The notes under the pieces were generated by a model. It saw nothing but the letters and a program-made list of their open reading frames with translations. It made no database searches and had not been told where the DNA came from. Shown one piece after another: positions 1 through 64,000 of a stretch of DNA of 64,000 nucleotides (positions are counted from its first letter, which is position 1; every line of letters starts with the position of its first letter). Location of the stretch: NCBI RefSeq assembly GCF_023502425.1, contig NZ_JAMFMA010000001.1, positions 930,001-994,000 on the forward strand, in the 5' to 3' direction. The position numbers and the translations under genes were made by a program. Origin of the DNA: Flagellimonas spongiicola. Lineage in GTDB: Bacteria > Bacteroidota > Bacteroidia > Flavobacteriales > Flavobacteriaceae.

Positions 1-789
1 TTGATTTCCCATCTCGCTTTGAATAAACTGGCAAAGATTCGGGAAATTTACTCTTCTGTAAATCAAAATAGCATTTTTGACAATTGCCCTTTTGTCATCA
101 AAAAAAAGCATGGTATAGAAGTCATTTCCATAAATCACTGGAATGTGGTCAAAAATTTTATCCGAGGTAAAAAAACGTTTGGAGAAAGCGAGAACTTGCG
201 CTGGCTAATACGCAAGTCCATTACCCCTCAGGAATTTGAAGAACTCAAAGGTGGTGACACGGATGTTATCGTTACCGTTTCCAATCTTTCCTTGAATCAG
301 GTAGAATACAAATCAATAAAGGATTGCACATACGAGGAGTTTTGCGATTGGATATGGATATCATCCAATTATACACCTTTTATGAGTTTGGCCAAACGTA
401 ATGGCTGCGAGTATGCCGATGGGGGATTGGGTACACTGGTACCCATTGAGGAAGCATTAAAGCGTGGGGCCACCGAAGTTGATGTGGTGGTGTTGCACAC
501 CGAAGTAAATTACCTTAATCGTATGCCCGTACGAAACCCTTTTGAATTGATTACAACTATTTTTAGTTATATGTTGGATCGCATTGAAAACCAAAATATT
601 AGAATAGGAAAGCTTGTGGCCAATCAAAAGGACGCTATTATAAACTTTTACTATACACCAACTGTTTTGACCACCAATTCATTGGTATTCAATAAAGAAC
701 GGATGACTTTATGGTGGAAACGTGGCTACTTATATGCCAAAAACAAAAATGAAGAAACCAGTCCTATTGACCCAGATCACATGGATTAG
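1..789 (+). CDS. Patatin-like phospholipase family protein, C-terminal part (5' truncated by window)
   Basis: The reading frame is open from the first base, so the true start and probably the GxSxG nucleophile motif lie upstream of the window. What remains is 262 residues. Near residue 139 the stretch YADGGLGTLVPIEEAL matches the DGG/A block that supplies the catalytic Asp of patatin-type Ser-Asp lipases, and it is followed by a beta-strand-rich TEVDVVVLH segment, as is usual. Family members hydrolyse acyl esters of lipids; the substrate here cannot be told. The neighbouring leftward gene ends 3 bp after this stop, so the two are convergent. The TTG at base 1 is not proposed as a genuine start. 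Confidence 0.7.
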   Translation: MISHLALNKLAKIREIYSSVNQNSIFDNCPFVIKKKHGIEVISINHWNVVKNFIRGKKTFGESENLRWLIRKSITPQEFEELKGGDTDVIVTVSNLSLNQVEYKSIKDCTYEEFCDWIWISSNYTPFMSLAKRNGCEYADGGLGTLVPIEEALKRGATEVDVVVLHTEVNYLNRMPVRNPFELITTIFSYMLDRIENQNIRIGKLVANQKDAIINFYYTPTVLTTNSLVFNKERMTLWWKRGYLYAKNKNEETSPIDPDHMD

Positions 790-792
790 GTG

Positions 793-1311
793 CTACCACA
801 ATTCACTAACCTCGTTTTTAATAAAGGCTAAGGCAGTAGAAGAAGGCGACTGTTTATCCATGGTTTGATTTAATATATCTTCCCTAAGCTTGTCTGGAGA
901 ATCCGTATCACTCATTCCAGCAGAACGAATCATTTGGATGGTTGCATTTTTAGCTGCTTTAATAATGTTCCAACATTCATCGGACATATAGATTTGCTGG
1001 GATAGGTTATGCTCAAATTCAGATTCAATTTGCTTGATCAGCAAGTTTTCATAGTCGCTTTTATTTTTGGTTTTAGGCGCAACTCGCACTACTAAACTGT
1101 TTATGGCTATACGTTCTAAAAACAAAACCATTCTTTCATAGGCTTGTAAGCGAACCGGAAGGGTGTCTTTCTGGGAATCCTTATGCAACAAGAAACGTCT
1201 TCTGCCGTCTTCGTTCCTAGTATGTAATCTAAAAAAGTAAAATGCTACAGCTCCTGTCACTACTGCGGGTAATAGGAAGCCAAATAGTTGGAAAATATCG
1301 TCTCCACTCAT
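793..1311 (-). CDS. Conserved flavobacterial membrane-anchored hypothetical protein
   Basis: The product is 172 aa with one N-terminal hydrophobic segment (about residues 8-27, FQLFGFLLPAVVTGAVAFYF). An Arg-rich stretch (RNEDGRRRF) follows, then a soluble, probably helical domain. It resembles small uncharacterised Bacteroidota proteins of the type now labelled DUF7935, but that label is from memory and no catalytic motif is visible. It is the last gene of a leftward run that begins with the DsrE-like gene, after an 89 bp gap from the OmpA-like gene. The function is unknown. Confidence 0.6.
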   Translation of the reverse strand: MSGDDIFQLFGFLLPAVVTGAVAFYFFRLHTRNEDGRRRFLLHKDSQKDTLPVRLQAYERMVLFLERIAINSLVVRVAPKTKNKSDYENLLIKQIESEFEHNLSQQIYMSDECWNIIKAAKNATIQMIRSAGMSDTDSPDKLREDILNQTMDKQSPSSTALAFIKNEVSELW

Positions 1312-1400
1312 GGGTTAGTTTGGTTTTTTGGATTTTATACCATCAAGAACGCAACTAAGCCCTAAAAAGTATGGGTGAGTTCCCTAAAAAGTATTGAAGT

Positions 1401-2174
1401 TTAGTTTGTGGCCTTGATATCAGTTTTCACTTTATCATAAAAAGCCTTGTAATCAGGTTGTAGGCTAACGGCGACACCTTCTTTAAAATTCCCGTCTTTT
1501 ACCGCGACATCAACTTTTTCAAGCGGCACAGACAGTGTACCTACTAGCTCTTTGGCCACAGCCGAAGCTTGATCATAGGTAATTGCAAATTCCCCTGTAA
1601 TATTCAAGCCATCTACCTTAGCTGATAAATTGGGGCTTGCCAAAAGGACTTTCGCAATTTGACTAACCCAAAGTTTACCTTCATCAGTCAATGCAGTACC
1701 TGTATCAGAACCAAACAATTTGGTAAGACTACCGCTTAAAATCACAGCGCCTTCTGAAACATTGGCATTGGCATTTTCACCCATGGTCTGTTTTATTCGA
1801 GTCAATAGCACGATGGACGTGGAGTCACCGGAAGCTATCATATCTGTTATTCCACTAAGTTGTTTTTCCTTACGTTCCAGTGCAGCTAATGTTTTGGTTA
1901 CATTCTCGCTGTTCTTTTTAGATAATTCTGAAAAGCTGCTGAGGTTTTTCAATAGCGTAGCGTTGGCATCACGTAAACCAACATTTTCACTTTCCAAGGC
2001 TTCCGCTTTGGCATTGGAAGAGGAAATATCACGTTTAGCTTCGGCCAATTCTTGTTGGACTTCGCCCAGCTGAGCTTCCAAATCATCGATTTGGGCAAAG
2101 AGTTCGCTCTTCTTTTGAGCCATACCAAGGGAGCAAATCAATACACTAAATAGAAAAAGTAATTGTTTTTTCAT
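1401..2174 (-). CDS. Exported coiled-coil protein with degenerate OmpA-like C-terminal domain
   Basis: The product is 257 aa. It has a signal peptide (about residues 1-19, ending GMAQ) and a long coiled coil (about 22-110) rich in Glu, Ala, Lys and Leu. A globular C-terminal part (about 130-250) follows. Its order of parts matches the OmpA protein at 9697-10569, including a shared pattern of leucines and a linker before the folded domain. However, the peptidoglycan-binding signature of that protein (EGHTDN followed by a downstream RRTRI) is missing: the equivalent region reads GLNITGEFAITYDQASAVAKEL. It is therefore probably a periplasmic paralogue that no longer binds diaminopimelate in the standard way. 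The upstream neighbour ends 36 bp before its start. Confidence 0.65.
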   Translation of the reverse strand: MKKQLLFLFSVLICSLGMAQKKSELFAQIDDLEAQLGEVQQELAEAKRDISSSNAKAEALESENVGLRDANATLLKNLSSFSELSKKNSENVTKTLAALERKEKQLSGITDMIASGDSTSIVLLTRIKQTMGENANANVSEGAVILSGSLTKLFGSDTGTALTDEGKLWVSQIAKVLLASPNLSAKVDGLNITGEFAITYDQASAVAKELVGTLSVPLEKVDVAVKDGNFKEGVAVSLQPDYKAFYDKVKTDIKATN

Positions 2175-2210
2175 AAGTAAGAATGTTGGTTAAATCTATC
2201 GAGGTCAAAA

Positions 2211-3785
2211 TTAGGATGTTTTTTCGGATATCCGACTTCCTCCTAGATAAACACAATCATAAAGTTCTTGCATATTGGTAAACGGCACTTCAGTTTTGGT
2301 ATATCCATAGACCGCTTCAAGATCACTACTTAAATAATCATCATCTACATTTACTTGAACATCATTCATGTTGAATTGACAAGGATGTTCGTAGCCTGCG
2401 GCATGGGTTATTTCCAAGAATTCCTTTCTAAAGGTTTTGAAGTATTGAGCCAATCTGTCGGATTTTAGCGGAATGTTGATACCGTTTTGAAGCCATTTAC
2501 TTTGGGTTGCCACACCAGCCGGACAGCGATTGGTATGACATATTTGTGCCTGAATGCACCCTATACTCATCATGGCCTCGCGTGCCACATTGATACAATC
2601 AACCCCCATAGCAAAAGCCATGGCCGCCTTTGCAGGAAATCCTAGCTTGCCACTTCCAATAAAAACAATACGTTCGGTCAATCCTCTTTCTTTAAATATT
2701 CTATAAACCGATGAAAAACCATAGACCCAAGGCAGGGAAACATGATCAGCAAAGCTTGGTGGGGCCGCCCCGGTACCGCCCTCGCCACCGTCAATGGTGA
2801 TGAAGTCCGGACCATGACCGTTCTTTTTCATTAAATCGGCCAATTCTTCCCATTGGTCCAGTTTGCCAATAGCGGCTTTTATTCCTACCGGCAATCCAGT
2901 TTCTTCTGCAATACTTTCAATGAGCTCAAGCAATTCTGAAATCGTATTGAAGGCCTTGTGCGTTGAAGGTGAAAGTACATCCTTACCTACTTCCACACCT
3001 CTGATTTCGGCAATTTGCTTCGTTATTTTAGCTCCAGGGAGTACACCTCCTTTGCCAGGTTTTGCACCTTGCGATAGTTTAATCTCGATGGCTTTGATAC
3101 AAGGGTTTTCATCAACAAGGATTTTCATTTTCTCCATTGAAAAATTTCCTTCTCTAGAGCGAACGCCAAAATAACCTGTACCGAAATGAAATACCACATC
3201 ACCGCCGGTTCTGTGATAGGGGGAAAGACCTCCTTCACCAGTATTATGGTAAGCATCGGACTTGCCCACGCCTCGGTTTAAGGATTCGATGGCCTTGGCA
3301 GACAATGAGCCAAAACTCATGGCGGAAACGTTAATAACGGAAGCAGGTCGGTAAGGTTTTCTTCTTTTATTATAAGCTCCGATAACCTTTGCACATGGTA
3401 AAAAGTAAGGGTCATTACTATTAGGATGATTGGCAGGGACTTGATAACCAATCATAGCATTTTTCACAAAGATGTGCTGATGCGCATAAATGTCACGATC
3501 AGTTCCAAATCCTTCATAGTTGTTCTCTTTCTTGGCTGAAGCATAGATCCAACCACGCTCAATACGATTAAAAGGTAGTTCTTCTCTGTTATTGGCTACG
3601 AAATATTGCCGCATTTCCGGGCCAATACTTTCCAGCCAATATCTTAAATGCCCAATAATGGGGAAGTTATGGCTAATGGTATGGGCTTTTTGGAAGAAAA
3701 TATCCCTTATTGCAACAAGACCCAACAAAACTAGTATCCAGGTCCACCAAGGTGTTTCCGCCAAAAAATCCATTACCATATCCAT
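2211..3785 (-). CDS. Membrane-anchored FMN-binding glutamate synthase-domain protein
   Basis: The product is 524 aa. One transmembrane helix (about residues 13-28, WWTWILVLLGLVAIRD) precedes a full Glu_synthase domain (about 80-510). The flavin-barrel signatures are clear: INVSAMSFGSLS, the TGEGGLSPYH block, KLSQGAKPGKGG, DGGEGGTGAAP and a C-terminal Cys cluster (CIQAQICHTNRCPAG) of the kind that holds a 3Fe-4S centre in GltB. It lacks the glutamine amidotransferase domain of classical GltB, and no gltD partner is nearby, so it should not make glutamate from glutamine by itself. The gene starts 1 bp after the stop of the M20D amidohydrolase, which implies co-transcription. The electron donor and substrate are unknown. 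Confidence 0.85.
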   Translation of the reverse strand: MDMVMDFLAETPWWTWILVLLGLVAIRDIFFQKAHTISHNFPIIGHLRYWLESIGPEMRQYFVANNREELPFNRIERGWIYASAKKENNYEGFGTDRDIYAHQHIFVKNAMIGYQVPANHPNSNDPYFLPCAKVIGAYNKRRKPYRPASVINVSAMSFGSLSAKAIESLNRGVGKSDAYHNTGEGGLSPYHRTGGDVVFHFGTGYFGVRSREGNFSMEKMKILVDENPCIKAIEIKLSQGAKPGKGGVLPGAKITKQIAEIRGVEVGKDVLSPSTHKAFNTISELLELIESIAEETGLPVGIKAAIGKLDQWEELADLMKKNGHGPDFITIDGGEGGTGAAPPSFADHVSLPWVYGFSSVYRIFKERGLTERIVFIGSGKLGFPAKAAMAFAMGVDCINVAREAMMSIGCIQAQICHTNRCPAGVATQSKWLQNGINIPLKSDRLAQYFKTFRKEFLEITHAAGYEHPCQFNMNDVQVNVDDDYLSSDLEAVYGYTKTEVPFTNMQELYDCVYLGGSRISEKTS

Positions 3786-3786
3786 A

Positions 3787-5061
3787 TTACATATTTAAAT
3801 AGTCCAGTGTCAATTCGGTCATAGCCTTCACACCTAATTGCATTCCGGCGTCATCAATTAGAAAATCCGGTGTGTGATGAGGATAGGACTCGGTATTTCC
3901 GGGTGTCATTCCCCCTAGGAAAAAGAAAAAACCAGGAACATCTCTTTGATAGTATGAAAAATCCTCTGCACCGGTAATCGCCTTTTGTGCAATTACGTTT
4001 TTATCTCCAGCCACACGGCCTAATGTTGGTAACATTTGACGTGCCAACTCAGGGACATTGAAGGTGATGTCGGTTGCATCTTTAATTTCACATGTTGCTT
4101 CACCACCATAGGCTTTTGCAATATCTGCTACCATTTCCTTCATTCTTTTATTGATATGATCCTTCATGTCATAATCCAAGGTGCGGATAGTTCCTAACAT
4201 TTCAGCTGATTCAGGAATGATGTTGAATCGCACACCACTTTTAATTTTACCTACAGTGATTACTGCTGCTTCATTAGTTAAATTGGCTTCACGACTGATG
4301 ATGGTCTGTAATCCATCAATGATTTTGGCACTGATTAAAATTGGGTCAACACCACTCCAAGGTTGTGAGCCATGACTTTGCTTTCCTTTCACTTTTATGG
4401 TAAAGCTTTGTGCAGCAGCCATTGTGCCTCCAATCTTGTAGCGAATGGTTCCTACCGGAGTTTGCGAATTGATGTGAAGTCCAAAAATGGCATCTACATC
4501 AGGATTTTTCAGCACACCTTCCTTAACCATCATCAATGCACCACCTTCTTCCCCAGGAGGTGCTCCTTCCTCGGCAGGTTGGAAAATAAATTTGACCGTT
4601 CCTTTTATTTTATCCTTGTTATTGGCTAGGATTTCAGCAACGCCCATTAATATTGCTGTATGTGTATCATGTCCGCAGGCGTGCATTACCCCAACTTTTT
4701 CACCAAGAAACTCTGAAGTAACTGTCGATTTAAATGGTAGGTCATTACGCTCTGTAACAGGCAAAGCGTCAATGTCTGCTCTAAGCGCAACTACCTTACC
4801 TGGCTGGTCTCCTTTTAAAACACCAACTACCCCGGTATGGGCTACGCCAGTGGTAACCTCAATACCCAAGGATTTTAAGTGGGTCGCTATTTTTTCTGCT
4901 GTTTTGAATTCGCGGTTACTTAGTTCAGGATTTTGGTGAATGTCATGGCGCCATTCTATAACTTTTGATTCAATTGCAGCATAATCTTTTTCCAAATTTG
5001 GACCCTGGGCCCAAATGGTTATTGTTGTCAGAAACAACAATAGGGTGTTCATTTTTCGCAT
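3787..5061 (-). CDS. Exported M20D-family amidohydrolase (amino-acid amide/N-acyl amino acid hydrolase)
   Basis: The product is 424 aa with a signal peptide (about residues 1-19, ending WAQG). The M20D fold is supported by WRHDIHQNPELSN, the metal-ligand block HACGHDTH, the catalytic EEG in FQPAEEGAPPGEEGG, and the C-terminal PHHTPDF metal-binding segment. Relatives hydrolyse hippurate, IAA-amino acids or N-acetylated amino acids; the export signal points to periplasmic scavenging of acylated amino acids. It sits between the DsrE-like gene (10 bp gap) and the FMN glutamate-synthase-domain gene (1 bp gap). An in-frame second Met (residue 4) is an equally possible start. Confidence 0.88.
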   Translation of the reverse strand: MRKMNTLLLFLTTITIWAQGPNLEKDYAAIESKVIEWRHDIHQNPELSNREFKTAEKIATHLKSLGIEVTTGVAHTGVVGVLKGDQPGKVVALRADIDALPVTERNDLPFKSTVTSEFLGEKVGVMHACGHDTHTAILMGVAEILANNKDKIKGTVKFIFQPAEEGAPPGEEGGALMMVKEGVLKNPDVDAIFGLHINSQTPVGTIRYKIGGTMAAAQSFTIKVKGKQSHGSQPWSGVDPILISAKIIDGLQTIISREANLTNEAAVITVGKIKSGVRFNIIPESAEMLGTIRTLDYDMKDHINKRMKEMVADIAKAYGGEATCEIKDATDITFNVPELARQMLPTLGRVAGDKNVIAQKAITGAEDFSYYQRDVPGFFFFLGGMTPGNTESYPHHTPDFLIDDAGMQLGVKAMTELTLDYLNM

Positions 5062-5071
5062 ATAGTCAGTA

Positions 5072-5611
5072 TTAAAATTTTATAAGTTGATAGCCTTGTT
5101 GTTGCAATTGTAAAATTGCTGTCAGAGCAGATAATGCTATTTGTGATCCTGGAATTAAATCTTCTTTGGGAAACCCTCTTGAATTGGAAGACTGGCCACA
5201 TAAAATTACCTGGACATCAGCTTCAAGTAGTGATTCAATCAATTGCTTATTTGGATTGTTTACACCATATCGTTTCATATAGGCCGTGTTATGAATAATA
5301 TCTTTTGATGCCTTATTGTGGACTACAAGTGCCACTTTCAGCTGGGAAGCAGGTACGCCAGCTTGGGCGTGCATATTTAAAAAACGGGCAGCCGTTTCAA
5401 TTGAACGGTTGATTTCTTCATGCGATTCCGGACTGTTGTAAATATCAAACACAACCTTGAACTCGTTGGTTGTATTGGTTTTAAAATCAGGATTTTCTAC
5501 TTTCCAAACCTGGCCAAAATCTGAGATTACAGGACCCGCTTTTTTCTCTTGTGAACTTAAGGTCAAGCTTATTAAACAGCATATCAATAAGCTAAAGGGA
5601 TAATATTTCAT
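5072..5611 (-). CDS. Exported DsrE-like protein
   Basis: The product is 179 aa with an N-terminal signal peptide (about residues 1-20, ending LSSQ) and a DsrE/DsrF-like alpha/beta domain (about 50-179). Signs of the fold are VVFDIYNSPES, VALVVHNKAS and ADVQVILCGQS. The single Cys in VILCGQ is at the position used for sulfur relay in related proteins. Most DsrE proteins are cytoplasmic, whereas this one is predicted to be exported, a form common in Bacteroidota. It is the first gene of the leftward M20D/FMN-protein group. The role is unknown; sulfur transfer is only inferred. Confidence 0.75.
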   Translation of the reverse strand: MKYYPFSLLICCLISLTLSSQEKKAGPVISDFGQVWKVENPDFKTNTTNEFKVVFDIYNSPESHEEINRSIETAARFLNMHAQAGVPASQLKVALVVHNKASKDIIHNTAYMKRYGVNNPNKQLIESLLEADVQVILCGQSSNSRGFPKEDLIPGSQIALSALTAILQLQQQGYQLIKF

Positions 5612-5741
5612 GCTTAAAACAATTCAGCATTAAATATATCAAATTCGATAGGAATTACACTGTTTATAAGTATTGAAAGGATGATTTTAGCATGATGCCA
5701 TTATTGGCTATTTTCACCTTTACTTTTAAAACTACTAGGAG

Positions 5742-8066
5742 TTGGAGAATTTTTTGGAAGAACTGAATGATGCGCAACGTGCTCCGGTCTTGCATAAAGA
5801 CGGTCCATTGATGGTGATAGCAGGAGCAGGTTCTGGTAAAACCAGGGTACTTACCTTTCGAATTGCACATTTGATGGGTCAAGGTGTGGATGCCTTCAAT
5901 ATATTGGCGTTGACCTTTACCAACAAGGCGGCAAGGGAGATGAAAAAGCGTATTGCAACTATTGCCGGTAGTTCAGAAACGAAGAATTTGTGGATGGGTA
6001 CTTTCCATTCCGTTTTTGCGAAGTTGCTCCGATACGATGGTGACAAACTCGGATATCCCAGCAATTTCACTATATACGACACACAGGATTCCCAGCGGTT
6101 GATTGCTTCCATAATCAAGGAAATGGGATTGGACAAGGACATCTACAAATACAAGCAGATTCAAAATCGAATTTCGTCCTATAAAAACAGTTTGATTACG
6201 GTCAAGGCCTATTTCCAAAACCCCGAACTGATGGAGGCGGATGCGATGTCCAAAAGGCCACGTTTGGGAGAAATTTACCAAAATTATGTAGATCGATGCT
6301 TTAAAGCAGGGGCTATGGATTTTGATGATCTTTTGCTTCGGACCAATGAATTGCTTACACGATTTCCGGAGGTATTGATGAAGTATCAAGATAGATTCCG
6401 GTATATATTGGTAGATGAGTATCAGGATACCAACCATTCTCAATATCTAATCGTAAAAGCACTCTCGGACCGGTATCAAAATATTTGTGTGGTGGGTGAT
6501 GATGCGCAAAGTATTTACTCCTTCCGTGGTGCCAACATTAGCAATATCTTAAATTTCCAAAAGGATTATGATGATGTTGCTGTTTATAGATTGGAGCAAA
6601 ACTATAGGTCAACAAAGAATATAGTCAATGCGGCCAATTCCATAATTGCCAAGAATAAAAATCAGTTGGAGAAGGTGGTGTGGACTTCCAACGATGAAGG
6701 TAATAAAATTAAAATCCATAGAAGTGTAACCGATGCCGAAGAGGGTAGATATGTAGCGGGTTCCATTTTCGAAAATAAGATGCAATTGCAGCTTCAAAAT
6801 GGGGAGTTTGCAGTACTATATCGTACCAATTCGCAATCCAGGGCAATTGAAGATGCTTTGCGAAAAAGAGATATCCCTTACCGTATTTACGGTGGACTTT
6901 CATTTTATCAACGTAAGGAAATCAAGGATGTCTTGGCATATCTGCGTTTAATTGTGAACCCTAAAGATGAAGAAGCGCTTAAAAGGGTCATAAATTTTCC
7001 GGCACGCGGCATCGGACAAACCACAGTTGATAAGCTAACAGTGGCCGCAAATCACTATGGCCGGTCCATTTTTGAGGTTATGGAGCACCTTAAAAAATTG
7101 GAACTGAATATCAATGCTGGAACCAAACGAAAACTGGAAGATTTTGTAACCATGATCAAAAGTTTCCAGATCATGAATGAAGGCACTGATGCTTTTACCT
7201 TGGCAGAGCATGTTTCCAAAAAAACAGGGCTACTTCTTGAATTCAAGAAAGATGGTACTCCGGAAGGAATTGCGCGTATGGAGAATATTGAGGAATTGCT
7301 TAATGGTGTCAAGGATTTTGTAGAAGGACAAAAAGAGTTGGTGGATGCAACTGGAAGCCTAACCGAATTTTTGGAAGATGTAGCATTGGCCACGGATATG
7401 GATGCGGACACCGGCGATGATGACAGGGTAGCTTTAATGACCATTCATCTGGCCAAAGGATTGGAATTCCCATATGTCTACATTGTTGGTATGGAAGAGG
7501 ATTTGTTTCCGTCTGCCATGAGTATGAACACACGTAGCGAATTGGAAGAAGAACGAAGACTCTTTTACGTAGCCCTCACACGTGCAGAAAAACAGGCTTT
7601 TCTTACGTACACCCAAAATCGCTACCGTTGGGGTAAGTTGATTGATGCGGAACCAAGTCGTTTTTTAGAGGAAATTGAAGAACAGTATGTTGAGAATCTC
7701 ACACCTGTTAGTGACGGCTACCGATTCAAATCGATGATCAATGCTGATATTTTTGGGGAAGTGGACAAGAGTAAGTTACGGCAAGTAAAGCCACAAAATG
7801 GAACACCCCCAAGTGTTAAGAAACCCAATGAAAATCAATTGCGTAAACTTCGCAAGCTAAAACCTGGAATTTCCTCAACCACCACTAACACCATGGATCC
7901 AAATCTGGTGGAAGGTTGTACGGTGAATCACACACGCTTTGGAAGAGGCAAAGTTTTAAAGATTGAAGGAGTGGGTAACGATAAGAAAGCGGAAATCCAA
8001 TTTGAACGGGGTGATATCAAGAAGTTACTTTTACGCTTCGCTAAATTGGAGGTCATTGATGGCTAA
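5742..8066 (+). CDS. uvrD: ATP-dependent 3'-5' DNA helicase, UvrD/PcrA type
   Basis: The product is 774 aa, an SF1A helicase used in nucleotide excision and mismatch repair. Motifs run in order: Q motif LNDAQRAPV, Walker A AGAGSGKT, Ia TFTNKAAREM, Walker B DEYQDTN, III GDDAQSIYSFRGA, IV QNYRSTKNI, V TIHLAKGLEFPYVY and VI RRLFYVALTRA. The last 60 residues (about 715-772) form a Tudor-like PcrA C-terminal domain (GCTVNHTRFGRGKV to LLLRFAKL), which in relatives contacts RNA polymerase. The start is TTG at 5742 because MENFLEELNDAQ lines up with family N-termini. An AGGAG directly abuts it, and a TTG four codons later would have better spacing. No promoter match was found in the 130 bp upstream. 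Confidence 0.95.
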   Translation: MENFLEELNDAQRAPVLHKDGPLMVIAGAGSGKTRVLTFRIAHLMGQGVDAFNILALTFTNKAAREMKKRIATIAGSSETKNLWMGTFHSVFAKLLRYDGDKLGYPSNFTIYDTQDSQRLIASIIKEMGLDKDIYKYKQIQNRISSYKNSLITVKAYFQNPELMEADAMSKRPRLGEIYQNYVDRCFKAGAMDFDDLLLRTNELLTRFPEVLMKYQDRFRYILVDEYQDTNHSQYLIVKALSDRYQNICVVGDDAQSIYSFRGANISNILNFQKDYDDVAVYRLEQNYRSTKNIVNAANSIIAKNKNQLEKVVWTSNDEGNKIKIHRSVTDAEEGRYVAGSIFENKMQLQLQNGEFAVLYRTNSQSRAIEDALRKRDIPYRIYGGLSFYQRKEIKDVLAYLRLIVNPKDEEALKRVINFPARGIGQTTVDKLTVAANHYGRSIFEVMEHLKKLELNINAGTKRKLEDFVTMIKSFQIMNEGTDAFTLAEHVSKKTGLLLEFKKDGTPEGIARMENIEELLNGVKDFVEGQKELVDATGSLTEFLEDVALATDMDADTGDDDRVALMTIHLAKGLEFPYVYIVGMEEDLFPSAMSMNTRSELEEERRLFYVALTRAEKQAFLTYTQNRYRWGKLIDAEPSRFLEEIEEQYVENLTPVSDGYRFKSMINADIFGEVDKSKLRQVKPQNGTPPSVKKPNENQLRKLRKLKPGISSTTTNTMDPNLVEGCTVNHTRFGRGKVLKIEGVGNDKKAEIQFERGDIKKLLLRFAKLEVIDG

Positions 8067-8114
8067 CCAAAGCATTAAATTGGACATCTTCAAACATCCT
8101 TAGCGTAATAACGT

Positions 8115-8876
8115 TTAATGCAAATCAGCCAATGATTGAGCTTCAACATATTGACTATCATGTAGATTGTGTTTAAGTTCCAACGGATGGTATTTTGTGG
8201 AATTCGCTTTGACTTCAGGAATGATTATTAAAGAACCATCCATTTCAATATTGAAATCCTGAGCGGATTTTATTGAATTTTTGTGGTCAGGGAAAATAGC
8301 TTTTTGCTCCAATTGCCCACTGTTCAAGCTATAGGCGTCCAATCTGTAGAGATTGGATTTTCCATTTGTGCCATGCAACAGATAGGAGCGTTTATTATTG
8401 CTGACTATACTATGAATTTCATGAAAATAAAGTGGTTTACCGTATAATGAAGTAGGAATTACTTTTTTATTTTTTTGATACAGCGCAATATTTTTAATTC
8501 TGGGGAAAGCACCCTCTAATCCGGTATCCCAAGAAAATACGGCAATTTTGGCATCATCGGAAATGGACATGCTAAATTGATGCGAGTTTGAATCGTAAGC
8601 GGTATACACCTCACGCAAAAGCTTTTGGGAATTGATGCGTTCCACCGCTTTTCGGAGTTCCTCATTGATAAGCATCGCTAAATCTGAATACGCTGAATCG
8701 CTCTTATCAAGATCTTGTAATGCCAATAGGTGGAAATCCATAAAAGATACCAATGCACTCCCATTTGCAAATTGATTTGGAACTTTATGTTTTTCCGAAA
8801 TTTTTGGGTTGCCACAGTTGCTTGCCAAAAAAGCAATCAAAAAAACAAGGATTAAGTAATATTTAGATGAATTCAT
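8115..8876 (-). CDS. Hypothetical lipoprotein
   Basis: The product is 253 aa with a type II signal peptide whose lipobox is LASNC (Cys about residue 21), so it should be a lipid-anchored envelope protein. The mature part has alternating beta-strand-like segments (AVFSWDTGLEGAFP, RSYLLHGTNGKSNLYRLDAYSL) suggestive of a beta-propeller or beta-sandwich, with no catalytic motif that I recognise. It converges on the helicase gene and diverges from the threonylcarbamoyl-AMP synthase-like gene. The function is unknown. Confidence 0.65.
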   Translation of the reverse strand: MNSSKYYLILVFLIAFLASNCGNPKISEKHKVPNQFANGSALVSFMDFHLLALQDLDKSDSAYSDLAMLINEELRKAVERINSQKLLREVYTAYDSNSHQFSMSISDDAKIAVFSWDTGLEGAFPRIKNIALYQKNKKVIPTSLYGKPLYFHEIHSIVSNNKRSYLLHGTNGKSNLYRLDAYSLNSGQLEQKAIFPDHKNSIKSAQDFNIEMDGSLIIIPEVKANSTKYHPLELKHNLHDSQYVEAQSLADLH

Positions 8877-8962
8877 CAGTATGGGTTTTTAGGTTGAACA
8901 GGGTAAAAATGAGTGTTTTACCATTTGAATCACGCCCTAAATTGATGGATAGCCCATATGAA

Positions 8963-8993
8963 TTGACGAAAGCTACTTTTGACCCTATCTTTG
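8963..8993 (+). promoter_or_regulatory. Predicted Bacteroidota-type promoter for the YrdC/YciO-family gene
   Basis: TTG at 8963-8965 is followed after exactly 20 bases by TATCTTTG at 8986-8993, which matches the Bacteroidota consensus TTG (-33) and TAnnTTTG (-7). A start near 8997 would give a leader of about 28 nt before the ATG at 9025. A second -7-like match (TACTTTTG, 8974-8981) has no TTG at a suitable distance. Confidence 0.6.
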
Positions 8994-9024
8994 TGAAAAG
9001 ATGTGAATTAAAAGCAGCAGGAAA

Positions 9025-9645
9025 ATGGCGGAATTGATCAAACTTTATGAGGAAAATCCAAATCCAAGGCAATTGGAAAAAATCGGTAATGTTTTGCGTA
9101 AAGGAGGATTGATTATTTACCCAACGGACACCGTTTATGGCCTAGGTTGCGACATTACCAATACAAAGGCTTTGCAGCGTATTGCCCGTATTAAGGGTAT
9201 CAAACTTGAAAAAGCCAATTGGTCCTTTGTCTGCGCAGATTTAAGTAACCTTTCTGACTTTGTTCGCCAGATAGACACATCAACTTTTAAAATTCTGAAA
9301 CGGGCATTACCGGGCCCTTATACGTTTATCTTACCGGGAAATAACAATCTACCTAAAGATTTCAAAAAGAAAAAAACTGTAGGTATTCGTGTGCCAGATA
9401 ACCAAATTGCGCGTGCACTGGTGCAAGAATTAGGAAACCCTATTGTCTCTACCTCTATTTATGATGAAGATGATATTTTGGAGTACACTACAGATCCAGA
9501 ACTCATTTATGAGAAGTGGCAAGATCTGGTTGATATAGTGATTGATGGTGGTTATGGAGGTAATGTGGCTTCAACGGTGATAGATTTATCAAGTGGTTAT
9601 CCCGAGGTAATTCGCGAAGGAAAAGGCGAGTTGGATTTTCTATAA
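9025..9645 (+). CDS. L-threonylcarbamoyladenylate synthase family protein (YrdC/YciO type)
   Basis: The product is 206 aa, a single YrdC domain. Visible signatures are GGLIIYPTDTVYGLGCD, the RIKGIKLEKANWSF region, LPGPYTFILPG, and TVGIRVPDN with PIVSTSIYDEDD. Family members make threonylcarbamoyl-AMP from threonine, bicarbonate and ATP for the t6A modification of tRNA. The YciO branch, which this resembles in length and in ANWSFVCADLSNLSDF, is less active in some organisms, so the precise role is uncertain. It lacks the extra C-terminal Sua5 domain. A good promoter lies 30-60 bp upstream and a strong bidirectional terminator follows. Confidence 0.88.
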   Translation: MAELIKLYEENPNPRQLEKIGNVLRKGGLIIYPTDTVYGLGCDITNTKALQRIARIKGIKLEKANWSFVCADLSNLSDFVRQIDTSTFKILKRALPGPYTFILPGNNNLPKDFKKKKTVGIRVPDNQIARALVQELGNPIVSTSIYDEDDILEYTTDPELIYEKWQDLVDIVIDGGYGGNVASTVIDLSSGYPEVIREGKGELDFL

Positions 9646-9649
9646 ATAA

Positions 9650-9678
9650 AAAAAGCGACCCGACTTGGATCGCTTTTT
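9650..9678. terminator. Bidirectional intrinsic terminator
   Basis: AAAAAGCGA (9650-9658) pairs perfectly with TCGCTTTTT (9670-9678), extended by two further C-G pairs after one mismatch. The flanking A and T runs make it usable on both strands. It sits between the convergent YrdC-family gene and the OmpA gene. Confidence 0.85.
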
Positions 9679-9696
9679 CTGGTTTTTTTATTTCGA

Positions 9697-10569
9697 TTAG
9701 TTGCCAGAGCCACCAATTGCTGGGTCTTTCATACCTTCCTCGATCATGTTGTAGAACTGGTCGATTTTTGGTAGAACAACAATACGAGTTCTTCTGTTTT
9801 TGGCTCGCTCTGCTGCTGAGTCATTAGAAGCCAATGGTACATAGTAACTTCTACCTGCTGCAGTCATACGCTTTGGATCAACATTAAAATCGTTTTGAAG
9901 TGTACGTACAATTGAAGTTGCACGTTTAGCACTCAAATCCCAGTTATCTACAAGAACACCACTGGAATAAGGTACATTGTCTGTGTGACCTTCAACCAAG
10001 AATTCAAAATCAGGTTTGTTGTTTACCACTTTGGCAACTTTACCTAAAACTTGTTTGGCTGCATTGGTAATGTTATAGCTTCCACTTCTGAATAACAATT
10101 TATCGGAAATGGATACGAATACTACACCTTTCTCAACACTTACTTCGATGTCTTCATCATCCAAGTTGCCCAATACTCCTTTCAAACTTTGAACCAATGC
10201 AAGATTTACAGAATCACGACGTGTTACAGCATCTTGCAATTTTCTGATAGTCAAATCTTTTTCACGTAAACTTTCCAAGGATTTTTCCAAGTTCTCCGCA
10301 CCTTTTGCGGTTAATGTGGTAAGGTTACCCATGTTGTTGATCAACTCTTGGTTGTTGGCCTTTAAGAAGGCGTTTTGATCTTCTAGGGTTTTTAATCTTG
10401 AAGAAGTAGTTGCACTTTCTTCCAAACAGTCGTTCAATTTAACGGTTGCGGAATTTAAAAGGTCTTGGGTCTCTTTGTGTTTCGCCTCTAAATCGGCATA
10501 TTTTTTTTGAGATACACAAGATGACAATAAGATTGCCATAGACAAGGTTCCGAGGAAAACTTTTTTCAT
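9697..10569 (-). CDS. OmpA family peptidoglycan-binding lipoprotein with coiled coil
   Basis: The product is 290 aa. A lipobox LLSSC (Cys about residue 18) is followed by a long coiled coil (about 22-115) and an OmpA/MotB C-terminal domain (about 145-270). The peptidoglycan-binding signature is present: FLVEGHTDNVPY, LSAKRATSIV and RAKNRRTRIVV. It should tether the outer membrane to the cell wall. It is a clear relative of the degenerate protein at 1401-2174. A TAATTTTG element at 10631-10624 could be its -7 box, giving a leader of roughly 50 nt. A bidirectional terminator lies 19 bp downstream. Confidence 0.92.
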   Translation of the reverse strand: MKKVFLGTLSMAILLSSCVSQKKYADLEAKHKETQDLLNSATVKLNDCLEESATTSSRLKTLEDQNAFLKANNQELINNMGNLTTLTAKGAENLEKSLESLREKDLTIRKLQDAVTRRDSVNLALVQSLKGVLGNLDDEDIEVSVEKGVVFVSISDKLLFRSGSYNITNAAKQVLGKVAKVVNNKPDFEFLVEGHTDNVPYSSGVLVDNWDLSAKRATSIVRTLQNDFNVDPKRMTAAGRSYYVPLASNDSAAERAKNRRTRIVVLPKIDQFYNMIEEGMKDPAIGGSGN

Positions 10570-10623
10570 TGTACTGGGTATAAATTATGAATTGTTAGAT
10601 ATTTCGCTACTTAAATTATCAAC

Positions 10624-10631
10624 CAAAATTA
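10624..10631 (-). promoter_or_regulatory. Candidate -7 element for the OmpA gene
   Basis: On the minus strand 10631-10624 reads TAATTTTG, a match to TAnnTTTG. No TTG lies about 20 bases upstream, so this is only a half-match. Confidence 0.3.
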
Positions 10632-10664
10632 GAGAAAATGCTATGTAGACTCTGTCTGGTGTCG

Positions 10665-11666
10665 TTAATCTTTTACTAAAATGTTAAATCTTTTCACTTG
10701 ATGTACGAAGTGTGACCACACTATGGATGTTGTGGAATAATATTTTAATAAAAAATTGGCTTTTTCCCTTTTTCGGTAAAGTTTTCTAAAGTTACTATAA
10801 AAACTAAGATGCGCACGTATAATGGCTAAGCAATGTCCAAATTTAAATTGCAATATAAATCTTAATCCTGCAATTCCATCCAATAACAACCTACTGCCAA
10901 CAATTGGCAAAGCGACTTTGCCAGGAAGGTTTTTGGTTATGGAATACAATGAGTTCCTAAAATTTAAATAGGTTTTTTTTGGATCCATATTCTTCAGCGT
11001 GGATCCACCCAAATGAAACACTGAACTTTCACCTACATATAAAACTTTATGACCTCTGTTTTTAGCTCTCCAACAAAGGTCAATTTCCTCTTGATGCGCA
11101 AAATAATCTTCATCAAAGCCATCCAATGCTTTAAAGACGTCACTTTTTATGAACATGCAGGCACCCGTTGCCCAAAAGACTTCTTTGATGTCATTGTATT
11201 GCCCCTCATCCTTTTCAAGGGCTTGAAAAATTCTTCCGCGGCAAAAAGGATAGCCCAATCGATCTATAAAACCACCGGCGGCACCAGCATATTCAAAATA
11301 TTCAGGACGTTTTAAATCCAGGATTTTTGGTTGAATGATAGCGGCATCGGAGTTATTTTGAAAGGCTTTAATTATAGGTTGTAGCCAATTTGGACTTACT
11401 TCCACATCTGAGTTCAACAAACAGAATATATCGGCATCAATATGCTTTAAACCATCGTTATAACCCTTTGCAAAACCTCCATTGGACGTATTGACAACCA
11501 AACCGATTTCGGGATAGGATTGTTGTAGAAATCGTACGGAATCATCCGTACTATTGTTATCAACAACATAGATGCTAGCTTCCTTGGAATGTTCTACTAC
11601 CGAAGGCAGGAAACGCTCCAACAAGGATTTACCATTCCAATTAAGTATGACTACTGCAAGCTTCAA
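10665..11666 (-). CDS. Family 2 glycosyltransferase
   Basis: The product is 333 aa with a GT-A nucleotide-sugar-binding domain at the N-terminus: VVILNWNGKSLLERFLPS, VVDNNSTDDS, the LLNSDVEV metal-binding DxD-type motif, and GACMFIKSDVF with EEIDLCWRAK further on. The C-terminal about 90 residues contain an amphipathic or hydrophobic stretch consistent with membrane association. Family members transfer sugars, for example rhamnose, to cell-surface polysaccharides; donor and acceptor are unknown. The upstream HsdR_N gene ends 12 bp before its start, so the two are probably co-transcribed. Confidence 0.9.
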   Translation of the reverse strand: MKLAVVILNWNGKSLLERFLPSVVEHSKEASIYVVDNNSTDDSVRFLQQSYPEIGLVVNTSNGGFAKGYNDGLKHIDADIFCLLNSDVEVSPNWLQPIIKAFQNNSDAAIIQPKILDLKRPEYFEYAGAAGGFIDRLGYPFCRGRIFQALEKDEGQYNDIKEVFWATGACMFIKSDVFKALDGFDEDYFAHQEEIDLCWRAKNRGHKVLYVGESSVFHLGGSTLKNMDPKKTYLNFRNSLYSITKNLPGKVALPIVGSRLLLDGIAGLRFILQFKFGHCLAIIRAHLSFYSNFRKLYRKREKANFLLKYYSTTSIVWSHFVHQVKRFNILVKD

Positions 11667-11678
11667 AACGGCAGCAAA

Positions 11679-12125
11679 TTAACGGCTAAAATCAGGAATT
11701 TCCTTCAAAAATTGATATTTTTCACGTTCCTGATCCATTTTGCAATAATAATGGTTCAATCCATTGGTGACCATTAGGTATTCAGCATTAAGGAGTAAGT
11801 TGTATCGGGCAATTTGGTCAAAGGTACTTTGACTTATTTTCACTTCTGGTGCTTTGCACTCCACCAGTAAAGTAATAGCACCTTTGGAATCGTAAACGAC
11901 CACATCATATCTCTTTTTCATTTGATTTACGACCAATTGCTTTTCAACATTCACCAAACTCTTTGGGTATTTTTTAGTTTCAGTTAAATAATGTATCACA
12001 TGCTGACGCACCCATTCCTCTGGTTGTACCATCACAAATTTCTTCCGAATGATATCAAAAATTTGGTACCCTTTTTCGCTATTTTTGATTCGAAATGAAT
12101 ATTGTGGAAAGTCCAGTACTTGCAT
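11679..12125 (-). CDS. Stand-alone type I restriction HsdR N-terminal-domain protein
   Basis: The product is 148 aa, taking ATG at 12125 as start because MQVLDFPQYSFR fits the usual beginning of the family. A longer frame reaches 12200 with an in-frame ATG. The PD-(D/E)xK-like nuclease core is visible as KRYDVVVYDSKG and LLVECKAPEV (D...ExK). There is no helicase or specificity subunit nearby, so it is not part of a type I system. In flavobacteria this small protein is typically found beside holA, as here, which hints at a housekeeping DNA-processing role. The biochemical function is unknown. Confidence 0.8.
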   Translation of the reverse strand: MQVLDFPQYSFRIKNSEKGYQIFDIIRKKFVMVQPEEWVRQHVIHYLTETKKYPKSLVNVEKQLVVNQMKKRYDVVVYDSKGAITLLVECKAPEVKISQSTFDQIARYNLLLNAEYLMVTNGLNHYYCKMDQEREKYQFLKEIPDFSR

Positions 12126-12256
12126 AGTCCAGTTTATATGGATTTTGAACAAATCGAGTAAATCAAAAGCCAGACCTCTAAAATCGGGATATTTTTCCAC
12201 AGTAATTTAGCTGAAACTGCAAATTGTTGTTATTTTAGGATTTGAACCCATTTGAA

Positions 12257-12973
12257 ATGAAAAAAATCAAGTTCGCTTTCTTGTTTATTTGCTGTAGCTA
12301 TATGTTTGGCTGTTCAGAAAGTCAGAAGGATGTCCCTGTTGATGGAGGGGATAACGGCAGGGAAGAAGTTAGGGAGGATGATAACGATAATGACGATGAC
12401 GATGAATTGTCTGGCAACGATTTTAATTTTCTTTTCATCGGCAACAGTCTTACTTACACCAATGACCTCCCAAGTTTGGTAAAAGAAAGAGCGGCTTTGA
12501 ATGATATTGAGATCGGCATTAAAATGATCGCTTTTCCAAACTATGCCATATTGGATCATTGGGCTGAAGGTATGGTGCAAACGGAAATTGAAAGTGAAAA
12601 GTATGACTTTGTAATTATACAACAAGGTCCTTCCTCTCAAGAGTTTGGCCGGGAAGTGCTCATAGAATACGGCGAGAAATATAAGGAACTATGTGACTTG
12701 CACGACGCCGAATTATGCTATTATATGGTTTGGCCCCCTTTAGCCAATTACGATAGATTTGACGCAGTAATACAAAACCACAGGGATGCGGCTACCATGA
12801 ATGATGCAACCTTGCTTAGAGTAGGCGAAGTATGGAAAGATCATTTTGATAGTACTGGTAATTTCGATTACTATGGTCCGGACAACTTCCATCCATCACT
12901 TAAAGGAAGTCAAGCAGCTGCCAATGTGATAGTGGAAGCGTTGCTGCTTGAAAAACGTGAACCACAAAACTAA
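12257..12973 (+). CDS. SGNH/GDSL-like hydrolase lipoprotein
   Basis: The product is 238 aa. Translation from ATG at 12257 gives a compact lipoprotein signal (lipobox MFGC, Cys about residue 19); a TTG five codons earlier is possible. An acidic, low-complexity linker (about residues 30-52) rich in Asp, Glu and Asn follows. The catalytic domain starts with FLFIGNSLTY (block I, Ser nucleophile) and ends with NFHPSLKGSQ (block V, Asp/His). The fold suggests an esterase or deacetylase acting on envelope or environmental polymers. The gene lies between the HsdR_N gene and holA and overlaps neither coding region. Confidence 0.75.
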   Translation: MKKIKFAFLFICCSYMFGCSESQKDVPVDGGDNGREEVREDDNDNDDDDELSGNDFNFLFIGNSLTYTNDLPSLVKERAALNDIEIGIKMIAFPNYAILDHWAEGMVQTEIESEKYDFVIIQQGPSSQEFGREVLIEYGEKYKELCDLHDAELCYYMVWPPLANYDRFDAVIQNHRDAATMNDATLLRVGEVWKDHFDSTGNFDYYGPDNFHPSLKGSQAAANVIVEALLLEKREPQN

Positions 12974-12995
12974 TTTTCCGAAGTATTGGAATTTC

Positions 12996-13997
12996 ATGGA
13001 TAGGGTAAAGGAAATTGTAGCTGATATAAAAGAAGGAAACCCAAAACCGATTTACTTTTTAATGGGGGAGGAGCCCTATTATATTGATAAGATATCGCAA
13101 TTTATTGGGGAAAATATCCTTGGCGAAGACGAGCGTGGTTTTAACCAAATGGTACTTTATGGGAAAGACACTTCTGTGGATGAAGTAATCGGTAATGCCA
13201 AACGTTTTCCTATGATGGCCGAACATCAGGTGGTGATTTTAAAGGAGGCACAACATCTCTCAAGGACCATAGAAAACTTTACGGCTTATGTGGAGAATCC
13301 TCAACCCACAACAATTCTGGTTATTTGCTATAAGTACAAAAAGCTGGATAAACGGAAAAAACTATACAAAGCCGTAAAAAAACACGGTGAGCTTTTTGAG
13401 AGCAAAAAGTTGTATGAAAATCAGGTGGCGGACTGGGTAAGACGAACTTTGGCCGGCAAGAAATACAAAATCGCGCCTAAGGCAAGTGTTATGTTGGTTG
13501 AGTTTTTGGGTACGGACCTTAGCAAAATCAGTAACGAATTGGACAAACTGATGTTAATTGTCCCGTCCAATGTTGAAATTACACCGGAGCTTGTAGAGCA
13601 GCATATAGGGATTAGTAAAGATTTCAACAATTTTGAATTAAAGAAGGCCATTGGTGAGCGGAACGTACGCAAAGCAGCTAGAATAGTGGATTATTTTGCT
13701 CAAAACCCAAAAGACAACCCCTTTGTTGTGACCATAACATTGCTGAACACTTTCTTTACGCAATTGCTACAATACCATGGATTAAATGACCATTCTCCAG
13801 GAAATGTTGCCAAAGTATTGGGCGTTAATCCTTATTTCGTCAACGAATATGCCATTGCGGCCAAAAACTACCCTATGAAAAGGGTAAGTGCCATTATTTC
13901 AAACCTAAGAAAATTGGATTTGAAAGGAAAGGGAGTTGGTGCCAGTAATATGGGGCAAGCTGATTTACTGAAAGAAATGTTGTCAGCTATTGTCTAA
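12996..13997 (+). CDS. holA: DNA polymerase III subunit delta
   Basis: The product is 333 aa (E. coli HolA is 343 aa), with ATG at 12996 chosen because MDRVKEIVADIKEG matches family N-termini; upstream in-frame codons overlap the SGNH gene. Signatures include PIYFLMGEEPYYIDKI, FPMMAEHQVVILKEAQ, and the C-terminal clamp-loader collar region with LVEFLGTDLSKISNELDKL and NNFELKKAIGERN. Delta opens the beta sliding clamp within the clamp-loader complex. The start is 22 bp after the SGNH gene stop, so co-transcription is likely. Confidence 0.93.
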   Translation: MDRVKEIVADIKEGNPKPIYFLMGEEPYYIDKISQFIGENILGEDERGFNQMVLYGKDTSVDEVIGNAKRFPMMAEHQVVILKEAQHLSRTIENFTAYVENPQPTTILVICYKYKKLDKRKKLYKAVKKHGELFESKKLYENQVADWVRRTLAGKKYKIAPKASVMLVEFLGTDLSKISNELDKLMLIVPSNVEITPELVEQHIGISKDFNNFELKKAIGERNVRKAARIVDYFAQNPKDNPFVVTITLLNTFFTQLLQYHGLNDHSPGNVAKVLGVNPYFVNEYAIAAKNYPMKRVSAIISNLRKLDLKGKGVGASNMGQADLLKEMLSAIV

Positions 13998-13998
13998 C

Positions 13999-14376
13999 CT
14001 ATTTTTTATCCACACTGTATTTACCAGGTCCTAAAAGGAAAACAACAATAAAGATCACAGCGAACAACAAGGCTTTCTCTTTGGTTCCAAAGGGGTCAGC
14101 TCCATGAACAATAAATGCTGCAACAAGCATAACGATTGCGGTAGGAATGGAAGCCCATCGGGTTTTGAATCCGATTATCATCAAAACAGGACAAACAAAC
14201 TCTCCTATTACAGTTAAGAATAAGGAAGGACCCTCACCAATTCCTATTGGATTGACAAATTCCATATTGCCGTTTAACAGTTTTTGAAATTTTGGGAAGC
14301 CGTGGGTGAGCATAAAAGCGGAGGGTACAATCCTTAAAATCGCTAATCCAAGATGGATCAATAGATTATTTTTCAT
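13999..14376 (-). CDS. DoxX family membrane protein
   Basis: The product is 125 aa with four predicted transmembrane helices and the family start IVPSAFMLTHGFPKFQKL (helix 1 with a His-Gly-Phe-Pro turn). Helices 2-4 are FLTVIGEFVCPVLMIIGF, IPTAIVMLVAAFIVHG and LLFAVIFIVVFLLG. DoxX proteins are small quinone- or redox-linked membrane proteins of poorly defined role. The gene ends 1 bp after holA and converges on it. It diverges from the M16 peptidase gene across 199 bp that hold no other recognised feature beyond a weak TACCTTG (14526-14532) -7-like site. Confidence 0.85.
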   Translation of the reverse strand: MKNNLLIHLGLAILRIVPSAFMLTHGFPKFQKLLNGNMEFVNPIGIGEGPSLFLTVIGEFVCPVLMIIGFKTRWASIPTAIVMLVAAFIVHGADPFGTKEKALLFAVIFIVVFLLGPGKYSVDKK

Positions 14377-14575
14377 TGACGGGGGATTTAGTTTCCGTGA
14401 ATGTATAAATTAAGTTGCAAGAAAAGAAGGATGTGCAATAAAATTTCATGTTGGAGATGTCCGAAAAAGTAGGATTTCAATCTCCGTATTTCCGAAAACC
14501 GAATTTTTGGATACTATAAATTCATTACCTTGCCCTGCAAAGTTAACATCAATCACATAACGAAAACTACTTGTC

Positions 14576-17356
14576 ATGAAACGACTCTTTTCCGTTTTAA
14601 TCATGGTATTGTTTTGTGTGGAAGCCCAATATGGACAAAGCTTCCAGTTTAAAGCAGACCAGATTGAAATCCCTTACAAAACATTTAATTTACCCAATGG
14701 ATTAACGCTGCTGGTGCATGAAGACCATAAGGCTCCCATAGTTGCGGTCAATGTATGGTATCATGTAGGTTCCAAAAACGAAAAACTTGGAAAAAGTGGA
14801 TTTGCCCATTTATTTGAACATTTAATGTTCAATGGAAGTGAGAATTACAATAAGGATTACTTTCAGGCCCTGGAAAGCATTGGAGCTACAGATTTAAATG
14901 GTACTACGAATACAGACCGTACCAACTATTTCCAAAATGTCCCAACTTCAGCCTTAGATCAAGTGCTCTTTTTAGAGTCTGATAGAATGGGCCATCTTTT
15001 GGGCGCAATAGACCAAGAACGCTTGGATGAACAACGGGGAGTTGTTCAAAATGAAAAAAGACAAGGCGAGAACCAACCCTATGGCATGCAATGGGACTAC
15101 CTCACAAAATCAATGTATCCCAAAGGACATCCTTATTCCTGGACAGTTATCGGGGAAATGGAGGATCTGAATGCAGCATCATTGGATGATGTTCATGAAT
15201 GGTTTAAATCCTATTATGGCGCAGCCAATGCGGTATTGGCCATTGCCGGTGACATAAATCCAGATGAAGTATACCAAAAAGTACTTAAGTACTTTGGCGA
15301 TATTCCAGCGGGTCCAACCCTGGAACGGCAAGAAGTAAACATTCCTGAACGCAATTACGATACCTATCAAGTCTATGAAGATCGTGTACCAGAAACAAGG
15401 GTGTTATTTGCATGGCATACACCGCAGTTAGGTGCCAAGGAAGATCTCCATTTTGATTTGATTTCCGCCATATTGACCAATGGCAAGAATTCCAGGTTGT
15501 TCAAAAAATTTGTTTACGATGACCAAACAGCGAGCAGCGCTGTATCGTTTCAAGCTTCTGGGGAAATTTCAAGTCGATTTGTTACCTGGTTGAATGTTAA
15601 ACCTGGACAAGACGGCGAATTGTTGGAACAGCAGTTGGAAGCGGAGATCGCCAAATTTTTGACAGAGGGCCCAACCGAAGCAGAACTCAACAGGGTTAAG
15701 GCAGCCTATTTTTCAAACTTTATTCAAGGTTTGGAACGAATAGGTGGTTTTGGAGGTGTATCGGATCGGCTAGCATCCAATCAAACATATTTTGATGATC
15801 CTTCGTACTATAAAACCATGTTGAAATTTGTAGAAGACGCTACCGTTGAAGATATAAAACGTACCGCAAACAAATGGTTGATCAAAGGCAAACATGTGTT
15901 GGTATGCAATCCGTTTCCCGAGTATAGTGTTGAACAATCAACCGTAGATAGATCAGTGCTGCCAGCATTAAGTGAACAAAAAAGTTCCAAATTTCCAATG
16001 TTGGAAAAAGCACAATTATCAAATGGAATGGAGTTGATATTGGCCAAAAGGACTGGAGTGCCAACCGTAGTGGTAAACATGGTTTTTGATGCAGGGTACA
16101 AGACGGACTATTTATCTAGCCCGGGAACCGCGCAATTGGCGATGAATTTGATGGACGAGGGAACTAAAAACCTGAATTCACTACAAATCAATGAAAAGTC
16201 ACAGCTGCTTGGTGCTAGCTTGAACACATTTTCAAACCAGGACCAGTCCAACGTTATGATGACTACCTTAAAACAAAGTTTTGATGCTAGTTTGGACTTA
16301 TTTTCAGATGTGATATTGAATCCTGTTTTTCCACAAGAAGAGTTCGATCGTTTGAAAAACGAACAAATCAACAATATCAAAAACGAGAAATCCCAGCCTG
16401 TTTCCATGGCACTTCGGGTAATGAACAAATACATGTATGGTAATGACCATCCATATGGTAATCCATATACAGGAACGGGTTTTGAGGAAACAGTTCAAAA
16501 GCTGACACGGGATGATGTTGTAGGGTTTTATAATACGTGGCTGAAACCAAACAATGCTACTTTGATCGTGACGGGGGATATTGAGATGGATGATTTAAAA
16601 TCCAAAATAGAAAGATCGCTTGGGAAATGGAAAAAAGGAGAAGTGCCTACCATCACATTTAATGAACCCAAGACCAGCTCCAAGAACACCCTTTATTTGA
16701 TGAATAGGCCAGAATCTCAGCAATCGGTTATTATTGCTGGGCACTTAACGGAAAAATATGGAGACTTGCCTGAAGTAGCCGTGGAGCAAATGGTGAGCAT
16801 CCTTGGGGGGGACTTTACCTCTCGAATAAACATGAATTTAAGGGAGGATAAGCACTGGTCTTATGGCGCCAGTGGATTTGTTCTTGGGTCTAAAGAAAAA
16901 CGACCATTTATTGTTTATGCCCCTGTGCAAACTGATAAAACTTCAGAATCAGTAACCGAGCTGCGAAAGGAGATTTCAGAATTCATATCTACACGACCAG
17001 TTACCCAAGCTGAATTGGATAAGGTAAAAACCAATCAAGTGCTGAGTTTGCCAGGTCAGTGGGAAACCAATTCGGCGGTAAATACTTCAATCCGCAACTT
17101 ATTACGTTATGATTTACCTGATGATTATTATCAGACGTATGATCAAAGCGTCCGCAATCTTTCTTTGAAAGATGTACATGAAGTAAGTAAAGAAGTAGTA
17201 AAACCTGAGGCTGTCAATTGGTTTATGGTAGGGGACAGGGCCAAGATAGCAACCAAGTTGGATGCATTGGGCTTTGATAATATCATAGAGATAGATGCTG
17301 ATGGCAATCCGTTGGTACCGTCGGTGCAACAACCTGATGAAGAACTGAAAAACTAA
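14576..17356 (+). CDS. Periplasmic M16 family zinc metallopeptidase, two-domain fusion
   Basis: The product is 926 aa with a signal peptide (about residues 1-21). The N-terminal M16 half carries the inverted zinc motif HLFEH (residues 78-82) with a downstream Glu in VVQNEKRQ. A second M16 half begins near residue 480 (KAQLSNGMELILAKR) and has no HxxEH, as in pitrilysin-like fusions where one half is structural. The protein should degrade peptides in the periplasm. A strong hairpin terminator follows the stop. The start is ATG with a hydrophobic core directly after KR. Confidence 0.92.
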   Translation: MKRLFSVLIMVLFCVEAQYGQSFQFKADQIEIPYKTFNLPNGLTLLVHEDHKAPIVAVNVWYHVGSKNEKLGKSGFAHLFEHLMFNGSENYNKDYFQALESIGATDLNGTTNTDRTNYFQNVPTSALDQVLFLESDRMGHLLGAIDQERLDEQRGVVQNEKRQGENQPYGMQWDYLTKSMYPKGHPYSWTVIGEMEDLNAASLDDVHEWFKSYYGAANAVLAIAGDINPDEVYQKVLKYFGDIPAGPTLERQEVNIPERNYDTYQVYEDRVPETRVLFAWHTPQLGAKEDLHFDLISAILTNGKNSRLFKKFVYDDQTASSAVSFQASGEISSRFVTWLNVKPGQDGELLEQQLEAEIAKFLTEGPTEAELNRVKAAYFSNFIQGLERIGGFGGVSDRLASNQTYFDDPSYYKTMLKFVEDATVEDIKRTANKWLIKGKHVLVCNPFPEYSVEQSTVDRSVLPALSEQKSSKFPMLEKAQLSNGMELILAKRTGVPTVVVNMVFDAGYKTDYLSSPGTAQLAMNLMDEGTKNLNSLQINEKSQLLGASLNTFSNQDQSNVMMTTLKQSFDASLDLFSDVILNPVFPQEEFDRLKNEQINNIKNEKSQPVSMALRVMNKYMYGNDHPYGNPYTGTGFEETVQKLTRDDVVGFYNTWLKPNNATLIVTGDIEMDDLKSKIERSLGKWKKGEVPTITFNEPKTSSKNTLYLMNRPESQQSVIIAGHLTEKYGDLPEVAVEQMVSILGGDFTSRINMNLREDKHWSYGASGFVLGSKEKRPFIVYAPVQTDKTSESVTELRKEISEFISTRPVTQAELDKVKTNQVLSLPGQWETNSAVNTSIRNLLRYDLPDDYYQTYDQSVRNLSLKDVHEVSKEVVKPEAVNWFMVGDRAKIATKLDALGFDNIIEIDADGNPLVPSVQQPDEELKN

Positions 17357-17365
17357 TCAATTAAT

Positions 17366-17391
17366 AAGCCCCAAAGTTTGGGGCTTTTTTT
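17366..17391. terminator. Intrinsic terminator (bidirectional) after the M16 gene
   Basis: AAGCCCCAA (17366-17374) pairs with TTGGGGCTT (17378-17386) around a three-base loop and is followed by a T run to 17391. The T run overlaps the stop codon (17390-17392) of the convergent E1 dehydrogenase gene, so both genes can use the element. Confidence 0.85.
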
Positions 17392-19801
17392 ATCTTAATC
17401 TTGGATAGGATTCCGGATCTGATTCGTGCATAATGCTATACACTTTTTCAAATATATCTTCTGCATTGGGCTTGGAGAAGTAATCGCCATCAGAAGCATA
17501 GGCGGGCCTATGGGATTTAGCTGTTAAGGTTTGTGGAGCGCTATCCAAATATTTATAACCTTCCTGATTTTCCAATATCTCCTGTAAAAGATAAGCAGAA
17601 CATCCTCCGGGCACATCCTCGTCAATAATCAGTAATCTATTGGTCTTTTGAAGGCTTTTTACCATATTATGTTCTAAATCAAATGGCAATAATGATTGTG
17701 CGTCAATAACCTCTGCATCTATCCCAACCTCCAAAAGTTCATTGGCTACTTTCTGAACAATCCGTAATGTTGATCCATAGGACAATAAAGTGATATCATT
17801 ACCTTCCTTTAAGGTTTCCACTTTTCCAATTGGCGTAGAGAATTCGCCCAAGTTGGTTGGTTTCTTTTCCTTCAAGCGATACCCATTTAAGCTTTCAATA
17901 ACAATGGCCGGTTCATCACTTTTCATCAACGTATTGTAAAATCCAGCCGCTTGGGTCATGTTTCTTGGTACCAATATGTACATACCACGTAATAGGTGAA
18001 CCAAACCACCCATAGGTGAACCTGAATGCCAGATGCCTTCAAGACGATGTCCGCGAGTTCTAACAATTAGTGGCGCTTTTTGCTTGCCCACCGTTCTGTA
18101 CATCAAAGTAGCTAGATCGTCACTTAACGTTTGAATGGCATATAGGATGTAATCCAGGTACTGAATTTCAGCAATTGGTCTTAATCCCCTCAAAGCCATA
18201 CCAATACCCTGACCAATAATAGTAGTCTCCCGAATACCAGTGTCCGCTACACGTAGTGGCCCATATTTTTTCTGTAAACCTTCCAGTCCTTGATTTACGT
18301 CCCCAATGTTACCCGTATCCTCTCCAAACACAAGTGCTTCTGGATATTTTGAGAAAAGTGCGTCAAAATTATCTCTAAGAATAACTCTACCATCCACTTC
18401 CTCGGAGATAGTATCGTAGGTTGCTTCTTCTGAATTAACGGTAATCGCATTGTTTGTAAGTTCACTGTACAAGTGGGAACTAAACTTAGGTTGCGATTCC
18501 AAGAGGAAATTCTCAATCCATTGTTGTAAAGCCAACCTTTCATTGGTGTTTTCACCTAAAAGGTAACGTAACGCCTTTCGTGCTTTGCTAGCCAAATCTT
18601 TTTTGATAGGCTCCTCAATGGCGATTAAATCGTTTTTGATTTTATTTACAAAGGTTCGGTTTGGGCTTTTTGCCCCTGCATTTTCTAAGAGTTGAACCAG
18701 TTGTTTTTTGGCTTGGATATGGGGTTGAAGGAATTCGGCCCATGCTTCTTTTTTAGCGGCTCTGACCTTTAATTTAATTTCCCGCTCCAGTAATTTCAGT
18801 TCCTCTTCGGTTTTGATTTCATTTTCCAAAATCCATTCGCGAAAACGTTTGTTGCAATCATTTTCACGTTCCCATTCTAGACGTTCACTGGATTTATAAC
18901 GTTCGTGAGAACCAGAAGTAGAATGTCCTTGAGGTTGTGTAAGTTCCGTTACGTGTATCATCACTGGCACATGATTGTCCCTAGCGATCTCTGAAGCATT
19001 TTCAAAAGCATGGATCAAAGCTGTATAATCCCATCCATTAACTTTTAAAATTTCGTAACCTTCTCCTTTTTCATCTCTTTGCAGCCCTTTCAACGCTTCT
19101 GAGATATCTCCTTTGGTGGTGTGGAATTCTGCGGGTACTGAGATACCATAGGCATCATCCCAAATACAAATTACCATTGGCACTTGCATAACGCCTGCTG
19201 CATTCAGGGTCTCAAAGAAATGCCCTTCACTAGTACTTGCATTACCAATAGTTCCCCAAGCAACCTCGTTACCATTGTTGGAAAATTTTGACTGATCTAT
19301 ATTCTCCAGGTTGCGATACAACTTAGAAGCTTGAGCCAATCCTAAAAGGCGTGGCATTTGACCTGCAGTACAAGAAATATCAGCGCTACTGTTTTTTTGT
19401 TTGGTAAGATCTTTCCATGAACCATCTTCATTCACACTATGCGTAACAAAATGACCGCCCATTTGCCTCCCGGCACTCATTGGTTCTTTTTCTAGATCTG
19501 TTGTGGCATATAGTCCGTGGAAGAATTCCTTTGGGTTCAAGTAACCCAATGCCATCATAAAAGTTTGATCTCGATAATAGCCACTTCTAAAATCCCCGTC
19601 TTGAAAAGCTCTTGCCATCGCCAACTGGGGTAGTTCTTTACCATCACCAAAAATTCCAAATTTGGCTTTTCCCGAGAGAACTTCTCTTCGTCCTAGCAAG
19701 CTACATTCCCTGCTGGTCACGGCAACCTCATAATCCTTAAGGATTTGCGATTGAAAATCATCAAAGGAAATTTCGTTGCTGGTCTTGGAATGGGGTTTCA
19801 T
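17390..19801 (-). CDS. Branched-chain 2-oxoacid dehydrogenase-type E1 component, fused alpha/beta subunits
   Basis: The product is 803 aa. The alpha-type thiamine-diphosphate domain covers about residues 1-420 and the beta-type domain about 460-800, joined by a helical Lys/Glu-rich linker. The E1 decarboxylates a 2-oxoacid and passes the acyl group to E2 lipoate. The usual TPP motif GDG...NN reads GNASTSEG...WDDAYGIS here, a reciprocal D/N exchange. The beta part shows DTGIRETTIIGQGIGMALRG, HSGSPMGG and EDVPGGCSAYLLQE. Other E2/E3 genes are not adjacent. A good promoter (19821-19851) gives a leader of about 16 nt. The substrate (branched-chain 2-oxoacids or pyruvate) is inferred. Confidence 0.88.
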   Translation of the reverse strand: MKPHSKTSNEISFDDFQSQILKDYEVAVTSRECSLLGRREVLSGKAKFGIFGDGKELPQLAMARAFQDGDFRSGYYRDQTFMMALGYLNPKEFFHGLYATTDLEKEPMSAGRQMGGHFVTHSVNEDGSWKDLTKQKNSSADISCTAGQMPRLLGLAQASKLYRNLENIDQSKFSNNGNEVAWGTIGNASTSEGHFFETLNAAGVMQVPMVICIWDDAYGISVPAEFHTTKGDISEALKGLQRDEKGEGYEILKVNGWDYTALIHAFENASEIARDNHVPVMIHVTELTQPQGHSTSGSHERYKSSERLEWERENDCNKRFREWILENEIKTEEELKLLEREIKLKVRAAKKEAWAEFLQPHIQAKKQLVQLLENAGAKSPNRTFVNKIKNDLIAIEEPIKKDLASKARKALRYLLGENTNERLALQQWIENFLLESQPKFSSHLYSELTNNAITVNSEEATYDTISEEVDGRVILRDNFDALFSKYPEALVFGEDTGNIGDVNQGLEGLQKKYGPLRVADTGIRETTIIGQGIGMALRGLRPIAEIQYLDYILYAIQTLSDDLATLMYRTVGKQKAPLIVRTRGHRLEGIWHSGSPMGGLVHLLRGMYILVPRNMTQAAGFYNTLMKSDEPAIVIESLNGYRLKEKKPTNLGEFSTPIGKVETLKEGNDITLLSYGSTLRIVQKVANELLEVGIDAEVIDAQSLLPFDLEHNMVKSLQKTNRLLIIDEDVPGGCSAYLLQEILENQEGYKYLDSAPQTLTAKSHRPAYASDGDYFSKPNAEDIFEKVYSIMHESDPESYPRLR

Positions 19802-19820
19802 TGGCTAAGCGGATTTGGTG

Positions 19821-19851
19821 CAAAAATACAAAACGCGAAGGAGAATGGCAA
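19821..19851 (-). promoter_or_regulatory. Predicted promoter for the fused E1 dehydrogenase gene
   Basis: On the minus strand TTG (19851-19849) is followed after 20 bases by TATTTTTG (19828-19821), matching the Bacteroidota TTG/TAnnTTTG consensus in sequence and spacing. The predicted start is near 19817, 16 nt before the ATG at 19801. Confidence 0.6.
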
Positions 19852-19959
19852 TAGCGCGCCTTGTTAATAATGTGATAATTTGATATCAAAAATGTGATTT
19901 ACGAAGAAATAATTCAAATAAATGGAATTTTACACCCTATTTTTTGTGAATACATCAAT

Positions 19960-22800
19960 CTAAAACCACTTTCTAGTGAAGAGCCCAATAAGTGTTTTTG
20001 GACTGATGGTCACTATAAACCTGATACGTTCCCCATAATCATTATCCGCAATCTCCCAACCACGATTCGAATAAACAGGGAAGTACAACTCAAAATAATC
20101 CGTAACTAAATTCAGACGTATGCCAGAGTCATAAACAAAACGCGGGTCCTCTCCCTTATTTCGCATAAGCCCTAAATCTCCATATGCCTCAATCCATCGC
20201 CAAATATTCGTGCTAGCATTTGTGGTCACAATCCAATCGTTTGCAAACGGGTTTTCCAATTGCGATTTAAATCCACCCTCGGCAATTATGATTTGCTGGC
20301 TGTAAATCCCAGAATCCTCAGACCTACCTAAATAATTTAGGTCAAACATATAATCCGTTGGTCTATCCAACGCAAAGCTGAAAAAATCCGAATCCGTTCG
20401 GTTTCGTAAAAATTTACCAGCATATAGTCTAAAGTTAAACTGACGGTTACTCTCAAAAAGCGTACGATATTCCAATTCAAATGCCAATTTGCTAAAATCA
20501 CTGGAGTGCTGGGCATCCAAAAACCATGAGGTGTAGTTGATGATGTCATTGTCAACATCAAAAAATCTTAGATTCAGTACCCCATAATCAGGTTCAGTGT
20601 CCAATTGATCAGCAATACTTTCATCAATGTTTCTAAAAACACTTCGGTATCTTAATAAGAGGGATTGACGCCTATTGGACCTTAAGTTATCAGGTCGCCA
20701 GCCAAAAGCAACGGATGGTGTTATGGTGGTATAGCGTGAATTTACTTGGAAATGTGAAGTTGAACCAGCAAAGGCATAATTGGAAACATAGAGACCGCTT
20801 TTACCATGGTATTTGCGATACCGAAACCCTGCTTTACCTACTATGGTTTTTTCATTGAACGAATATGTGGGTGCGATATCATATTGAAAAGGACGTTCTA
20901 AAAAAGTCTTGTTATAGATTCTTAATCCTGGGGTTACACCATCATAAACATTGAAATTGGCGATAGGCACATAAAATATCTGATGATAGTAAGGGTCTTC
21001 AGTATCCTTGAAAAATTGGAATTTAATTTTCTTGTTGCTCGAAAAAAAGCCATTCAAGGTTTTCCAATTGTCTCTTTGATTGAATTCTGGGATTTTCTTA
21101 TCGTAATTAAGTACAAGACGGTCTTCACCGTTTCTTGGAATCGTAAAGGTTCTGGAGGTATCAATACCGGTAAACCAATACTTGGAAATTACACTGTCCT
21201 TGTTCAATCCATAAAGGGATATGGGAACATTGGTGCCTCTTTTATTTTTGATGACAAAAGTTAACGAGTCATCTGACTTTTCAACTTTTTTGATTTTGAA
21301 ATCGATTTTCTTTCGCGTTGAGACATATTCATCAAAGAACCAATTCACATCCTTTTTGGCATAGCGTTGAATTTCTTTTTGAAAATCTGAAGCTTTGACA
21401 AATTGGTTTAATCGATGTTTTTTGTAGAAGGAAATGATACTGCTGTCAATTTCCTGTCCTCCCAAGTATTCTGCCAGATAGGACATGCCTAAGCCAGACT
21501 TGTATGCATTGGCTATTTTTTGGTTGAACTTGATTAGTGAATCGTTGGGGGTATCCAGGGCTTGATCAATATTTTTACGTGCAGCCAACATGCTTAGCAG
21601 CCCATATTGTTCATTGAACTCCATCTTTGCCAAATTGAAGCTTTTAAAACCCCACAGACGAGATAGTTTTCCCGCAAGTTTTTGATTGGGATAATGGTCT
21701 TCAACGTATTTGATCATAAGATAATTACCAATAGCATCGCATACCCAACGATCTGCTCTGGGATCTAAATAGATGGTTTCTTTGAGAAATTCGTGGATGG
21801 CGGTTTTTAAAAAGGTCATCTCAAACTGGAATTTCTCTTCGTAAGGTCTTATAAACGAAGGAAGCTGACTTATTCCGTACAGCGGGTTCTTACTATAATC
21901 CAATTCGCTTACCAAAAGATTTGGATGGGGGTAGCTACCAAGATTTTTAGTTAAGAATCCGGCTATTTTATTAATGGAAATACTTTGTGAAATCTCGTCG
22001 TATTTGTTGGAGCCCAAATCGGTGGTGATCGTGAGATTATTGAGCATGTGTTTTGTGAACCTTTTGGTTTTATCCAAAATGATTTCGCAGTTCTTCCGAT
22101 TGTTTCCAGTCAACCGAACAAATTGACCGCCGGGGAAATTGGTTAGACCTGTATCTACATAATTGGACGCCAAAAAAAGATTTTCTGGGAAAGTCAAATT
22201 GATGGAGGTATCAGTAGGATCTGTAAAATGATCATCCAAATCAATGTTGTCATAGAGTTTCCAGCCATTATCGTAGACTGCTGGCGTCAAATACCAATCC
22301 TTTAGATGAAACTCACCATTTGGATTGAATCCATAGGCCGTGAATTTGGTGTTTGGTAGTCTGACGGTATAGGTGAAAAACAATTGGATAGATTGACCAG
22401 GTTTCAATATTTCACTAAGCTCAACTCTTATGATATCCCGATTATCCACTCTTTTCCAACCTAATCCCGAGTATTGTTCATCAACAATGCTTAAAAGGTT
22501 GGTATACCCACGCTCACGGTCTTTGGCCAGATGTAAGCTACGTTTAAATTCTTCGCCAAATCGTTTTGCCAAGGCTGTTTTTTTGTTGGAATAAGCATGA
22601 ATCCAATCATTGAAATACAAAACAGACAATCCTTCATCGGAATCATTCACATAGGTGAATTTCTGACGAATCTCAAGCTCCTTGGTTTCATTGTCCAGGG
22701 TTGCGGTGATTTCATTGGTATGTTGCCCTATCATCTCAAAGCAGAAGAAGAGCAAAGTAATAGTCAGGAATTTTATGGGATTGTCAATCGCCAAATACAA
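19960..22800 (-). CDS. M1 (gluzincin)-like protein with degenerate active site fused to an outer-membrane beta-barrel
   Basis: The product is 946 aa, with a TTG start at 22800 (5 bp after the LOG gene stop) giving a signal peptide ending near IGQ. The first about 500 residues follow aminopeptidase-N architecture, but the zinc site is degraded. HExxH reads HEFLK (336-340) and the downstream Glu position reads WVCDAIGNY (Asp355). From about residue 640 to the end there are repeated amphipathic strands and a terminal Phe (TRKWF), typical of a barrel. It is probably an outer-membrane protein with a non-catalytic peptidase-like domain facing the periplasm. It is the last gene of the uvrA-LOG group. 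The function is unknown. Confidence 0.75.
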   Translation of the reverse strand: MYLAIDNPIKFLTITLLFFCFEMIGQHTNEITATLDNETKELEIRQKFTYVNDSDEGLSVLYFNDWIHAYSNKKTALAKRFGEEFKRSLHLAKDRERGYTNLLSIVDEQYSGLGWKRVDNRDIIRVELSEILKPGQSIQLFFTYTVRLPNTKFTAYGFNPNGEFHLKDWYLTPAVYDNGWKLYDNIDLDDHFTDPTDTSINLTFPENLFLASNYVDTGLTNFPGGQFVRLTGNNRKNCEIILDKTKRFTKHMLNNLTITTDLGSNKYDEISQSISINKIAGFLTKNLGSYPHPNLLVSELDYSKNPLYGISQLPSFIRPYEEKFQFEMTFLKTAIHEFLKETIYLDPRADRWVCDAIGNYLMIKYVEDHYPNQKLAGKLSRLWGFKSFNLAKMEFNEQYGLLSMLAARKNIDQALDTPNDSLIKFNQKIANAYKSGLGMSYLAEYLGGQEIDSSIISFYKKHRLNQFVKASDFQKEIQRYAKKDVNWFFDEYVSTRKKIDFKIKKVEKSDDSLTFVIKNKRGTNVPISLYGLNKDSVISKYWFTGIDTSRTFTIPRNGEDRLVLNYDKKIPEFNQRDNWKTLNGFFSSNKKIKFQFFKDTEDPYYHQIFYVPIANFNVYDGVTPGLRIYNKTFLERPFQYDIAPTYSFNEKTIVGKAGFRYRKYHGKSGLYVSNYAFAGSTSHFQVNSRYTTITPSVAFGWRPDNLRSNRRQSLLLRYRSVFRNIDESIADQLDTEPDYGVLNLRFFDVDNDIINYTSWFLDAQHSSDFSKLAFELEYRTLFESNRQFNFRLYAGKFLRNRTDSDFFSFALDRPTDYMFDLNYLGRSEDSGIYSQQIIIAEGGFKSQLENPFANDWIVTTNASTNIWRWIEAYGDLGLMRNKGEDPRFVYDSGIRLNLVTDYFELYFPVYSNRGWEIADNDYGERIRFIVTISPKTLIGLFTRKWF

Positions 22801-22805
22801 ACATT

Positions 22806-23492
22806 TTAAAAATTGGGGCTTAAATCACGACTCTTATAAAAGGCGTCAATGATTTCCACGACTTCCTCTGCGGAGTCAACAAGTTTAATGAGGTCGAGGT
22901 CTTTTGGGCTTATATTTCCTTCCTTGAGCATAATTTCCTTGATCCATTCAAAGAGTCCGCTCCAAAATGAAGTGCCTACTAATATAATCGGAAAAGTATG
23001 GATTTTATTGGTTTGGATAAGCGTAATTGCTTCAAAAAGTTCATCCAAAGTACCAAAACCTCCAGGCATGACCACAAATCCTTGAGAGTATTTAACGAAC
23101 ATTACTTTTCGTACGAAGAAATAATCAAAGTCAAGGTTTTTATCTCCATCGATGTAGGGGTTATCATGCTGTTCAAAAGGTAAATCAATATTTAGTCCAA
23201 CCGAAGTGCCTCCTGCTTGATTGGCTCCTTTGTTGCCTGCCTCCATGATTCCTGGACCACCGCCCGTAATAATACCATATCCGGCTTCGGCCACCTTCTG
23301 TGCTACGTCAACGGCCAATTCATAATAAGGTTCCCCTGGTTTGGTCCTGGCCGAGCCAAAGATGGAGACACAGGGTCCAATGGCGCTCATTTTCTCAAAA
23401 CCGTTTACAAATTCACCCATGATCTTGAATATGGCCCAAGAATCATTGGTTTTTATTTCATTCCATCCTTTGTGGTGTTGTTCTTTTCGCAT
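22806..23492 (-). CDS. LOG family (TIGR00730) nucleotide 5'-monophosphate phosphoribohydrolase
   Basis: The product is 228 aa with a Rossmann-like fold. CVSIFGSARTKPGEPYYELA begins the domain, GGGPGIMEAGNKGA is the phosphate-binding segment, and MPGGFGTLDELFEA contains the hallmark PGGxGTxxE motif with catalytic Arg/Glu residues. Family members cleave the N-glycosidic bond of nucleoside monophosphates, including cytokinin ribotides; the bacterial substrate is usually AMP-like. The gene starts 11 bp after uvrA and ends 5 bp before the M1-like gene, so the three look co-transcribed. Confidence 0.9.
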   Translation of the reverse strand: MRKEQHHKGWNEIKTNDSWAIFKIMGEFVNGFEKMSAIGPCVSIFGSARTKPGEPYYELAVDVAQKVAEAGYGIITGGGPGIMEAGNKGANQAGGTSVGLNIDLPFEQHDNPYIDGDKNLDFDYFFVRKVMFVKYSQGFVVMPGGFGTLDELFEAITLIQTNKIHTFPIILVGTSFWSGLFEWIKEIMLKEGNISPKDLDLIKLVDSAEEVVEIIDAFYKSRDLSPNF

Positions 23493-23503
23493 GCGACTTA
23501 ATT

Positions 23504-26365
23504 TTATACCGCTGGGGCAATTTTTGGGTTGGATTGTTCCAGTTCCTTCTTTAAGAACCGGGCTGTATGACTTTTATTGTCTTTGGCAACTTCCTCAGGG
23601 GTTCCTTTGGCAACGACCATTCCGCCACCACGCCCCCCTTCATAACCAATATCTATGATGTAGTCCATCATTTTTATGACGTCCATATTGTGCTCAATGA
23701 CCAAAATGGTATTTCCTTTGTCCACTAATTTGTTCAAAACTTCCATTAATACCCTAATATCTTCAAAATGAAGCCCGGTTGTGGGTTCATCCAAAATATA
23801 GAACGTATTGCCAGTATCTCTTTTTGATAGTTCAGTGGCCAGTTTAACACGTTGGGCTTCTCCGCCAGAAAGCGTGGTACTTTGTTGACCTAAGGAGATG
23901 TATCCAAGCCCAACATCTTGGATTGTTTTTAGTTTTCTATGGATTTTTGGGATGTTCTCGAAAAAATCAACGGCCTCGTTTATGGTCATCTCCAAAACGT
24001 CGGCAATGGATTTTCCTTTATATCTAATTTCCAAGGTTTCCCTGTTGAATCGCTTTCCATTGCAGGTTTCACATTCTACGTAAACATCAGGTAGAAAATT
24101 CATTTCAATGACTTTCAAACCACCTCCTTGGCACGTTTCACAGCGTCCCCCCGCTACATTGAAACTGAATCTACCCGGTTTATATCCTCTGATAGTTGCT
24201 TCTGTGGTTTTGGCAAACAAACTTCGAATCTCACTAAATACCCCGGTATAGGTTGCAGGATTTGACCTTGGCGTACGACCAATTGGAGATTGGTTGATAT
24301 CGATGACTTTGTCAATATAATCTAAACCTGAAATTTTCTTGTACGGCATTGGTTTTTTAACGCCATTAAAATAATGTGCGTTCATGATAGGGTAGAGGGT
24401 CTCATTGATCAATGTGGATTTTCCACTTCCGGAAACTCCCGTGACCCCAATCAATTTTCCCAACGGGAATTCCACGTTTACATTCTTAAGATTGTTGCCC
24501 GTACAGCCCGTTAAAACAATTTTCTTGCCAGTTCCTTTTCTTCGGTTGGCTGGAACTGGGATTTCTCGAGCGCCAGTAATGTATTCGGCAGTTAAAGTGT
24601 GGTGTTTTTTTAAGTCAATTGGACTTCCTTCAGAAATGATTTCACCCCCATGTCTACCTGCCTTTGGCCCTATGTCAATAACGTGGTCTGCGTGTTCGAT
24701 CATATCTCGGTCATGTTCTACGACTATTACCGAGTTTCCAATATCCCGCAGCGACACCAAAGAGTTGATTAAACGTTCATTGTCCCGCTGGTGTAGACCA
24801 ATGCTGGGTTCGTCCAAAATGTAAAGTACACCAACTAATTGGGAACCGATTTGTGTTGCCAATCTGATTCGTTGTGCCTCCCCGCCCGATAGCGATTTGG
24901 AGCTCCGATTCAGAGAAAGGTAATCCAATCCGACATCTAGTAAAAATTGTATTCTGGTTTTGATTTCTTTGATGATCTCCTCAGCGATTTTCTTTTGGTT
25001 GCCTTCCAATTCATCGTCCAAACTATTGAAGAATTCCGCCAATTCCGCAATATCCATTTTGGCCAATTCTGCGATATTCATGCCTCCAATTTTGAAGTAG
25101 AGGGATTCTTTACGCAATCTGGCACCATTGCAACTTGGGCATTCTACCTTATCCATGTATTCCTTGGCCCATCTTTTAATTGAAGTGGAGTTTGCTTCTT
25201 CAAATTGCGTTTTTATGAAATTGGCTATGCCTTCATAGTCAATTTTATACTGCCTTTTTACGCCAAGTGTCTTCGAATCCACCTCAAAACTATCGTTCCC
25301 ACCATTTAAAATAACCCGCATGGCTTCTTCTGGAATTTTCTCAATAGGATCGGTCAATTCAAAACCATAGCGTTGTGCAATTGTTTCCAGTTGTTTAAAA
25401 GCCCATGACTTTTTATACTCGCCCAAAGGGGCAATTCCACCGGCTTTTATAGAATTTTTTTTGTTTGGGAATAGCTTTTGTTCATTAACCTGATACACAT
25501 GTCCAAGCCCATTACACTCAGGGCACATCCCTTTGGGAGAATTAAAGGAGAAGGTATTCGGTTCAGGAGTAGGGTAGGATATTCCTGTGCTAGGGCACAT
25601 CAGGTCGCGACTAAAATAACGCGGTACGGCTTCTCCTTCTTCCAATACCATCAAAACATTATTTCCGCTGTACATCGCCGTATTGATAGTTTCCGACAAT
25701 CTTTTATGGAAATCTTCGGTTTCAGAAACTTTTAGGCGATCAATGACAATCTCAATATCATGGGTCTTGTATCGGTCAACCTTCATTCCTTTGACAATAT
25801 CCAAAATTTCTCCATCCACACGCACTTTTACAAACCCTTGTTTAGCGATTTGTTCAAAAAGCTCTCTGTAATGTCCTTTTCTGCTTTTAACCACAGGAGC
25901 TAGGACGTTGATTTTTTTATCTGGGTAACTGTCAATGATCAGGTTCTTTATCTGCTCATCACTGTAGCTGACCATTTTTTCACCAGTATTATAACTGTAG
26001 GCATCACCTGCTCTCGCAAATAATAGGCGCAGAAAATCATAAACCTCTGTTATAGTGCCTACGGTTGACCTCGGGGATTTGGAGGTGGTTTTCTGCTCTA
26101 TAGCAATTACAGGGGACAGTCCATCAATTTTATCAACATCTGGACGCTCCAAACCACCTAAGAATTGTCGGGCGTAGGCTGAAAACGTCTCAATATATCT
26201 ACGTTGCCCTTCAGCGTAAATGGTATCAAATGCCAAGGAGGACTTTCCACTTCCAGATAAACCTGTGATGACCACAAGTTTTTGTCGTGGAATTGTTACA
26301 TCAATATTTTTGAGATTATGGACCCTTGCACCTTGGACCTCAATATGTTCTTCGTAGTTAATCAT
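23504..26365 (-). CDS. uvrA: Excinuclease ABC subunit A
   Basis: The product is 953 aa, full length for UvrA. Two ABC ATPase modules are present. The first has Walker A GLSGSGKSS near residue 34 and a LSGGEAQRIRLA signature near 500. The second has GVSGSGKST near 640 and LSGGEAQRVKLATEL near 840. Zinc-binding cysteine clusters are visible (CPECNGLGH, CPSCNGARL, CETCQGGGLK, CETCNGKRF). UvrA recognises bulky DNA lesions and loads UvrB. The 105 bp region upstream contains no clear SOS-type or TTGGAA-N3-TTCCAA palindrome. It heads the uvrA-LOG-M1-like group. Confidence 0.97.
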   Translation of the reverse strand: MINYEEHIEVQGARVHNLKNIDVTIPRQKLVVITGLSGSGKSSLAFDTIYAEGQRRYIETFSAYARQFLGGLERPDVDKIDGLSPVIAIEQKTTSKSPRSTVGTITEVYDFLRLLFARAGDAYSYNTGEKMVSYSDEQIKNLIIDSYPDKKINVLAPVVKSRKGHYRELFEQIAKQGFVKVRVDGEILDIVKGMKVDRYKTHDIEIVIDRLKVSETEDFHKRLSETINTAMYSGNNVLMVLEEGEAVPRYFSRDLMCPSTGISYPTPEPNTFSFNSPKGMCPECNGLGHVYQVNEQKLFPNKKNSIKAGGIAPLGEYKKSWAFKQLETIAQRYGFELTDPIEKIPEEAMRVILNGGNDSFEVDSKTLGVKRQYKIDYEGIANFIKTQFEEANSTSIKRWAKEYMDKVECPSCNGARLRKESLYFKIGGMNIAELAKMDIAELAEFFNSLDDELEGNQKKIAEEIIKEIKTRIQFLLDVGLDYLSLNRSSKSLSGGEAQRIRLATQIGSQLVGVLYILDEPSIGLHQRDNERLINSLVSLRDIGNSVIVVEHDRDMIEHADHVIDIGPKAGRHGGEIISEGSPIDLKKHHTLTAEYITGAREIPVPANRRKGTGKKIVLTGCTGNNLKNVNVEFPLGKLIGVTGVSGSGKSTLINETLYPIMNAHYFNGVKKPMPYKKISGLDYIDKVIDINQSPIGRTPRSNPATYTGVFSEIRSLFAKTTEATIRGYKPGRFSFNVAGGRCETCQGGGLKVIEMNFLPDVYVECETCNGKRFNRETLEIRYKGKSIADVLEMTINEAVDFFENIPKIHRKLKTIQDVGLGYISLGQQSTTLSGGEAQRVKLATELSKRDTGNTFYILDEPTTGLHFEDIRVLMEVLNKLVDKGNTILVIEHNMDVIKMMDYIIDIGYEGGRGGGMVVAKGTPEEVAKDNKSHTARFLKKELEQSNPKIAPAV

Positions 26366-26470
26366 AGCACAAGATGCTAAAGTAAGGTTTTGATGTGTAA
26401 ATCGGAAGTCAGATCCGGTTTCCGTATTGTTTAATGATACTGTATTTTTGATCTTATTAATACCATAAAA

Positions 26471-26995
26471 ATGAAATTACTCGGAATAGGTTCTCGAATT
26501 AACCACCCTGAATTCGGAAAAGGAGTGGTCACAAATGTATCTTCTCAACATTATTGGGTGACTTTTTTGGATAATGGATTGGAAACTATTGATTTAGACT
26601 CTGAATTTGAAGTAATTGAAGGTGTCACCGATGATGTGGATACTGTTAGTTTTTTCGATATGGAGCGTTCCTTAGTCTCAATCTTGAAAAGGTGGAGTGA
26701 TAGCAGTGAAAAAGTTGCGATTGCGGATAAATGGAAAGGCGGAAAGTTGGTATTGGAACCAGGAGAAAATGTTGCAGCAAAAGAAATACCAATAGATACT
26801 TTTTTCCATAAAATTGTTATGGTGCGCGATCGTATACGTGTTATGGAGCAAAAGATAAACAGTAGCAAAAACCTTGATGATCAAGAAAAGATTGACCTGC
26901 AACAATATATCACTAGAATTTATGGTAGTTTAACCTCATTCAACGTTTTATTTAAAAATAAGAGTGATTATTTTGTTGGTGAGCGCAGTAAATAG
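26471..26995 (+). CDS. Hypothetical protein with PcrA-type Tudor-like N-terminal domain
   Basis: The product is 174 aa. Residues 5-50 (IGSRINHPEFGKGVVTNVSS, then VTFLDNGLETIDLDSEFEVI) have the same layout as the C-terminal Tudor-like domain of the helicase at 5742-8066 (GCTVNHTRFGRGKVLKIEG). That layout is a GxxVxHxxFGxGxV strand pair followed by acidic strands. The rest (about 55-174) is helical with heptad-like leucines and no motif I recognise. In helicases this domain can contact RNA polymerase, so a transcription-linked repair role is possible but unproven. The gene sits between uvrA and the repair island and ends 3 bp from the convergent AlkC-like gene. Confidence 0.6.
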   Translation: MKLLGIGSRINHPEFGKGVVTNVSSQHYWVTFLDNGLETIDLDSEFEVIEGVTDDVDTVSFFDMERSLVSILKRWSDSSEKVAIADKWKGGKLVLEPGENVAAKEIPIDTFFHKIVMVRDRIRVMEQKINSSKNLDDQEKIDLQQYITRIYGSLTSFNVLFKNKSDYFVGERSK

Positions 26996-26998
26996 AAT

Positions 26999-27787
26999 TT
27001 AGTTCATTCCATTAAGTGTTTGAATTGCCCACTTGTCATTGACTTTCAGTAAGTTGCGAATGGCGTGCTTAATAATCCATTTACGGTTTTTGCCAGGGTT
27101 ATCCATCCATGATTCTATCCAGGATTTGGCAATATCAGGATTGTCTTTTAAAACATCATTAATACAATTCGCCACCGACTTCTGGACATATTTACTTGGG
27201 TCGTCCTTTAGATTGTCCAATATTGGGTATAAAGGTTCTGGATCATTAATAAAATTATCCAGTTTAGATGCCCAAGGTAGTCTAGGTCTAATACCTTCGC
27301 TGCATAATCTTCTCACATGTTTATTGCTGTCATTTGTCCAATGTCGCAGTACATCCAAGGTTTTATTTGGGTAAGATTCTAGAAAAGGTCTTATGGCATA
27401 TTCACTTGTATTCCTTTCGGTAATTTCCTTAAGTGCCGATAGTGATTCGTTATAATGTCCAAGACCATATTTTTCAACATATTTGGCTATTGGCATTACC
27501 CAGTAATATTCCTTGAACATTCCTGTTTCCTTGGTATTGATAGGACCCAAAATAGGTAATAACTGTTCTAGCGCTTTTGGATAGTCTGCTTCTAGGTGCT
27601 GGTATAAGGTATCAGCAAACCATTCCACGCGATCTTTTAATTCCAAATAATAAAGTTTATCTGCAATTTCGTGTACAAATGCGGTTTTGTTCAATGCAAC
27701 ACCGGTGTCAATCAATTTATCTGCCAAGAGCTCGGCCAAATCGGCATCGAACCAAAGCTTTAACTGTTTATAGGCCATGGTCTCCAA
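26999..27787 (-). CDS. DNA alkylation repair protein, AlkC/AlkD-like HEAT-repeat glycosylase
   Basis: The product is 262 aa and all-helical, built from HEAT-like repeats. The AlkC-type signature NKHVRRLCSEGIRPRLPWASKL (about residues 158-179) is clear, followed by IKHAIRNLLK near the end. Family members excise 3-methyladenine and related N-alkylated bases without base flipping. It is 12 bp downstream of the TIGR03915 repair gene and probably shares its promoter, so it would fall under the divergent S24 regulator. The second Met (residue 4) is an equally plausible start. Confidence 0.85.
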   Translation of the reverse strand: METMAYKQLKLWFDADLAELLADKLIDTGVALNKTAFVHEIADKLYYLELKDRVEWFADTLYQHLEADYPKALEQLLPILGPINTKETGMFKEYYWVMPIAKYVEKYGLGHYNESLSALKEITERNTSEYAIRPFLESYPNKTLDVLRHWTNDSNKHVRRLCSEGIRPRLPWASKLDNFINDPEPLYPILDNLKDDPSKYVQKSVANCINDVLKDNPDIAKSWIESWMDNPGKNRKWIIKHAIRNLLKVNDKWAIQTLNGMN

Positions 27788-27799
27788 ATGTAAACAAGA

Positions 27800-28402
27800 T
27801 TAAACAGCAGCAAGCACTTGGGTAGTATTGGAAATTAATTCGAGTCCAGAAGTGCTATATCGTATTCCGTATCTTCTTCTATCGTCAAAAACCTGCCATT
27901 CCCTTCCTTTATTGGACATCCTGAGGTGTTTGGATAGCAAAGGCAATACATTGAACCTTGGGCTGACATGGGCGGTTTCACCTCTTTCTTTCGTGAGTTG
28001 AAATTGTGTAAAAGCTTCCATTCTTCTTTTTTCTTTTTCAACTTTAGCAGTGAGCAAATCCAAGTTTTCTGTTGCAGTTTTCAGCTCAAACCCATCCAAA
28101 TGTTTACCCATTAAATACGAAATGTATCGGAATAAAACCATCTCTACCTGGTTCTGCTCACTTAGAAACGCATAATAGATTCTTTTAATGGCTTTATGAT
28201 TCCTTTTATTTATACCGAACCAAACTTTTTTGGCTAATGCGATATCCGTTTTTAAATAAACAGTATTGCTAAATAGTTCTGTGGAGGCTTTGGTGTTCTT
28301 TTGGATATTACTGATGGACCAGTTGTTATCGAATGTTTGATAGATCAGTGTTAAGAACCCATTGAAGGTACCGTCGTAAATGATTGATTTGCTTGTTCCC
28401 AT
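27800..28402 (-). CDS. TIGR03915/DUF4130 family putative DNA repair protein
   Basis: The product is 200 aa. It matches the DUF4130 pattern: an N-terminal YDGTFNGFLTLIYQTF block, a helical middle with Tyr/Arg-rich segments, and the C-terminal PRFNVLPLLSKHL and DDRRRYGIRY motifs. The family normally works with a radical-SAM partner (TIGR03916) that I do not find in this window. Here it is paired with an AlkC-like glycosylase downstream and transcribed divergently from an S24-type regulator. Three palindromic operators lie just upstream. A function in repair of modified DNA is inferred from the family. Confidence 0.78.
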   Translation of the reverse strand: MGTSKSIIYDGTFNGFLTLIYQTFDNNWSISNIQKNTKASTELFSNTVYLKTDIALAKKVWFGINKRNHKAIKRIYYAFLSEQNQVEMVLFRYISYLMGKHLDGFELKTATENLDLLTAKVEKEKRRMEAFTQFQLTKERGETAHVSPRFNVLPLLSKHLRMSNKGREWQVFDDRRRYGIRYSTSGLELISNTTQVLAAV

Positions 28403-28430
28403 GACTCTGTTTTGTAATTAATCCAAAAAT

Positions 28431-28486
28431 ATGGAAATAATCCTAAATATGGAATTATTCCAAGAAATATTTTGGAAATATTCCAA
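28431..28486. promoter_or_regulatory. Cluster of three palindromic operators, consensus TTGGAA-N3-TTCCAA
   Basis: Three 15 bp elements are visible: 28431-28445 (ATGGAAATAATCCTA, weak), 28449-28463 (ATGGAATTATTCCAA, one arm mismatch) and 28472-28486 (TTGGAAATATTCCAA, perfect arms). Their centres are 18 and 23 bp apart. The best copy overlaps the -33 TTG of the regulator promoter, so binding should block its own transcription. The likeliest binder is the S24/HTH protein encoded at 28505. Confidence 0.65.
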
Positions 28487-28500
28487 AAATGATAACTTTG
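28472..28500 (+). promoter_or_regulatory. Predicted promoter of the S24-type regulator
   Basis: TTG at 28472-28474 is followed after 18 bases by TAACTTTG at 28493-28500. The -7 box ends only four bases before the ATG at 28505, so the transcript may be leaderless. The -33 element lies inside the best operator copy. Confidence 0.5.
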
Positions 28501-28504
28501 GAGT

Positions 28505-29269
28505 ATGGAACACGAGTTGACACTAAAACGTTTTACAGAAATCAGAAGGGATTTAGGCCACACCCAGGCGGAATTTGCCAAAATGTTGGGCATATCCAAC
28601 ACAACAGCGGATATAGAACGGGGTAGAACCAAACTTTCAGGGAAGGTTGTTGCGGAGTTGTTGCGACAGTTCAATATAAATCCGCTATGGCTTTTTGGTG
28701 AAAGTGAAGAAAAACATTTGGAAACATCTCGGACCAGCGTTATACCCAAAGTAGTTACCGTTGATAGTGCAGATCAAGAAAATATGGTCTTGGTAAATGC
28801 CAAAGCTGCAGCTGGTTATCCACAGAACATAGCCGATACCAGTTGGTATAGACAACTTCCTGCCTTTGATTTACCCATTCCAGAATTTAGAAATGCCACT
28901 TACCGTGGTTTTCAGGTTGAAGGTGATAGTATGTTGCCAAATTTAAGACCCAACGATTGGGTTTTGGCTAGGGCAATTGAGCATATAGACTATGTTAGTG
29001 CGAATAAAATGTACGTGGTTGTCTTACAAGATGCAGTATTGGTCAAGAAAATTGAAAAGCGTCCCAATTCAAACAATATTACATTGGTTTCCATAAATGA
29101 AACCTATCCACCATATGAAATCAAACCATTCCAAATCCAGGAAATCTGGGAGGTAAGTAGTAAGTTGACCTTTAACTTGGATGCAACCACCGAAACTGGG
29201 TTATTGCGCCAACTTCAACAATCCATGGAAGAATTGAAGCAGCAAGTAGGTCAATCCAAACCCAACTAA
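28505..29269 (+). CDS. LexA/CI-like transcriptional regulator (HTH plus S24 peptidase domain)
   Basis: The product is 254 aa. An XRE-type helix-turn-helix covers about residues 5-65 (GHTQAEFAKMLGISNTTADIERG). The C-terminal S24 domain (about 95-225) has the potential autocleavage site AAAG (101-104), the Ser in VEGDSM (Ser142) and the Lys in LVKKIEK (Lys181). It could therefore self-cleave on RecA activation like LexA, UmuD or CI. The tail (about 230-254) is a Gln/Leu-rich helix suited to dimerisation. Operators overlap its own promoter and face the repair genes on the other side. The stop overlaps the convergent DUF1338 gene by 4 bp. Confidence 0.88.
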   Translation: MEHELTLKRFTEIRRDLGHTQAEFAKMLGISNTTADIERGRTKLSGKVVAELLRQFNINPLWLFGESEEKHLETSRTSVIPKVVTVDSADQENMVLVNAKAAAGYPQNIADTSWYRQLPAFDLPIPEFRNATYRGFQVEGDSMLPNLRPNDWVLARAIEHIDYVSANKMYVVVLQDAVLVKKIEKRPNSNNITLVSINETYPPYEIKPFQIQEIWEVSSKLTFNLDATTETGLLRQLQQSMEELKQQVGQSKPN

Positions 29270-30174
29270 TTCTTTTGGGTCTGTTCGGTATAGGTGCTTT
29301 CAAAGATTTTGTCGGCGTTCGCGGCCTCAAATCCATCTCGTCGTTGTTCTCTGGACACCTTTTCCAGAGGACGATTTTGATATTCAGGCAGGGGTAAGCG
29401 TTCAGCGAATTCCACATAGCTTCCTGCTATTTCAACCGTTTCTCCACCCGCGAATTCTGCTGGCACCATTTGTGCAACCGAACTACTTTGCTTTAGCAAT
29501 CCATCCTTACTTGTCTTTATTTTGCCTCCTGCAGTGTTTAATAGGACCCCGATGGATTCTAAAAATCCATTAAAGTTTTTCAGTTCAGAATAGGGTTGGG
29601 GGAGTTCATGAACACTAATGGTGTAATGATTTAAATAATATCGATTATAGATTACCCAAGCAGCGTATTCACTTTCTTCAAGTAACGTTTGGTAATCCTG
29701 CAATGTAGGTAGGGACCAAAGCGGTTTGTGGAAAAATTCACCAACAACTTCGAGGTTATCCAAATCCAAGTGATCCACAGGATCAGCGGTAACTTGATCG
29801 GTGTATTTTTGAATAATTCCCTGCGCTTTTTCCGAAAGGTCTTGAACCCGCAATTCACTAATGAAAATTCGAGGTAACCTGTCAATTGGAGGGGCATACC
29901 AATAAGCATTCAATTTCTTTTCTGGGAATTGGTAATAGGCCATCTTCTTATAACCATGATGCAGAAATATTTTCTCAAATGAAGCTATGCCAAGATGCCT
30001 AACGCCTATGGTGCGGAAGGCAATATGATCATTTACGATTTCATTTTCATCTGCAATCAATCCTTTGGAGATCATGGAACTGACAATTTTGTCAACATCC
30101 GCAACCCTTTCTTTGTACGGATTGAAGAGTGATTCCATAATGATGTCCAATGCGTTGTCTATAGTACTGACCAT
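29266..30174 (-). CDS. DUF1338 family protein (2-oxoadipate dioxygenase/decarboxylase, HglS-like)
   Basis: The product is 302 aa. The metal-binding residues expected of HglS-like Fe(II) enzymes are visible: His50 in NDHIAFRT, His183 in LNHYTISVHE, and Glu255 in YVEFAERLP. In characterised relatives the enzyme converts 2-oxoadipate to D-2-hydroxyglutarate during lysine breakdown. It is divergent from a LysR regulator, and a perfect dyad (30220-30240) lies in the shared upstream region next to a TAATTTTG -7 element (30210-30203). Whether lysine catabolism is complete in this organism cannot be seen here. Confidence 0.82.
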   Translation of the reverse strand: MVSTIDNALDIIMESLFNPYKERVADVDKIVSSMISKGLIADENEIVNDHIAFRTIGVRHLGIASFEKIFLHHGYKKMAYYQFPEKKLNAYWYAPPIDRLPRIFISELRVQDLSEKAQGIIQKYTDQVTADPVDHLDLDNLEVVGEFFHKPLWSLPTLQDYQTLLEESEYAAWVIYNRYYLNHYTISVHELPQPYSELKNFNGFLESIGVLLNTAGGKIKTSKDGLLKQSSSVAQMVPAEFAGGETVEIAGSYVEFAERLPLPEYQNRPLEKVSREQRRDGFEAANADKIFESTYTEQTQKN

Positions 30175-30202
30175 AACTTTATTGAATATTAATTTCAGAA
30201 TT

Positions 30203-30210
30203 CAAAATTA
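30203..30210 (-). promoter_or_regulatory. Candidate -7 element for the DUF1338 gene
   Basis: On the minus strand 30210-30203 reads TAATTTTG. The -33 position falls inside the dyad at 30220-30240 and has no TTG, which fits a promoter that needs an activator, though this is inference. Confidence 0.35.
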
Positions 30211-30219
30211 ACTGTAATT

Positions 30220-30240
30220 TTAATCGTTTATAATGATTAA
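30220..30240. promoter_or_regulatory. Probable LysR-type regulator binding dyad
   Basis: TTAATC (30220-30225) and GATTAA (30235-30240) form a perfect inverted repeat around nine bases. It is centred between the divergent DUF1338 and LysR genes and has the interrupted-dyad form typical of LysR sites. Confidence 0.5.
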
Positions 30241-30259
30241 TTAGGTTATAATAATAAGA

Positions 30260-31147
30260 ATGACTAATCAAATTGAAATACGACACCTTGAGTACTTCCT
30301 GGCATTGGCTGATACCTTGCATTATGGAAAAGCCGCGGATAAATTGTTGATTTCACAATCAGCTCTAAGTCAGCAAATTCAACGTCTAGAAGAACTAACT
30401 GGACAACAATTGTTCGATAGGACCAATAGAAAGGTAGTGTTAAATAGGGCTGGTGAGCTCTTTGCGGATGTGGCATTCAGTGTAACCCAACAACTCCATG
30501 AAGCCATGGAATCCTGGTCTTTGGCATTGGAGGAAATCGATGGAATAATACGGATTGGGTTTGTCGGTTCTGCAATGCAACAATTTTTACCTCCACTAAT
30601 CCAAGATTTTAGTTCTAATCATCCCAATTTGCGCTTTTCCTTGGATGAACTTAGCAACGAACAACAGCTACAGGCTTTAGAACACAAAAACTTGGATATT
30701 GGATTTATTCGTTCAAATGTGGTTCCTAAGTCATTGGAATGTAGGCCGGTTTACGAAGAAAATTTGTGCATTGTTCTACCACAAAATCATTGGATGTCTG
30801 CTTCCAACTTTGAGGATTTAAGTCAACTTGCCAATGAAAAGTACATTCTCTTTCCAAATCAACAAAGTCAGATGTACTATCAACAAATCATCAAACTTTG
30901 CAAGTATTACGGATTTGTTCCCAGTATTTCACATCGTTCCATACATGGCCCCACAATTTTTAAATTGGTGGAAAGCGGCCTAGGCATAGCCATAGTTCCA
31001 AAATCACTACTTGACCATAAAAACTATGCGATAAAGGTTATTGAACTGGCAGACGTGCCCTTTAAAACCTCATTATTTGCGGTCTGGGATCCTGAAAACG
31101 GAAAAAAAGGACTACGGCACTTTTTGAATTTACTCTTTAAAAACTAG
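30260..31147 (+). CDS. LysR family transcriptional regulator
   Basis: The product is 295 aa. The winged HTH occupies about residues 6-65 (EIRHLEYFLALADTLHYGKAAD, then SQSALSQQIQRLEELTGQQLFDR), and a periplasmic-binding-protein-like effector domain covers about 90-290 (IRIGFVGSA, LESGLGIAIVPKSLL). Its placement divergent from the DUF1338 gene suggests control of that gene by a lysine-pathway intermediate; this is inferred from context only. The last 11 bases overlap the convergent ATP-grasp gene. Confidence 0.92.
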   Translation: MTNQIEIRHLEYFLALADTLHYGKAADKLLISQSALSQQIQRLEELTGQQLFDRTNRKVVLNRAGELFADVAFSVTQQLHEAMESWSLALEEIDGIIRIGFVGSAMQQFLPPLIQDFSSNHPNLRFSLDELSNEQQLQALEHKNLDIGFIRSNVVPKSLECRPVYEENLCIVLPQNHWMSASNFEDLSQLANEKYILFPNQQSQMYYQQIIKLCKYYGFVPSISHRSIHGPTIFKLVESGLGIAIVPKSLLDHKNYAIKVIELADVPFKTSLFAVWDPENGKKGLRHFLNLLFKN

Positions 31148-32072
31148 AATTCTTGAATAGTTGCTCCTTAATGTGTTTTGCCAAAACTTTAGCTGCATTT
31201 GGCTGTAATCGAAACCAAAGTTCTGGTTCAAATATTTCAAGTTCTGCAAGTGCAATTTTATTTTCATTGTCTTTAAAAATATCCACTCTTGCATACATAG
31301 GAACCTGAGGAGTGGCTTTAACCGTAGCTTCAGCAAATGCGATTTCGTTGGCATTTGGTTTGTATTCATGTACACTTCCTCCGTAATCGTCTTGGACCCT
31401 AAAATCACCAGCTTTGGCAATTTTTAAAACGGCATGGGTAAATTCCCCGTTAAAAAGCATCATTGAAATCTCACCATGGTCTACAATATTTTGCTGAAAT
31501 TCTTGAAGCATTAGGGCTTCATTTGATATCAATTCAGCAAATATTACCTCGTATTGGGAGAGCTGATCTACGTCAAATTTATAGGTATGTCGAGCGCCAC
31601 CAGATATGCAAGGTTTGAGCACCAAGGTATTTGAATTGAAACCAAGCTCACGTTTAGCGTTTTCCCAAGCTTGATGTAGTGTCCATTGGCTTCCTTTAGG
31701 TATAAATAGGGTTTTAGGTATATGGATGCCAGATGCATTTAGCTCTTTGAGGTAAATTTTATCCATATTCCAATCAATCAGTGAAATTGGGTTGATGAAT
31801 TTGGTTTGCTTGGAAGCCCTTTTCAACCAGCTGGAAAACTCGTTTACACGATGAATATAATCCCATGTAGATCTTATCAGGGCGAAATGTGTGGAAGCCC
31901 AATCAAAATCTTGACTGTCCCATGATACCCTGGAAACACGTAATCCAAGTTCTGCTAACGCATCAAGAACCAGTTGATCCTCTAGAATCACATTGGCGGT
32001 TAAAACAGAATCCTTTTTAGGTGATAAGTAATCTGGTGCCGTCAGCACCACAACATCAAATTGTTTTGGCAT
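31137..32072 (-). CDS. ATP-grasp domain protein (RimK/DcsG-like)
   Basis: The product is 311 aa. The ATP-grasp fold is suggested by IRSTWDYIHRVNEF, the NTLVLKPCISGGARHTYKF lysine/glycine loop, LMLQEFQQNIVDHGEISMM, and the C-terminal metal-ligand strand LAELEIFEPELWFRLQPNAA. Relatives form C-N bonds using an acyl phosphate, for example in cycloserine biosynthesis or peptide tailing. Its ATG shares a base with the stop of ggt (TAATG), implying translational coupling, and acpH-ggt-ATP-grasp read as one operon. The substrate is unknown; a gamma-glutamyl or amino-acid ligase role is only a guess. Confidence 0.8.
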   Translation of the reverse strand: MPKQFDVVVLTAPDYLSPKKDSVLTANVILEDQLVLDALAELGLRVSRVSWDSQDFDWASTHFALIRSTWDYIHRVNEFSSWLKRASKQTKFINPISLIDWNMDKIYLKELNASGIHIPKTLFIPKGSQWTLHQAWENAKRELGFNSNTLVLKPCISGGARHTYKFDVDQLSQYEVIFAELISNEALMLQEFQQNIVDHGEISMMLFNGEFTHAVLKIAKAGDFRVQDDYGGSVHEYKPNANEIAFAEATVKATPQVPMYARVDIFKDNENKIALAELEIFEPELWFRLQPNAAKVLAKHIKEQLFKNSSF

Positions 32073-33754
32073 TAGAATCCTACAGCTTTGTCATCTCCAC
32101 GCTTGTCGGCTCCAGCTTCCAATGTGCCATCAGGGAGAATCCGAATGGCATCTACTTTACCAATGATTGGAGTGCGTTCTTCATTAATGATATATCCTTT
32201 GGATTTTAGGTCTTCCTTTAAGGTATTGGCAAATCCTTCAGGTTCAAAAATGACCATATCAGGAAGCCATTGGTGGTGAAATCTTGGTGCATTTACGGCA
32301 TCCTGCATACTTAGATTGAATTCGTGAACATTTAGAATGGTTTGGGCCACAGCGGTAATGATAGTGGATCCTCCTGGAGTTCCAACAACCAAATATAACT
32401 TTCCATCTTTTTCTACAATGGTTGGCGTCATACTACTTAGCATTCTTTTCTCTGGCGCAATACTATTGGCTTCTGCTCCAATAAGTCCAAACATATTTGG
32501 AACACCGGGTTTAGAACTGAAATCGTCCATTTCATTGTTCAGAAAAAAACCAAGTTCCTCTGAATATAGTTTAGACCCATAACCACCATTTAATGTTGTG
32601 GTAGCGGAAATTGCATTGCCTTGCGCATCAACAATAGAGTAATGTGTGGTCTCCATACTTTCTACAATTTCTATCTCACCATGGCCAACATCTGATGATA
32701 ATGTGGCTTTATCAAACGAGAAATCCGCCATTCTTCCATGTAAATATGCATCGTCTTGTAACACATCAAATGGAATATCCACAAAATCTGGATCGCCCAA
32801 AAAATAATTTCGGTCCGCATATGCTCTGCGAGCAGCTTCGGTGAAAAGTTGTACCGCTTGTGCAGAATTATGCTCAAATTGGCCAATATCATGCGGTTCA
32901 ATCATCTTGAAAATTTGATTGATGGTAACACCTCCACTGCTTGGTGGGCTCATGGAGATAATATGTAAGTCCTCATAATCGAATTCAATGGGATCCCGCC
33001 ATTTGGCTTCATATTTTGCTAAATCCTCTACCGTGACAAAACCACCTTTTTCCTGAATGAAAGTGGCAAGCTTTTCAGCAACTTCTCCTTTGTAAAAGCC
33101 ATCTTTACCCTGTTCCATTATCGTGGTCAGTGTTTTTGCCAATTCTGGGTACTTAATGGTGTCTCCTGGTTTAAAAGCTTGTGCGAATTTTGTGCTGTCG
33201 CCATTTACTTCTACAAAACGGTCGTGGTAATATTCAATGCGTTTTGCCTGTTTCTCGGTAACAACTACACCTCTTTTAGCCAAGTCAATTACGGGTTGGA
33301 GTAATTCGGCTATTGGCAATGAACCAAATTTTTCATGGACGGCAAACACTCCAGCAACAGTACCCGGTACACCAACGGCTGTAGCACCAACAGTGCTCAT
33401 ATCTGGTATTACATTTCCTAATGAATCCAAGTACATATCCTTATGAGCGGCTAATGGCGCTTTTTCCCTGTAATCCAAACCGCCAGTTTCACCATTGTTC
33501 TTTCGATAAACGATAAATCCGCCGCCGCCTAGGTTTCCGGCAAATGGATATGCAACAGCCAATGCCAATTCCGTGGCAACCATGGCATCAAAGGCATTTC
33601 CCCCTGTGGCCATAATATCGGAACCAATTTTTGACGCTTCTTCTCGTGCGGAAACTACCATTGCATTTTCTGTTACCAAACCAGTAGGTGTAGCAATTTG
33701 CTGCTTACAATTGATGAACAACAATGCAATGCAGAATACGGATAAATATCTCAT
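32072..33754 (-). CDS. ggt: Gamma-glutamyltransferase (lipoprotein)
   Basis: The product is 560 aa with lipobox LFINC (Cys16), so it should be anchored in the envelope. N-terminal Ntn-hydrolase features are GGNAFDAMVATELALAVAYP and FAGNLGGGGF; the autoprocessing site is METTHYSIVD with Thr369 as the nucleophile and N-terminus of the small subunit. SSMTPTIV and GTPGGSTIITAV follow. It hydrolyses or transfers gamma-glutamyl groups from glutathione-like peptides. The ATG overlaps the acpH stop (ATGA) and its own stop overlaps the ATP-grasp start. Confidence 0.95.
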   Translation of the reverse strand: MRYLSVFCIALLFINCKQQIATPTGLVTENAMVVSAREEASKIGSDIMATGGNAFDAMVATELALAVAYPFAGNLGGGGFIVYRKNNGETGGLDYREKAPLAAHKDMYLDSLGNVIPDMSTVGATAVGVPGTVAGVFAVHEKFGSLPIAELLQPVIDLAKRGVVVTEKQAKRIEYYHDRFVEVNGDSTKFAQAFKPGDTIKYPELAKTLTTIMEQGKDGFYKGEVAEKLATFIQEKGGFVTVEDLAKYEAKWRDPIEFDYEDLHIISMSPPSSGGVTINQIFKMIEPHDIGQFEHNSAQAVQLFTEAARRAYADRNYFLGDPDFVDIPFDVLQDDAYLHGRMADFSFDKATLSSDVGHGEIEIVESMETTHYSIVDAQGNAISATTTLNGGYGSKLYSEELGFFLNNEMDDFSSKPGVPNMFGLIGAEANSIAPEKRMLSSMTPTIVEKDGKLYLVVGTPGGSTIITAVAQTILNVHEFNLSMQDAVNAPRFHHQWLPDMVIFEPEGFANTLKEDLKSKGYIINEERTPIIGKVDAIRILPDGTLEAGADKRGDDKAVGF

Positions 33755-34335
33755 AAGGTTTTAAATTTTAGGTGGGAAAAGGTAATCAATTCTTTAAAAA
33801 AAAGCATGAACTCATCTTCAAATGCTTCGTAATGTTCTCTTAGGTCCATAATGGCAAAATTCATTCGGGATTTATTGTTGGTTCTGCGGTTCATACCATC
33901 CAAAACATTGGAAATCCCATCCAATTCCGCATAGCTCAATAACCAGTTATCAGCAATCATGTACGGAATCATACGCTGGGTGGTCAACGGAAGAATTTTG
34001 TAATTGTCTTGCAAAAGGTCGTAGAAATCTGAAATAAAGACATCCAAAGGTGTTTTTGAATAGTTGGACCAGTTCTTTGCTAGAAAATGATCGTAATAAA
34101 TATCTACAATGACCCTGCTATAATGAGAGTAATTTTTATGCAGCCGTTTGCTACTTTGTTTCGCAATGGGGTGTGCATCTGTATAGGTGTCTATTTCACG
34201 ATGTAACATGATTCCTTTTTGAATCCTCTCTGGGAAATGTTTGAATTTGTTGCCTCGAATATGATCAGCGAAGAAATTCCCCAAAGTAATTTCAGGGTCG
34301 TCAAATGAAAGATAAATATGGGCTAGAAAGTTCAA
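33751..34335 (-). CDS. acpH: Acyl carrier protein phosphodiesterase
   Basis: The product is 194 aa (E. coli AcpH is 193 aa) when started at the TTG at 34335, which makes LNFLAHIYLS the N-terminus as in the family; the frame itself is open further upstream. Signatures are HIYLSFDDPEITLGNFFADHIRG, MLHREIDTYTDAHP, VIVDIYYDHFLAKNW and PYMIADNWLLSYA, with several Asp/His metal ligands. It removes the phosphopantetheine arm from holo-ACP. It heads the operon with ggt and the ATP-grasp gene, and diverges from glmM over 86 bp. Confidence 0.85.
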   Translation of the reverse strand: MNFLAHIYLSFDDPEITLGNFFADHIRGNKFKHFPERIQKGIMLHREIDTYTDAHPIAKQSSKRLHKNYSHYSRVIVDIYYDHFLAKNWSNYSKTPLDVFISDFYDLLQDNYKILPLTTQRMIPYMIADNWLLSYAELDGISNVLDGMNRRTNNKSRMNFAIMDLREHYEAFEDEFMLFFKELITFSHLKFKTL

Positions 34336-34394
34336 ATGTGGTGATTTGAAGACGAAATTTACAAATTCGAAACATGTAATGTGGTATTGCCTTT

Positions 34395-34402
34395 TATATT
34401 TG
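34395..34402 (+). promoter_or_regulatory. Candidate -7 element for glmM
   Basis: TATATTTG at 34395-34402 matches TAnnTTTG and would give a leader of about 16 nt before the ATG at 34422. No TTG is found near 20 bases upstream. Confidence 0.4.
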
Positions 34403-34421
34403 CACAAAATTTTTAGCAATT

Positions 34422-35813
34422 ATGACACTAATTAAATCCATTTCTGGAATCCGAGGAACCATTGGAGGAGCTACAAACGATAATTTAACACCGATAGATG
34501 CGGTAAAATTTGCAGCAGCATACGGAACTTGGCTAAAGGAGTATTCAGGAAAGGAAAAATTGAATGTTGTAATTGGAAGAGACGCTCGTCTATCTGGAGA
34601 GATGATTCAAAACCTTGTGGTTTCGACTTTGGTTGGATTAGGAATTGATGTTGTCGATTTAGGATTATCAACCACGCCAACAGTGGAAGTAGCTGTGCCC
34701 TTGGAAAAAGCTGACGGGGGTATCATATTGACTGCAAGTCACAATCCAAAACAATGGAATGCACTTAAACTATTAAACGAAAAAGGGGAATTCCTTAATG
34801 CGGTAGAAGGGGCCAAGATTCTGGAATTGGCCGAAAACGAAAGTTTTGATTTTGCACAAGTGGATGATTTGGGTACGATCACAAAGAATGATTCCTATAT
34901 AGATATCCATATTGATGAAGTTTTGAATTTACCGCTGGTGGATAAGGAAGTAACCCGAAAAGGAGGCTTTAAAGTGGTAGTTGATGGTGTAAATTCCACC
35001 GGAGGAATTGCAATACCTAAGCTATTGGAAGAATTAGGCGTGGAAGTAATTAAGCTCTATTGTGACCCAACTGGTCATTTCCCGCACAATCCAGAGCCAT
35101 TAAAGGAACATTTGGGAGATATCTGCGATTTGGTGGTAAAGGAAAAAGCGGATTTTGGTATTGTGGTTGACCCTGATGTGGACAGACTTGCATTTATAAG
35201 CAATGAAGGTGAAATGTTTGGGGAAGAATATACCTTGGTTGCTTGCGCGGATTATGTTTTGGGGAAGACCAAAGGAGATACAGTTTCCAATCTTTCTTCT
35301 TCACGTGCGCTGCGGGATGTAACCCAGAAACATGGGTGCAATTATGAAGCTGCTGCAGTTGGTGAAGTCAACGTGGTCACAAAAATGAAAGCCAACAATG
35401 CCATTATTGGTGGGGAAGGAAATGGCGGTATCATCTATCCTGAAAGTCATTATGGAAGGGACGCCCTAGTTGGAACAGCCTTGTTCTTGATGTTGATGTC
35501 CGAAAGAGGCGGAACTGTTGCCGAATTAAGGGCCAGTTACCCAAGTTATTTCATGAGCAAAAAGAAAATTCAATTGACCCCGGAACTGGATGTGGATGGA
35601 CTTTTGGAAACGATGCATAAGAAGTACGCCCATGAAGATGTTTCCACCATTGACGGCGTTAAAATCGATTTTGCAGAAAACTGGGTACATCTCCGTAAAT
35701 CAAACACCGAACCGATTATTCGTATTTATACCGAAGCCAAATCGCAAATTGAAGCAGACGATTTGGCTGATCGAATTATTTCTGAAATTAAGGAAATCGC
35801 AGGTTTATCCTAG
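34422..35813 (+). CDS. glmM: Phosphoglucosamine mutase
   Basis: The product is 463 aa and interconverts glucosamine-6-P and glucosamine-1-P for cell-wall and LPS precursor synthesis. All four phosphohexomutase elements are visible: the active-site phosphoserine loop TASHNPKQWNA, the Mg-binding loop VVDPDVDRLAF, the sugar-binding GGEGNGG, and the C-terminal phosphate-binding RKSNTEPIIRIYTEA. The N-terminus SISGIRGTIGG is typical. The last 4 bases overlap the convergent exported NTF2-like gene. Confidence 0.95.
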   Translation: MTLIKSISGIRGTIGGATNDNLTPIDAVKFAAAYGTWLKEYSGKEKLNVVIGRDARLSGEMIQNLVVSTLVGLGIDVVDLGLSTTPTVEVAVPLEKADGGIILTASHNPKQWNALKLLNEKGEFLNAVEGAKILELAENESFDFAQVDDLGTITKNDSYIDIHIDEVLNLPLVDKEVTRKGGFKVVVDGVNSTGGIAIPKLLEELGVEVIKLYCDPTGHFPHNPEPLKEHLGDICDLVVKEKADFGIVVDPDVDRLAFISNEGEMFGEEYTLVACADYVLGKTKGDTVSNLSSSRALRDVTQKHGCNYEAAAVGEVNVVTKMKANNAIIGGEGNGGIIYPESHYGRDALVGTALFLMLMSERGGTVAELRASYPSYFMSKKKIQLTPELDVDGLLETMHKKYAHEDVSTIDGVKIDFAENWVHLRKSNTEPIIRIYTEAKSQIEADDLADRIISEIKEIAGLS

Positions 35814-36355
35814 GAAGGGCCATTGATAATCTCGTAAACGGTTTTGTGTGCGTTGAATTCGCTATCCGTGATTTCGGCTTTTTTGTCGGAATCTAGCCAG
35901 ATACGCCAAACATTATCATCCTCCAGTTTTAGGCCTACGTTAAAATAGCCATAACCACGTACAACCATTTCTTCGCCATCCTTGCTTAAGGTGCTAAAAC
36001 GGTAGTATCCGGTTTGATAAGCTATTTCTTCACTTTCGTCAACTGCTGTGGAAGCTATGGCAAACGCAATGGCTACTTTACCGCCTTTGTCTTTTACGAT
36101 GTTTAAAAACTTTCCATAGTATTCCAAGTAAGTCTCACCAGATTTAATTTGGTTGTCATCTATGGTCACCCGTACGATGTCGCGGGAGTGAATGGACATA
36201 AGCTTGTTGGAATTTAGCTCGTTGTAGGATTCCATAAATGGTATCCAAACATCTTTTTTGATTGCACTGACAATTTCATCAGAGACCTCGGCTTTTTTTT
36301 GAGCAAATGAAAAACTGAGGCATAATAATAATAGGGTAGTGGTTAACTGTTTCAT
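35810..36355 (-). CDS. Exported NTF2/SnoaL-like (DUF4440-type) protein
   Basis: The product is 181 aa with a signal peptide (about residues 1-18, ending SFAQ) and one cone-shaped NTF2-like domain. The pattern is an alpha helix with FMESYNELNSNKLMSIHSRD, then IKSGETYLEYYGKFLN, then strands YQTGYYRFSTL, VVRGYGYFNVGLKLED and VWRIWLDSDKK. No catalytic residues stand out. The role is unknown, perhaps ligand binding in the periplasm. Confidence 0.6.
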   Translation of the reverse strand: MKQLTTTLLLLCLSFSFAQKKAEVSDEIVSAIKKDVWIPFMESYNELNSNKLMSIHSRDIVRVTIDDNQIKSGETYLEYYGKFLNIVKDKGGKVAIAFAIASTAVDESEEIAYQTGYYRFSTLSKDGEEMVVRGYGYFNVGLKLEDDNVWRIWLDSDKKAEITDSEFNAHKTVYEIINGPS

Positions 36356-36429
36356 TTTTTGGTTTTTGAATCACCATGAAAATAGCAATTAATCCTACGG
36401 AGATGTAAATTTTAGGAAAAATTTAAAGA

Positions 36430-37413
36430 CTACGAATTATCTAGATAAGCTTTTCGCACCACCTTAGCTGTCTTATGATCCCCGTTGTGACTCCAGCCTG
36501 GAGGCATGAACAAATACAATATTTTATTCAATATACCTGGTGCGTTGACCACATCTTTGAACAAGGCTACGATTTCCCCAAAATACACATCCAAAAAGTT
36601 ACCTGAGTTCATTTCCCGGGTAATTCCATATTCGATTTTAACATCCCGTTGTTCTTCCTGATATGTCCCAAAAACACGATCCCATATGTTGAGAAGGTTA
36701 CAAAAATTTGTATCCATGTATAAGGGATTCCTTGCATGATGTACGCGATGATGAGATGGTGTAAGCATGAGTTTGTTGAGAAAACCAAAGCGCGCATCTT
36801 TTATCATGTTTTCACCAATATGAATGAAAGCGCCATAAGTGCCGTCAATGAACATTACCGTGAAAAGCATTTCTGGTTTCACTCCTAAAAGGATGCAAAC
36901 AGTGGTTCTTATGGTATCCGCATAAGGTGCTTCCAAGAAAAAATGGGCATGGGTAACACTAAGATTCATCTCTTCAGGTGCATGATGTGTAGAGTGCAAG
37001 CACCAAAATAATCGCACTTTATGTCCTAGATAGTGATAAACAAAATGCCCCAATTCCCAAACGATATAGGCGTAAATAAACCAGTACCAAGTGTTTGTTG
37101 TTTCAAGAATTGCATAAGAACTAAATAACCCTAAGCAATAAGTAACCATGGCGATAGCGATGAACCTGCCAACAAACCGATTGAAAATGTATATAAGGAA
37201 ATTGACTTTGTATACCTTGATTTGCGGTTTTTTGTAAACCAACCCAACTGCCAGTTCCAGCAACAATAGTAATGGAATAATAGGATAAATCAAAGATGCG
37301 ATTCCATCATAGGTTTTAAACGAACTGTAATCACCAGATTTTAAAATCTCAAGGGCAGGGGTCACACCAAGAAAACCAAGTACCTCTTGCCATAAAAGTT
37401 GTAGTATTTCCAT
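36430..37413 (-). CDS. Sterol desaturase/fatty-acid hydroxylase family membrane protein
   Basis: The product is 327 aa with about four to five transmembrane helices and the three di-iron His boxes of the superfamily: HFVYH, HSTHH and HRVHH. Between them are LEAPYADTIRTTVCILLG and the membrane segments. Family members hydroxylate or desaturate membrane lipids such as carotenoids, fatty acids or ornithine lipids. It lies just downstream (79 bp) of the hydrolase/acyltransferase pair, so it may act on the same lipids. The exact substrate is unknown. Confidence 0.85.
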   Translation of the reverse strand: MEILQLLWQEVLGFLGVTPALEILKSGDYSSFKTYDGIASLIYPIIPLLLLLELAVGLVYKKPQIKVYKVNFLIYIFNRFVGRFIAIAMVTYCLGLFSSYAILETTNTWYWFIYAYIVWELGHFVYHYLGHKVRLFWCLHSTHHAPEEMNLSVTHAHFFLEAPYADTIRTTVCILLGVKPEMLFTVMFIDGTYGAFIHIGENMIKDARFGFLNKLMLTPSHHRVHHARNPLYMDTNFCNLLNIWDRVFGTYQEEQRDVKIEYGITREMNSGNFLDVYFGEIVALFKDVVNAPGILNKILYLFMPPGWSHNGDHKTAKVVRKAYLDNS

Positions 37414-37491
37414 AGTTAATGATATGGAAATCAGTGGGTATTCCCATTTAATTTAGACCAACAACGAGTTGGAGACAACAAAAAGTAAACA

Positions 37492-38361
37492 TTACTTGGG
37501 ATTTGTCCAATCTAGGATGGCATCTTTTATCAATCGCTCTTGGTTCCAAACTATAAAATGATTGACACTGTCCAAGGCCATCACCTTTAAACTATCCACC
37601 TTGGTAAAATGCTCTTTCATAAACGGAACATTACTATAGGGAACCAACTTATCTGCAGTACCATGTATGATCAAGGTACGAGTTTTAAGCCTATGAAGCT
37701 CTGGTTTCATTTCAACCAAGTCTTTTTTCAAAAACCAGAGCTCGTCATTGGACGGTTTCAATGCACCGGGAACCAAATATTTCAGAGGTATCCAGGTTAA
37801 GGGTTTTCGCCATTTTTCTGGTTTTTCTGCCTCAGGGTCCAATGCACCTGCCAGTACAACAAGATTCTCATAATAATTGGATTTTTCCAATGCCATCTTT
37901 ACGATAAGTGGCCCTCCATACGAATGACCTATCAAAGTGTATGGTTTCCCATTATCCAATTTCTTTAAGAGTTGATTAAGCAAATCAGCTTGCGGTTTTA
38001 GTCCCAGACTTTTTCGAAATTCACTTTTACCAAATCCGGGTCGATCAGGTGCGATAAGACGAAAATGCTTGATCAGAGTAGCATCCACGAGATAGGATTC
38101 ATAGGCGTTCCAGCTTCCTGGTGAGCCGTGTACAAATACTAAAGTTGGACCATCTGGGTTACCAGTTTGGATATAATGAAGTTTCTTATCTTCAATTTGG
38201 GCTGTTTTTTCGATGTACGTGACACCCTTTTCATTAAAAAATTGTTGAGTTTCCTTTGCCGAACTTCTCATAGTCATACAGGAATTGGCAAATACAAGAT
38301 AAGTAAGCACCGCGATACCTAGGATTTTACGTTTTAGGTATCTTCTTTTTTTGCGTGCCAT
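37492..38361 (-). CDS. Alpha/beta hydrolase, probable lipoprotein
   Basis: The product is 289 aa. A basic N-terminus (MARKKRRYLKRK) precedes a hydrophobic segment and a possible lipobox FANSC. The hydrolase core contains the oxyanion strand VFVHGSPGSW, the nucleophile elbow GHSYGG (Ser), the acid in HGTADKLVPY (Asp) and the His in DSVNHFIVW. It is most likely an esterase or lipase facing the periplasm. Its ATG overlaps the acyltransferase stop (TAATG), which suggests tight coupling in lipid turnover. Confidence 0.85.
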   Translation of the reverse strand: MARKKRRYLKRKILGIAVLTYLVFANSCMTMRSSAKETQQFFNEKGVTYIEKTAQIEDKKLHYIQTGNPDGPTLVFVHGSPGSWNAYESYLVDATLIKHFRLIAPDRPGFGKSEFRKSLGLKPQADLLNQLLKKLDNGKPYTLIGHSYGGPLIVKMALEKSNYYENLVVLAGALDPEAEKPEKWRKPLTWIPLKYLVPGALKPSNDELWFLKKDLVEMKPELHRLKTRTLIIHGTADKLVPYSNVPFMKEHFTKVDSLKVMALDSVNHFIVWNQERLIKDAILDWTNPK

Positions 38362-39263
38362 TAGGCTGGAGTGTTTTGAAATTCCTTTGGAACTTTATCC
38401 TTGTGTTTCCAGCGTTTATGGGTCCAAAAATAATACTCGGGAGCTTCACGAATCGAATTTTCAACTTCATTCAGGAAGACCTTGGTCAGCTCAAATTCCT
38501 CCATTTCCCGTGGGTTCTCAACCAAAACTTTGAAGCTTCCTTGGTAGTGTCCTCGTTTTAACTTTTTTACTTTTAAATAGACCGCTGGCAAATCCAATTT
38601 ATTGCACAACAATTCCGCACCAGTATGCGCAGGTACGGTGATGCCCATGAATGGGGTCCATAAATGCGTTTTTTTTACCATTGGTGACTGATCACTTAAT
38701 ATGCCATACATGCTTAATTGACCCATTTCCTTATTCTTGGCCACAATTTCCTTTGTGGCTTTTGTTGAAATCAATGTAGTACCAAATTTTTGTCGGATAT
38801 CGCGGACCATCCTATCAAAATACTTGTTACCGATTTTTTGGTAGATTCCATAACCTTTGGATGCGATATGTTTATCCAGAGCTATTGCCCATTCCCAGCT
38901 TGCGTAATGTGGAAACATGAGCATAATGCTTTTGTTCTGCGTTTCCAAACGGTGTAACACATCAATATTGGTAAAAATAAAGCGTTTTTGTAGCTGATCA
39001 TTACCAATGCCCATGGTTTTGATCATTTCTAGGAACATATCGCACAAATGCTTGTAAAACTTTTTTTCAATGGATTTAATTTCCAGTTCCGATTTCTCAG
39101 GAAATACAAGATTTAAGTTGCTGCGCACCACCTTTTTACGATAACCGAATACACGATATAGGATTAGATAAACACCATCAGAAATGATGTAAAGCATTCG
39201 AAATGGAAGTCTGGAAATCAGCCAGAGCAAGGGGTAAACAAGTAGATAAACAACCAGCTGCAT
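38361..39263 (-). CDS. LpxL/LpxM-like lipid A lauroyl (lysophospholipid) acyltransferase
   Basis: The product is 300 aa with ATG at 39263 chosen because MQLVVYLLVYPLLWLISRL gives the family's N-terminal membrane helix. The catalytic HX4E motif is HYASWE (FPHYASWEWAIAL), and the downstream SDQSPMVKKTHLWTPFMG substrate-binding stretch is characteristic. It transfers an acyl chain onto a lipid A precursor or a related lipid. It shares a divergent palindromic promoter region with the rhomboid gene and is translationally coupled to the hydrolase downstream. Confidence 0.85.
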   Translation of the reverse strand: MQLVVYLLVYPLLWLISRLPFRMLYIISDGVYLILYRVFGYRKKVVRSNLNLVFPEKSELEIKSIEKKFYKHLCDMFLEMIKTMGIGNDQLQKRFIFTNIDVLHRLETQNKSIMLMFPHYASWEWAIALDKHIASKGYGIYQKIGNKYFDRMVRDIRQKFGTTLISTKATKEIVAKNKEMGQLSMYGILSDQSPMVKKTHLWTPFMGITVPAHTGAELLCNKLDLPAVYLKVKKLKRGHYQGSFKVLVENPREMEEFELTKVFLNEVENSIREAPEYYFWTHKRWKHKDKVPKEFQNTPA

Positions 39264-39279
39264 ACGTAATTCTTGTGCG

Positions 39280-39297
39280 CAAATATAGCTATATTTG
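39280..39297. promoter_or_regulatory. Palindromic bidirectional -7 element between acyltransferase and rhomboid genes
   Basis: CAAATATAGCTATATTTG is a perfect 18 bp palindrome carrying TATATTTG (a -7 match) on each strand. TTG at 39273-39275 and its mirror image CAA at 39302-39304 sit 14 bases away on the two sides. That is shorter than the usual 18-20 base spacing, so the TTGs may not be true -33 elements. Confidence 0.45.
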
Positions 39298-39317
39298 AGC
39301 CCAAACCTTAGTCGCCC

Positions 39318-39971
39318 ATGTTCAATTTGCATGCTGCTACCATTGCAATAATGGCAGCCAATATCTTGGTTTCCCTCAAGGGGTTCAACGACGATTCATT
39401 TTTTAACAGGTACAAATTCAGTATCGGTGGGATAACGGCTGGTCAGAAGGAACGTATGTTTACCTCAGGATTCCTTCATGTGGATGTTTCCCATCTTTTC
39501 TTTAACATGTTCACGCTCTATTTTTTCGCGCATGTCGTGATTAATTGGTTCGATGCAGGTAAATTTTTGATCATCTATTTTGTGAGTTTGCTTGGGGGTA
39601 GTTTGCTAGGGCTCTTCTTTCATAAGGATGAACCGTATTATAGCGCCGTAGGAGCCAGTGGGGCAGTCACAGGAATTCTTTACGCCGCCATTTTATTGAA
39701 CCCGGATATGCCGCTTCAATTTGTTTTTATTAGAGGATTATCATTCCCAGCTTATGTACTAGGTATTGGCTATATGATCTATTCCATTTACGGTATGAAA
39801 AGTAGAATGGGTAATATTGGGCATTCCGCTCATTTTGGTGGAGCTATTGGCGGTTATGCTACAACATTGTTGTTTAAACCTGAATTGTTTGTTACTGAAA
39901 CATTCACAGTAGTACTGTTGGCTTTACCCATTGTGATCTTGTTCGTATTGGAGAAGATGGGAAAATTATAG
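39318..39971 (+). CDS. Rhomboid family intramembrane serine protease
   Basis: The product is 217 aa with six transmembrane segments. The catalytic dyad is Ser114 in GASGAVTG and His172 in HSAHFGGAIGGY. The conserved GFLHVDVSHLFFNM (His59, Asn63) precedes them and supports the fold. It should cleave membrane proteins within the bilayer; the substrate is unknown. The gene is divergent from the acyltransferase across 54 bp. A strong hairpin terminator follows. Confidence 0.92.
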   Translation: MFNLHAATIAIMAANILVSLKGFNDDSFFNRYKFSIGGITAGQKERMFTSGFLHVDVSHLFFNMFTLYFFAHVVINWFDAGKFLIIYFVSLLGGSLLGLFFHKDEPYYSAVGASGAVTGILYAAILLNPDMPLQFVFIRGLSFPAYVLGIGYMIYSIYGMKSRMGNIGHSAHFGGAIGGYATTLLFKPELFVTETFTVVLLALPIVILFVLEKMGKL

Positions 39972-39983
39972 CGTTCTTATGGC

Positions 39984-40020
39984 ATAAAAAAAACCGATGG
40001 GATTGGCCATCGGTTTCTTT
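39984..40020. terminator. Bidirectional intrinsic terminator
   Basis: AAACCGATGG (39991-40000) pairs perfectly with CCATCGGTTT (40007-40016) around a six-base loop, with A-rich sequence on the left and T-rich on the right. It separates the convergent rhomboid and TlpA-like genes. Confidence 0.88.
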
Positions 40021-40039
40021 TGGTATTATTTGGTACTGC

Positions 40040-41149
40040 TTAGTTGAGCAATTCCGCAACTTTATCTTCCAACGCCTGACCTCTTAAATCTTTGGCAATG
40101 ATTACACCATTCTCATCTAAAAGGAAAGCAGCTGGGATTGCATTGATGTTATACAATTTCGCAATGGGATCCTGAAACCGTTTTAGGTTGGAAATATGAT
40201 TCCATGCAAGGCCATCAGCTTCAATCGCTTTATTCCAATCTTCGGCTCTGGCATCCAATGAAACACCAATAATGTTCAAGCCTTTATCGTGATATTTGTT
40301 GTAGACGTTCACAATATTTGGGTTTTCAGCGCGACAAGGTCTACACCAGGCGGCCCAAAAATCAATAAGGGTTAATTTACCTTTTACTTCACTTAGAGCT
40401 AACGAATCGCCATCAGGTGTCGGCGCCGAAAATTCTGGAGCAACACCACCTATGTCCGTATTTTTGGACTGATCCAATTGTTTTTTAAGAATTTCACCCT
40501 GTTCTGAAGCTTTCATTTCCGGAGTCAATGCTTCATATAATTCCATGATTTCATCTCTGGGTAAAGTTTTGCTCATCATAAGATTATTGATAATCAAAAC
40601 AGAAATCAGTGCGCTTGGATTTTCCTTGGCAAAATCAATATTGAAGTTTTTTACATCATCTTGAAATTCCATATACTCCTCCCGCAATGCGGTCACTGTA
40701 GCAGTATCCTGTTGTTGCGCTGCTCTTCGCATATCATCCTGCATAGAACGGGCACGTTGGGATAATTGCCTTGATTCACCTAGGAAGTTCATAAAAAGCT
40801 CATTCTGTGGGGTTCCTTTGAGACTGGCATAATTCATACTGTCTTTCTGGAATTTTACATCAATAGTGCCATTTTCCAAGATAAAAGGAATATTTCCCCT
40901 ATTGGCTTCAACGAAAATATAGTGCAGTTTAGGTTCAAGTTGGGCGCCAGAAAAAGCAAAAGTGCCATTTTCCACCGTGGTGGTATCTACATCCATTAGT
41001 TGGTTTAGGGAATCCGTGGTTTTTAAGAAAACCTGGGTACCGTTCTGCAAGTCTCCTGTAACCGTAGCATTTATCATAAATCCTTCAGGAGTTGAATTAC
41101 AGGAAGCTAAAAGCACCAAACCTAATGCAATCGTTAATACATTTTTCAT
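40040..41149 (-). CDS. TlpA-like thiol-disulfide oxidoreductase lipoprotein with DUF4369 domain
   Basis: The product is 369 aa from ATG at 41149, where MKNVLTIALGL begins the signal with lipobox LLASC; the codons before it (MIR) are optional. The N-terminal DUF4369-type beta domain covers about residues 20-120. A helical linker rich in Gln, Arg and Asp follows, then a thioredoxin domain (about 240-369) with FWAAWCRPCRAENP (CxxC) and the cis-Pro in NINAIPAAFLL. It should reduce periplasmic disulfides. Confidence 0.9.
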   Translation of the reverse strand: MKNVLTIALGLVLLASCNSTPEGFMINATVTGDLQNGTQVFLKTTDSLNQLMDVDTTTVENGTFAFSGAQLEPKLHYIFVEANRGNIPFILENGTIDVKFQKDSMNYASLKGTPQNELFMNFLGESRQLSQRARSMQDDMRRAAQQQDTATVTALREEYMEFQDDVKNFNIDFAKENPSALISVLIINNLMMSKTLPRDEIMELYEALTPEMKASEQGEILKKQLDQSKNTDIGGVAPEFSAPTPDGDSLALSEVKGKLTLIDFWAAWCRPCRAENPNIVNVYNKYHDKGLNIIGVSLDARAEDWNKAIEADGLAWNHISNLKRFQDPIAKLYNINAIPAAFLLDENGVIIAKDLRGQALEDKVAELLN

Positions 41150-41189
41150 TCGAATCAATTTAAGCTGCTAAGTTATTCATTACCTATGG

Positions 41190-41227
41190 CAAAAAAAAGC
41201 CCTTAACTTTTAAAAGGGGTTAAGGGC
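41190..41227 (-). terminator. Intrinsic terminator of the outer-membrane barrel gene
   Basis: On the minus strand GCCCTTAAC pairs with GTTAAGGGC (41227-41219 and 41207-41199) and is followed by a run of eight T's (41198-41191), with an A/T-rich loop that can pair internally. Confidence 0.8.
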
Positions 41228-41245
41228 GTGTTTCTCTATTAATGA

Positions 41246-41737
41246 TTAGAATTGATATCGAATACCCAGAGCTATATCAAAATCAAAGTCATTCTCAAAG
41301 CCGTCGTAGCCAATCAGTCCTATTTCCGGGCGAAAATCAAGGGAGAGCAATAATGGGATATCAAAATTGTATTCTATTCCAATATCACCTGCGGCAAAAA
41401 CGAATAGACCATCATCGTCATCGCTTCCATCCAATTCAAAATCAACGCTGCCTAATCCGCCTCCAACACCATAATACCAATTAAAATTGCCATCCAAAGG
41501 ATGTACCCATTGGTATACGCCGGCAAGTTTAAAGGCATCAAAGGCCCGGCTATCACGCCATCCAAGATTGAACTCGGCCCTGTTATATCTACCTATGGAT
41601 TTTTGATAGGAAATTTCAGCTCCAAATCCATCACTGTCACCTAATCGCAAACCAAGTGCATGTTCAGAAATATCTTGGGCACTCAATGATGCTGTTGCAA
41701 ACAAAAAAAGTCCAATAAATAATGTGGTAATCCTCAT
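41246..41737 (-). CDS. Small outer-membrane beta-barrel protein
   Basis: The product is 163 aa with a signal peptide (about residues 1-20, ending LSAQ). The mature part has about eight amphipathic strands (ALGLRLGDSDGFGAEISYQ, YYGVGGGLGSVDF, DIGIEYNFDIPLLLSLDFRPEIG) and a C-terminal aromatic residue (GIRYQF), as expected of a barrel recognised by the BAM complex. A short acidic loop (DGSDDDDG) may bind cations. The function is unknown. A strong terminator follows the gene. Confidence 0.75.
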   Translation of the reverse strand: MRITTLFIGLFLFATASLSAQDISEHALGLRLGDSDGFGAEISYQKSIGRYNRAEFNLGWRDSRAFDAFKLAGVYQWVHPLDGNFNWYYGVGGGLGSVDFELDGSDDDDGLFVFAAGDIGIEYNFDIPLLLSLDFRPEIGLIGYDGFENDFDFDIALGIRYQF

Positions 41738-41824
41738 AAGTTTCTCGTTTAGTTAAAAATTAAAGATAGTTTTGTACTTCTTTTTGACATTAAAACTGCT
41801 TAGGAACCCAAAAATTGTTCCAGA

Positions 41825-44737
41825 TTGGAAAAATCTTTATTCAAAAACCTTGCCCAACTACTTGAAGGAGAACTTAAAATAGATGAATTAAGTAAGGCTT
41901 TATATGCCACTGATGCTTCTGTTTACAGAAAACTACCTCAAGCCGTAGCTTTTCCAAAGACTTCTACCGATATACAACACCTGATTGGATTTGCCAATAC
42001 CAATGGAATTGGACTTATCCCAAGGACTGCTGGCACTTCATTGGCTGGACAATGTGTTGGGGATGGCATTGTTGTGGATGTTTCCAAACACTTCACTCAA
42101 ATCCTGAAATTGGACCAGGAAAAGAAGCAGGTCAGGGTTCAACCGGGAGTGGTTAGAGATGAGTTGAATCTATATTTAAAACCATTTGGTTTGTTTTTTG
42201 GACCAAATACGTCCACTGCTAACAGATGCATGATAGGGGGTATGGTCGGAAACAACTCCTCAGGGACTACATCTATTCAATACGGCGTTACTCGGGACAA
42301 AGTAGTTGCTATGCAATGCGTTCTATCAGACGGAAGTGTAAAAGAAATAACCGCTCTGGATTCACATGCATTTAACGAAAAGATGGCCCAAGAAGATTTG
42401 GAGGGGGATATCTATCGTTTTTTGAATGACGAACTCGGTAAGTTGGAAACACAGCAACAAATTCGAGATGAATTTCCAAATCCCAGCATTCACAGAAGGA
42501 ATACTGGTTATGCAGTCGATGAACTTTTAAACAATAATCGATATGGCACAAAAGCCAATGACTTTGATTTATGCCAATTACTTTCGGGGAGTGAAGGTAC
42601 TTTGGCCTTTACGACTGAAATAACGCTACAGCTGGATGATTTACCACCTGAATATGCTGCCATGGTGGCCACACACTATCATACGCTGGAAGATAGTTTG
42701 GCCGATGTGGCACCGGCTATGCAACATTCCCTCCATTTGTGCGAAATGATGGATAAGGTAATTCTGGATTGTACCAAAAGCAATAGGGCACAATTAGAGA
42801 ATCGGTTCTTTGTTAGCGGAGACCCAGCCGCAATTTTGATGTTGGAAGTCAAAGCCGATTCAGAGGATGACTTGAACAGACAATTGGAAGCCTTACTTAA
42901 GACTGTTGAACAATCGGGATTGAGCTATTCCAGTCCTGTGCTTCGCGGTGACGAAATTGCTAAAGCGATTGAATTACGAAAAGCAGGCCTTGGTTTGCTT
43001 GGAAACATGGTCGGGGACAGAAAAGCAGTAGCGTGTATTGAAGATACTGCAGTAGCTATTGACGATTTAAAGGATTTTATCGGGGAATTTACCAACATCA
43101 TGAAAGGGTACGGCCAAGAAGCCGTGTATTATGCCCATGCCGGAGCCGGTGAGTTGCATTTGAGGCCTATTCTTAATCTTAAAAAGTCGGAAGACGTGAA
43201 GTTGTTCCGGGAAATCACCACGGATGTAGCGCATTTGACTAAAAAATACAAGGGTAGTTTTAGTGGCGAACATGGAGATGGCATTGTACGGGCCGAATTC
43301 ATTCCATTGATGATAGGTGAAAAGAATTACGAGCTACTTAAGCGTCTCAAAAAGTCATTTGACCCCAATAATATTTTCAACCCAGGCAAAATTGTTGATG
43401 CATTCCCAATGGATGAATCCCTTCGTTACGAAGTGGATCGCAGTGAACCTGAAGTTAAGACCTTAATGGATTTTTCTGATAGTGAAGGTATTTTAAAAGC
43501 CGCGGAAAAATGTAATGGGAGCGGGGATTGTCGTAAAAGCCATCATATGAAAGGTGGAATGTGTCCGAGCTATCATGCCACCAAAAACGAAAAGGACACA
43601 ACTAGGGGGCGAGCCAATACCTTGAGGGAATTTTTGACAAATTCCTATAAGCCTAATCAGTTTGACCACAAGGAATTAAAAGAAGTTTTTGATTTGTGTT
43701 TGAGTTGTAAGGCATGTGCCAGCGAATGTCCAAGTAATGTTGATATTGCTGCGCTAAAAGCTGAGTTTTTGTATCAGTACCAAGAAACTAACGGCTATCC
43801 ATTTAGAAGTAAATTGTTTGCCCATAATACCAAACTTACCGCATTGGGTAGCCAGGTGCCCGCACTAACCAACACCATGTACAAGTCCAATTTTTTTGGC
43901 GGCTTGCTCAAAAGAGCATCTGGAGTGGCGCAAGAACGAAGTTTGCCCTTGGTTTATAAAGTGGATTTTGCCAAGTTTTTGAAGGCACAGCCAAAAACCA
44001 AGGAGGAAGCAGGTAAAAAGGTGGTCCTTTATATTGATGAATTCACAAAGTATTTGGATGTTGAGGTTGGTAAAGACGCCATTGAACTACTTTGTAGATT
44101 AGGTTATGATGTTGAACTGTTTTATGCCGAGAGTGGTAGGACGTATTTGTCCAAAGGTTTTCTGAAACAAGCGAAGCGATTAGCGGAGAAAAACAGCATA
44201 CAATTAGCTCCTTATCTAAATAGCGAAATACCAATTGTTGGCTTGGAACCTTCAGCAATTCTATCGTTTAGGGATGAATACAAACGATTGCTAACTGATA
44301 AAAACTTGACTGAAAAATTGAGTAAACAATCTTATTTGATTGAAGAGTTTTTAGCATCGGAAATAGAACAGGGTAATCTAGGTCCTGAGGTTTTCACCAA
44401 GGAAACGAGAGAGGTCAAAATACATAACCATTGTCATCAAAAGGCGCTTTCCAATCAAAAAGTCACCTTCGATATTTTAAATCTACCTGAAAACTACAAA
44501 GTGACCATAATACCTTCTGGTTGCTGCGGAATGGCCGGTTCTTTTGGATATGAAAAAGAACACTATGAAACCAGCATGCAAGTGGGCGCATTAAAATTAT
44601 TTCCGGCGGTGAAAAAGTGCGATAATGACACATTGATTTCCGCCAATGGAACCAGTTGTAGACATCAAATAAAGGATGGTACAGATAGAGATGCGGAGCA
44701 TCCTGTTTCTATTTTACTCAAGGCCTTGGTCATCTAA
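41825..44737 (+). CDS. FAD-linked oxidase fused to Fe-S/CCG-domain (D-lactate dehydrogenase/glycolate oxidase-type)
   Basis: The product is 970 aa. An FAD-binding PCMH domain covers about residues 30-260 (PRTAGTSLAGQ, GPNTSTANRCMIGGMVGNNSSGT). A FAD-oxidase C-terminal domain extends to about 540 (GEHGDG, FDPNNIFNPGKI). A ferredoxin-like segment follows with CNGSGDCRK and CLSCKACASECP, then CCG-type cysteine-rich parts ending HCHQKALS and GCCGMAGSFGYE. It probably oxidises a 2-hydroxyacid and passes electrons to quinone. The start is TTG at 41825; no nearby ATG fits. The last 24 bases overlap the convergent phosphoesterase gene. Confidence 0.87.
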   Translation: MEKSLFKNLAQLLEGELKIDELSKALYATDASVYRKLPQAVAFPKTSTDIQHLIGFANTNGIGLIPRTAGTSLAGQCVGDGIVVDVSKHFTQILKLDQEKKQVRVQPGVVRDELNLYLKPFGLFFGPNTSTANRCMIGGMVGNNSSGTTSIQYGVTRDKVVAMQCVLSDGSVKEITALDSHAFNEKMAQEDLEGDIYRFLNDELGKLETQQQIRDEFPNPSIHRRNTGYAVDELLNNNRYGTKANDFDLCQLLSGSEGTLAFTTEITLQLDDLPPEYAAMVATHYHTLEDSLADVAPAMQHSLHLCEMMDKVILDCTKSNRAQLENRFFVSGDPAAILMLEVKADSEDDLNRQLEALLKTVEQSGLSYSSPVLRGDEIAKAIELRKAGLGLLGNMVGDRKAVACIEDTAVAIDDLKDFIGEFTNIMKGYGQEAVYYAHAGAGELHLRPILNLKKSEDVKLFREITTDVAHLTKKYKGSFSGEHGDGIVRAEFIPLMIGEKNYELLKRLKKSFDPNNIFNPGKIVDAFPMDESLRYEVDRSEPEVKTLMDFSDSEGILKAAEKCNGSGDCRKSHHMKGGMCPSYHATKNEKDTTRGRANTLREFLTNSYKPNQFDHKELKEVFDLCLSCKACASECPSNVDIAALKAEFLYQYQETNGYPFRSKLFAHNTKLTALGSQVPALTNTMYKSNFFGGLLKRASGVAQERSLPLVYKVDFAKFLKAQPKTKEEAGKKVVLYIDEFTKYLDVEVGKDAIELLCRLGYDVELFYAESGRTYLSKGFLKQAKRLAEKNSIQLAPYLNSEIPIVGLEPSAILSFRDEYKRLLTDKNLTEKLSKQSYLIEEFLASEIEQGNLGPEVFTKETREVKIHNHCHQKALSNQKVTFDILNLPENYKVTIIPSGCCGMAGSFGYEKEHYETSMQVGALKLFPAVKKCDNDTLISANGTSCRHQIKDGTDRDAEHPVSILLKALVI

Positions 44738-45619
44738 ATCCTTAGCTTTCTCCGGTATTTCCTCAATTTCAATGTCCACATCAGTGGTTTTATCTGTAAT
44801 GGAGGCTATCAATTCATTCATGTCCATTTCCTTAAGGTCTTCATCAGCAAAGAATGGCGAAAGACGATCATGGTTGTAATGATAAATTCGCCAGCGTTTG
44901 AATGAATATTCCAGAGCGGTTAAATTTTCGACCCAGTCACCAGAATTCAAATAGGTGCAGCTCCCGTTTTTGTTTTCGTACCGTTCTTTTTTGGGTTGAT
45001 GTATGTGTCCGCATATCACATAATCGTAATGGTTTTCGATGGCAAGGTCGGCAGCGGTCTTTTCAAAATCATTGATGTATTTTACCGCACTCTTTACGCC
45101 ATTTTTAATTCGTTTGGACAAAGAGTACTTCTCACGACCCATCTTAACCAAGCACCAATTTACAATGCTGTTCAACAGGATAAGTAGGTCATAACCGTAA
45201 CCACCTAATTTAGCCAACCACTTGGCATTTTGGATAGACAAATCGAATACATCCCCATGGAAAATCCAAGCTTTTTTGCCATCAAGATTTAGCACCAACT
45301 TGTTCATGATTTTAAAATTGCCCATTGAAGTATCACTGAACTTACGGAGCATTTCATCATGATTTCCAGTTATATAGTAAACTTCGGTGCCTTTCGATGC
45401 CATTCCAATAACCTTCTTCAGAACCTTTAGATGGGACGCAGGAAAATAGCGTTTACTGAATTGCCAGATGTCTATAATATCGCCATTCAAAATCAACTTT
45501 TTTGGCTGTATACTGTTCAGGTATGCAATAAGCTCGTCCGCATGACAACCATATGTCCCCAAGTGAACATCTGATATCACAGCCAATTCAATTTTCCTTT
45601 TTTTCAATTTATGAAGCAT
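44714..45619 (-). CDS. LpxH-like UDP-2,3-diacylglucosamine diphosphatase family metallophosphoesterase
   Basis: The product is 301 aa. Metallophosphoesterase motifs run in order: DVHLG (SDVHLGTYG), GDIID, GNHD, FHGDVFD and GHIHQP. A helical insertion (about residues 150-200) resembles the lipid-binding cap of LpxH proteins. LpxH makes lipid X in the Raetz pathway, but members of this group also act on other pyrophosphates, so the exact role is uncertain. The acidic C-terminal tail (about 270-301, many Asp/Glu) is unusual. Confidence 0.85.
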   Translation of the reverse strand: MLHKLKKRKIELAVISDVHLGTYGCHADELIAYLNSIQPKKLILNGDIIDIWQFSKRYFPASHLKVLKKVIGMASKGTEVYYITGNHDEMLRKFSDTSMGNFKIMNKLVLNLDGKKAWIFHGDVFDLSIQNAKWLAKLGGYGYDLLILLNSIVNWCLVKMGREKYSLSKRIKNGVKSAVKYINDFEKTAADLAIENHYDYVICGHIHQPKKERYENKNGSCTYLNSGDWVENLTALEYSFKRWRIYHYNHDRLSPFFADEDLKEMDMNELIASITDKTTDVDIEIEEIPEKAKDLDDQGLE

Positions 45620-45771
45620 TTAACTGCAAAATAAACTTGTGGGAATAAACTGAAAATCAATTTGAAATCAAGAATACATCAGCATATTGTTAAGAAATCA
45701 TGACCTTCCGCTACATTCTGTTACACTAAGGTTATGCGTCCCCGGGGTTTTTTAATACCCGCAATATCCGT

Positions 45772-45779
45772 TACCTTTG
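45772..45779 (+). promoter_or_regulatory. Candidate -7 element for aroC
   Basis: TACCTTTG at 45772-45779 matches TAnnTTTG; a start near 45783 would give a leader of about 17 nt before the ATG at 45800. No TTG is found at the -33 position. Confidence 0.45.
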
Positions 45780-45799
45780 AGGCTTTTAGATTTTCAGGT

Positions 45800-46864
45800 A
45801 TGGCAGGTAATTCATTTGGTCAATTGTTTAAGCTCACCACTTTTGGTGAATCCCACGGAAAAGCATTGGGTGGTGTAATTGATGGATGTCCTGCTGGAGT
45901 TACCTTGGACTTGGATAAAATTCAAAATGAACTTAACCGCAGAAAGCCTGGCCAATCTGCCATTGTAACGCAAAGAAAGGAGCCAGATACCGTTGAGTTT
46001 TTTTCAGGAATATTTGAAGGCATGACCACTGGAACACCAATAGGTTTTGCAATCTTCAACACCAACCAAAAATCAAAGGATTATGCGCATATAAAAGACT
46101 CTTACAGACCTTCACATGCTGATTATGTCTATGATCAGAAATATGGTTTCCGTGACTATAGGGGAGGCGGTAGGAGTTCTGCCCGTGAAACGGCAAGTAG
46201 AGTGGTTGCAGGTGCAATAGCCAAGCAGCTATTGGGTGAAATGAAAATCAATGCCTACGTTTCCCAAGTAGGCGAGTTGCAACTAGATAAAGCGTACCAA
46301 GAACTGGACTTTTCGGTAATTGAAAAAAATCCAGTGCGTTGTCCGGATCAAGATATGGCCGAAAAAATGGAAGATTATATCAAATCCATTAAAAAACAGG
46401 GGGATACCATAGGAGGTGTAATTAGTTGCGTCATCCAAAATGTACCTATTGGTTTGGGTGAACCTGTATTTGATAAACTTCATGCGGTTCTTGGATCTGC
46501 AATGCTATCGATTAACGCGGTAAAAGGTTTTGAGTACGGAAGCGGTTTTGCCGGAGTTCAGATGAAAGGCAGTGCGCATAATGATGCTTACAATCCAGAT
46601 GGCACCACCAAGACCAATCGCAGTGGTGGAATCCAAGGTGGAATTAGCAATGGAATGGATATTTACTTTAATGTAGCCTTTAAACCTGTGGCAACGGTCT
46701 TACAGGCTTACGATACCATCAATAAAGAGGGCGAGAAAGTAACTACCCAAGGAAAAGGAAGACATGACCCATGTGTCGTTCCTAGGGCCGTACCCATAGT
46801 AGAGGCCATGGCCGCTTTGGTAATGGCGGATTTCACGCTTTTGGCTCGCTCCAATAAAATCTAA
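45800..46864 (+). CDS. aroC: Chorismate synthase
   Basis: The product is 354 aa from ATG at 45800 ([20 protein letters not shown]); the frame extends upstream but that part overlaps the promoter. It converts EPSP to chorismate with reduced FMN, the last common step of aromatic amino acid synthesis. Signatures are [51 protein letters not shown] and the C-terminal [17 protein letters not shown]. It is followed after 57 bp by the symporter gene on the same strand. Confidence 0.96.
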
Positions 46865-46921
46865 ATTTGGGGTTAGGGCATTTCCCACCAAAATAGTATC
46901 TTACTTTCCTAAAACTTATAT

Positions 46922-48250
46922 ATGCGCAAACTAGAACTGCACTGGCAGATCCTTATTGGTATGCTACTAGGTATCATTTTCGGTTATGTGATGACCGGTT
47001 TTGATTGGGGTAAGGATTTTGTTTCAGATTGGATCCAACCTTTCGGTACCATCTTCGTAAAATTTTTGAAATTGATTGCGATACCCTTAATCTTGGCATC
47101 CTTGATCAAAGGTATTTCTGATTTAAAGGATATCTCAAAATTCAGGAATATTGGCTTACGTACAATCGCCATTTATATTGGAACTACGGTAGTTGCCATT
47201 AGCATAGGCTTAATACTTGTCAACTTATTACAACCAGGAGATGGCATATCGGAGGCCACAGTTGCTAAATTGGAGCGCACTTATGCGGGTGACCAGGAAG
47301 TTACTTCCAAACTAGCCCAAGCAACTCAGCAAAAGAAGAGCGGTCCCTTGAAGTTTTTAGAGGATATGGTGCCTGATAATGCATTCAGTGCATTTTCTGA
47401 TAATGGACGAATGCTTCAAGTTATAGTGTTTACCATATTGTTCGCAATTTCCATGCTTCTAATAGGTGAAAAACGGGCAAAACCATTAAAGGACTTTTTT
47501 GATGCTTTAAATGATGTAGTGCTAAAAATGGTGGATTTGATCATGTTGATCGCACCATATGCCGTATTTGCACTTTTGGCAAGTGTGGTGGTAACATCCA
47601 ATGATCCTGATTTATTGTTGGCCTTGTTAAAATACGCAGGCGTAGTGGTTTTAGGATTGCTTCTAATGATCACATTTTATGTTGTTTTGGTATCCGTATA
47701 CACCAAAAAGAACCCCTTTTGGTTTCTAAAGGAAATAAGCCCGGCACAGCTGTTGGCTTTTTCCACAAGTTCGAGTGCGGCCACCTTGCCTGTGACCATG
47801 GAGCGTGTGGAAGAGCATATCGGCGTAGATAAAGAAGTATCAAGTTTTGTCCTACCAGTTGGCGCTACAATTAACATGGATGGAACAAGTTTGTACCAAG
47901 GTGTGGCAGCCGTTTTCATTATGCAAGTTTTATGGCCAGAAGGTCTAGGATTATCCAATCAATTGGCCATTATTTTAACTGCCTTACTGGCATCTATTGG
48001 TTCTGCAGCAGTGCCAGGTGCAGGAATGGTTATGTTGGTAATCGTACTGGAATCCATTGGTTTTCCTGCAGACCTCTACCCAGTTGCTCTAGCATTGATA
48101 TTTGCCGTTGATAGACCCTTGGATATGTGTCGCACTACGGTTAATGTTACTGGCGATGCAACGGTATCAATGGTAGTGGCTAAATCTGTAGGTAAATTAG
48201 GTGATCCACATGTGGAAGACTGGGATGATCATTTGGATGAAGTAAAATAA
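46922..48250 (+). CDS. Dicarboxylate/amino acid:cation symporter (DAACS family)
   Basis: The product is 442 aa. The GltPh-like fold is shown by FSTSSSAATLPVTMERV (hairpin 1, serine-rich), GATINMDGTSLYQGVA (the NMDGT cation site), SIGSAAVPGAGMVML and the C-terminal VDRPLDMCRTTVNVTGDA. It imports glutamate, aspartate or C4-dicarboxylates with Na+ or H+. The stop is 21 bp before the GSH-synthetase-like gene, so it probably belongs to that operon and could supply glutamate or recover products. Confidence 0.93.
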   Translation: MRKLELHWQILIGMLLGIIFGYVMTGFDWGKDFVSDWIQPFGTIFVKFLKLIAIPLILASLIKGISDLKDISKFRNIGLRTIAIYIGTTVVAISIGLILVNLLQPGDGISEATVAKLERTYAGDQEVTSKLAQATQQKKSGPLKFLEDMVPDNAFSAFSDNGRMLQVIVFTILFAISMLLIGEKRAKPLKDFFDALNDVVLKMVDLIMLIAPYAVFALLASVVVTSNDPDLLLALLKYAGVVVLGLLLMITFYVVLVSVYTKKNPFWFLKEISPAQLLAFSTSSSAATLPVTMERVEEHIGVDKEVSSFVLPVGATINMDGTSLYQGVAAVFIMQVLWPEGLGLSNQLAIILTALLASIGSAAVPGAGMVMLVIVLESIGFPADLYPVALALIFAVDRPLDMCRTTVNVTGDATVSMVVAKSVGKLGDPHVEDWDDHLDEVK

Positions 48251-48271
48251 CCAATCAAATAAATTATCGCT

Positions 48272-49303
48272 ATGAACATATGTTTTTTGATGTATCCATG
48301 GGATGAAATTGATCCCGAAAACGACACAAGTTTAGCATTGATTCATGAATGTGTGAAGCGAAAACATGGGGTGGCATTATGTACACCGGCTAATCTGACT
48401 ATAAGAAACAGCGTTACCAGTGCTTTTTGCACCGTTATCAATAGAATGGACAAGGTTTCCAGTAACCTGAAAACCTTTTATAAGCAAGCCTCAATTCGCG
48501 AGGAAATGTTGCCGTTGGCTGGTTTTGATGTCATATTTATGAGAGCTAACCCACCTTTGGACCCCTTGATGCTGAACTTTTTGGATTCAGTAAAGGATGA
48601 CGTCTTTATCATGAATTCTTTACAAGGGCTACGGGAAGCGAACAACAAACTGTATACGGCAGCCTTTGGGGACAGCCATAGCAACATAATTCCAGTTACC
48701 CACGTTTCCAAAAACAAAAGGTATCTCGTACAGCAAATAAAGGAATCTTCTGCTGATAAAATGATTCTGAAACCTTTGAATGGATTTGGGGGTTCTGGGG
48801 TCATTCTTATTGAGAAATCTGCCATGTCCAATATCAAATCCTTGTTGGATTTTTATGTGACCAATTCAGATGGCACCTCCAATTATGTTATCCTTCAGGA
48901 GTATATTGAAGGTGCAGATCAGGGTGATATTAGAGTTTTGATTTTGAATGGTGAACCCATAGGTGCGATGCGGCGAATCCCAGGTTCGGATGATCATCGC
49001 TCCAACGTCTCAGCAGGAGGGTCGGTTGCTAAACACACACTGACCAAGGAAGAAAAAGCGCTTTGCAAGCAAATAGGGCCCAAGTTGGTTAATGATGGTT
49101 TGTATTTTGTTGGAATTGATGTGATTGGCGGAAAACTTGTTGAGGTAAATGTAATGTCGCCAGGCGGAATAACTTATATGAACAAGGTATACAAAACCAA
49201 AATCCAATGCAAGGTCATTGATTTTGTTGAAAGTAAGGTTTTGGACAAGCTTCAAGCCTTTGATAGAAGATCACGATTACGCAGTGAGGTAGAGAATGCT
49301 TAG
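48272..49303 (+). CDS. Glutathione synthetase-like ATP-grasp ligase
   Basis: The product is 343 aa. The N-terminal domain has IFMRANPPLDPL, the GshB-type substrate loop. The ATP-grasp core shows DKMILKPLNGFGGSGVIL (Lys and Gly-rich loop), LQEYIEGADQGDIRVLILNG, and the C-terminal metal-ligand segment GKLVEVNVMSPGGITYMN. It should join two amino-acid-like substrates with ATP. No gshA partner is adjacent, so the true product may be another gamma-glutamyl or dipeptide compound. It overlaps the next gene by 8 bp and is the second gene of a putative four-gene unit. Confidence 0.85.
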   Translation: MNICFLMYPWDEIDPENDTSLALIHECVKRKHGVALCTPANLTIRNSVTSAFCTVINRMDKVSSNLKTFYKQASIREEMLPLAGFDVIFMRANPPLDPLMLNFLDSVKDDVFIMNSLQGLREANNKLYTAAFGDSHSNIIPVTHVSKNKRYLVQQIKESSADKMILKPLNGFGGSGVILIEKSAMSNIKSLLDFYVTNSDGTSNYVILQEYIEGADQGDIRVLILNGEPIGAMRRIPGSDDHRSNVSAGGSVAKHTLTKEEKALCKQIGPKLVNDGLYFVGIDVIGGKLVEVNVMSPGGITYMNKVYKTKIQCKVIDFVESKVLDKLQAFDRRSRLRSEVENA

Positions 49304-50123
49304 ATTATCCATTGATGAAATACTACAACATATTGAAACCGGAACGTGCTTCGAGACGGTTTCAGAGGATTATGCGTTTACCTTAAAAATTTCATCATAT
49401 GTACCTTTTATCTGTGGGGCGGTTCATGATGGACATCAATTCAGAAAATCCTTATGGGACAATTGTCTGCATAGCGAATTCGACCGTTGGTACGAAGAGG
49501 ATCCGTGTACCAAAGAAATGGTACAAAGTTTCCCCATAGTTTTGGCAGGATGTGACAGCAGGTTTGAATATGATTTAAACCGAGAACCACAAACTGCCAT
49601 TTTTGATACTGCTTGGGGAAAACAATTGTGGCGAACACCATTGCCCGAAACTGAAAAGGAGTACAGTTTAAAGAAACATGCAAATTTCTACAGAGTAGTA
49701 CAAGCATTGGTTCGTAAAATAGAATCCGAATTTGGAAAAGCCATTGTTTTTGATATGCATAGCTACAATTGGAAACGATGGGATCGACCTGTGCCCGCAT
49801 GGAATTTGGGTACTATTAATATAGATATGGACAGATACGGTGGTCTAGTAGAAAGTTGGAGGGATAAATTGGATGGCATTCAACTCCCAAATGGAATTGA
49901 CAATCAGGCCAAACTCAATGATACGTTCCATGGAAAGGGCTATTTTTTAAAATATATTACCGAGAACTTTGGAAATACCTTAGTTTTGGCGACCGAAATT
50001 TCCAAAATCTATTGCGACGAAAGTACCGGAATAATCTATCCGGAGGTGGTTAGATCTGTGGAAACACAATTAAAATCATTGATTCCAATAATGGTAGAGG
50101 AGTTTCAGTCATCAAGAATATGA
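49296..50123 (+). CDS. N-formylglutamate amidohydrolase-like zinc enzyme
   Basis: The product is 275 aa. Fold features include PFICGAVHDGHQFRKSLWD (the first His-rich loop), CDSRFEYDLNRE, IVFDMHSYN (a metal-binding His), WNLGTINIDMDR and LATEISKIYCDE near the C-terminus. Family members hydrolyse N-formyl or N-acyl amino acid amide bonds; HutG is the best known. There is no hut gene set in this window, so a role with the flanking ligase and peptidase is more plausible than histidine breakdown. It overlaps its neighbours by 8 and 4 bp. Confidence 0.82.
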   Translation: MLRLSIDEILQHIETGTCFETVSEDYAFTLKISSYVPFICGAVHDGHQFRKSLWDNCLHSEFDRWYEEDPCTKEMVQSFPIVLAGCDSRFEYDLNREPQTAIFDTAWGKQLWRTPLPETEKEYSLKKHANFYRVVQALVRKIESEFGKAIVFDMHSYNWKRWDRPVPAWNLGTINIDMDRYGGLVESWRDKLDGIQLPNGIDNQAKLNDTFHGKGYFLKYITENFGNTLVLATEISKIYCDESTGIIYPEVVRSVETQLKSLIPIMVEEFQSSRI

Positions 50124-51292
50124 TCGAGTCAGCGCAAATAGGGGAACTTGATAAGGAATATGGCCATCTGTTTGAGATTGATGCCAACCTTGATCGTTTG
50201 GTACGAAGGATTGAATTGTTGAGTTACATCAACCCTTTGAACATTGAAAAGGAAAAACAGCGTTTTTTTTCTTCTAAATACACCGCAGAGCCTAATTTTA
50301 AGTACCCAAAACTCAAGTTTGATCCATACAAGCTGCATCGTCTATTCTATTCGCAACGCCTAGAGCGAATTAAAGATGAAAAGATACGCCAGTTGTATCA
50401 AGAAGTGATTTATCACTATTCCAATATGATTCAATGCATTGAGACAATTGGAAAGGGGCGAAAATTCTATTACAACTCACTACGTGTTTATGGAACTCCA
50501 ATGGAGCGCGACGTTCAGAATGCAAGATATATTTTGCACTTTGAGGATGAGCCAGCTTCCTTGGATATGGAGAAAGTCTATACTGCTGAAGAAGCGCGAG
50601 ACTATTTTGAAGACTACGCAAAGCATTACGATTTTCCGCTGAACATAAAATTCTCAACACATATAGCTGCAGAGGCTATGGTCAGTAATAGTTCACAGTC
50701 GCTGCTGATCAAAAAGCATATAAAGTTCAGTAAGAATCAACTGTTAACCCTTGCAAACCATGAGATAGGCATTCATTTGGTTACTACATTCAATGGCCAG
50801 TTACAGCCTTTAAAAATATTTTCAAATGGATTACCCAAGAATGTGGAAACCCAAGAAGGCTTGGCGGTTTTTAGCGAATACATGGGTGGAGCATTGACCC
50901 TTAAACGATTAAAGGAATTGGCCTATCGTGTGTTGGCCGCAGACAGTTTGATCAAAGGTTACTCTTTCGCTGATACTTTTGATTTGATTCACGGGCAATA
51001 TAAATTGAATAGGGATGAAGCTTTTAGTATCACATTAAGGGCGCATCGTGGGGGTGGATTTACCAAGGACCGATTATACCTAAGCGGATTACGCAAGATC
51101 TACAAGCGGTATCAAAACGAAGAAAGCTTGGATATGCTCTTGTCTGGTAAGGTTGCTCTAGCAGATGAGGAAATGATTCGCTATTTAAGAACCAAAGGGT
51201 TGGCAGCACCCATAGCCCATAAAAGTTTGTCTTTCCAGCAGAAACTAAATACCAATCCCACATTGGATTTTATTCTGAATAATTTAAAGTAG
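50120..51292 (+). CDS. DUF1704 (QEGLA) metallocarboxypeptidase, MATCAP/TMCP-like
   Basis: The product is 390 aa. The zinc-site signature is NHEIGIH (His214, Glu215, His219, HExxxH), followed by the hallmark QEGLA at 245-249 (Glu246 as third ligand). This arrangement is shared with eukaryotic MATCAP/TMCP tyrosine and glutamate carboxypeptidases. A conserved RAHRGGGFTKDRLYLSGLR segment lies near residue 310. Bacterial members are listed as flavohemoglobin expression-modulating proteins but have no proven substrate. The first 4 bases overlap the amidohydrolase (ATGA), so all three genes should be translated together. Confidence 0.85.
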   Translation: MIESAQIGELDKEYGHLFEIDANLDRLVRRIELLSYINPLNIEKEKQRFFSSKYTAEPNFKYPKLKFDPYKLHRLFYSQRLERIKDEKIRQLYQEVIYHYSNMIQCIETIGKGRKFYYNSLRVYGTPMERDVQNARYILHFEDEPASLDMEKVYTAEEARDYFEDYAKHYDFPLNIKFSTHIAAEAMVSNSSQSLLIKKHIKFSKNQLLTLANHEIGIHLVTTFNGQLQPLKIFSNGLPKNVETQEGLAVFSEYMGGALTLKRLKELAYRVLAADSLIKGYSFADTFDLIHGQYKLNRDEAFSITLRAHRGGGFTKDRLYLSGLRKIYKRYQNEESLDMLLSGKVALADEEMIRYLRTKGLAAPIAHKSLSFQQKLNTNPTLDFILNNLK

Positions 51293-51470
51293 TAGCTTTT
51301 ACTTTCCCTTTCACAAGTTTACCTCAATTTATTGAAAGCCGGAATACGCATTACTTTGCATTTTAACACATAAATCCACAAATTCTTCAATATCGGGCAA
51401 TTTTAGTATCGATTCATGCAAATTCTTAGGTGTTTTCTGGAATACCGATATTTTAATTTTGTGTAAAACC

Positions 51471-51492
51471 CTTTCCAAATGTTATTGGAAAG
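51471..51492 (+). repeat. Perfect stem-loop in the leader of the DUF1592 gene
   Basis: CTTTCCAA (51471-51478) pairs with TTGGAAAG (51485-51492) around ATGTTA. A -7-like TAATTTTG at 51454-51461 would put transcript starts near 51465, so the stem would lie near the 5' end of the mRNA. No T run follows, so it is not an intrinsic terminator. The rest of the 237 bp gap (51293-51529) shows nothing else. Confidence 0.4.
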
Positions 51493-51529
51493 CGTAACCA
51501 CCAAACTTCATCATAAAGAACAATAACGC

Positions 51530-54500
51530 ATGAGCGACAAAAAATTGGTAATTCAAGCAACTATTGGCACACTATTGTTGCTGGTTGCACCAATGATTCC
51601 AATTCCTAGTGTAAATTTCTGGCTATTGGACTTATTTGGCAAATTCCACCCATTAGTGGTTCATTTACCAATTGGTTCGCTCTTGTGTTTGTTCATTCTG
51701 GAATTTTTAATTCCAAAATCCCAGATGGCCCAAATTCGCGGTGTAATCTTAAAGTTCATCATCGGCTCTGCATTTCTTGCTGTAATAGCCGGTGTCCTAT
51801 TAGCCGGTTCGGGATCATATGGTAGTGATGCCTTTGTGCTGCATAAATGGTTTGGTGTAGCCACAGCAATACTATGTGTTTGGTTGTATGTGCTTGATAG
51901 GCTGGGAAATAATCAATCTATTGGGAAATTTTCACTTTATCAATGCACCTTAACAATAAATGTTATCGTGTTAAGTATAGCCGGGCATTATGGAGGGTCT
52001 TTGACCCATGGCACGGATTATCTTACCAAAAGCCTTCCGGAAAGCGTACGCACTTTTTTTGGGGATGACCCATATGAACTTAAAGGTCTGGTGGCCATGA
52101 ACAATTCAAAGGTCAACAAAACCCTTGAAAGTTATAGTTATACCGATAACATACAACCGGTCTTAAAAAAATACTGTGTTGAATGTCATGGGCCAGAGGA
52201 GCAAAAAGCGGGATTGCGTATAGATGAGCTCAACCCGGATTTGATCAAAGGGCCGGATGCTTTTGCGTGGCGGGCTATGTTGGATATGATCAACAGTGGC
52301 GAGATGCCTCCGGAAGAGGAAGAACAACTATCAGATGAGGAACGCCGGTTATTAGTGGATTGGATTACAGCGACGGTGCAACATGCCATCAAAATAAAAA
52401 AATCAAGTCAGGCGGCCGTAATTCGAAGGTTGACCAAAAAGCAATACACCAATTCGCTTCAGGAGCTGTTGCAAATTAAAATGGATTTTGGTGATGTTCT
52501 ACCCGATGACGAAAAATCTGAAATGGGATTTAGTAACAACGGACATGAGCTACAGATTTCACCATTGCATATCGACTACTATAAAAAAATAGCCAGGGAA
52601 GCGTTGGACAAGGCCATCGTAACAACTGAAAAACCTAAATCCACCCATTATCGGGTTCAATTTGGATTGGGAATCGGGGAGGAATTGCCTTCTGCCATGA
52701 TTGGGGGATATCAAAGTGCACCTATCAATTCCAATGATTTTATTGTGGACATTCTAGATGCTGATGGTTTACCTATGCAACCAAAAGACAGTTTGGAAGA
52801 GGCTTATTATACAGAAGTAAAAAAGAATATAGGCGTTGGCATGCGCGGTTCACATTCAGATCGGTATGAAGTGGTAGAAGATGGTGTTATCCTTTACTCC
52901 GCCTTGCCTCATAAAGAAGTTAGTCCAAAATCGTGGCAGGGACCTTCACCCAACTTGAAACTTTTAGTCAAGGATTATTTTCCCATGGATGGTGATTTTG
53001 AGTTTCGGGTGAAGGCTTCCAAGGGCTACCACGAGCATGTGAAAAAAGAAGGACTTATTAGTTTAAGACGGACAGTACCTGCTGAAAACATGCAATCCAC
53101 CATTCACCTGCAAGCTCGGAAATTTACGAATCGACAAAATATGGTTTACCGTGGTAAATACCTTGCCTCGGAGGATTTGACCAATTACAGTTACGCGAAA
53201 GCTACATTTACTGCGCCTAAAACCGGCTATTACCAAATCGATTTCACACATCCGTATGCCGCGCAAGACGGGATGCCTTCCATTAATATGCGTTTGGATC
53301 AATTCCAAATTCAGGAACGACTGCATTTACAGCAACCTGAAGATGGGTCTTTGGATATGATAACACCCTTGACCATGGCTTATTTGGAAGAAGGGGAACA
53401 TGCTATTGAGATTGGCGGGCGCTTTTTTGTTGGCCTGGGTGAGTTAATCATTACCCCTTTTCCTGATGACCATCCCGTAGCACTTCAATTGGATAATGAA
53501 GAAGCGGAAAGCAAAAAGAAATACGATTTGGCTGCTCCCATAATGCGCGTGTTCGCGGGAACGCGAACCGATGATGGTATCGACTACAAAAACTTTGACG
53601 ACTACAGGAATGTTGTCAATACCGACCAACCAAAACAATATATATTCAGCGGTAGATTGGAAGATTTGCCTATTCCGGTAATTGACACCTTAGAAACCGA
53701 AATTTTGGCCAATATAATGGGCATGGGCGTCTGGAACGATTATTTGGTGAAAGATAATCGGGATTCTGGCCCTCCATTACTGGTACATGAGATTGAATTT
53801 GAGGCACCTTATCATCCCGTTTGGCCACCGACAAGTCATAGCGCTATTTTCATAGCATCGGAGGAAAAATCCAACAAGGAAGTATATACGCAACAAGTTC
53901 TTGCCAATTTTATGGAAAAGGCTTTTCGTAGACCACTGGATAAAGGTGAAGTGGAAACGTACATGGAATTTTGGCGCGCTATACGGAATGAGTACGTTTC
54001 CTATGAGGCTGGTGTAAAAGAGGTCTTGGTTGCCATTTTATGCTCCCCTAACTTTCTTTATTTGGCAGAACCAGAAGAAGGAACTTCAGATGATGAACGC
54101 GAGTATTTTTTAGCATCGCGCTTATCCTATTTTTTATGGGATTCACCACCGGATGAGGAACTCTTAACACTTGCTGATCGTGGCAAACTACATCGAAAAA
54201 AGGAGCTGAAGAGACAGTTGCAACGCATGTTGCAAGATGATAAGGTATGGGCCATGGTCCGTAACTTTTCAAAAGAATGGTTACGTATGGATCGTCATGA
54301 GACGATGAGTGCCAACGTAAACGAATATGAGGCATATACACGTTTTGTAAAGCGTGATATGACCGAAGAAACCTATCAATTTGTACATTATGTACTCAAT
54401 TGCAATATGTACTTAGGAAATCTGATAGAGTCGGATTTTGCAATGTTAAACCAAAACTTGGCCGAATTCTACGGCATCGAAGGGGTAAAAGGCAACCATT

Positions 54501-55111
54501 TTAGACCAGTGGCACTACCACCAAACTCCAAACGAGGCGGACTATTGTCCCAAGGTTCGTTTTTGAGTGGGCATTCTGATGGTACCCAAGCACATGCCAT
54601 AAAACGTGCCGTATGGTTGCGTTCCAAAATACTGGGAGATCGCCCGCCAGACCCTCCGCCAAATGTTCCGGAATTGGATCCTGAGACCCCGGGATTTGAA
54701 AAACTGACCTTAAAAGAACAATTGTTCCTGCATCGAAATAAGGTGTCCTGCATGGACTGTCATGCCAAAATAGATCCTTATGGGATTGTCTTTGAGAATT
54801 ACAATGCTGTAGGACTTTATCAGACAGTCGCACATAACGGAAACCCTATCGATACCAAAACAGAACTTCCAGACGGTCAGGTAGTTGATGGTGTTGACGA
54901 AATAAAAGCGTATATTCTAAATGAAAAACTTGATGACTTTACAAGATCATTGGTAAAACATTTATTCTCATATGCTATGGGCCGGGATGTCACCTTTGTG
55001 GATGAACCCGAAATTGAATCGATAGTTGCTGATATCAGAGCGGATGGTTATCGATTTCAATCTGTATTTGAACATATCATTACCAGCAAATCATTTATTG
55101 GAGATCTTTAA
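51530..55111 (+). CDS. Membrane-anchored DUF1592-type (Planctomycete-style) cytochrome protein
   Basis: The product is 1193 aa. About residues 1-165 form several transmembrane helices with KFHPLVVHLPIGS, a DUF2231-like module. A c-type heme motif CVECH (216-220) follows in a PSCyt1-like domain. Next come the DUF1587, DUF1592, DUF1595, DUF1588 and DUF1585-like segments typical of Planctomycetes and Verrucomicrobia, including EMPPEEE, RLTKKQYTNSLQELL, AFRRPLDKGEVETY, SRLSYFLWDSPPDEELL, and a second CxxCH (CMDCH, about 1074-1078). Homologues are linked to extracellular polymer or phenolic oxidation, but biochemical proof is lacking. The fused N-terminal membrane domain would hold the large domain at the cell envelope. 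Confidence 0.85.
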   Translation: MSDKKLVIQATIGTLLLLVAPMIPIPSVNFWLLDLFGKFHPLVVHLPIGSLLCLFILEFLIPKSQMAQIRGVILKFIIGSAFLAVIAGVLLAGSGSYGSDAFVLHKWFGVATAILCVWLYVLDRLGNNQSIGKFSLYQCTLTINVIVLSIAGHYGGSLTHGTDYLTKSLPESVRTFFGDDPYELKGLVAMNNSKVNKTLESYSYTDNIQPVLKKYCVECHGPEEQKAGLRIDELNPDLIKGPDAFAWRAMLDMINSGEMPPEEEEQLSDEERRLLVDWITATVQHAIKIKKSSQAAVIRRLTKKQYTNSLQELLQIKMDFGDVLPDDEKSEMGFSNNGHELQISPLHIDYYKKIAREALDKAIVTTEKPKSTHYRVQFGLGIGEELPSAMIGGYQSAPINSNDFIVDILDADGLPMQPKDSLEEAYYTEVKKNIGVGMRGSHSDRYEVVEDGVILYSALPHKEVSPKSWQGPSPNLKLLVKDYFPMDGDFEFRVKASKGYHEHVKKEGLISLRRTVPAENMQSTIHLQARKFTNRQNMVYRGKYLASEDLTNYSYAKATFTAPKTGYYQIDFTHPYAAQDGMPSINMRLDQFQIQERLHLQQPEDGSLDMITPLTMAYLEEGEHAIEIGGRFFVGLGELIITPFPDDHPVALQLDNEEAESKKKYDLAAPIMRVFAGTRTDDGIDYKNFDDYRNVVNTDQPKQYIFSGRLEDLPIPVIDTLETEILANIMGMGVWNDYLVKDNRDSGPPLLVHEIEFEAPYHPVWPPTSHSAIFIASEEKSNKEVYTQQVLANFMEKAFRRPLDKGEVETYMEFWRAIRNEYVSYEAGVKEVLVAILCSPNFLYLAEPEEGTSDDEREYFLASRLSYFLWDSPPDEELLTLADRGKLHRKKELKRQLQRMLQDDKVWAMVRNFSKEWLRMDRHETMSANVNEYEAYTRFVKRDMTEETYQFVHYVLNCNMYLGNLIESDFAMLNQNLAEFYGIEGVKGNHFRPVALPPNSKRGGLLSQGSFLSGHSDGTQAHAIKRAVWLRSKILGDRPPDPPPNVPELDPETPGFEKLTLKEQLFLHRNKVSCMDCHAKIDPYGIVFENYNAVGLYQTVAHNGNPIDTKTELPDGQVVDGVDEIKAYILNEKLDDFTRSLVKHLFSYAMGRDVTFVDEPEIESIVADIRADGYRFQSVFEHIITSKSFIGDL

Positions 55112-55121
55112 AACATAAGTT

Positions 55122-56471
55122 ATGGCTAGAAAATCATGGCACCTGGACCGAAGAACCTTTTTAAAAGGTTTGGGCGTTACCTGCACCATTCCGTACATGG
55201 AAGCAATGGGTATGGGAACTGTATTCAAACCCAGTAGTCCGGAATCTGCAATGAAGCGTCTGTGTTTTGTGTACTTTCCTAATGGGGTAGGGTTACCTCC
55301 AGAAGAAAGTCACTACCATAAAAAATGGAGCTGGTTTCCAATTGGTGAAGGCAAGGACTACCAATTTACCCAAACTTTGAAACCACTGGAGTCCCATCGG
55401 GAAGACTTATCAATCCTTGGCGGATTGAGCCACCCGAAAAGTCGTGCATTACTAGGGCATTTAGCTGGAGATACTTGGCTTACTGGCGGAGATGTACGCG
55501 GTGCAGAGTATATGAACAGTATTTCTCTAGATCAAGTGGTCGCCCAGAAGTTTGGCAAACACACACGCTATCCCTATTTGGCCTTATCCACGGACGGTGG
55601 AATTGGATACAAATCCAGGGTTTCAACCTTGTCTTTTGATCTCTCGGGTAAACCCATCCCAACCGAGCATCGGCACCGTGAGATATTTGAACGCTATTTT
55701 GCTCCAGGAGCAGGGGGAACTACAGAAGCCAGACGTAAGAGTATCCAACAAGATAAAAAAATCGTAGACCTGATTTTGGAGGATAGTAAACGCCTGCACC
55801 GCAGGTTAGGGCAACACGACAAAGCTAAGATGGATGAGTACCTGACTTCATTGAGTTCTGTAGAAGACCAAGTTAAGCGTAATGAACAATGGCTGAATAT
55901 CCCAATGAAGGATTTTGATGCAAGTCACTTGAATTTCAATGCTGATGTAAAGGTAGACCCAGAGGCCTATATAAGAACCACTTTTGATTTGATGGTATTG
56001 GGAATGCAGGTTGACCTTACTCGTGTAATGACTTATATGATTGCTAGGGAAGATGGTTTAGGATTAGGGGAGAACTTCCCAAAACTGGCCTTGGGACTGA
56101 GCAAAGGACACCATACGATTAGTCATGATTTGACCACCGGTCACTGGGAGGAGTGGGGTAGGTACGACCAATGGCTGTCCAAGCAGTATTCATACTTCTT
56201 AGATCGAATGAAAAACACGCATGATGAGCATGGTTCATTGTTGGAAAACACTATGGTGCTCTATGGAAGTGCATGCAGTACCACACATAATGCCATCAAT
56301 TATCCGTTGGTGTTAGCGGGTGGTTCCAAGATGGGCATAAATCATGGTTCGTATCAAAAATTTGATGAAGAGCCTATGTGCAATCTTTTTGTCAATATGT
56401 TGAATCGTCTTGGAATAGAATCTGAAAGTTTCTCGGATAGTACGGGTACCTTGAATACGAATATTCTTTAA
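55122..56471 (+). CDS. DUF1552 family protein with Tat-like signal
   Basis: The product is 449 aa. The N-terminus LDRRTFLKGLGVT is a twin-arginine signal, implying folded export with a cofactor. Family features are RLCFVYFPNGVG, LTGGD, ISLDQVVAQKFGKHTRYPYLALS and YGSACSTTHNAINYPLVLAGG near the end. It follows the DUF1592 gene by 10 bp, the usual partnership for these two families. Catalytic residues are not obvious to me. The function is unknown; an oxidoreductase or alkaline-phosphatase-like fold is often suggested for the family. Confidence 0.85.
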   Translation: MARKSWHLDRRTFLKGLGVTCTIPYMEAMGMGTVFKPSSPESAMKRLCFVYFPNGVGLPPEESHYHKKWSWFPIGEGKDYQFTQTLKPLESHREDLSILGGLSHPKSRALLGHLAGDTWLTGGDVRGAEYMNSISLDQVVAQKFGKHTRYPYLALSTDGGIGYKSRVSTLSFDLSGKPIPTEHRHREIFERYFAPGAGGTTEARRKSIQQDKKIVDLILEDSKRLHRRLGQHDKAKMDEYLTSLSSVEDQVKRNEQWLNIPMKDFDASHLNFNADVKVDPEAYIRTTFDLMVLGMQVDLTRVMTYMIAREDGLGLGENFPKLALGLSKGHHTISHDLTTGHWEEWGRYDQWLSKQYSYFLDRMKNTHDEHGSLLENTMVLYGSACSTTHNAINYPLVLAGGSKMGINHGSYQKFDEEPMCNLFVNMLNRLGIESESFSDSTGTLNTNIL

Positions 56472-56475
56472 GGAA

Positions 56476-56883
56476 TCAACCCAAAAACTTGGCTTGTAAT
56501 TCTGGTGTTGGAATCATGCAGGCATCTTTTCGCCCAAACCAACGGTAACGGTTTTTGGCAACAAGATCATAAATGACATCACGGAAGACTTTTGGGATCC
56601 AAGTGAACAGCGCCAACCCCTTCCATAAACCACCAAAACTTTGTCCAATTTTCAAGGCAGCATCGGATTTTACAAAGTAAGCAACACCTGGTTCTATTAG
56701 GATTATGGAATCGACTTTGGAAGTGTCAATACCACGTTCTGCAATAAGTTTTTCGCCGATTTCGCTCTGCAATGCTGCATAGCGAAATAGATCCTTTTTA
56801 TCTTTCTTAATGATAAACTGTACAGCACCATTACAGAGGTTACATACCCCGTCAAAAAGAATGATACGCTTTCCTATTTCCAC
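56476..56883 (-). CDS. DUF393 (DCC family) thiol-disulfide oxidoreductase-like protein
   Basis: The product is 135 aa. The N-terminal LFDGVCNLCNGAVQFI contains the family CxxC in a thioredoxin-like fold, and ALQSEIG and the C-terminal KNRYRWFGRKDACM are characteristic. The start is GTG at 56883. A TATCTTTG element ends four bases upstream, suggesting a leaderless transcript. DCC proteins are thought to be redox proteins; the role is unknown. The gene converges on the DUF1552 gene 4 bp away. Confidence 0.85.
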   Translation of the reverse strand: MEIGKRIILFDGVCNLCNGAVQFIIKKDKKDLFRYAALQSEIGEKLIAERGIDTSKVDSIILIEPGVAYFVKSDAALKIGQSFGGLWKGLALFTWIPKVFRDVIYDLVAKNRYRWFGRKDACMIPTPELQAKFLG

Positions 56884-56887
56884 AGTG

Positions 56888-56895
56888 CAAAGATA
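56888..56895 (-). promoter_or_regulatory. Candidate -7 element for the DUF393 gene
   Basis: On the minus strand 56895-56888 reads TATCTTTG and ends four bases before the GTG start at 56883. No TTG is found at the -33 position. Confidence 0.35.
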
Positions 56896-56941
56896 CGGCT
56901 CAAAACGTTGATTACCTATCGAACTTCCCAGGGCTAATCAC

Positions 56942-57760
56942 TTAAGCATAAGGACTCCCCAGTACATGAAATACCAAGTCAAATGTAATATGAGTGAGAA
57001 TTGCAACTAATAATCCTCTTTTCCAATAAATCCATCCAAAAATAGTTCCGGTAATTAAATTACCGATCATGGTAACCGCAATGGTAAAAGGCGCCGGATT
57101 CACAAAGTTCTTTGATAGCGGAAGGTGAATTAACCCAAAAAATACTCCAGATAGTAAAATAGCGATCCAAATGGTGCTGTTGGTTGGGCTTATATGGTTC
57201 TTAGCGGTTTGTATAAGAACAACTATCAAACTCATAAGACCAAGTCGAAACATAATTTCCTCTGTGATTCCCGCGGAAAATGCAACTACAGCGTAAAACG
57301 GTTTATCAGGTCGAGGTAAAATATGTTCCACGGGATATAGCCATTTTTGCAATTCAAACAATGCCAATAGTATAAGTGCGGCACCTGCGCCCAATACCAT
57401 ACTTTGGAATATCACTTTCCATGAAATCATTCCTTTTACTGAGGTACTGGAATACATACGGGAGATAAGGGGAGCGCCCAAATTTGCTCTTGCCGAAATC
57501 CAAAGACCCACGAACACAAGAATAACACCTAGAATGGTGCTACTGATCAAATAGTTGGGTAAATCATCCCAAATAGACGGACTCAATATAACATCTGGTA
57601 TACCAGCCTCGATTTTTAGCCTTCTTAATTCCCGACTAAACGGAATATTAAGTATGGAACCTATAATAAATAGAACGAGAATGGAAATGGCTGTTGGCCA
57701 ACGTGTTGATTTTTTCTCATCTAGGTCTTGTGTAATGGCAAATGCAAATAGCTTTTTCAA
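56942..57760 (-). CDS. CPBP family intramembrane metalloprotease
   Basis: The product is 272 aa with about seven to eight transmembrane helices. The ABI/CPBP motifs are SAGITEEIMFRLGLM (EExxxR), SGVFFGLIHLP (FxxxH) and LTHITFDLVFH (HxxxD). It belongs to the Rce1-like protease group; targets in bacteria are mostly unknown. It has no tight operon partner: it stands 58 bp from the DUF393 gene, whose upstream region it faces, and 93 bp from the DUF6090 gene. Confidence 0.88.
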   Translation of the reverse strand: MKKLFAFAITQDLDEKKSTRWPTAISILVLFIIGSILNIPFSRELRRLKIEAGIPDVILSPSIWDDLPNYLISSTILGVILVFVGLWISARANLGAPLISRMYSSTSVKGMISWKVIFQSMVLGAGAALILLALFELQKWLYPVEHILPRPDKPFYAVVAFSAGITEEIMFRLGLMSLIVVLIQTAKNHISPTNSTIWIAILLSGVFFGLIHLPLSKNFVNPAPFTIAVTMIGNLITGTIFGWIYWKRGLLVAILTHITFDLVFHVLGSPYA

Positions 57761-57853
57761 TGTTAGGTTTTTTGATTATCCGTTGGACGAGAATCAATGT
57801 TACTTGTTACGCATTTGAGCAACCATATTTATAATTATTTGAAAAGAGGTGAT

Positions 57854-58606
57854 TTAACTGAAATCTGCTAATTCCGTTTCCAATTCCTCAACTAGACTAT
57901 TGTATTCCGCTAGCAATTTCTGTCCTTTTTTGATGACCTCACCCATCTTATACAACAATAAGATATACATGTTCTTTACGGTAGTAGAGCTGAATACTTT
58001 GCCATAAAACTCTCGGTCCTTCTTTGTTTCTTCCGGTGTTCGATCACGTAATTGGACCAGTACCGCAGGTTCTATAAAATAGTTGTCAATAAAATAGGGT
58101 TCCAGATGCGCTTTGGTATAATCGGTGATTTCATCTTCACTTTCCTGATAATCCCTTACTTGGTCATAGAGTTTTGAAATGCGGTTTTTAATGGTCTCGT
58201 TGGAAATCAATTCAATTTTGCCGGAGTTGATCATGGCGTTGTATATCCCCGTGGAAGGATCAAAGGTATGATTCCCCACATTGGCGGTAATCAAGGAATC
58301 CAATTGCCTCACGGGCCGATTTTTGATTTCTGAAAATAGAACTTCTTGTAAACTTTGGTTCCGATCAATTTGGGCGTTTAGGGTGGTAGCCAGCTCACCT
58401 TTATTGATTTTAATAGATTCCTGCAGACTTTTCAGGGTTTTGAGTTCTTCCTGTTTCAATTGCTTATCCTCATTCCAGTTATTGATCTGTAACGCGATAA
58501 GAATACCAATAACAACAAGAATGATTTCACCTAAGGCATATTTTAGGTATTTGAGGGTTTTTCCTTTAAAAAGGAATTCCTGTCTAATTTTTCGAAAGAA
58601 TTTCAT
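57854..58606 (-). CDS. DUF6090 family membrane protein
   Basis: The product is 250 aa. A basic N-terminal stretch (KFFRKIRQEFLFKGKTLKYLKYALGE) precedes one membrane helix with the family hallmark EIILVVIGILIALQINNWNE. A long helical domain with coiled-coil heptads follows. This family is common and multi-copy in flavobacteria and has no known function. It is 93 bp downstream of the lipoprotein gene, with a hairpin between them. Confidence 0.8.
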   Translation of the reverse strand: MKFFRKIRQEFLFKGKTLKYLKYALGEIILVVIGILIALQINNWNEDKQLKQEELKTLKSLQESIKINKGELATTLNAQIDRNQSLQEVLFSEIKNRPVRQLDSLITANVGNHTFDPSTGIYNAMINSGKIELISNETIKNRISKLYDQVRDYQESEDEITDYTKAHLEPYFIDNYFIEPAVLVQLRDRTPEETKKDREFYGKVFSSTTVKNMYILLLYKMGEVIKKGQKLLAEYNSLVEELETELADFS

Positions 58607-58650
58607 CTGTGGTCAATGTTTAGTGTGAAGTGGCTTGTAACTAAACTACA

Positions 58651-58674
58651 ATTTCCATTTATAATAATGGAAAT
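58651..58674. repeat. Intergenic perfect stem-loop
   Basis: ATTTCCATT (58651-58659) pairs with AATGGAAAT (58666-58674) around a six-base loop. It lies between the lipoprotein and DUF6090 genes. No convincing T run follows on either strand, so it may be an RNA-processing or stability element rather than a terminator. Confidence 0.4.
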
Positions 58675-58699
58675 CAAGGAAAAAAACTTTGGTTTACGT

Positions 58700-59227
58700 T
58701 CAATCCGAAAACCAATTGGAGCAGGCAGCGTAAAACTCCCAACCACTTGGTGTCTTTTGCAGAATTCTAAATTCAGAACTAGAGTTATCTGCTAAATAAT
58801 AAATAGCATATTGGTTGTTTCGCAGTAAAACCGGTTTGGACACAAATAAGGTACTTGAATCCTTTTTATTCCGTGTTAATCTATGGCTGTTTTTAAGGTT
58901 CAATTTCGCAAGCTTGATGACAACCTGTTGTTGAAACTCTTTCTTAAGGTGTCTTAATTCTTCTGATCTTAAGTTGAAGTTATCGTAGGTTTGACCAAAA
59001 CACTCCCCTAATATGCCGTTTTCTAGATTGATATAGTTGGATAACTGTGGTTCATATGCATCCTTCACCGTGGTTTTGAGGTAGATCCTATTCTGCGCAT
59101 GATGTTGTAGTATCCAATCGAATAGCGCTATGGTTTCTTGATCCAACTCCTGTGCTTTTTTGGCGGAAGCACAACTATGTATCACAAAACCAAGAATGAT
59201 CAAGGAGATAAGAATGTAGCGTCTCAT
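58700..59227 (-). CDS. Hypothetical lipoprotein
   Basis: The product is 175 aa with lipobox VIHSC (Cys19) after a hydrophobic segment. The mature part has a helix-rich start (LDQETIALFDWILQHH) and a beta-rich end (YAIYYLADNSSSEFRIL, GWEFYAACSNW). No motif is recognised. Its ATG overlaps the stop of the YwqK-like gene by one base (TAATG), so the two are translated together. The function is unknown. Confidence 0.6.
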   Translation of the reverse strand: MRRYILISLIILGFVIHSCASAKKAQELDQETIALFDWILQHHAQNRIYLKTTVKDAYEPQLSNYINLENGILGECFGQTYDNFNLRSEELRHLKKEFQQQVVIKLAKLNLKNSHRLTRNKKDSSTLFVSKPVLLRNNQYAIYYLADNSSSEFRILQKTPSGWEFYAACSNWFSD

Positions 59228-59742
59228 TAGGGCAATTCTTTTTTCTGTTGTTTCCCGTTTATATATTCAAATTCCAGTTTTTCACCTTCATCTGTAAAGC
59301 AATACTCTTTTCCGTGTTTCTTTTTACCATTGTACTCACCGTAGTAACTCAATTCACCGTTCTCAAAACGTTTGACCAGTTTTTTAATACCATATTCATC
59401 GTAATCCACTGTTTCAATGACTTCGCCCTTTAGGTTGTATTGAATTTCCTTGGACAACACCCATGGCTTATACCTTTGGTAAATGGTCTGGTCGGAGATG
59501 ATTTTTTCCTTACCGTTAAAATAAAGGTTGCTGGAGCGTACCACGCCATCATTATAGATTTCTTCATAAACAAGGTGGCCGTTTTTACGTATACTTTGTG
59601 CCACTCCGGTAAGCCGCTCACCGTTCATTTTATAAACAAGGTCATTGTCTATGTAGACCTCTTTCATAGCTAATGTATCCTGACCGAAAGTAGCGAAACC
59701 GATTAGTACGCAAATGATGATGTTGAGGTTCTTAAAAGCCAT
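59227..59742 (-). CDS. Exported YwqK-like (MORN-variant repeat) protein
   Basis: The product is 171 aa from ATG at 59742, which places the signal peptide (ending TFGQ) at the N-terminus; the frame is open upstream. The mature part holds tandem Tyr/Gly repeats of the YwqK/MORN type (NGERLTGVAQSIRKNGHLVY, FENGELSYYGEYNGKKKHG). Such proteins are called antitoxins in B. subtilis, but Bacteroidota versions are usually exported and of unknown role. The 1 bp overlap with the lipoprotein gene suggests shared function. Confidence 0.75.
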   Translation of the reverse strand: MAFKNLNIIICVLIGFATFGQDTLAMKEVYIDNDLVYKMNGERLTGVAQSIRKNGHLVYEEIYNDGVVRSSNLYFNGKEKIISDQTIYQRYKPWVLSKEIQYNLKGEVIETVDYDEYGIKKLVKRFENGELSYYGEYNGKKKHGKEYCFTDEGEKLEFEYINGKQQKKELP

Positions 59743-59752
59743 GATAAAGCAT

Positions 59753-60574
59753 TTATTGCTGTAATAATACTTTAAGTTTCGTTGCAAATCTTGTTCCTAA
59801 TTCTAGTTGTCCTTTTGAGGAGTAATGCACCTTATCTTCCCACTTCTCCAACCCATCGGTGTGTATGAGATAGGTATTGGGTAGTTCTTGACTAATTCGT
59901 AATTGCGCAGTGACAACGGTATCCAATGCGGGATAGCGGTCTGCTGGCGGATTTACCTTTCCAAATAAAAAGGGCACTTCCGGACGGTTTACGTCTTTTC
60001 TCAGGGATGTAATCAGCGTCTTGAAATTAGTATAATAATCATTGCCCGCTTCTGGGATTCGAGCATCACGTTCTCCTTGCATCCAAAGTACGGCCTCAAT
60101 TTTCACCTGATTCCCACCGGTTAAGCTATCCGTGAGCTTTAGAAATCGCTTATACATATTTCCAAATTCTGGATGACCAGTGACTTTCGCTTTTTCTGGA
60201 TCGTAATTAGGTGACCAGTCCAATAGCGAAGACCCGCCTATGGCATACTTGATGAGTATGAATTTTTTATTCGGAAAGTCTTCTTGTAGTATTTTAGAAA
60301 GTCCTACTTCAGGGCCGAATTTTTTGGGTTCCTGCTGTAAACCGGCACTTAGCCCAAAGTCATAGTAGATAACATTGGGGAAATTCAAGCTGTCCAAGTC
60401 CGCTACTTTTCCTTGCCCCACCATATTGGACTGCCCGCCCATTAAAATGACACTGTACCTATCTACTGTCGTTTTCGTCTTGACCTCAACATTGGCAGTT
60501 CGGTTTTGACGATTGCAGGCTACGAGGCAAAACAGTAGTAAAACCAAGGTCCAAATGTAACCGATGTTGTTCAT
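59753..60574 (-). CDS. Sialate O-acetylesterase (SASA) family lipoprotein
   Basis: The product is 273 aa with lipobox LVAC (Cys20). The SGNH-type carbohydrate esterase features are ILMGGQSNMVGQG (block I, Ser), KYAIGGSSL, LWMQGERDA (oxyanion and Glu) and the C-terminal DKVHYSSKGQLELG (Asp/His). It likely removes acetyl groups from sugars at the cell surface. It ends 10 bp before the YwqK-like gene start and so appears to head this small operon. Confidence 0.85.
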   Translation of the reverse strand: MNNIGYIWTLVLLLFCLVACNRQNRTANVEVKTKTTVDRYSVILMGGQSNMVGQGKVADLDSLNFPNVIYYDFGLSAGLQQEPKKFGPEVGLSKILQEDFPNKKFILIKYAIGGSSLLDWSPNYDPEKAKVTGHPEFGNMYKRFLKLTDSLTGGNQVKIEAVLWMQGERDARIPEAGNDYYTNFKTLITSLRKDVNRPEVPFLFGKVNPPADRYPALDTVVTAQLRISQELPNTYLIHTDGLEKWEDKVHYSSKGQLELGTRFATKLKVLLQQ

Positions 60575-60700
60575 ACGCTTTCTTTCTGAAATTTAAGGAT
60601 TAATTGCAGAAGACGATGCAAACGCATTTATCAAAGAAATGACTACTTATTAGTGCTGGGAGTATTGAAATTACATGAATTGGAATAAAAGCAGTATGAC

Positions 60701-62140
60701 TTAATTTTTAGTGTTTAATATTTCGGTTACATGCTTTATCCATTCATGTTCGGGAATTCTTTGATCCATATAAAAATCAGGTTGAATGCCATTACCATCA
60801 ATTGCCATTTCTGGTATTCTCATGCTTCTTGTTAAACTGTATCCCAGCTGAAATTCATTACATGGAGAGTTGACATAATACATATTTGAAATATCAAGTA
60901 CACCGGCAGTATTGGTTCCAAATAATTTCACCTTTGTACTCTGCTTGGCGGCCAATAAAAATTCTTCCGCTGTACTTCCATTGTACTCGTGAATTAAAAT
61001 CCCAATATTTTTGGGGTAGTTCTCTATTGCATCAAATGTTGTTTCTGTTGTTGCATGTTCATCCAGCAAAACAAATTCACCAAGATGTTCTGATAACTTA
61101 GTGTATGAATTCTGGGCCCACTTCTTTTGTTCATCCGTAAAACCATACTCTTTGTTATTTATGAAGTCCAACATTCTCTGATTATTTAGGGGTGTTGATA
61201 GGTATTCCATTTGAACCGTGCTAATAGGATTGGTGTATAAAATGGGCAGTAATTCATAAAAACTCGAATCACTTCCACCTCCGTTGTTTCTTATGTCAAT
61301 AATCAAATTTGGAGTATTGATAATATGTTCAAGGTTCGCATTTAGTACATTATCAATTTTGCTTTTTTCAGAACCCAAGAAACTTGGTATCCGCAACAGA
61401 GAAGTCTTTTGGTCAATCAACTCAAAATAAGGGTCCTGTGCTGTTATTGCCTTGAAATGCCGTTTTAATATGGGGTCAGATTCTACTATGGGAAAGTCTC
61501 TTTTTAAGTTTACAAAACCCATTTGAAGGTAGTTTTTGCCCAAAAAGTCAACCTGATCAAAGTGCCGTGCTGAATGGTCTCGCATATAATATACAGCAGA
61601 GCCATCTTCTTTGATTTTAAACTTTACTTGACCCTTAGTCCAATAAGCACCATCTCCTTGAATAATAAAGCCTATATATTCTTTGCCCACTTTTTTTATT
61701 CCAAATTTGTAATAGGCCGCACTCCAAATACCCTCAAGGTCAATGGCAGGCTTGGCTTCTAATCGTGACTTAAAGGCATCCAAGTTAATAGCCAGTTTTT
61801 CCCAAGTATTGAATTGCTCAATGATTTTTTGATTATCCTCGGATTGCCCAGATGGTTGACGAACAATTTGAAGTCCGATATGTCCAGACCGAAAGAAACC
61901 AAACCACTCGTTAATTAATTGGGCACAATCATTTAAATTATCTGAGGCATTTATTTGACCAATGAACTTTTCATTATGATTTTCGTACGCAGTAAGTCCT
62001 TTTTGGTCTATGACCAATTGATAACCTGCATCATTTTCTTCAATGGTTTTTTTCACCCATTCAAAGTTGGACTTGCAATCACAAACTTGTGAAATCGAAA
62101 TAAGGGGTGTCAGTAGCAGTAAAAAGACAATTTTGTGCAT
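60701..62140 (-). CDS. Exported S41 family peptidase
   Basis: The product is 479 aa with a signal peptide (about residues 1-18). The S41 C-terminal-processing-peptidase-like domain has LIIDIRNNGGGSDSS (about 279-293) and the catalytic region HEYNGSTAEEFLLAAKQ (Ser389, candidate Lys399). A PDZ domain is not obvious, which resembles Bacteroidota tricorn-like S41 proteins. It probably degrades exported peptides. A perfect inverted repeat lies directly before the start codon (62143-62167). Confidence 0.85.
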   Translation of the reverse strand: MHKIVFLLLLTPLISISQVCDCKSNFEWVKKTIEENDAGYQLVIDQKGLTAYENHNEKFIGQINASDNLNDCAQLINEWFGFFRSGHIGLQIVRQPSGQSEDNQKIIEQFNTWEKLAINLDAFKSRLEAKPAIDLEGIWSAAYYKFGIKKVGKEYIGFIIQGDGAYWTKGQVKFKIKEDGSAVYYMRDHSARHFDQVDFLGKNYLQMGFVNLKRDFPIVESDPILKRHFKAITAQDPYFELIDQKTSLLRIPSFLGSEKSKIDNVLNANLEHIINTPNLIIDIRNNGGGSDSSFYELLPILYTNPISTVQMEYLSTPLNNQRMLDFINNKEYGFTDEQKKWAQNSYTKLSEHLGEFVLLDEHATTETTFDAIENYPKNIGILIHEYNGSTAEEFLLAAKQSTKVKLFGTNTAGVLDISNMYYVNSPCNEFQLGYSLTRSMRIPEMAIDGNGIQPDFYMDQRIPEHEWIKHVTEILNTKN

Positions 62141-62142
62141 AG

Positions 62143-62167
62143 GTCTCTATAAATTTTCAATAGAGAC
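62143..62167. repeat. Perfect inverted repeat directly upstream of the S41 peptidase start
   Basis: GTCTCTAT (62143-62150) pairs with ATAGAGAC (62160-62167) around nine bases. On the minus strand the stem ends two bases before the ATG (62140), so it would cover the ribosome-entry region if transcribed, or act as a DNA operator. The rest of the 197 bp gap shows a -35/-10-like pair at 62311-62283. Confidence 0.45.
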
Positions 62168-62337
62168 ATATGAATTTGGAATTGGTTACACTTTTTAATG
62201 AAATAATTTTTTGGTGCATGTCGAAAGCATGTTTAAACTCATACGGAATTGTCATTTCGTAGTTGGGAGCTTTAGTTTATGAGTATTAAAAAGCAATTTT
62301 TATACTGTCAATATGAGTGACAAAGAAAGATAACGAC

Positions 62338-63180
62338 TTACTCACACAGCTGTTTTAATCCTTCATAATCCTCATCTGCTTTAAAGTGATCGTTGCTTAG
62401 AAGATTAAGTTTAAGGGCTTTATTAAAATCCTTACAGGCATTTTTGGTGTCACCTAGATCCATATATACCCTAGCTCGTGTATAATGCCCAATGTCATAG
62501 TTTTTTTTATGTTTTAAGGCTTGGTTGATCTTGACCAAGGCGTTTTTGGGTTGTTTCATTTCTTGATATAGACTTGCCCAATTATTGTAAAGGATATGCT
62601 TATTAGGCGCATTTGGAAATTCCCTGACGATTTGCTCATAATCTGCTGAGGCCTCATCATAGCGTTCTAATTTGGTTTTTACATTGATCAAATTGGCCAA
62701 TGACTTAAAATCTTTCGGGGCCCATTCCAATTGCGATTCCAAATCCATTCTGGCATTTTCATAACGCTCCAAACGAATATTGGCATAAGCACGATCAAAG
62801 TAAATGTTGGAATATGAGGGTTCGTTAGCTATAACAGTTGAATAGTCCGTTATCGCTTTTTCAAATTCCTCAAGTTCCATATAAGTATTTGCGCGGGAAT
62901 ACACGATGCCCATGTTGTCTGGATACAAATCCAGGGATTTGGTATAATCCGCTATTGCCAGGTCATAATTTTTTCGCATACGATGAATGTTTCCTCTATT
63001 GGAATACGGTCCCGGGGCATTGGGATATTGTTGTATGGCCTTTTCAAAAACGGCGAAGGCTTTGTCTACTTTTCCTTTTTTGGCCAATGCAATGCCCTTT
63101 GAATTCATTTCATCTGAAGCTTGCGCAAAAAGTGTTTGGGCGCAAAAAAAGAGTAGGGTAAGTGCTAAGAGGTTTTTCAT
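62338..63180 (-). CDS. Exported tetratricopeptide repeat protein
   Basis: The product is 280 aa with a signal peptide (ending LFAQ). It has about seven TPR-like repeats of roughly 34 residues (GIALAKKGKVDKAFAVFEKA, GNIHRMRKNYDLAIADYTKS, ANTYMELEEFEKAITDY and others). It is a likely protein-interaction scaffold in the periplasm. No enzymatic motif is present. It is not tightly linked to a neighbour: the gaps are 197 and 63 bp. Confidence 0.85.
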   Translation of the reverse strand: MKNLLALTLLFFCAQTLFAQASDEMNSKGIALAKKGKVDKAFAVFEKAIQQYPNAPGPYSNRGNIHRMRKNYDLAIADYTKSLDLYPDNMGIVYSRANTYMELEEFEKAITDYSTVIANEPSYSNIYFDRAYANIRLERYENARMDLESQLEWAPKDFKSLANLINVKTKLERYDEASADYEQIVREFPNAPNKHILYNNWASLYQEMKQPKNALVKINQALKHKKNYDIGHYTRARVYMDLGDTKNACKDFNKALKLNLLSNDHFKADEDYEGLKQLCE

Positions 63181-63243
63181 TCTTTTTTTGGTTTGGGTTT
63201 AATTATAGTTGCAATTATCATGCATTATTTAATTATTATTCCA

Positions 63244-63891
63244 TCAGTCTTTGTCCAGGTAATCTTCATTCTTACTTAGTCGCAAATATTCATCAGCTGC
63301 TGTTTGCTTCTTTTTTTTTAATTGTTTTTCAGAGGATTTTTCCTGCTGTTCTGTTTCTCGATATTTGCGTAATTCATTACGACCCATTGCTTTCGTTTTC
63401 CTTTGCGATGGAGAGTCTGGAATTCTTACTAAGACATTTGTATCTGGATCGACATAGAATTCTTTAAAAACATGTGTTTTCCAATTATAGGGCTCTTTTG
63501 AATTCAACAACAAGAATTTTTGCTCCCTTTTGTCCCAATACCCATCTTTTCTTTTTTCAATTAAATCGGCAACAAACCATTTTAAGCAATCTTTATATTC
63601 ACTTAAGTTGGTAGGTATTCGTTCTTCAACTTCCTTTTGCACATCATTCCAATTGTAGCCAGTTTTGCCTCTCAAAAACCGGATAAGCAAGCCATAATTT
63701 ATTTTATTATTGAAAAATTTAAATGGTTGACCCATACCTTCAAAGGTTGGCAAGTCATCCCAATTTTTGTTCTTTTTGCTATTGCGGGTATCTGAATAAT
63801 CACCATCGTTTACATTAATTCTCTTACTGCCTGACGTCTTAAGTCTAGAGATTAACCACTTTTTATTATGTCTTTTGCCTTTATTACTCAT
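63244..63891 (-). CDS. Uncharacterised basic protein
   Basis: The product is 215 aa and Lys/Arg-rich at both ends (MSNKGKRHNKKWLISRLK; EKQLKKKKQTAADEY). A central region has FKFFNNKINYGLLIRFLRGKT, WNDVQKEVEERIP and FKEFYVDPDTNVLVRIPD. I recognise no family. The basic tails could bind nucleic acid, but this is inference. The gene is complete, with an ATG at 63891. The remaining 109 bases of the window hold nothing recognisable. Confidence 0.55.
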   Translation of the reverse strand: MSNKGKRHNKKWLISRLKTSGSKRINVNDGDYSDTRNSKKNKNWDDLPTFEGMGQPFKFFNNKINYGLLIRFLRGKTGYNWNDVQKEVEERIPTNLSEYKDCLKWFVADLIEKRKDGYWDKREQKFLLLNSKEPYNWKTHVFKEFYVDPDTNVLVRIPDSPSQRKTKAMGRNELRKYRETEQQEKSSEKQLKKKKQTAADEYLRLSKNEDYLDKD

Positions 63892-64000
63892 TTAAAGGTA
63901 TGTTATCAATAATGTTTGATCATAATTCGTTTAATCGAAATTACCCTTCGATTAGCACAGGTACGAAGCTTTATCCATTAATTCAATTTGGCAAGCTGCT

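Follow-up and report, generated by a model that had tools for sequence, protein, structure and literature searches.

Overlapping genes for an ATP-grasp ligase, a zinc amidohydrolase and a MATCAP-family protein form a conserved unit in Bacteroidota that may make and trim an amide-linked amino-acid conjugate

What would bring a relative of glutathione synthetase together with an amidohydrolase and a relative of the eukaryotic enzymes that trim tubulin tails? The question is raised by a locus of Flagellimonas spongiicola (contig NZ_JAMFMA010000001.1) within a 64,000-nt stretch of DNA at contig positions 930,001–994,000, which we call the window and whose numbering we use throughout. Three genes on its plus strand encode a 343-aa GshB-related ATP-grasp carboxylate-amine ligase of the NF009110/PRK12458 subfamily (ATPG, here the ligase; 48272–49303), a 275-aa zinc amidohydrolase of the N-formylglutamate amidohydrolase family with an M14-like predicted fold (FG; 49296–50123) and a 390-aa protein of the MATCAP family (PF08014, DUF1704) of zinc metallocarboxypeptidases, in its short form (MAT; 50120–51292). 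A preliminary description of this trio, in which neighbouring genes share 8 and 4 bp, was borne out at the level of the open reading frames, and each protein scored above the cut-offs of its families: PF02955/PF02951 and NF009110 in the ligase, PF05013 in FG and PF08014 in MAT. The ligase probably forms an amide bond to an amino acid, and the two zinc enzymes probably cut such bonds.

The arrangement is not peculiar to this genome. With gene starts fixed by aligning to the window's proteins, the 8-bp ligase/FG overlap was seen in 43 of the 69 related loci having both genes, and FG and MAT overlap by some length in 45 of the 69 that have this pair; the overlaps across related loci are more than chance. 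A sample of 395 genomes of the phylum contained MATCAP in 19 (F. spongiicola included), and in 18 of these 19 the ligase shares a locus with it. Among the 376 MATCAP-less genomes, a full-score GSH-S_ATP domain was found in only two, one gene from a gshA-like gene. The association between ligase and MATCAP gives a Fisher p of 6e-28, a value that ignores kinship and shared ancestry, and the first-pass ligase count behind it scored no more than eight candidates in some genomes. Chance-level co-occurrence of the three families and a gshA gene elsewhere in the genome had each been named as grounds for giving up the idea of a shared pathway; co-occurrence was above chance, and no gshA gene of the families tested was found (see below). 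We conclude that ligase, FG and MAT form a conserved unit and that their association is real.

The unit is conserved but not fixed in its composition, which modifies the preliminary description. In the 18 ligase-bearing loci, the third slot is occupied by an FG-type amidohydrolase in 15 and by an acylase of the AstE/AspA family in three, so that FG is replaceable, and MAT also occurs without both partners. Among 80 MAT-bearing loci (the 80 best of 570 confirmed stretches, each a type-A locus from Flavobacteriaceae or unplaced Bacteroidia), ligase and FG are missing from 10, and in all 10 of these cases, none of them cut by a contig end, the two are absent together. Placed on a tree, the MAT-only state needs five gains or losses, four of which are forced by well-supported branches. 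Solitary forms of MAT exist as well (loci L020 and L121), and MATCAP is therefore partly independent of ligase and FG, with work of its own. Other loci show the parts more tightly joined or recombined: FG and MAT are fused into one gene in locus L025 and on a Photobacterium plasmid, and hybrid loci (L026 and L027) have a type-A ligase and FG alongside a type-B MAT and ligase.

What might such a unit do? In the reading that we favour, and to which we give about an even chance, the cassette makes and trims an amide-linked conjugate of an acidic amino acid; this would most likely be a small peptide metabolite, and not ordinary glutathione. The ligase would activate a carboxylate with ATP and couple an amino acid to it; FG, or the AstE/AspA-type enzyme of some relatives, would cut an acyl-(acidic amino acid) amide and in this way either supply the amine or edit the product; and MAT would take off a C-terminal residue, so that the product is trimmed or recycled. 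In favour of this reading, GshB and the QEGLA protein of P. damselae, which have consecutive locus tags, are up 38- and 28-fold at low salt (PMC10308900). Bacterial MATCAP proteins, which now carry the database name 'flavohemoglobin expression-modulating', would thereby be placed in a context that can be tested, as the trimming part of an amide-ligation module.

The relation of the ligase to glutathione synthesis can be judged from its scores, its motifs and its genome. Like E. coli-type GshB, it has both Pfam domains and it aligns with that enzyme over its full length (1gsa, E 8e-40), but it falls under the cut-off of TIGR01380 glut_syn (235 against 299 bits), while narrowly passing the GshB model NF003573 (280 bits, cut-off 272). 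Against NF009110 it scores 470.3 bits (cut-off 408), a cut-off passed by all five cassette ligases scanned (436–501 bits), whereas the one GshB-type protein scanned from near a GCS2 gene reaches 194 bits and falls below it. In an alignment (A4) of 23 cassette ligases with L140 and L141, two proteins of GshB type from the phylum, every one of the 23 departs from the GshB motifs MRKDPP and SPTG, the window's protein having SPGG at residues 296–299 (49157–49168, plus strand); the two GshB-type proteins, which are encoded one gene from GCS2, keep both motifs. The preliminary description had remarked on the absence of a gshA gene next to the ligase, and this absence extends to the whole genome for the two gshA families searched, PF04107 and PF04262. 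Neither family is present in 13 of the 19 MATCAP genomes, F. spongiicola among them. Plain glutathione synthesis is unlikely for the cassette, because the F. spongiicola genome lacks both tested gshA families. NF009110/PRK12458 bears the name 'glutathione synthetase', and the ligase passes the score of that subfamily, but with changed motifs and with the tested gshA families missing; the label is an inherited name. This argues that cassette ligases so labelled do not make ordinary glutathione in gshA-less genomes.

A related possibility is that a dipeptide from another route is turned into a glutathione-like tripeptide, which would serve as an alternative low-molecular-weight thiol. The GshB kinship of the ligase would suit this, as would a rhodanese gene that separates ligase from FG in 8 of the 80 loci (best 80 of 570), but a rhodanese also lies beside the symporter discussed below in four of seven cassette-less regions (L133, L136, L137 and L138), which weakens it as a clue to thiol chemistry. 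Considering also the missing gshA families and the motif changes in the 23 aligned ligases, we regard a thiol product as improbable. As for the favoured amino-acid conjugate, it has points counting against it too: the MAT-only loci, the GshB-like features that the ligase keeps, including its pass of NF003573, and a PF04107 (GCS2) gene located elsewhere in 5 of the 18 ligase-bearing genomes, with a strong match in three.

The second protein, FG, matches PF05013 with 55.9 bits (cut-off 28.9) and no NCBIfam model. A sequence search found no solved structure for FG or for its type-B counterpart. The predicted structure of FG (pLDDT 92.5) is closest to 2q7s (Z 23.4) and 2odf (Z 21.6), followed by M14 carboxypeptidases (Z 10.4–12.2) and AstE (1yw4, Z 10.7). 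FG thus shares family and predicted fold with N-formylglutamate amidohydrolase (2q7s, 2odf), but it lacks the NCBIfam match and stands outside a hut context. The preliminary description had noted a lack of hut genes, which holds at the locus but not genome-wide: hutH, hutI, hutU and an arginase-family hutG, named from Pfam matches and gene order, lie together on another contig. A role for FG as the hut deformylase was rejected: histidine degradation falls to this separate operon, which has an arginase-family gene of its own. The AstE/AspA acylases (PF24827) belong to another sequence family than FG, although AstE resembles the FG model in fold. Such an acylase stands beside the ligase in the three FG-less genomes mentioned above (in one of them on the opposite strand) and in locus L139, which also lacks FG. 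Both families have small N-acyl amino acids as substrates.

For MAT, the match to PF08014, a family now named MATCAP, is strong (358 bits, cut-off 27). The preliminary description had placed an HExxxH motif at residues 214–219 and QEGLA at 245–249, and both are there: the predicted metal site reads HEIGIH (50759–50776, plus strand), and QEGLA is encoded at 50852–50866 on the same strand. H214, E215, H219 and E246 are invariant in two alignments (13 sequences in A1, 33 in A2), and E246 corresponds in human MATCAP to the EEG region, where PMC10499314 puts a putative third metal ligand. The kinship with MATCAP that had been suggested from these motifs was supported by sequence comparison (E 2e-6 for the single sequence, 2e-12 for a profile) and by structure, the MAT model (pLDDT 93.2) matching human MATCAP (7z6s/7z5g) with Z 25.9 over 293 aligned residues at an rmsd of 2.8 (next match 16.2) and with a Foldseek E of 1.7e-9. 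MAT and MATCAP/TMCP (KIAA0895L, KIAA0895) have in common PF08014, HExxxH with [EQ]EG, an F[ST]KD..YL.G block and the fold; a search pattern for the FTKD block missed 3 of 80 relatives (L094, L096 and L108). They differ in that MAT is 22% identical in sequence, has QEG for EEG, is not known to act on tubulin and is encoded in an operon with ligase and FG. From its family, MAT would be expected to act as a carboxypeptidase. Against TIGR02421, the QEGLA hypothetical equivalog, MAT scores 318.8, below the cut-off of 338.65, and the Photobacterium fusion protein 448, above it.

RimK and tubulin tyrosine ligase (TTL) add amino acids to protein tails, and the tubulin code is written and erased by the same three kinds of enzyme as those found here, namely tubulin ligases, CCP deglutamylases, which are M14 carboxypeptidases, and MATCAP. 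It could be, then, that protein tails receive an acidic or aromatic residue from the ligase and lose it again to MAT and FG, in a C-terminal tag cycle that would be the bacterial analogue of the one on tubulin tails. Consistent with this, MAT is related in fold to MATCAP, which is described in PMC10499314 as stripping Tyr and Glu off tubulin tails, the predicted FG fold is akin to M14 carboxypeptidases, RimK models also match the ligase, and in P. damselae a rimK gene is strongly induced too (PMC10308900). On the other hand, GshB-type models score higher than RimK models for the ligase, and the substrates of the FG and AstE/AspA families are small. The case for a TTL comes down to one sub-threshold PF03133 match (E 0.13) in one type-B ligase, and we rejected this assignment. 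Furthermore, no protein target was found. Of 1372 short ORFs in the 700 bp that precede the ligase or follow MAT, the 25 that recur most often include no conserved one that could be a RiPP/graspetide precursor; all 25 lie upstream on the opposite strand and look like an ORF that runs antisense to the symporter. PADLOC models of anti-phage defence likewise returned no family for the three proteins. A protein tag is in our view doubtful, if conceivable, and we think it rather unlikely that a reversible bacterial tagging cycle of ATP-grasp ligase, M14-fold hydrolase and MATCAP is an older version, and the source, of the eukaryotic MATCAP system. The locus also offers a bacterial place to seek the origin of an enzyme family so far known for cutting tubulin tails.

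A dicarboxylate/glutamate-type symporter gene (PF00375; 46922–48250, plus strand) ends 21 bp upstream of the ligase, as the preliminary description had it, but its proposed membership in the pathway did not stand, since it is a conserved neighbour that is also found without the cassette. We searched 10 MATCAP-less genomes of the family and compared seven regions, leaving out three genomes with distant symporters only (G021, G057 and G170); in four of the seven the symporter lies beside aroC or one gene from it. Region L132, for example, reads aroC-SDF-DCC1-MutS2 with nothing between. The symporter also bears on the idea that FG (or the AstE/AspA enzyme) and MAT digest imported peptides, with the ligase used for storage or re-use: MAT adjoins the symporter where the ligase is missing, which would fit, but the position of the symporter is independent of the cassette and plain degradation has no place for an ATP-dependent ligase. 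Such scavenging seems very unlikely to us.

The set of ligase, FG and MAT, which we favour as a conjugate-forming module, recurs in rhizobia and Photobacterium. The evidence beyond the phylum consists of plasmid records, 127 of which have a MAT match; eight of these, with incomplete gene tables, were examined. All three genes are annotated in three of the eight (Aminobacter, Pararhizobium and Shinella), and an ORF search found the trio in two unannotated ones (S. meliloti 1021 and Photobacterium, where FG is fused to MAT). For S. meliloti ml21 the incomplete table lists FG and MAT but no ligase, and the remaining two (Pseudoalteromonas, and Phyllobacterium with a short protein) have MAT without annotated partners. 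Among the matches listed in literature searches on MATCAP/DUF1704, FG-type amidohydrolases and ATP-grasp ligases, we found no description of the operon. A 2009 amidoligase survey may already predict it: PMC4431377 cites Iyer et al. 2009 on ATP-grasp enzymes that form peptide-like bonds and on how these are linked to other ligases. Finally, the N-terminal ~235 aa of the long, type-B MAT have no Pfam match, and profile comparison of this part with FG (prob 20.8, E 0.001; 1.4 with type-B FG and 0.15 with the ligase as control) gives a hint that it may be a degenerate FG.

The three overlapping reading frames of the preliminary description, which had proposed a peptide-modification pathway, were borne out exactly in the window sequence: a GshB-related ATP-grasp ligase (48272–49303), an FGase-family zinc amidohydrolase by Pfam match (FG; 49296–50123) and a full-length PF08014 protein (MAT; 50120–51292), all on the forward strand, with overlaps of 8 and 4 bp. 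The ligase has both glutathione-synthetase domains and passes NF009110 (470 vs cut-off 408) and, narrowly, NF003573 (280 vs 272), falling below the TIGR01380 cut-off (235 vs 299). Pfam now names PF08014 MATCAP, and human MATCAP was the sole significant solved structure found with the MAT profile (E 2e-12). Models built from the window proteins and relatives (mean pLDDT 93.2 for MAT, 92.5 for FG) placed MAT closest to human MATCAP (Z 25.9, 293 residues), followed by a DUF885 protein (Z 16.2) and M32 carboxypeptidases (Z ~11–12). FG resembles N-formylglutamate amidohydrolase in family and in predicted fold (2q7s, Z 23.4; 2odf, Z 21.6), with lower matches to M14 carboxypeptidases (Z 10.4–12.2), AstE (1yw4, Z 10.7) and a phage poly-gamma-glutamate hydrolase (Z 10.6). 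From these fold matches, the operon combines an ATP-grasp ligase with two hydrolases that are probably zinc enzymes of different folds.

The closest relatives of the window lie in Flavobacteriaceae (Bacteroidota), and the claimed association of the three families holds across that phylum. PF08014 is present in 19 of 395 sampled genomes (the window's own counted) and a full-score GSH-S_ATP domain (at least 167 bits; next value down, 97) in 20; 18 of these 20 are MATCAP genomes, every one with the ligase inside the MATCAP locus (Fisher p 6e-28, kinship uncorrected). In the other two (G076, G194) the GSH-S_ATP gene lies one gene from a GCS2 (PF04107, gshA family) gene, the separating gene at locus L140 being a DNase II homologue. 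FGase, found in 49 of 395 genomes overall, belongs to the locus in 15 of these 18 genomes; in G053, G367 and G273 an AstE/AspA-family acylase adjoins the ligase instead, as at the second, FGase-less locus of Galbibacter marinus (L139), and at one acylase locus (L035) it is on the strand opposite to the ligase. In the one remaining MATCAP genome, G186, the MATCAP stands alone and is divergent. Separately, coordinates place a GCS2-family ligase beside an FGase at G186:C3:209438-211257, G211:C5:281408-283239 and G171:C42:9793-11599, perhaps a second amide ligase/hydrolase module.

Plain glutathione synthesis is an unlikely role for the cassette. The preliminary description had noted that no gshA adjoins the ligase; of the two gshA families searched for, neither PF04107 nor PF04262 is in the window's genome, and the MRKDPP and SPTG motifs, kept in the phylum's two GshB-type proteins, are altered in 23 of 23 cassette ligases aligned. 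PF04107 is missing from 13 of 19 MATCAP genomes and PF04262 from all 21 tested; five of the 18 ligase-bearing genomes have PF04107 elsewhere (three strong, 222–223 bits; two lower, 71–77 bits, above cut-off). PMC10308900 regards the Photobacterium damselae GshB (RS17020) as a glutathione synthetase and gives it as 38-fold up at 1% NaCl, with the QEGLA protein RS17025 28-fold up; we infer from the consecutive tags and the Photobacterium GJ3 plasmid that the two are adjacent. A hut role for FG was rejected. No hut genes lie at the cassette, as claimed, but another contig of the genome carries what we read as hutH, hutI, hutU and an arginase-family hutG, so FG is unneeded for histidine degradation.

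The cassette occurs in two arrangements: type A, the window's order (ligase-FG-MAT), and type B (FG-long MAT-ligase), which rhizobial plasmids also carry. In two genomes the types are mixed within a single run of genes, each hybrid locus holding two ATP-grasp ligases (L026:7528-13224, L027:5478-10378): type-A ligase and FG come first and are followed by the MAT and ligase of type B, as though one type could stand in for the other. FG and MAT are fused at L025 (Pfam) and on a Photobacterium plasmid, where the N-terminal part resembles FG at 41% identity. Long MATs (L027:7442-9301, L028:7955-9781 and others) have ~235 additional N-terminal residues with no Pfam match; by hhalign (type-A FG, probability 20.8, E 0.001; type-B FG, 1.4; ligase control, 0.15), this region may be a degenerate FG domain.

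In type-A loci, ligase and FG go missing together. Among such loci in named genomes (the best 80 of 570 confirmed stretches), 69 have both and ten have neither, and the remaining one keeps FG on a contig that stops ahead of the ligase position; L102 has a short FG frame, and at L109 a contig end cuts the ligase. Nine of the ten neither-gene genomes have no full-score ligase, and in the tenth it sits at an additional locus of type B. HExxxH and QEGLA are unbroken in all ten MATs. On the tree this state requires five gains or losses, four forced by well-supported branches, loss being the simpler direction because 69 of these best 80 loci have both genes. It therefore looks as though ligase and FG are interdependent, whereas MAT can act on its own, which argues against a strict three-enzyme cycle. 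The reading we favour is that the cassette is a putative module that forms an amide bond at the cost of ATP and trims the product, which would be an amino-acid conjugate or a small acidic peptide. Putative action on protein tails is retained as the main rival because MATCAPs, according to PMC10499314, take both Tyr and Glu off tubulin tails.

The PF00375 symporter (46922–48250, forward strand), which ends 21 bp upstream and had been offered as support for the pathway, does not bear it out: in 4 of 7 fetched MATCAP-less Flavobacteriaceae regions it adjoins aroC or lies one gene away, and at L132, also without MATCAP, it is directly followed by DCC1 and MutS2. The rhodanese of some cassettes also adjoins the symporter in 4 of these 7 regions, and 15 of the best 80 of 570 loci, some of them truncated by contig ends, have no symporter in the fetched stretch. 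The cassette was either inserted beside the symporter or lost from that site. Downstream of the cassette, the window encodes a large cytochrome/PSD-domain protein and then an HXXSHH (DUF1552) protein (51530–56471), a pair mostly described from Planctomycetes. A solitary QEGLA protein on a Pseudoalteromonas plasmid (L121:5959-7239) adjoins DUF3081 and is flanked by betaine-synthesis and arginine-catabolism genes.
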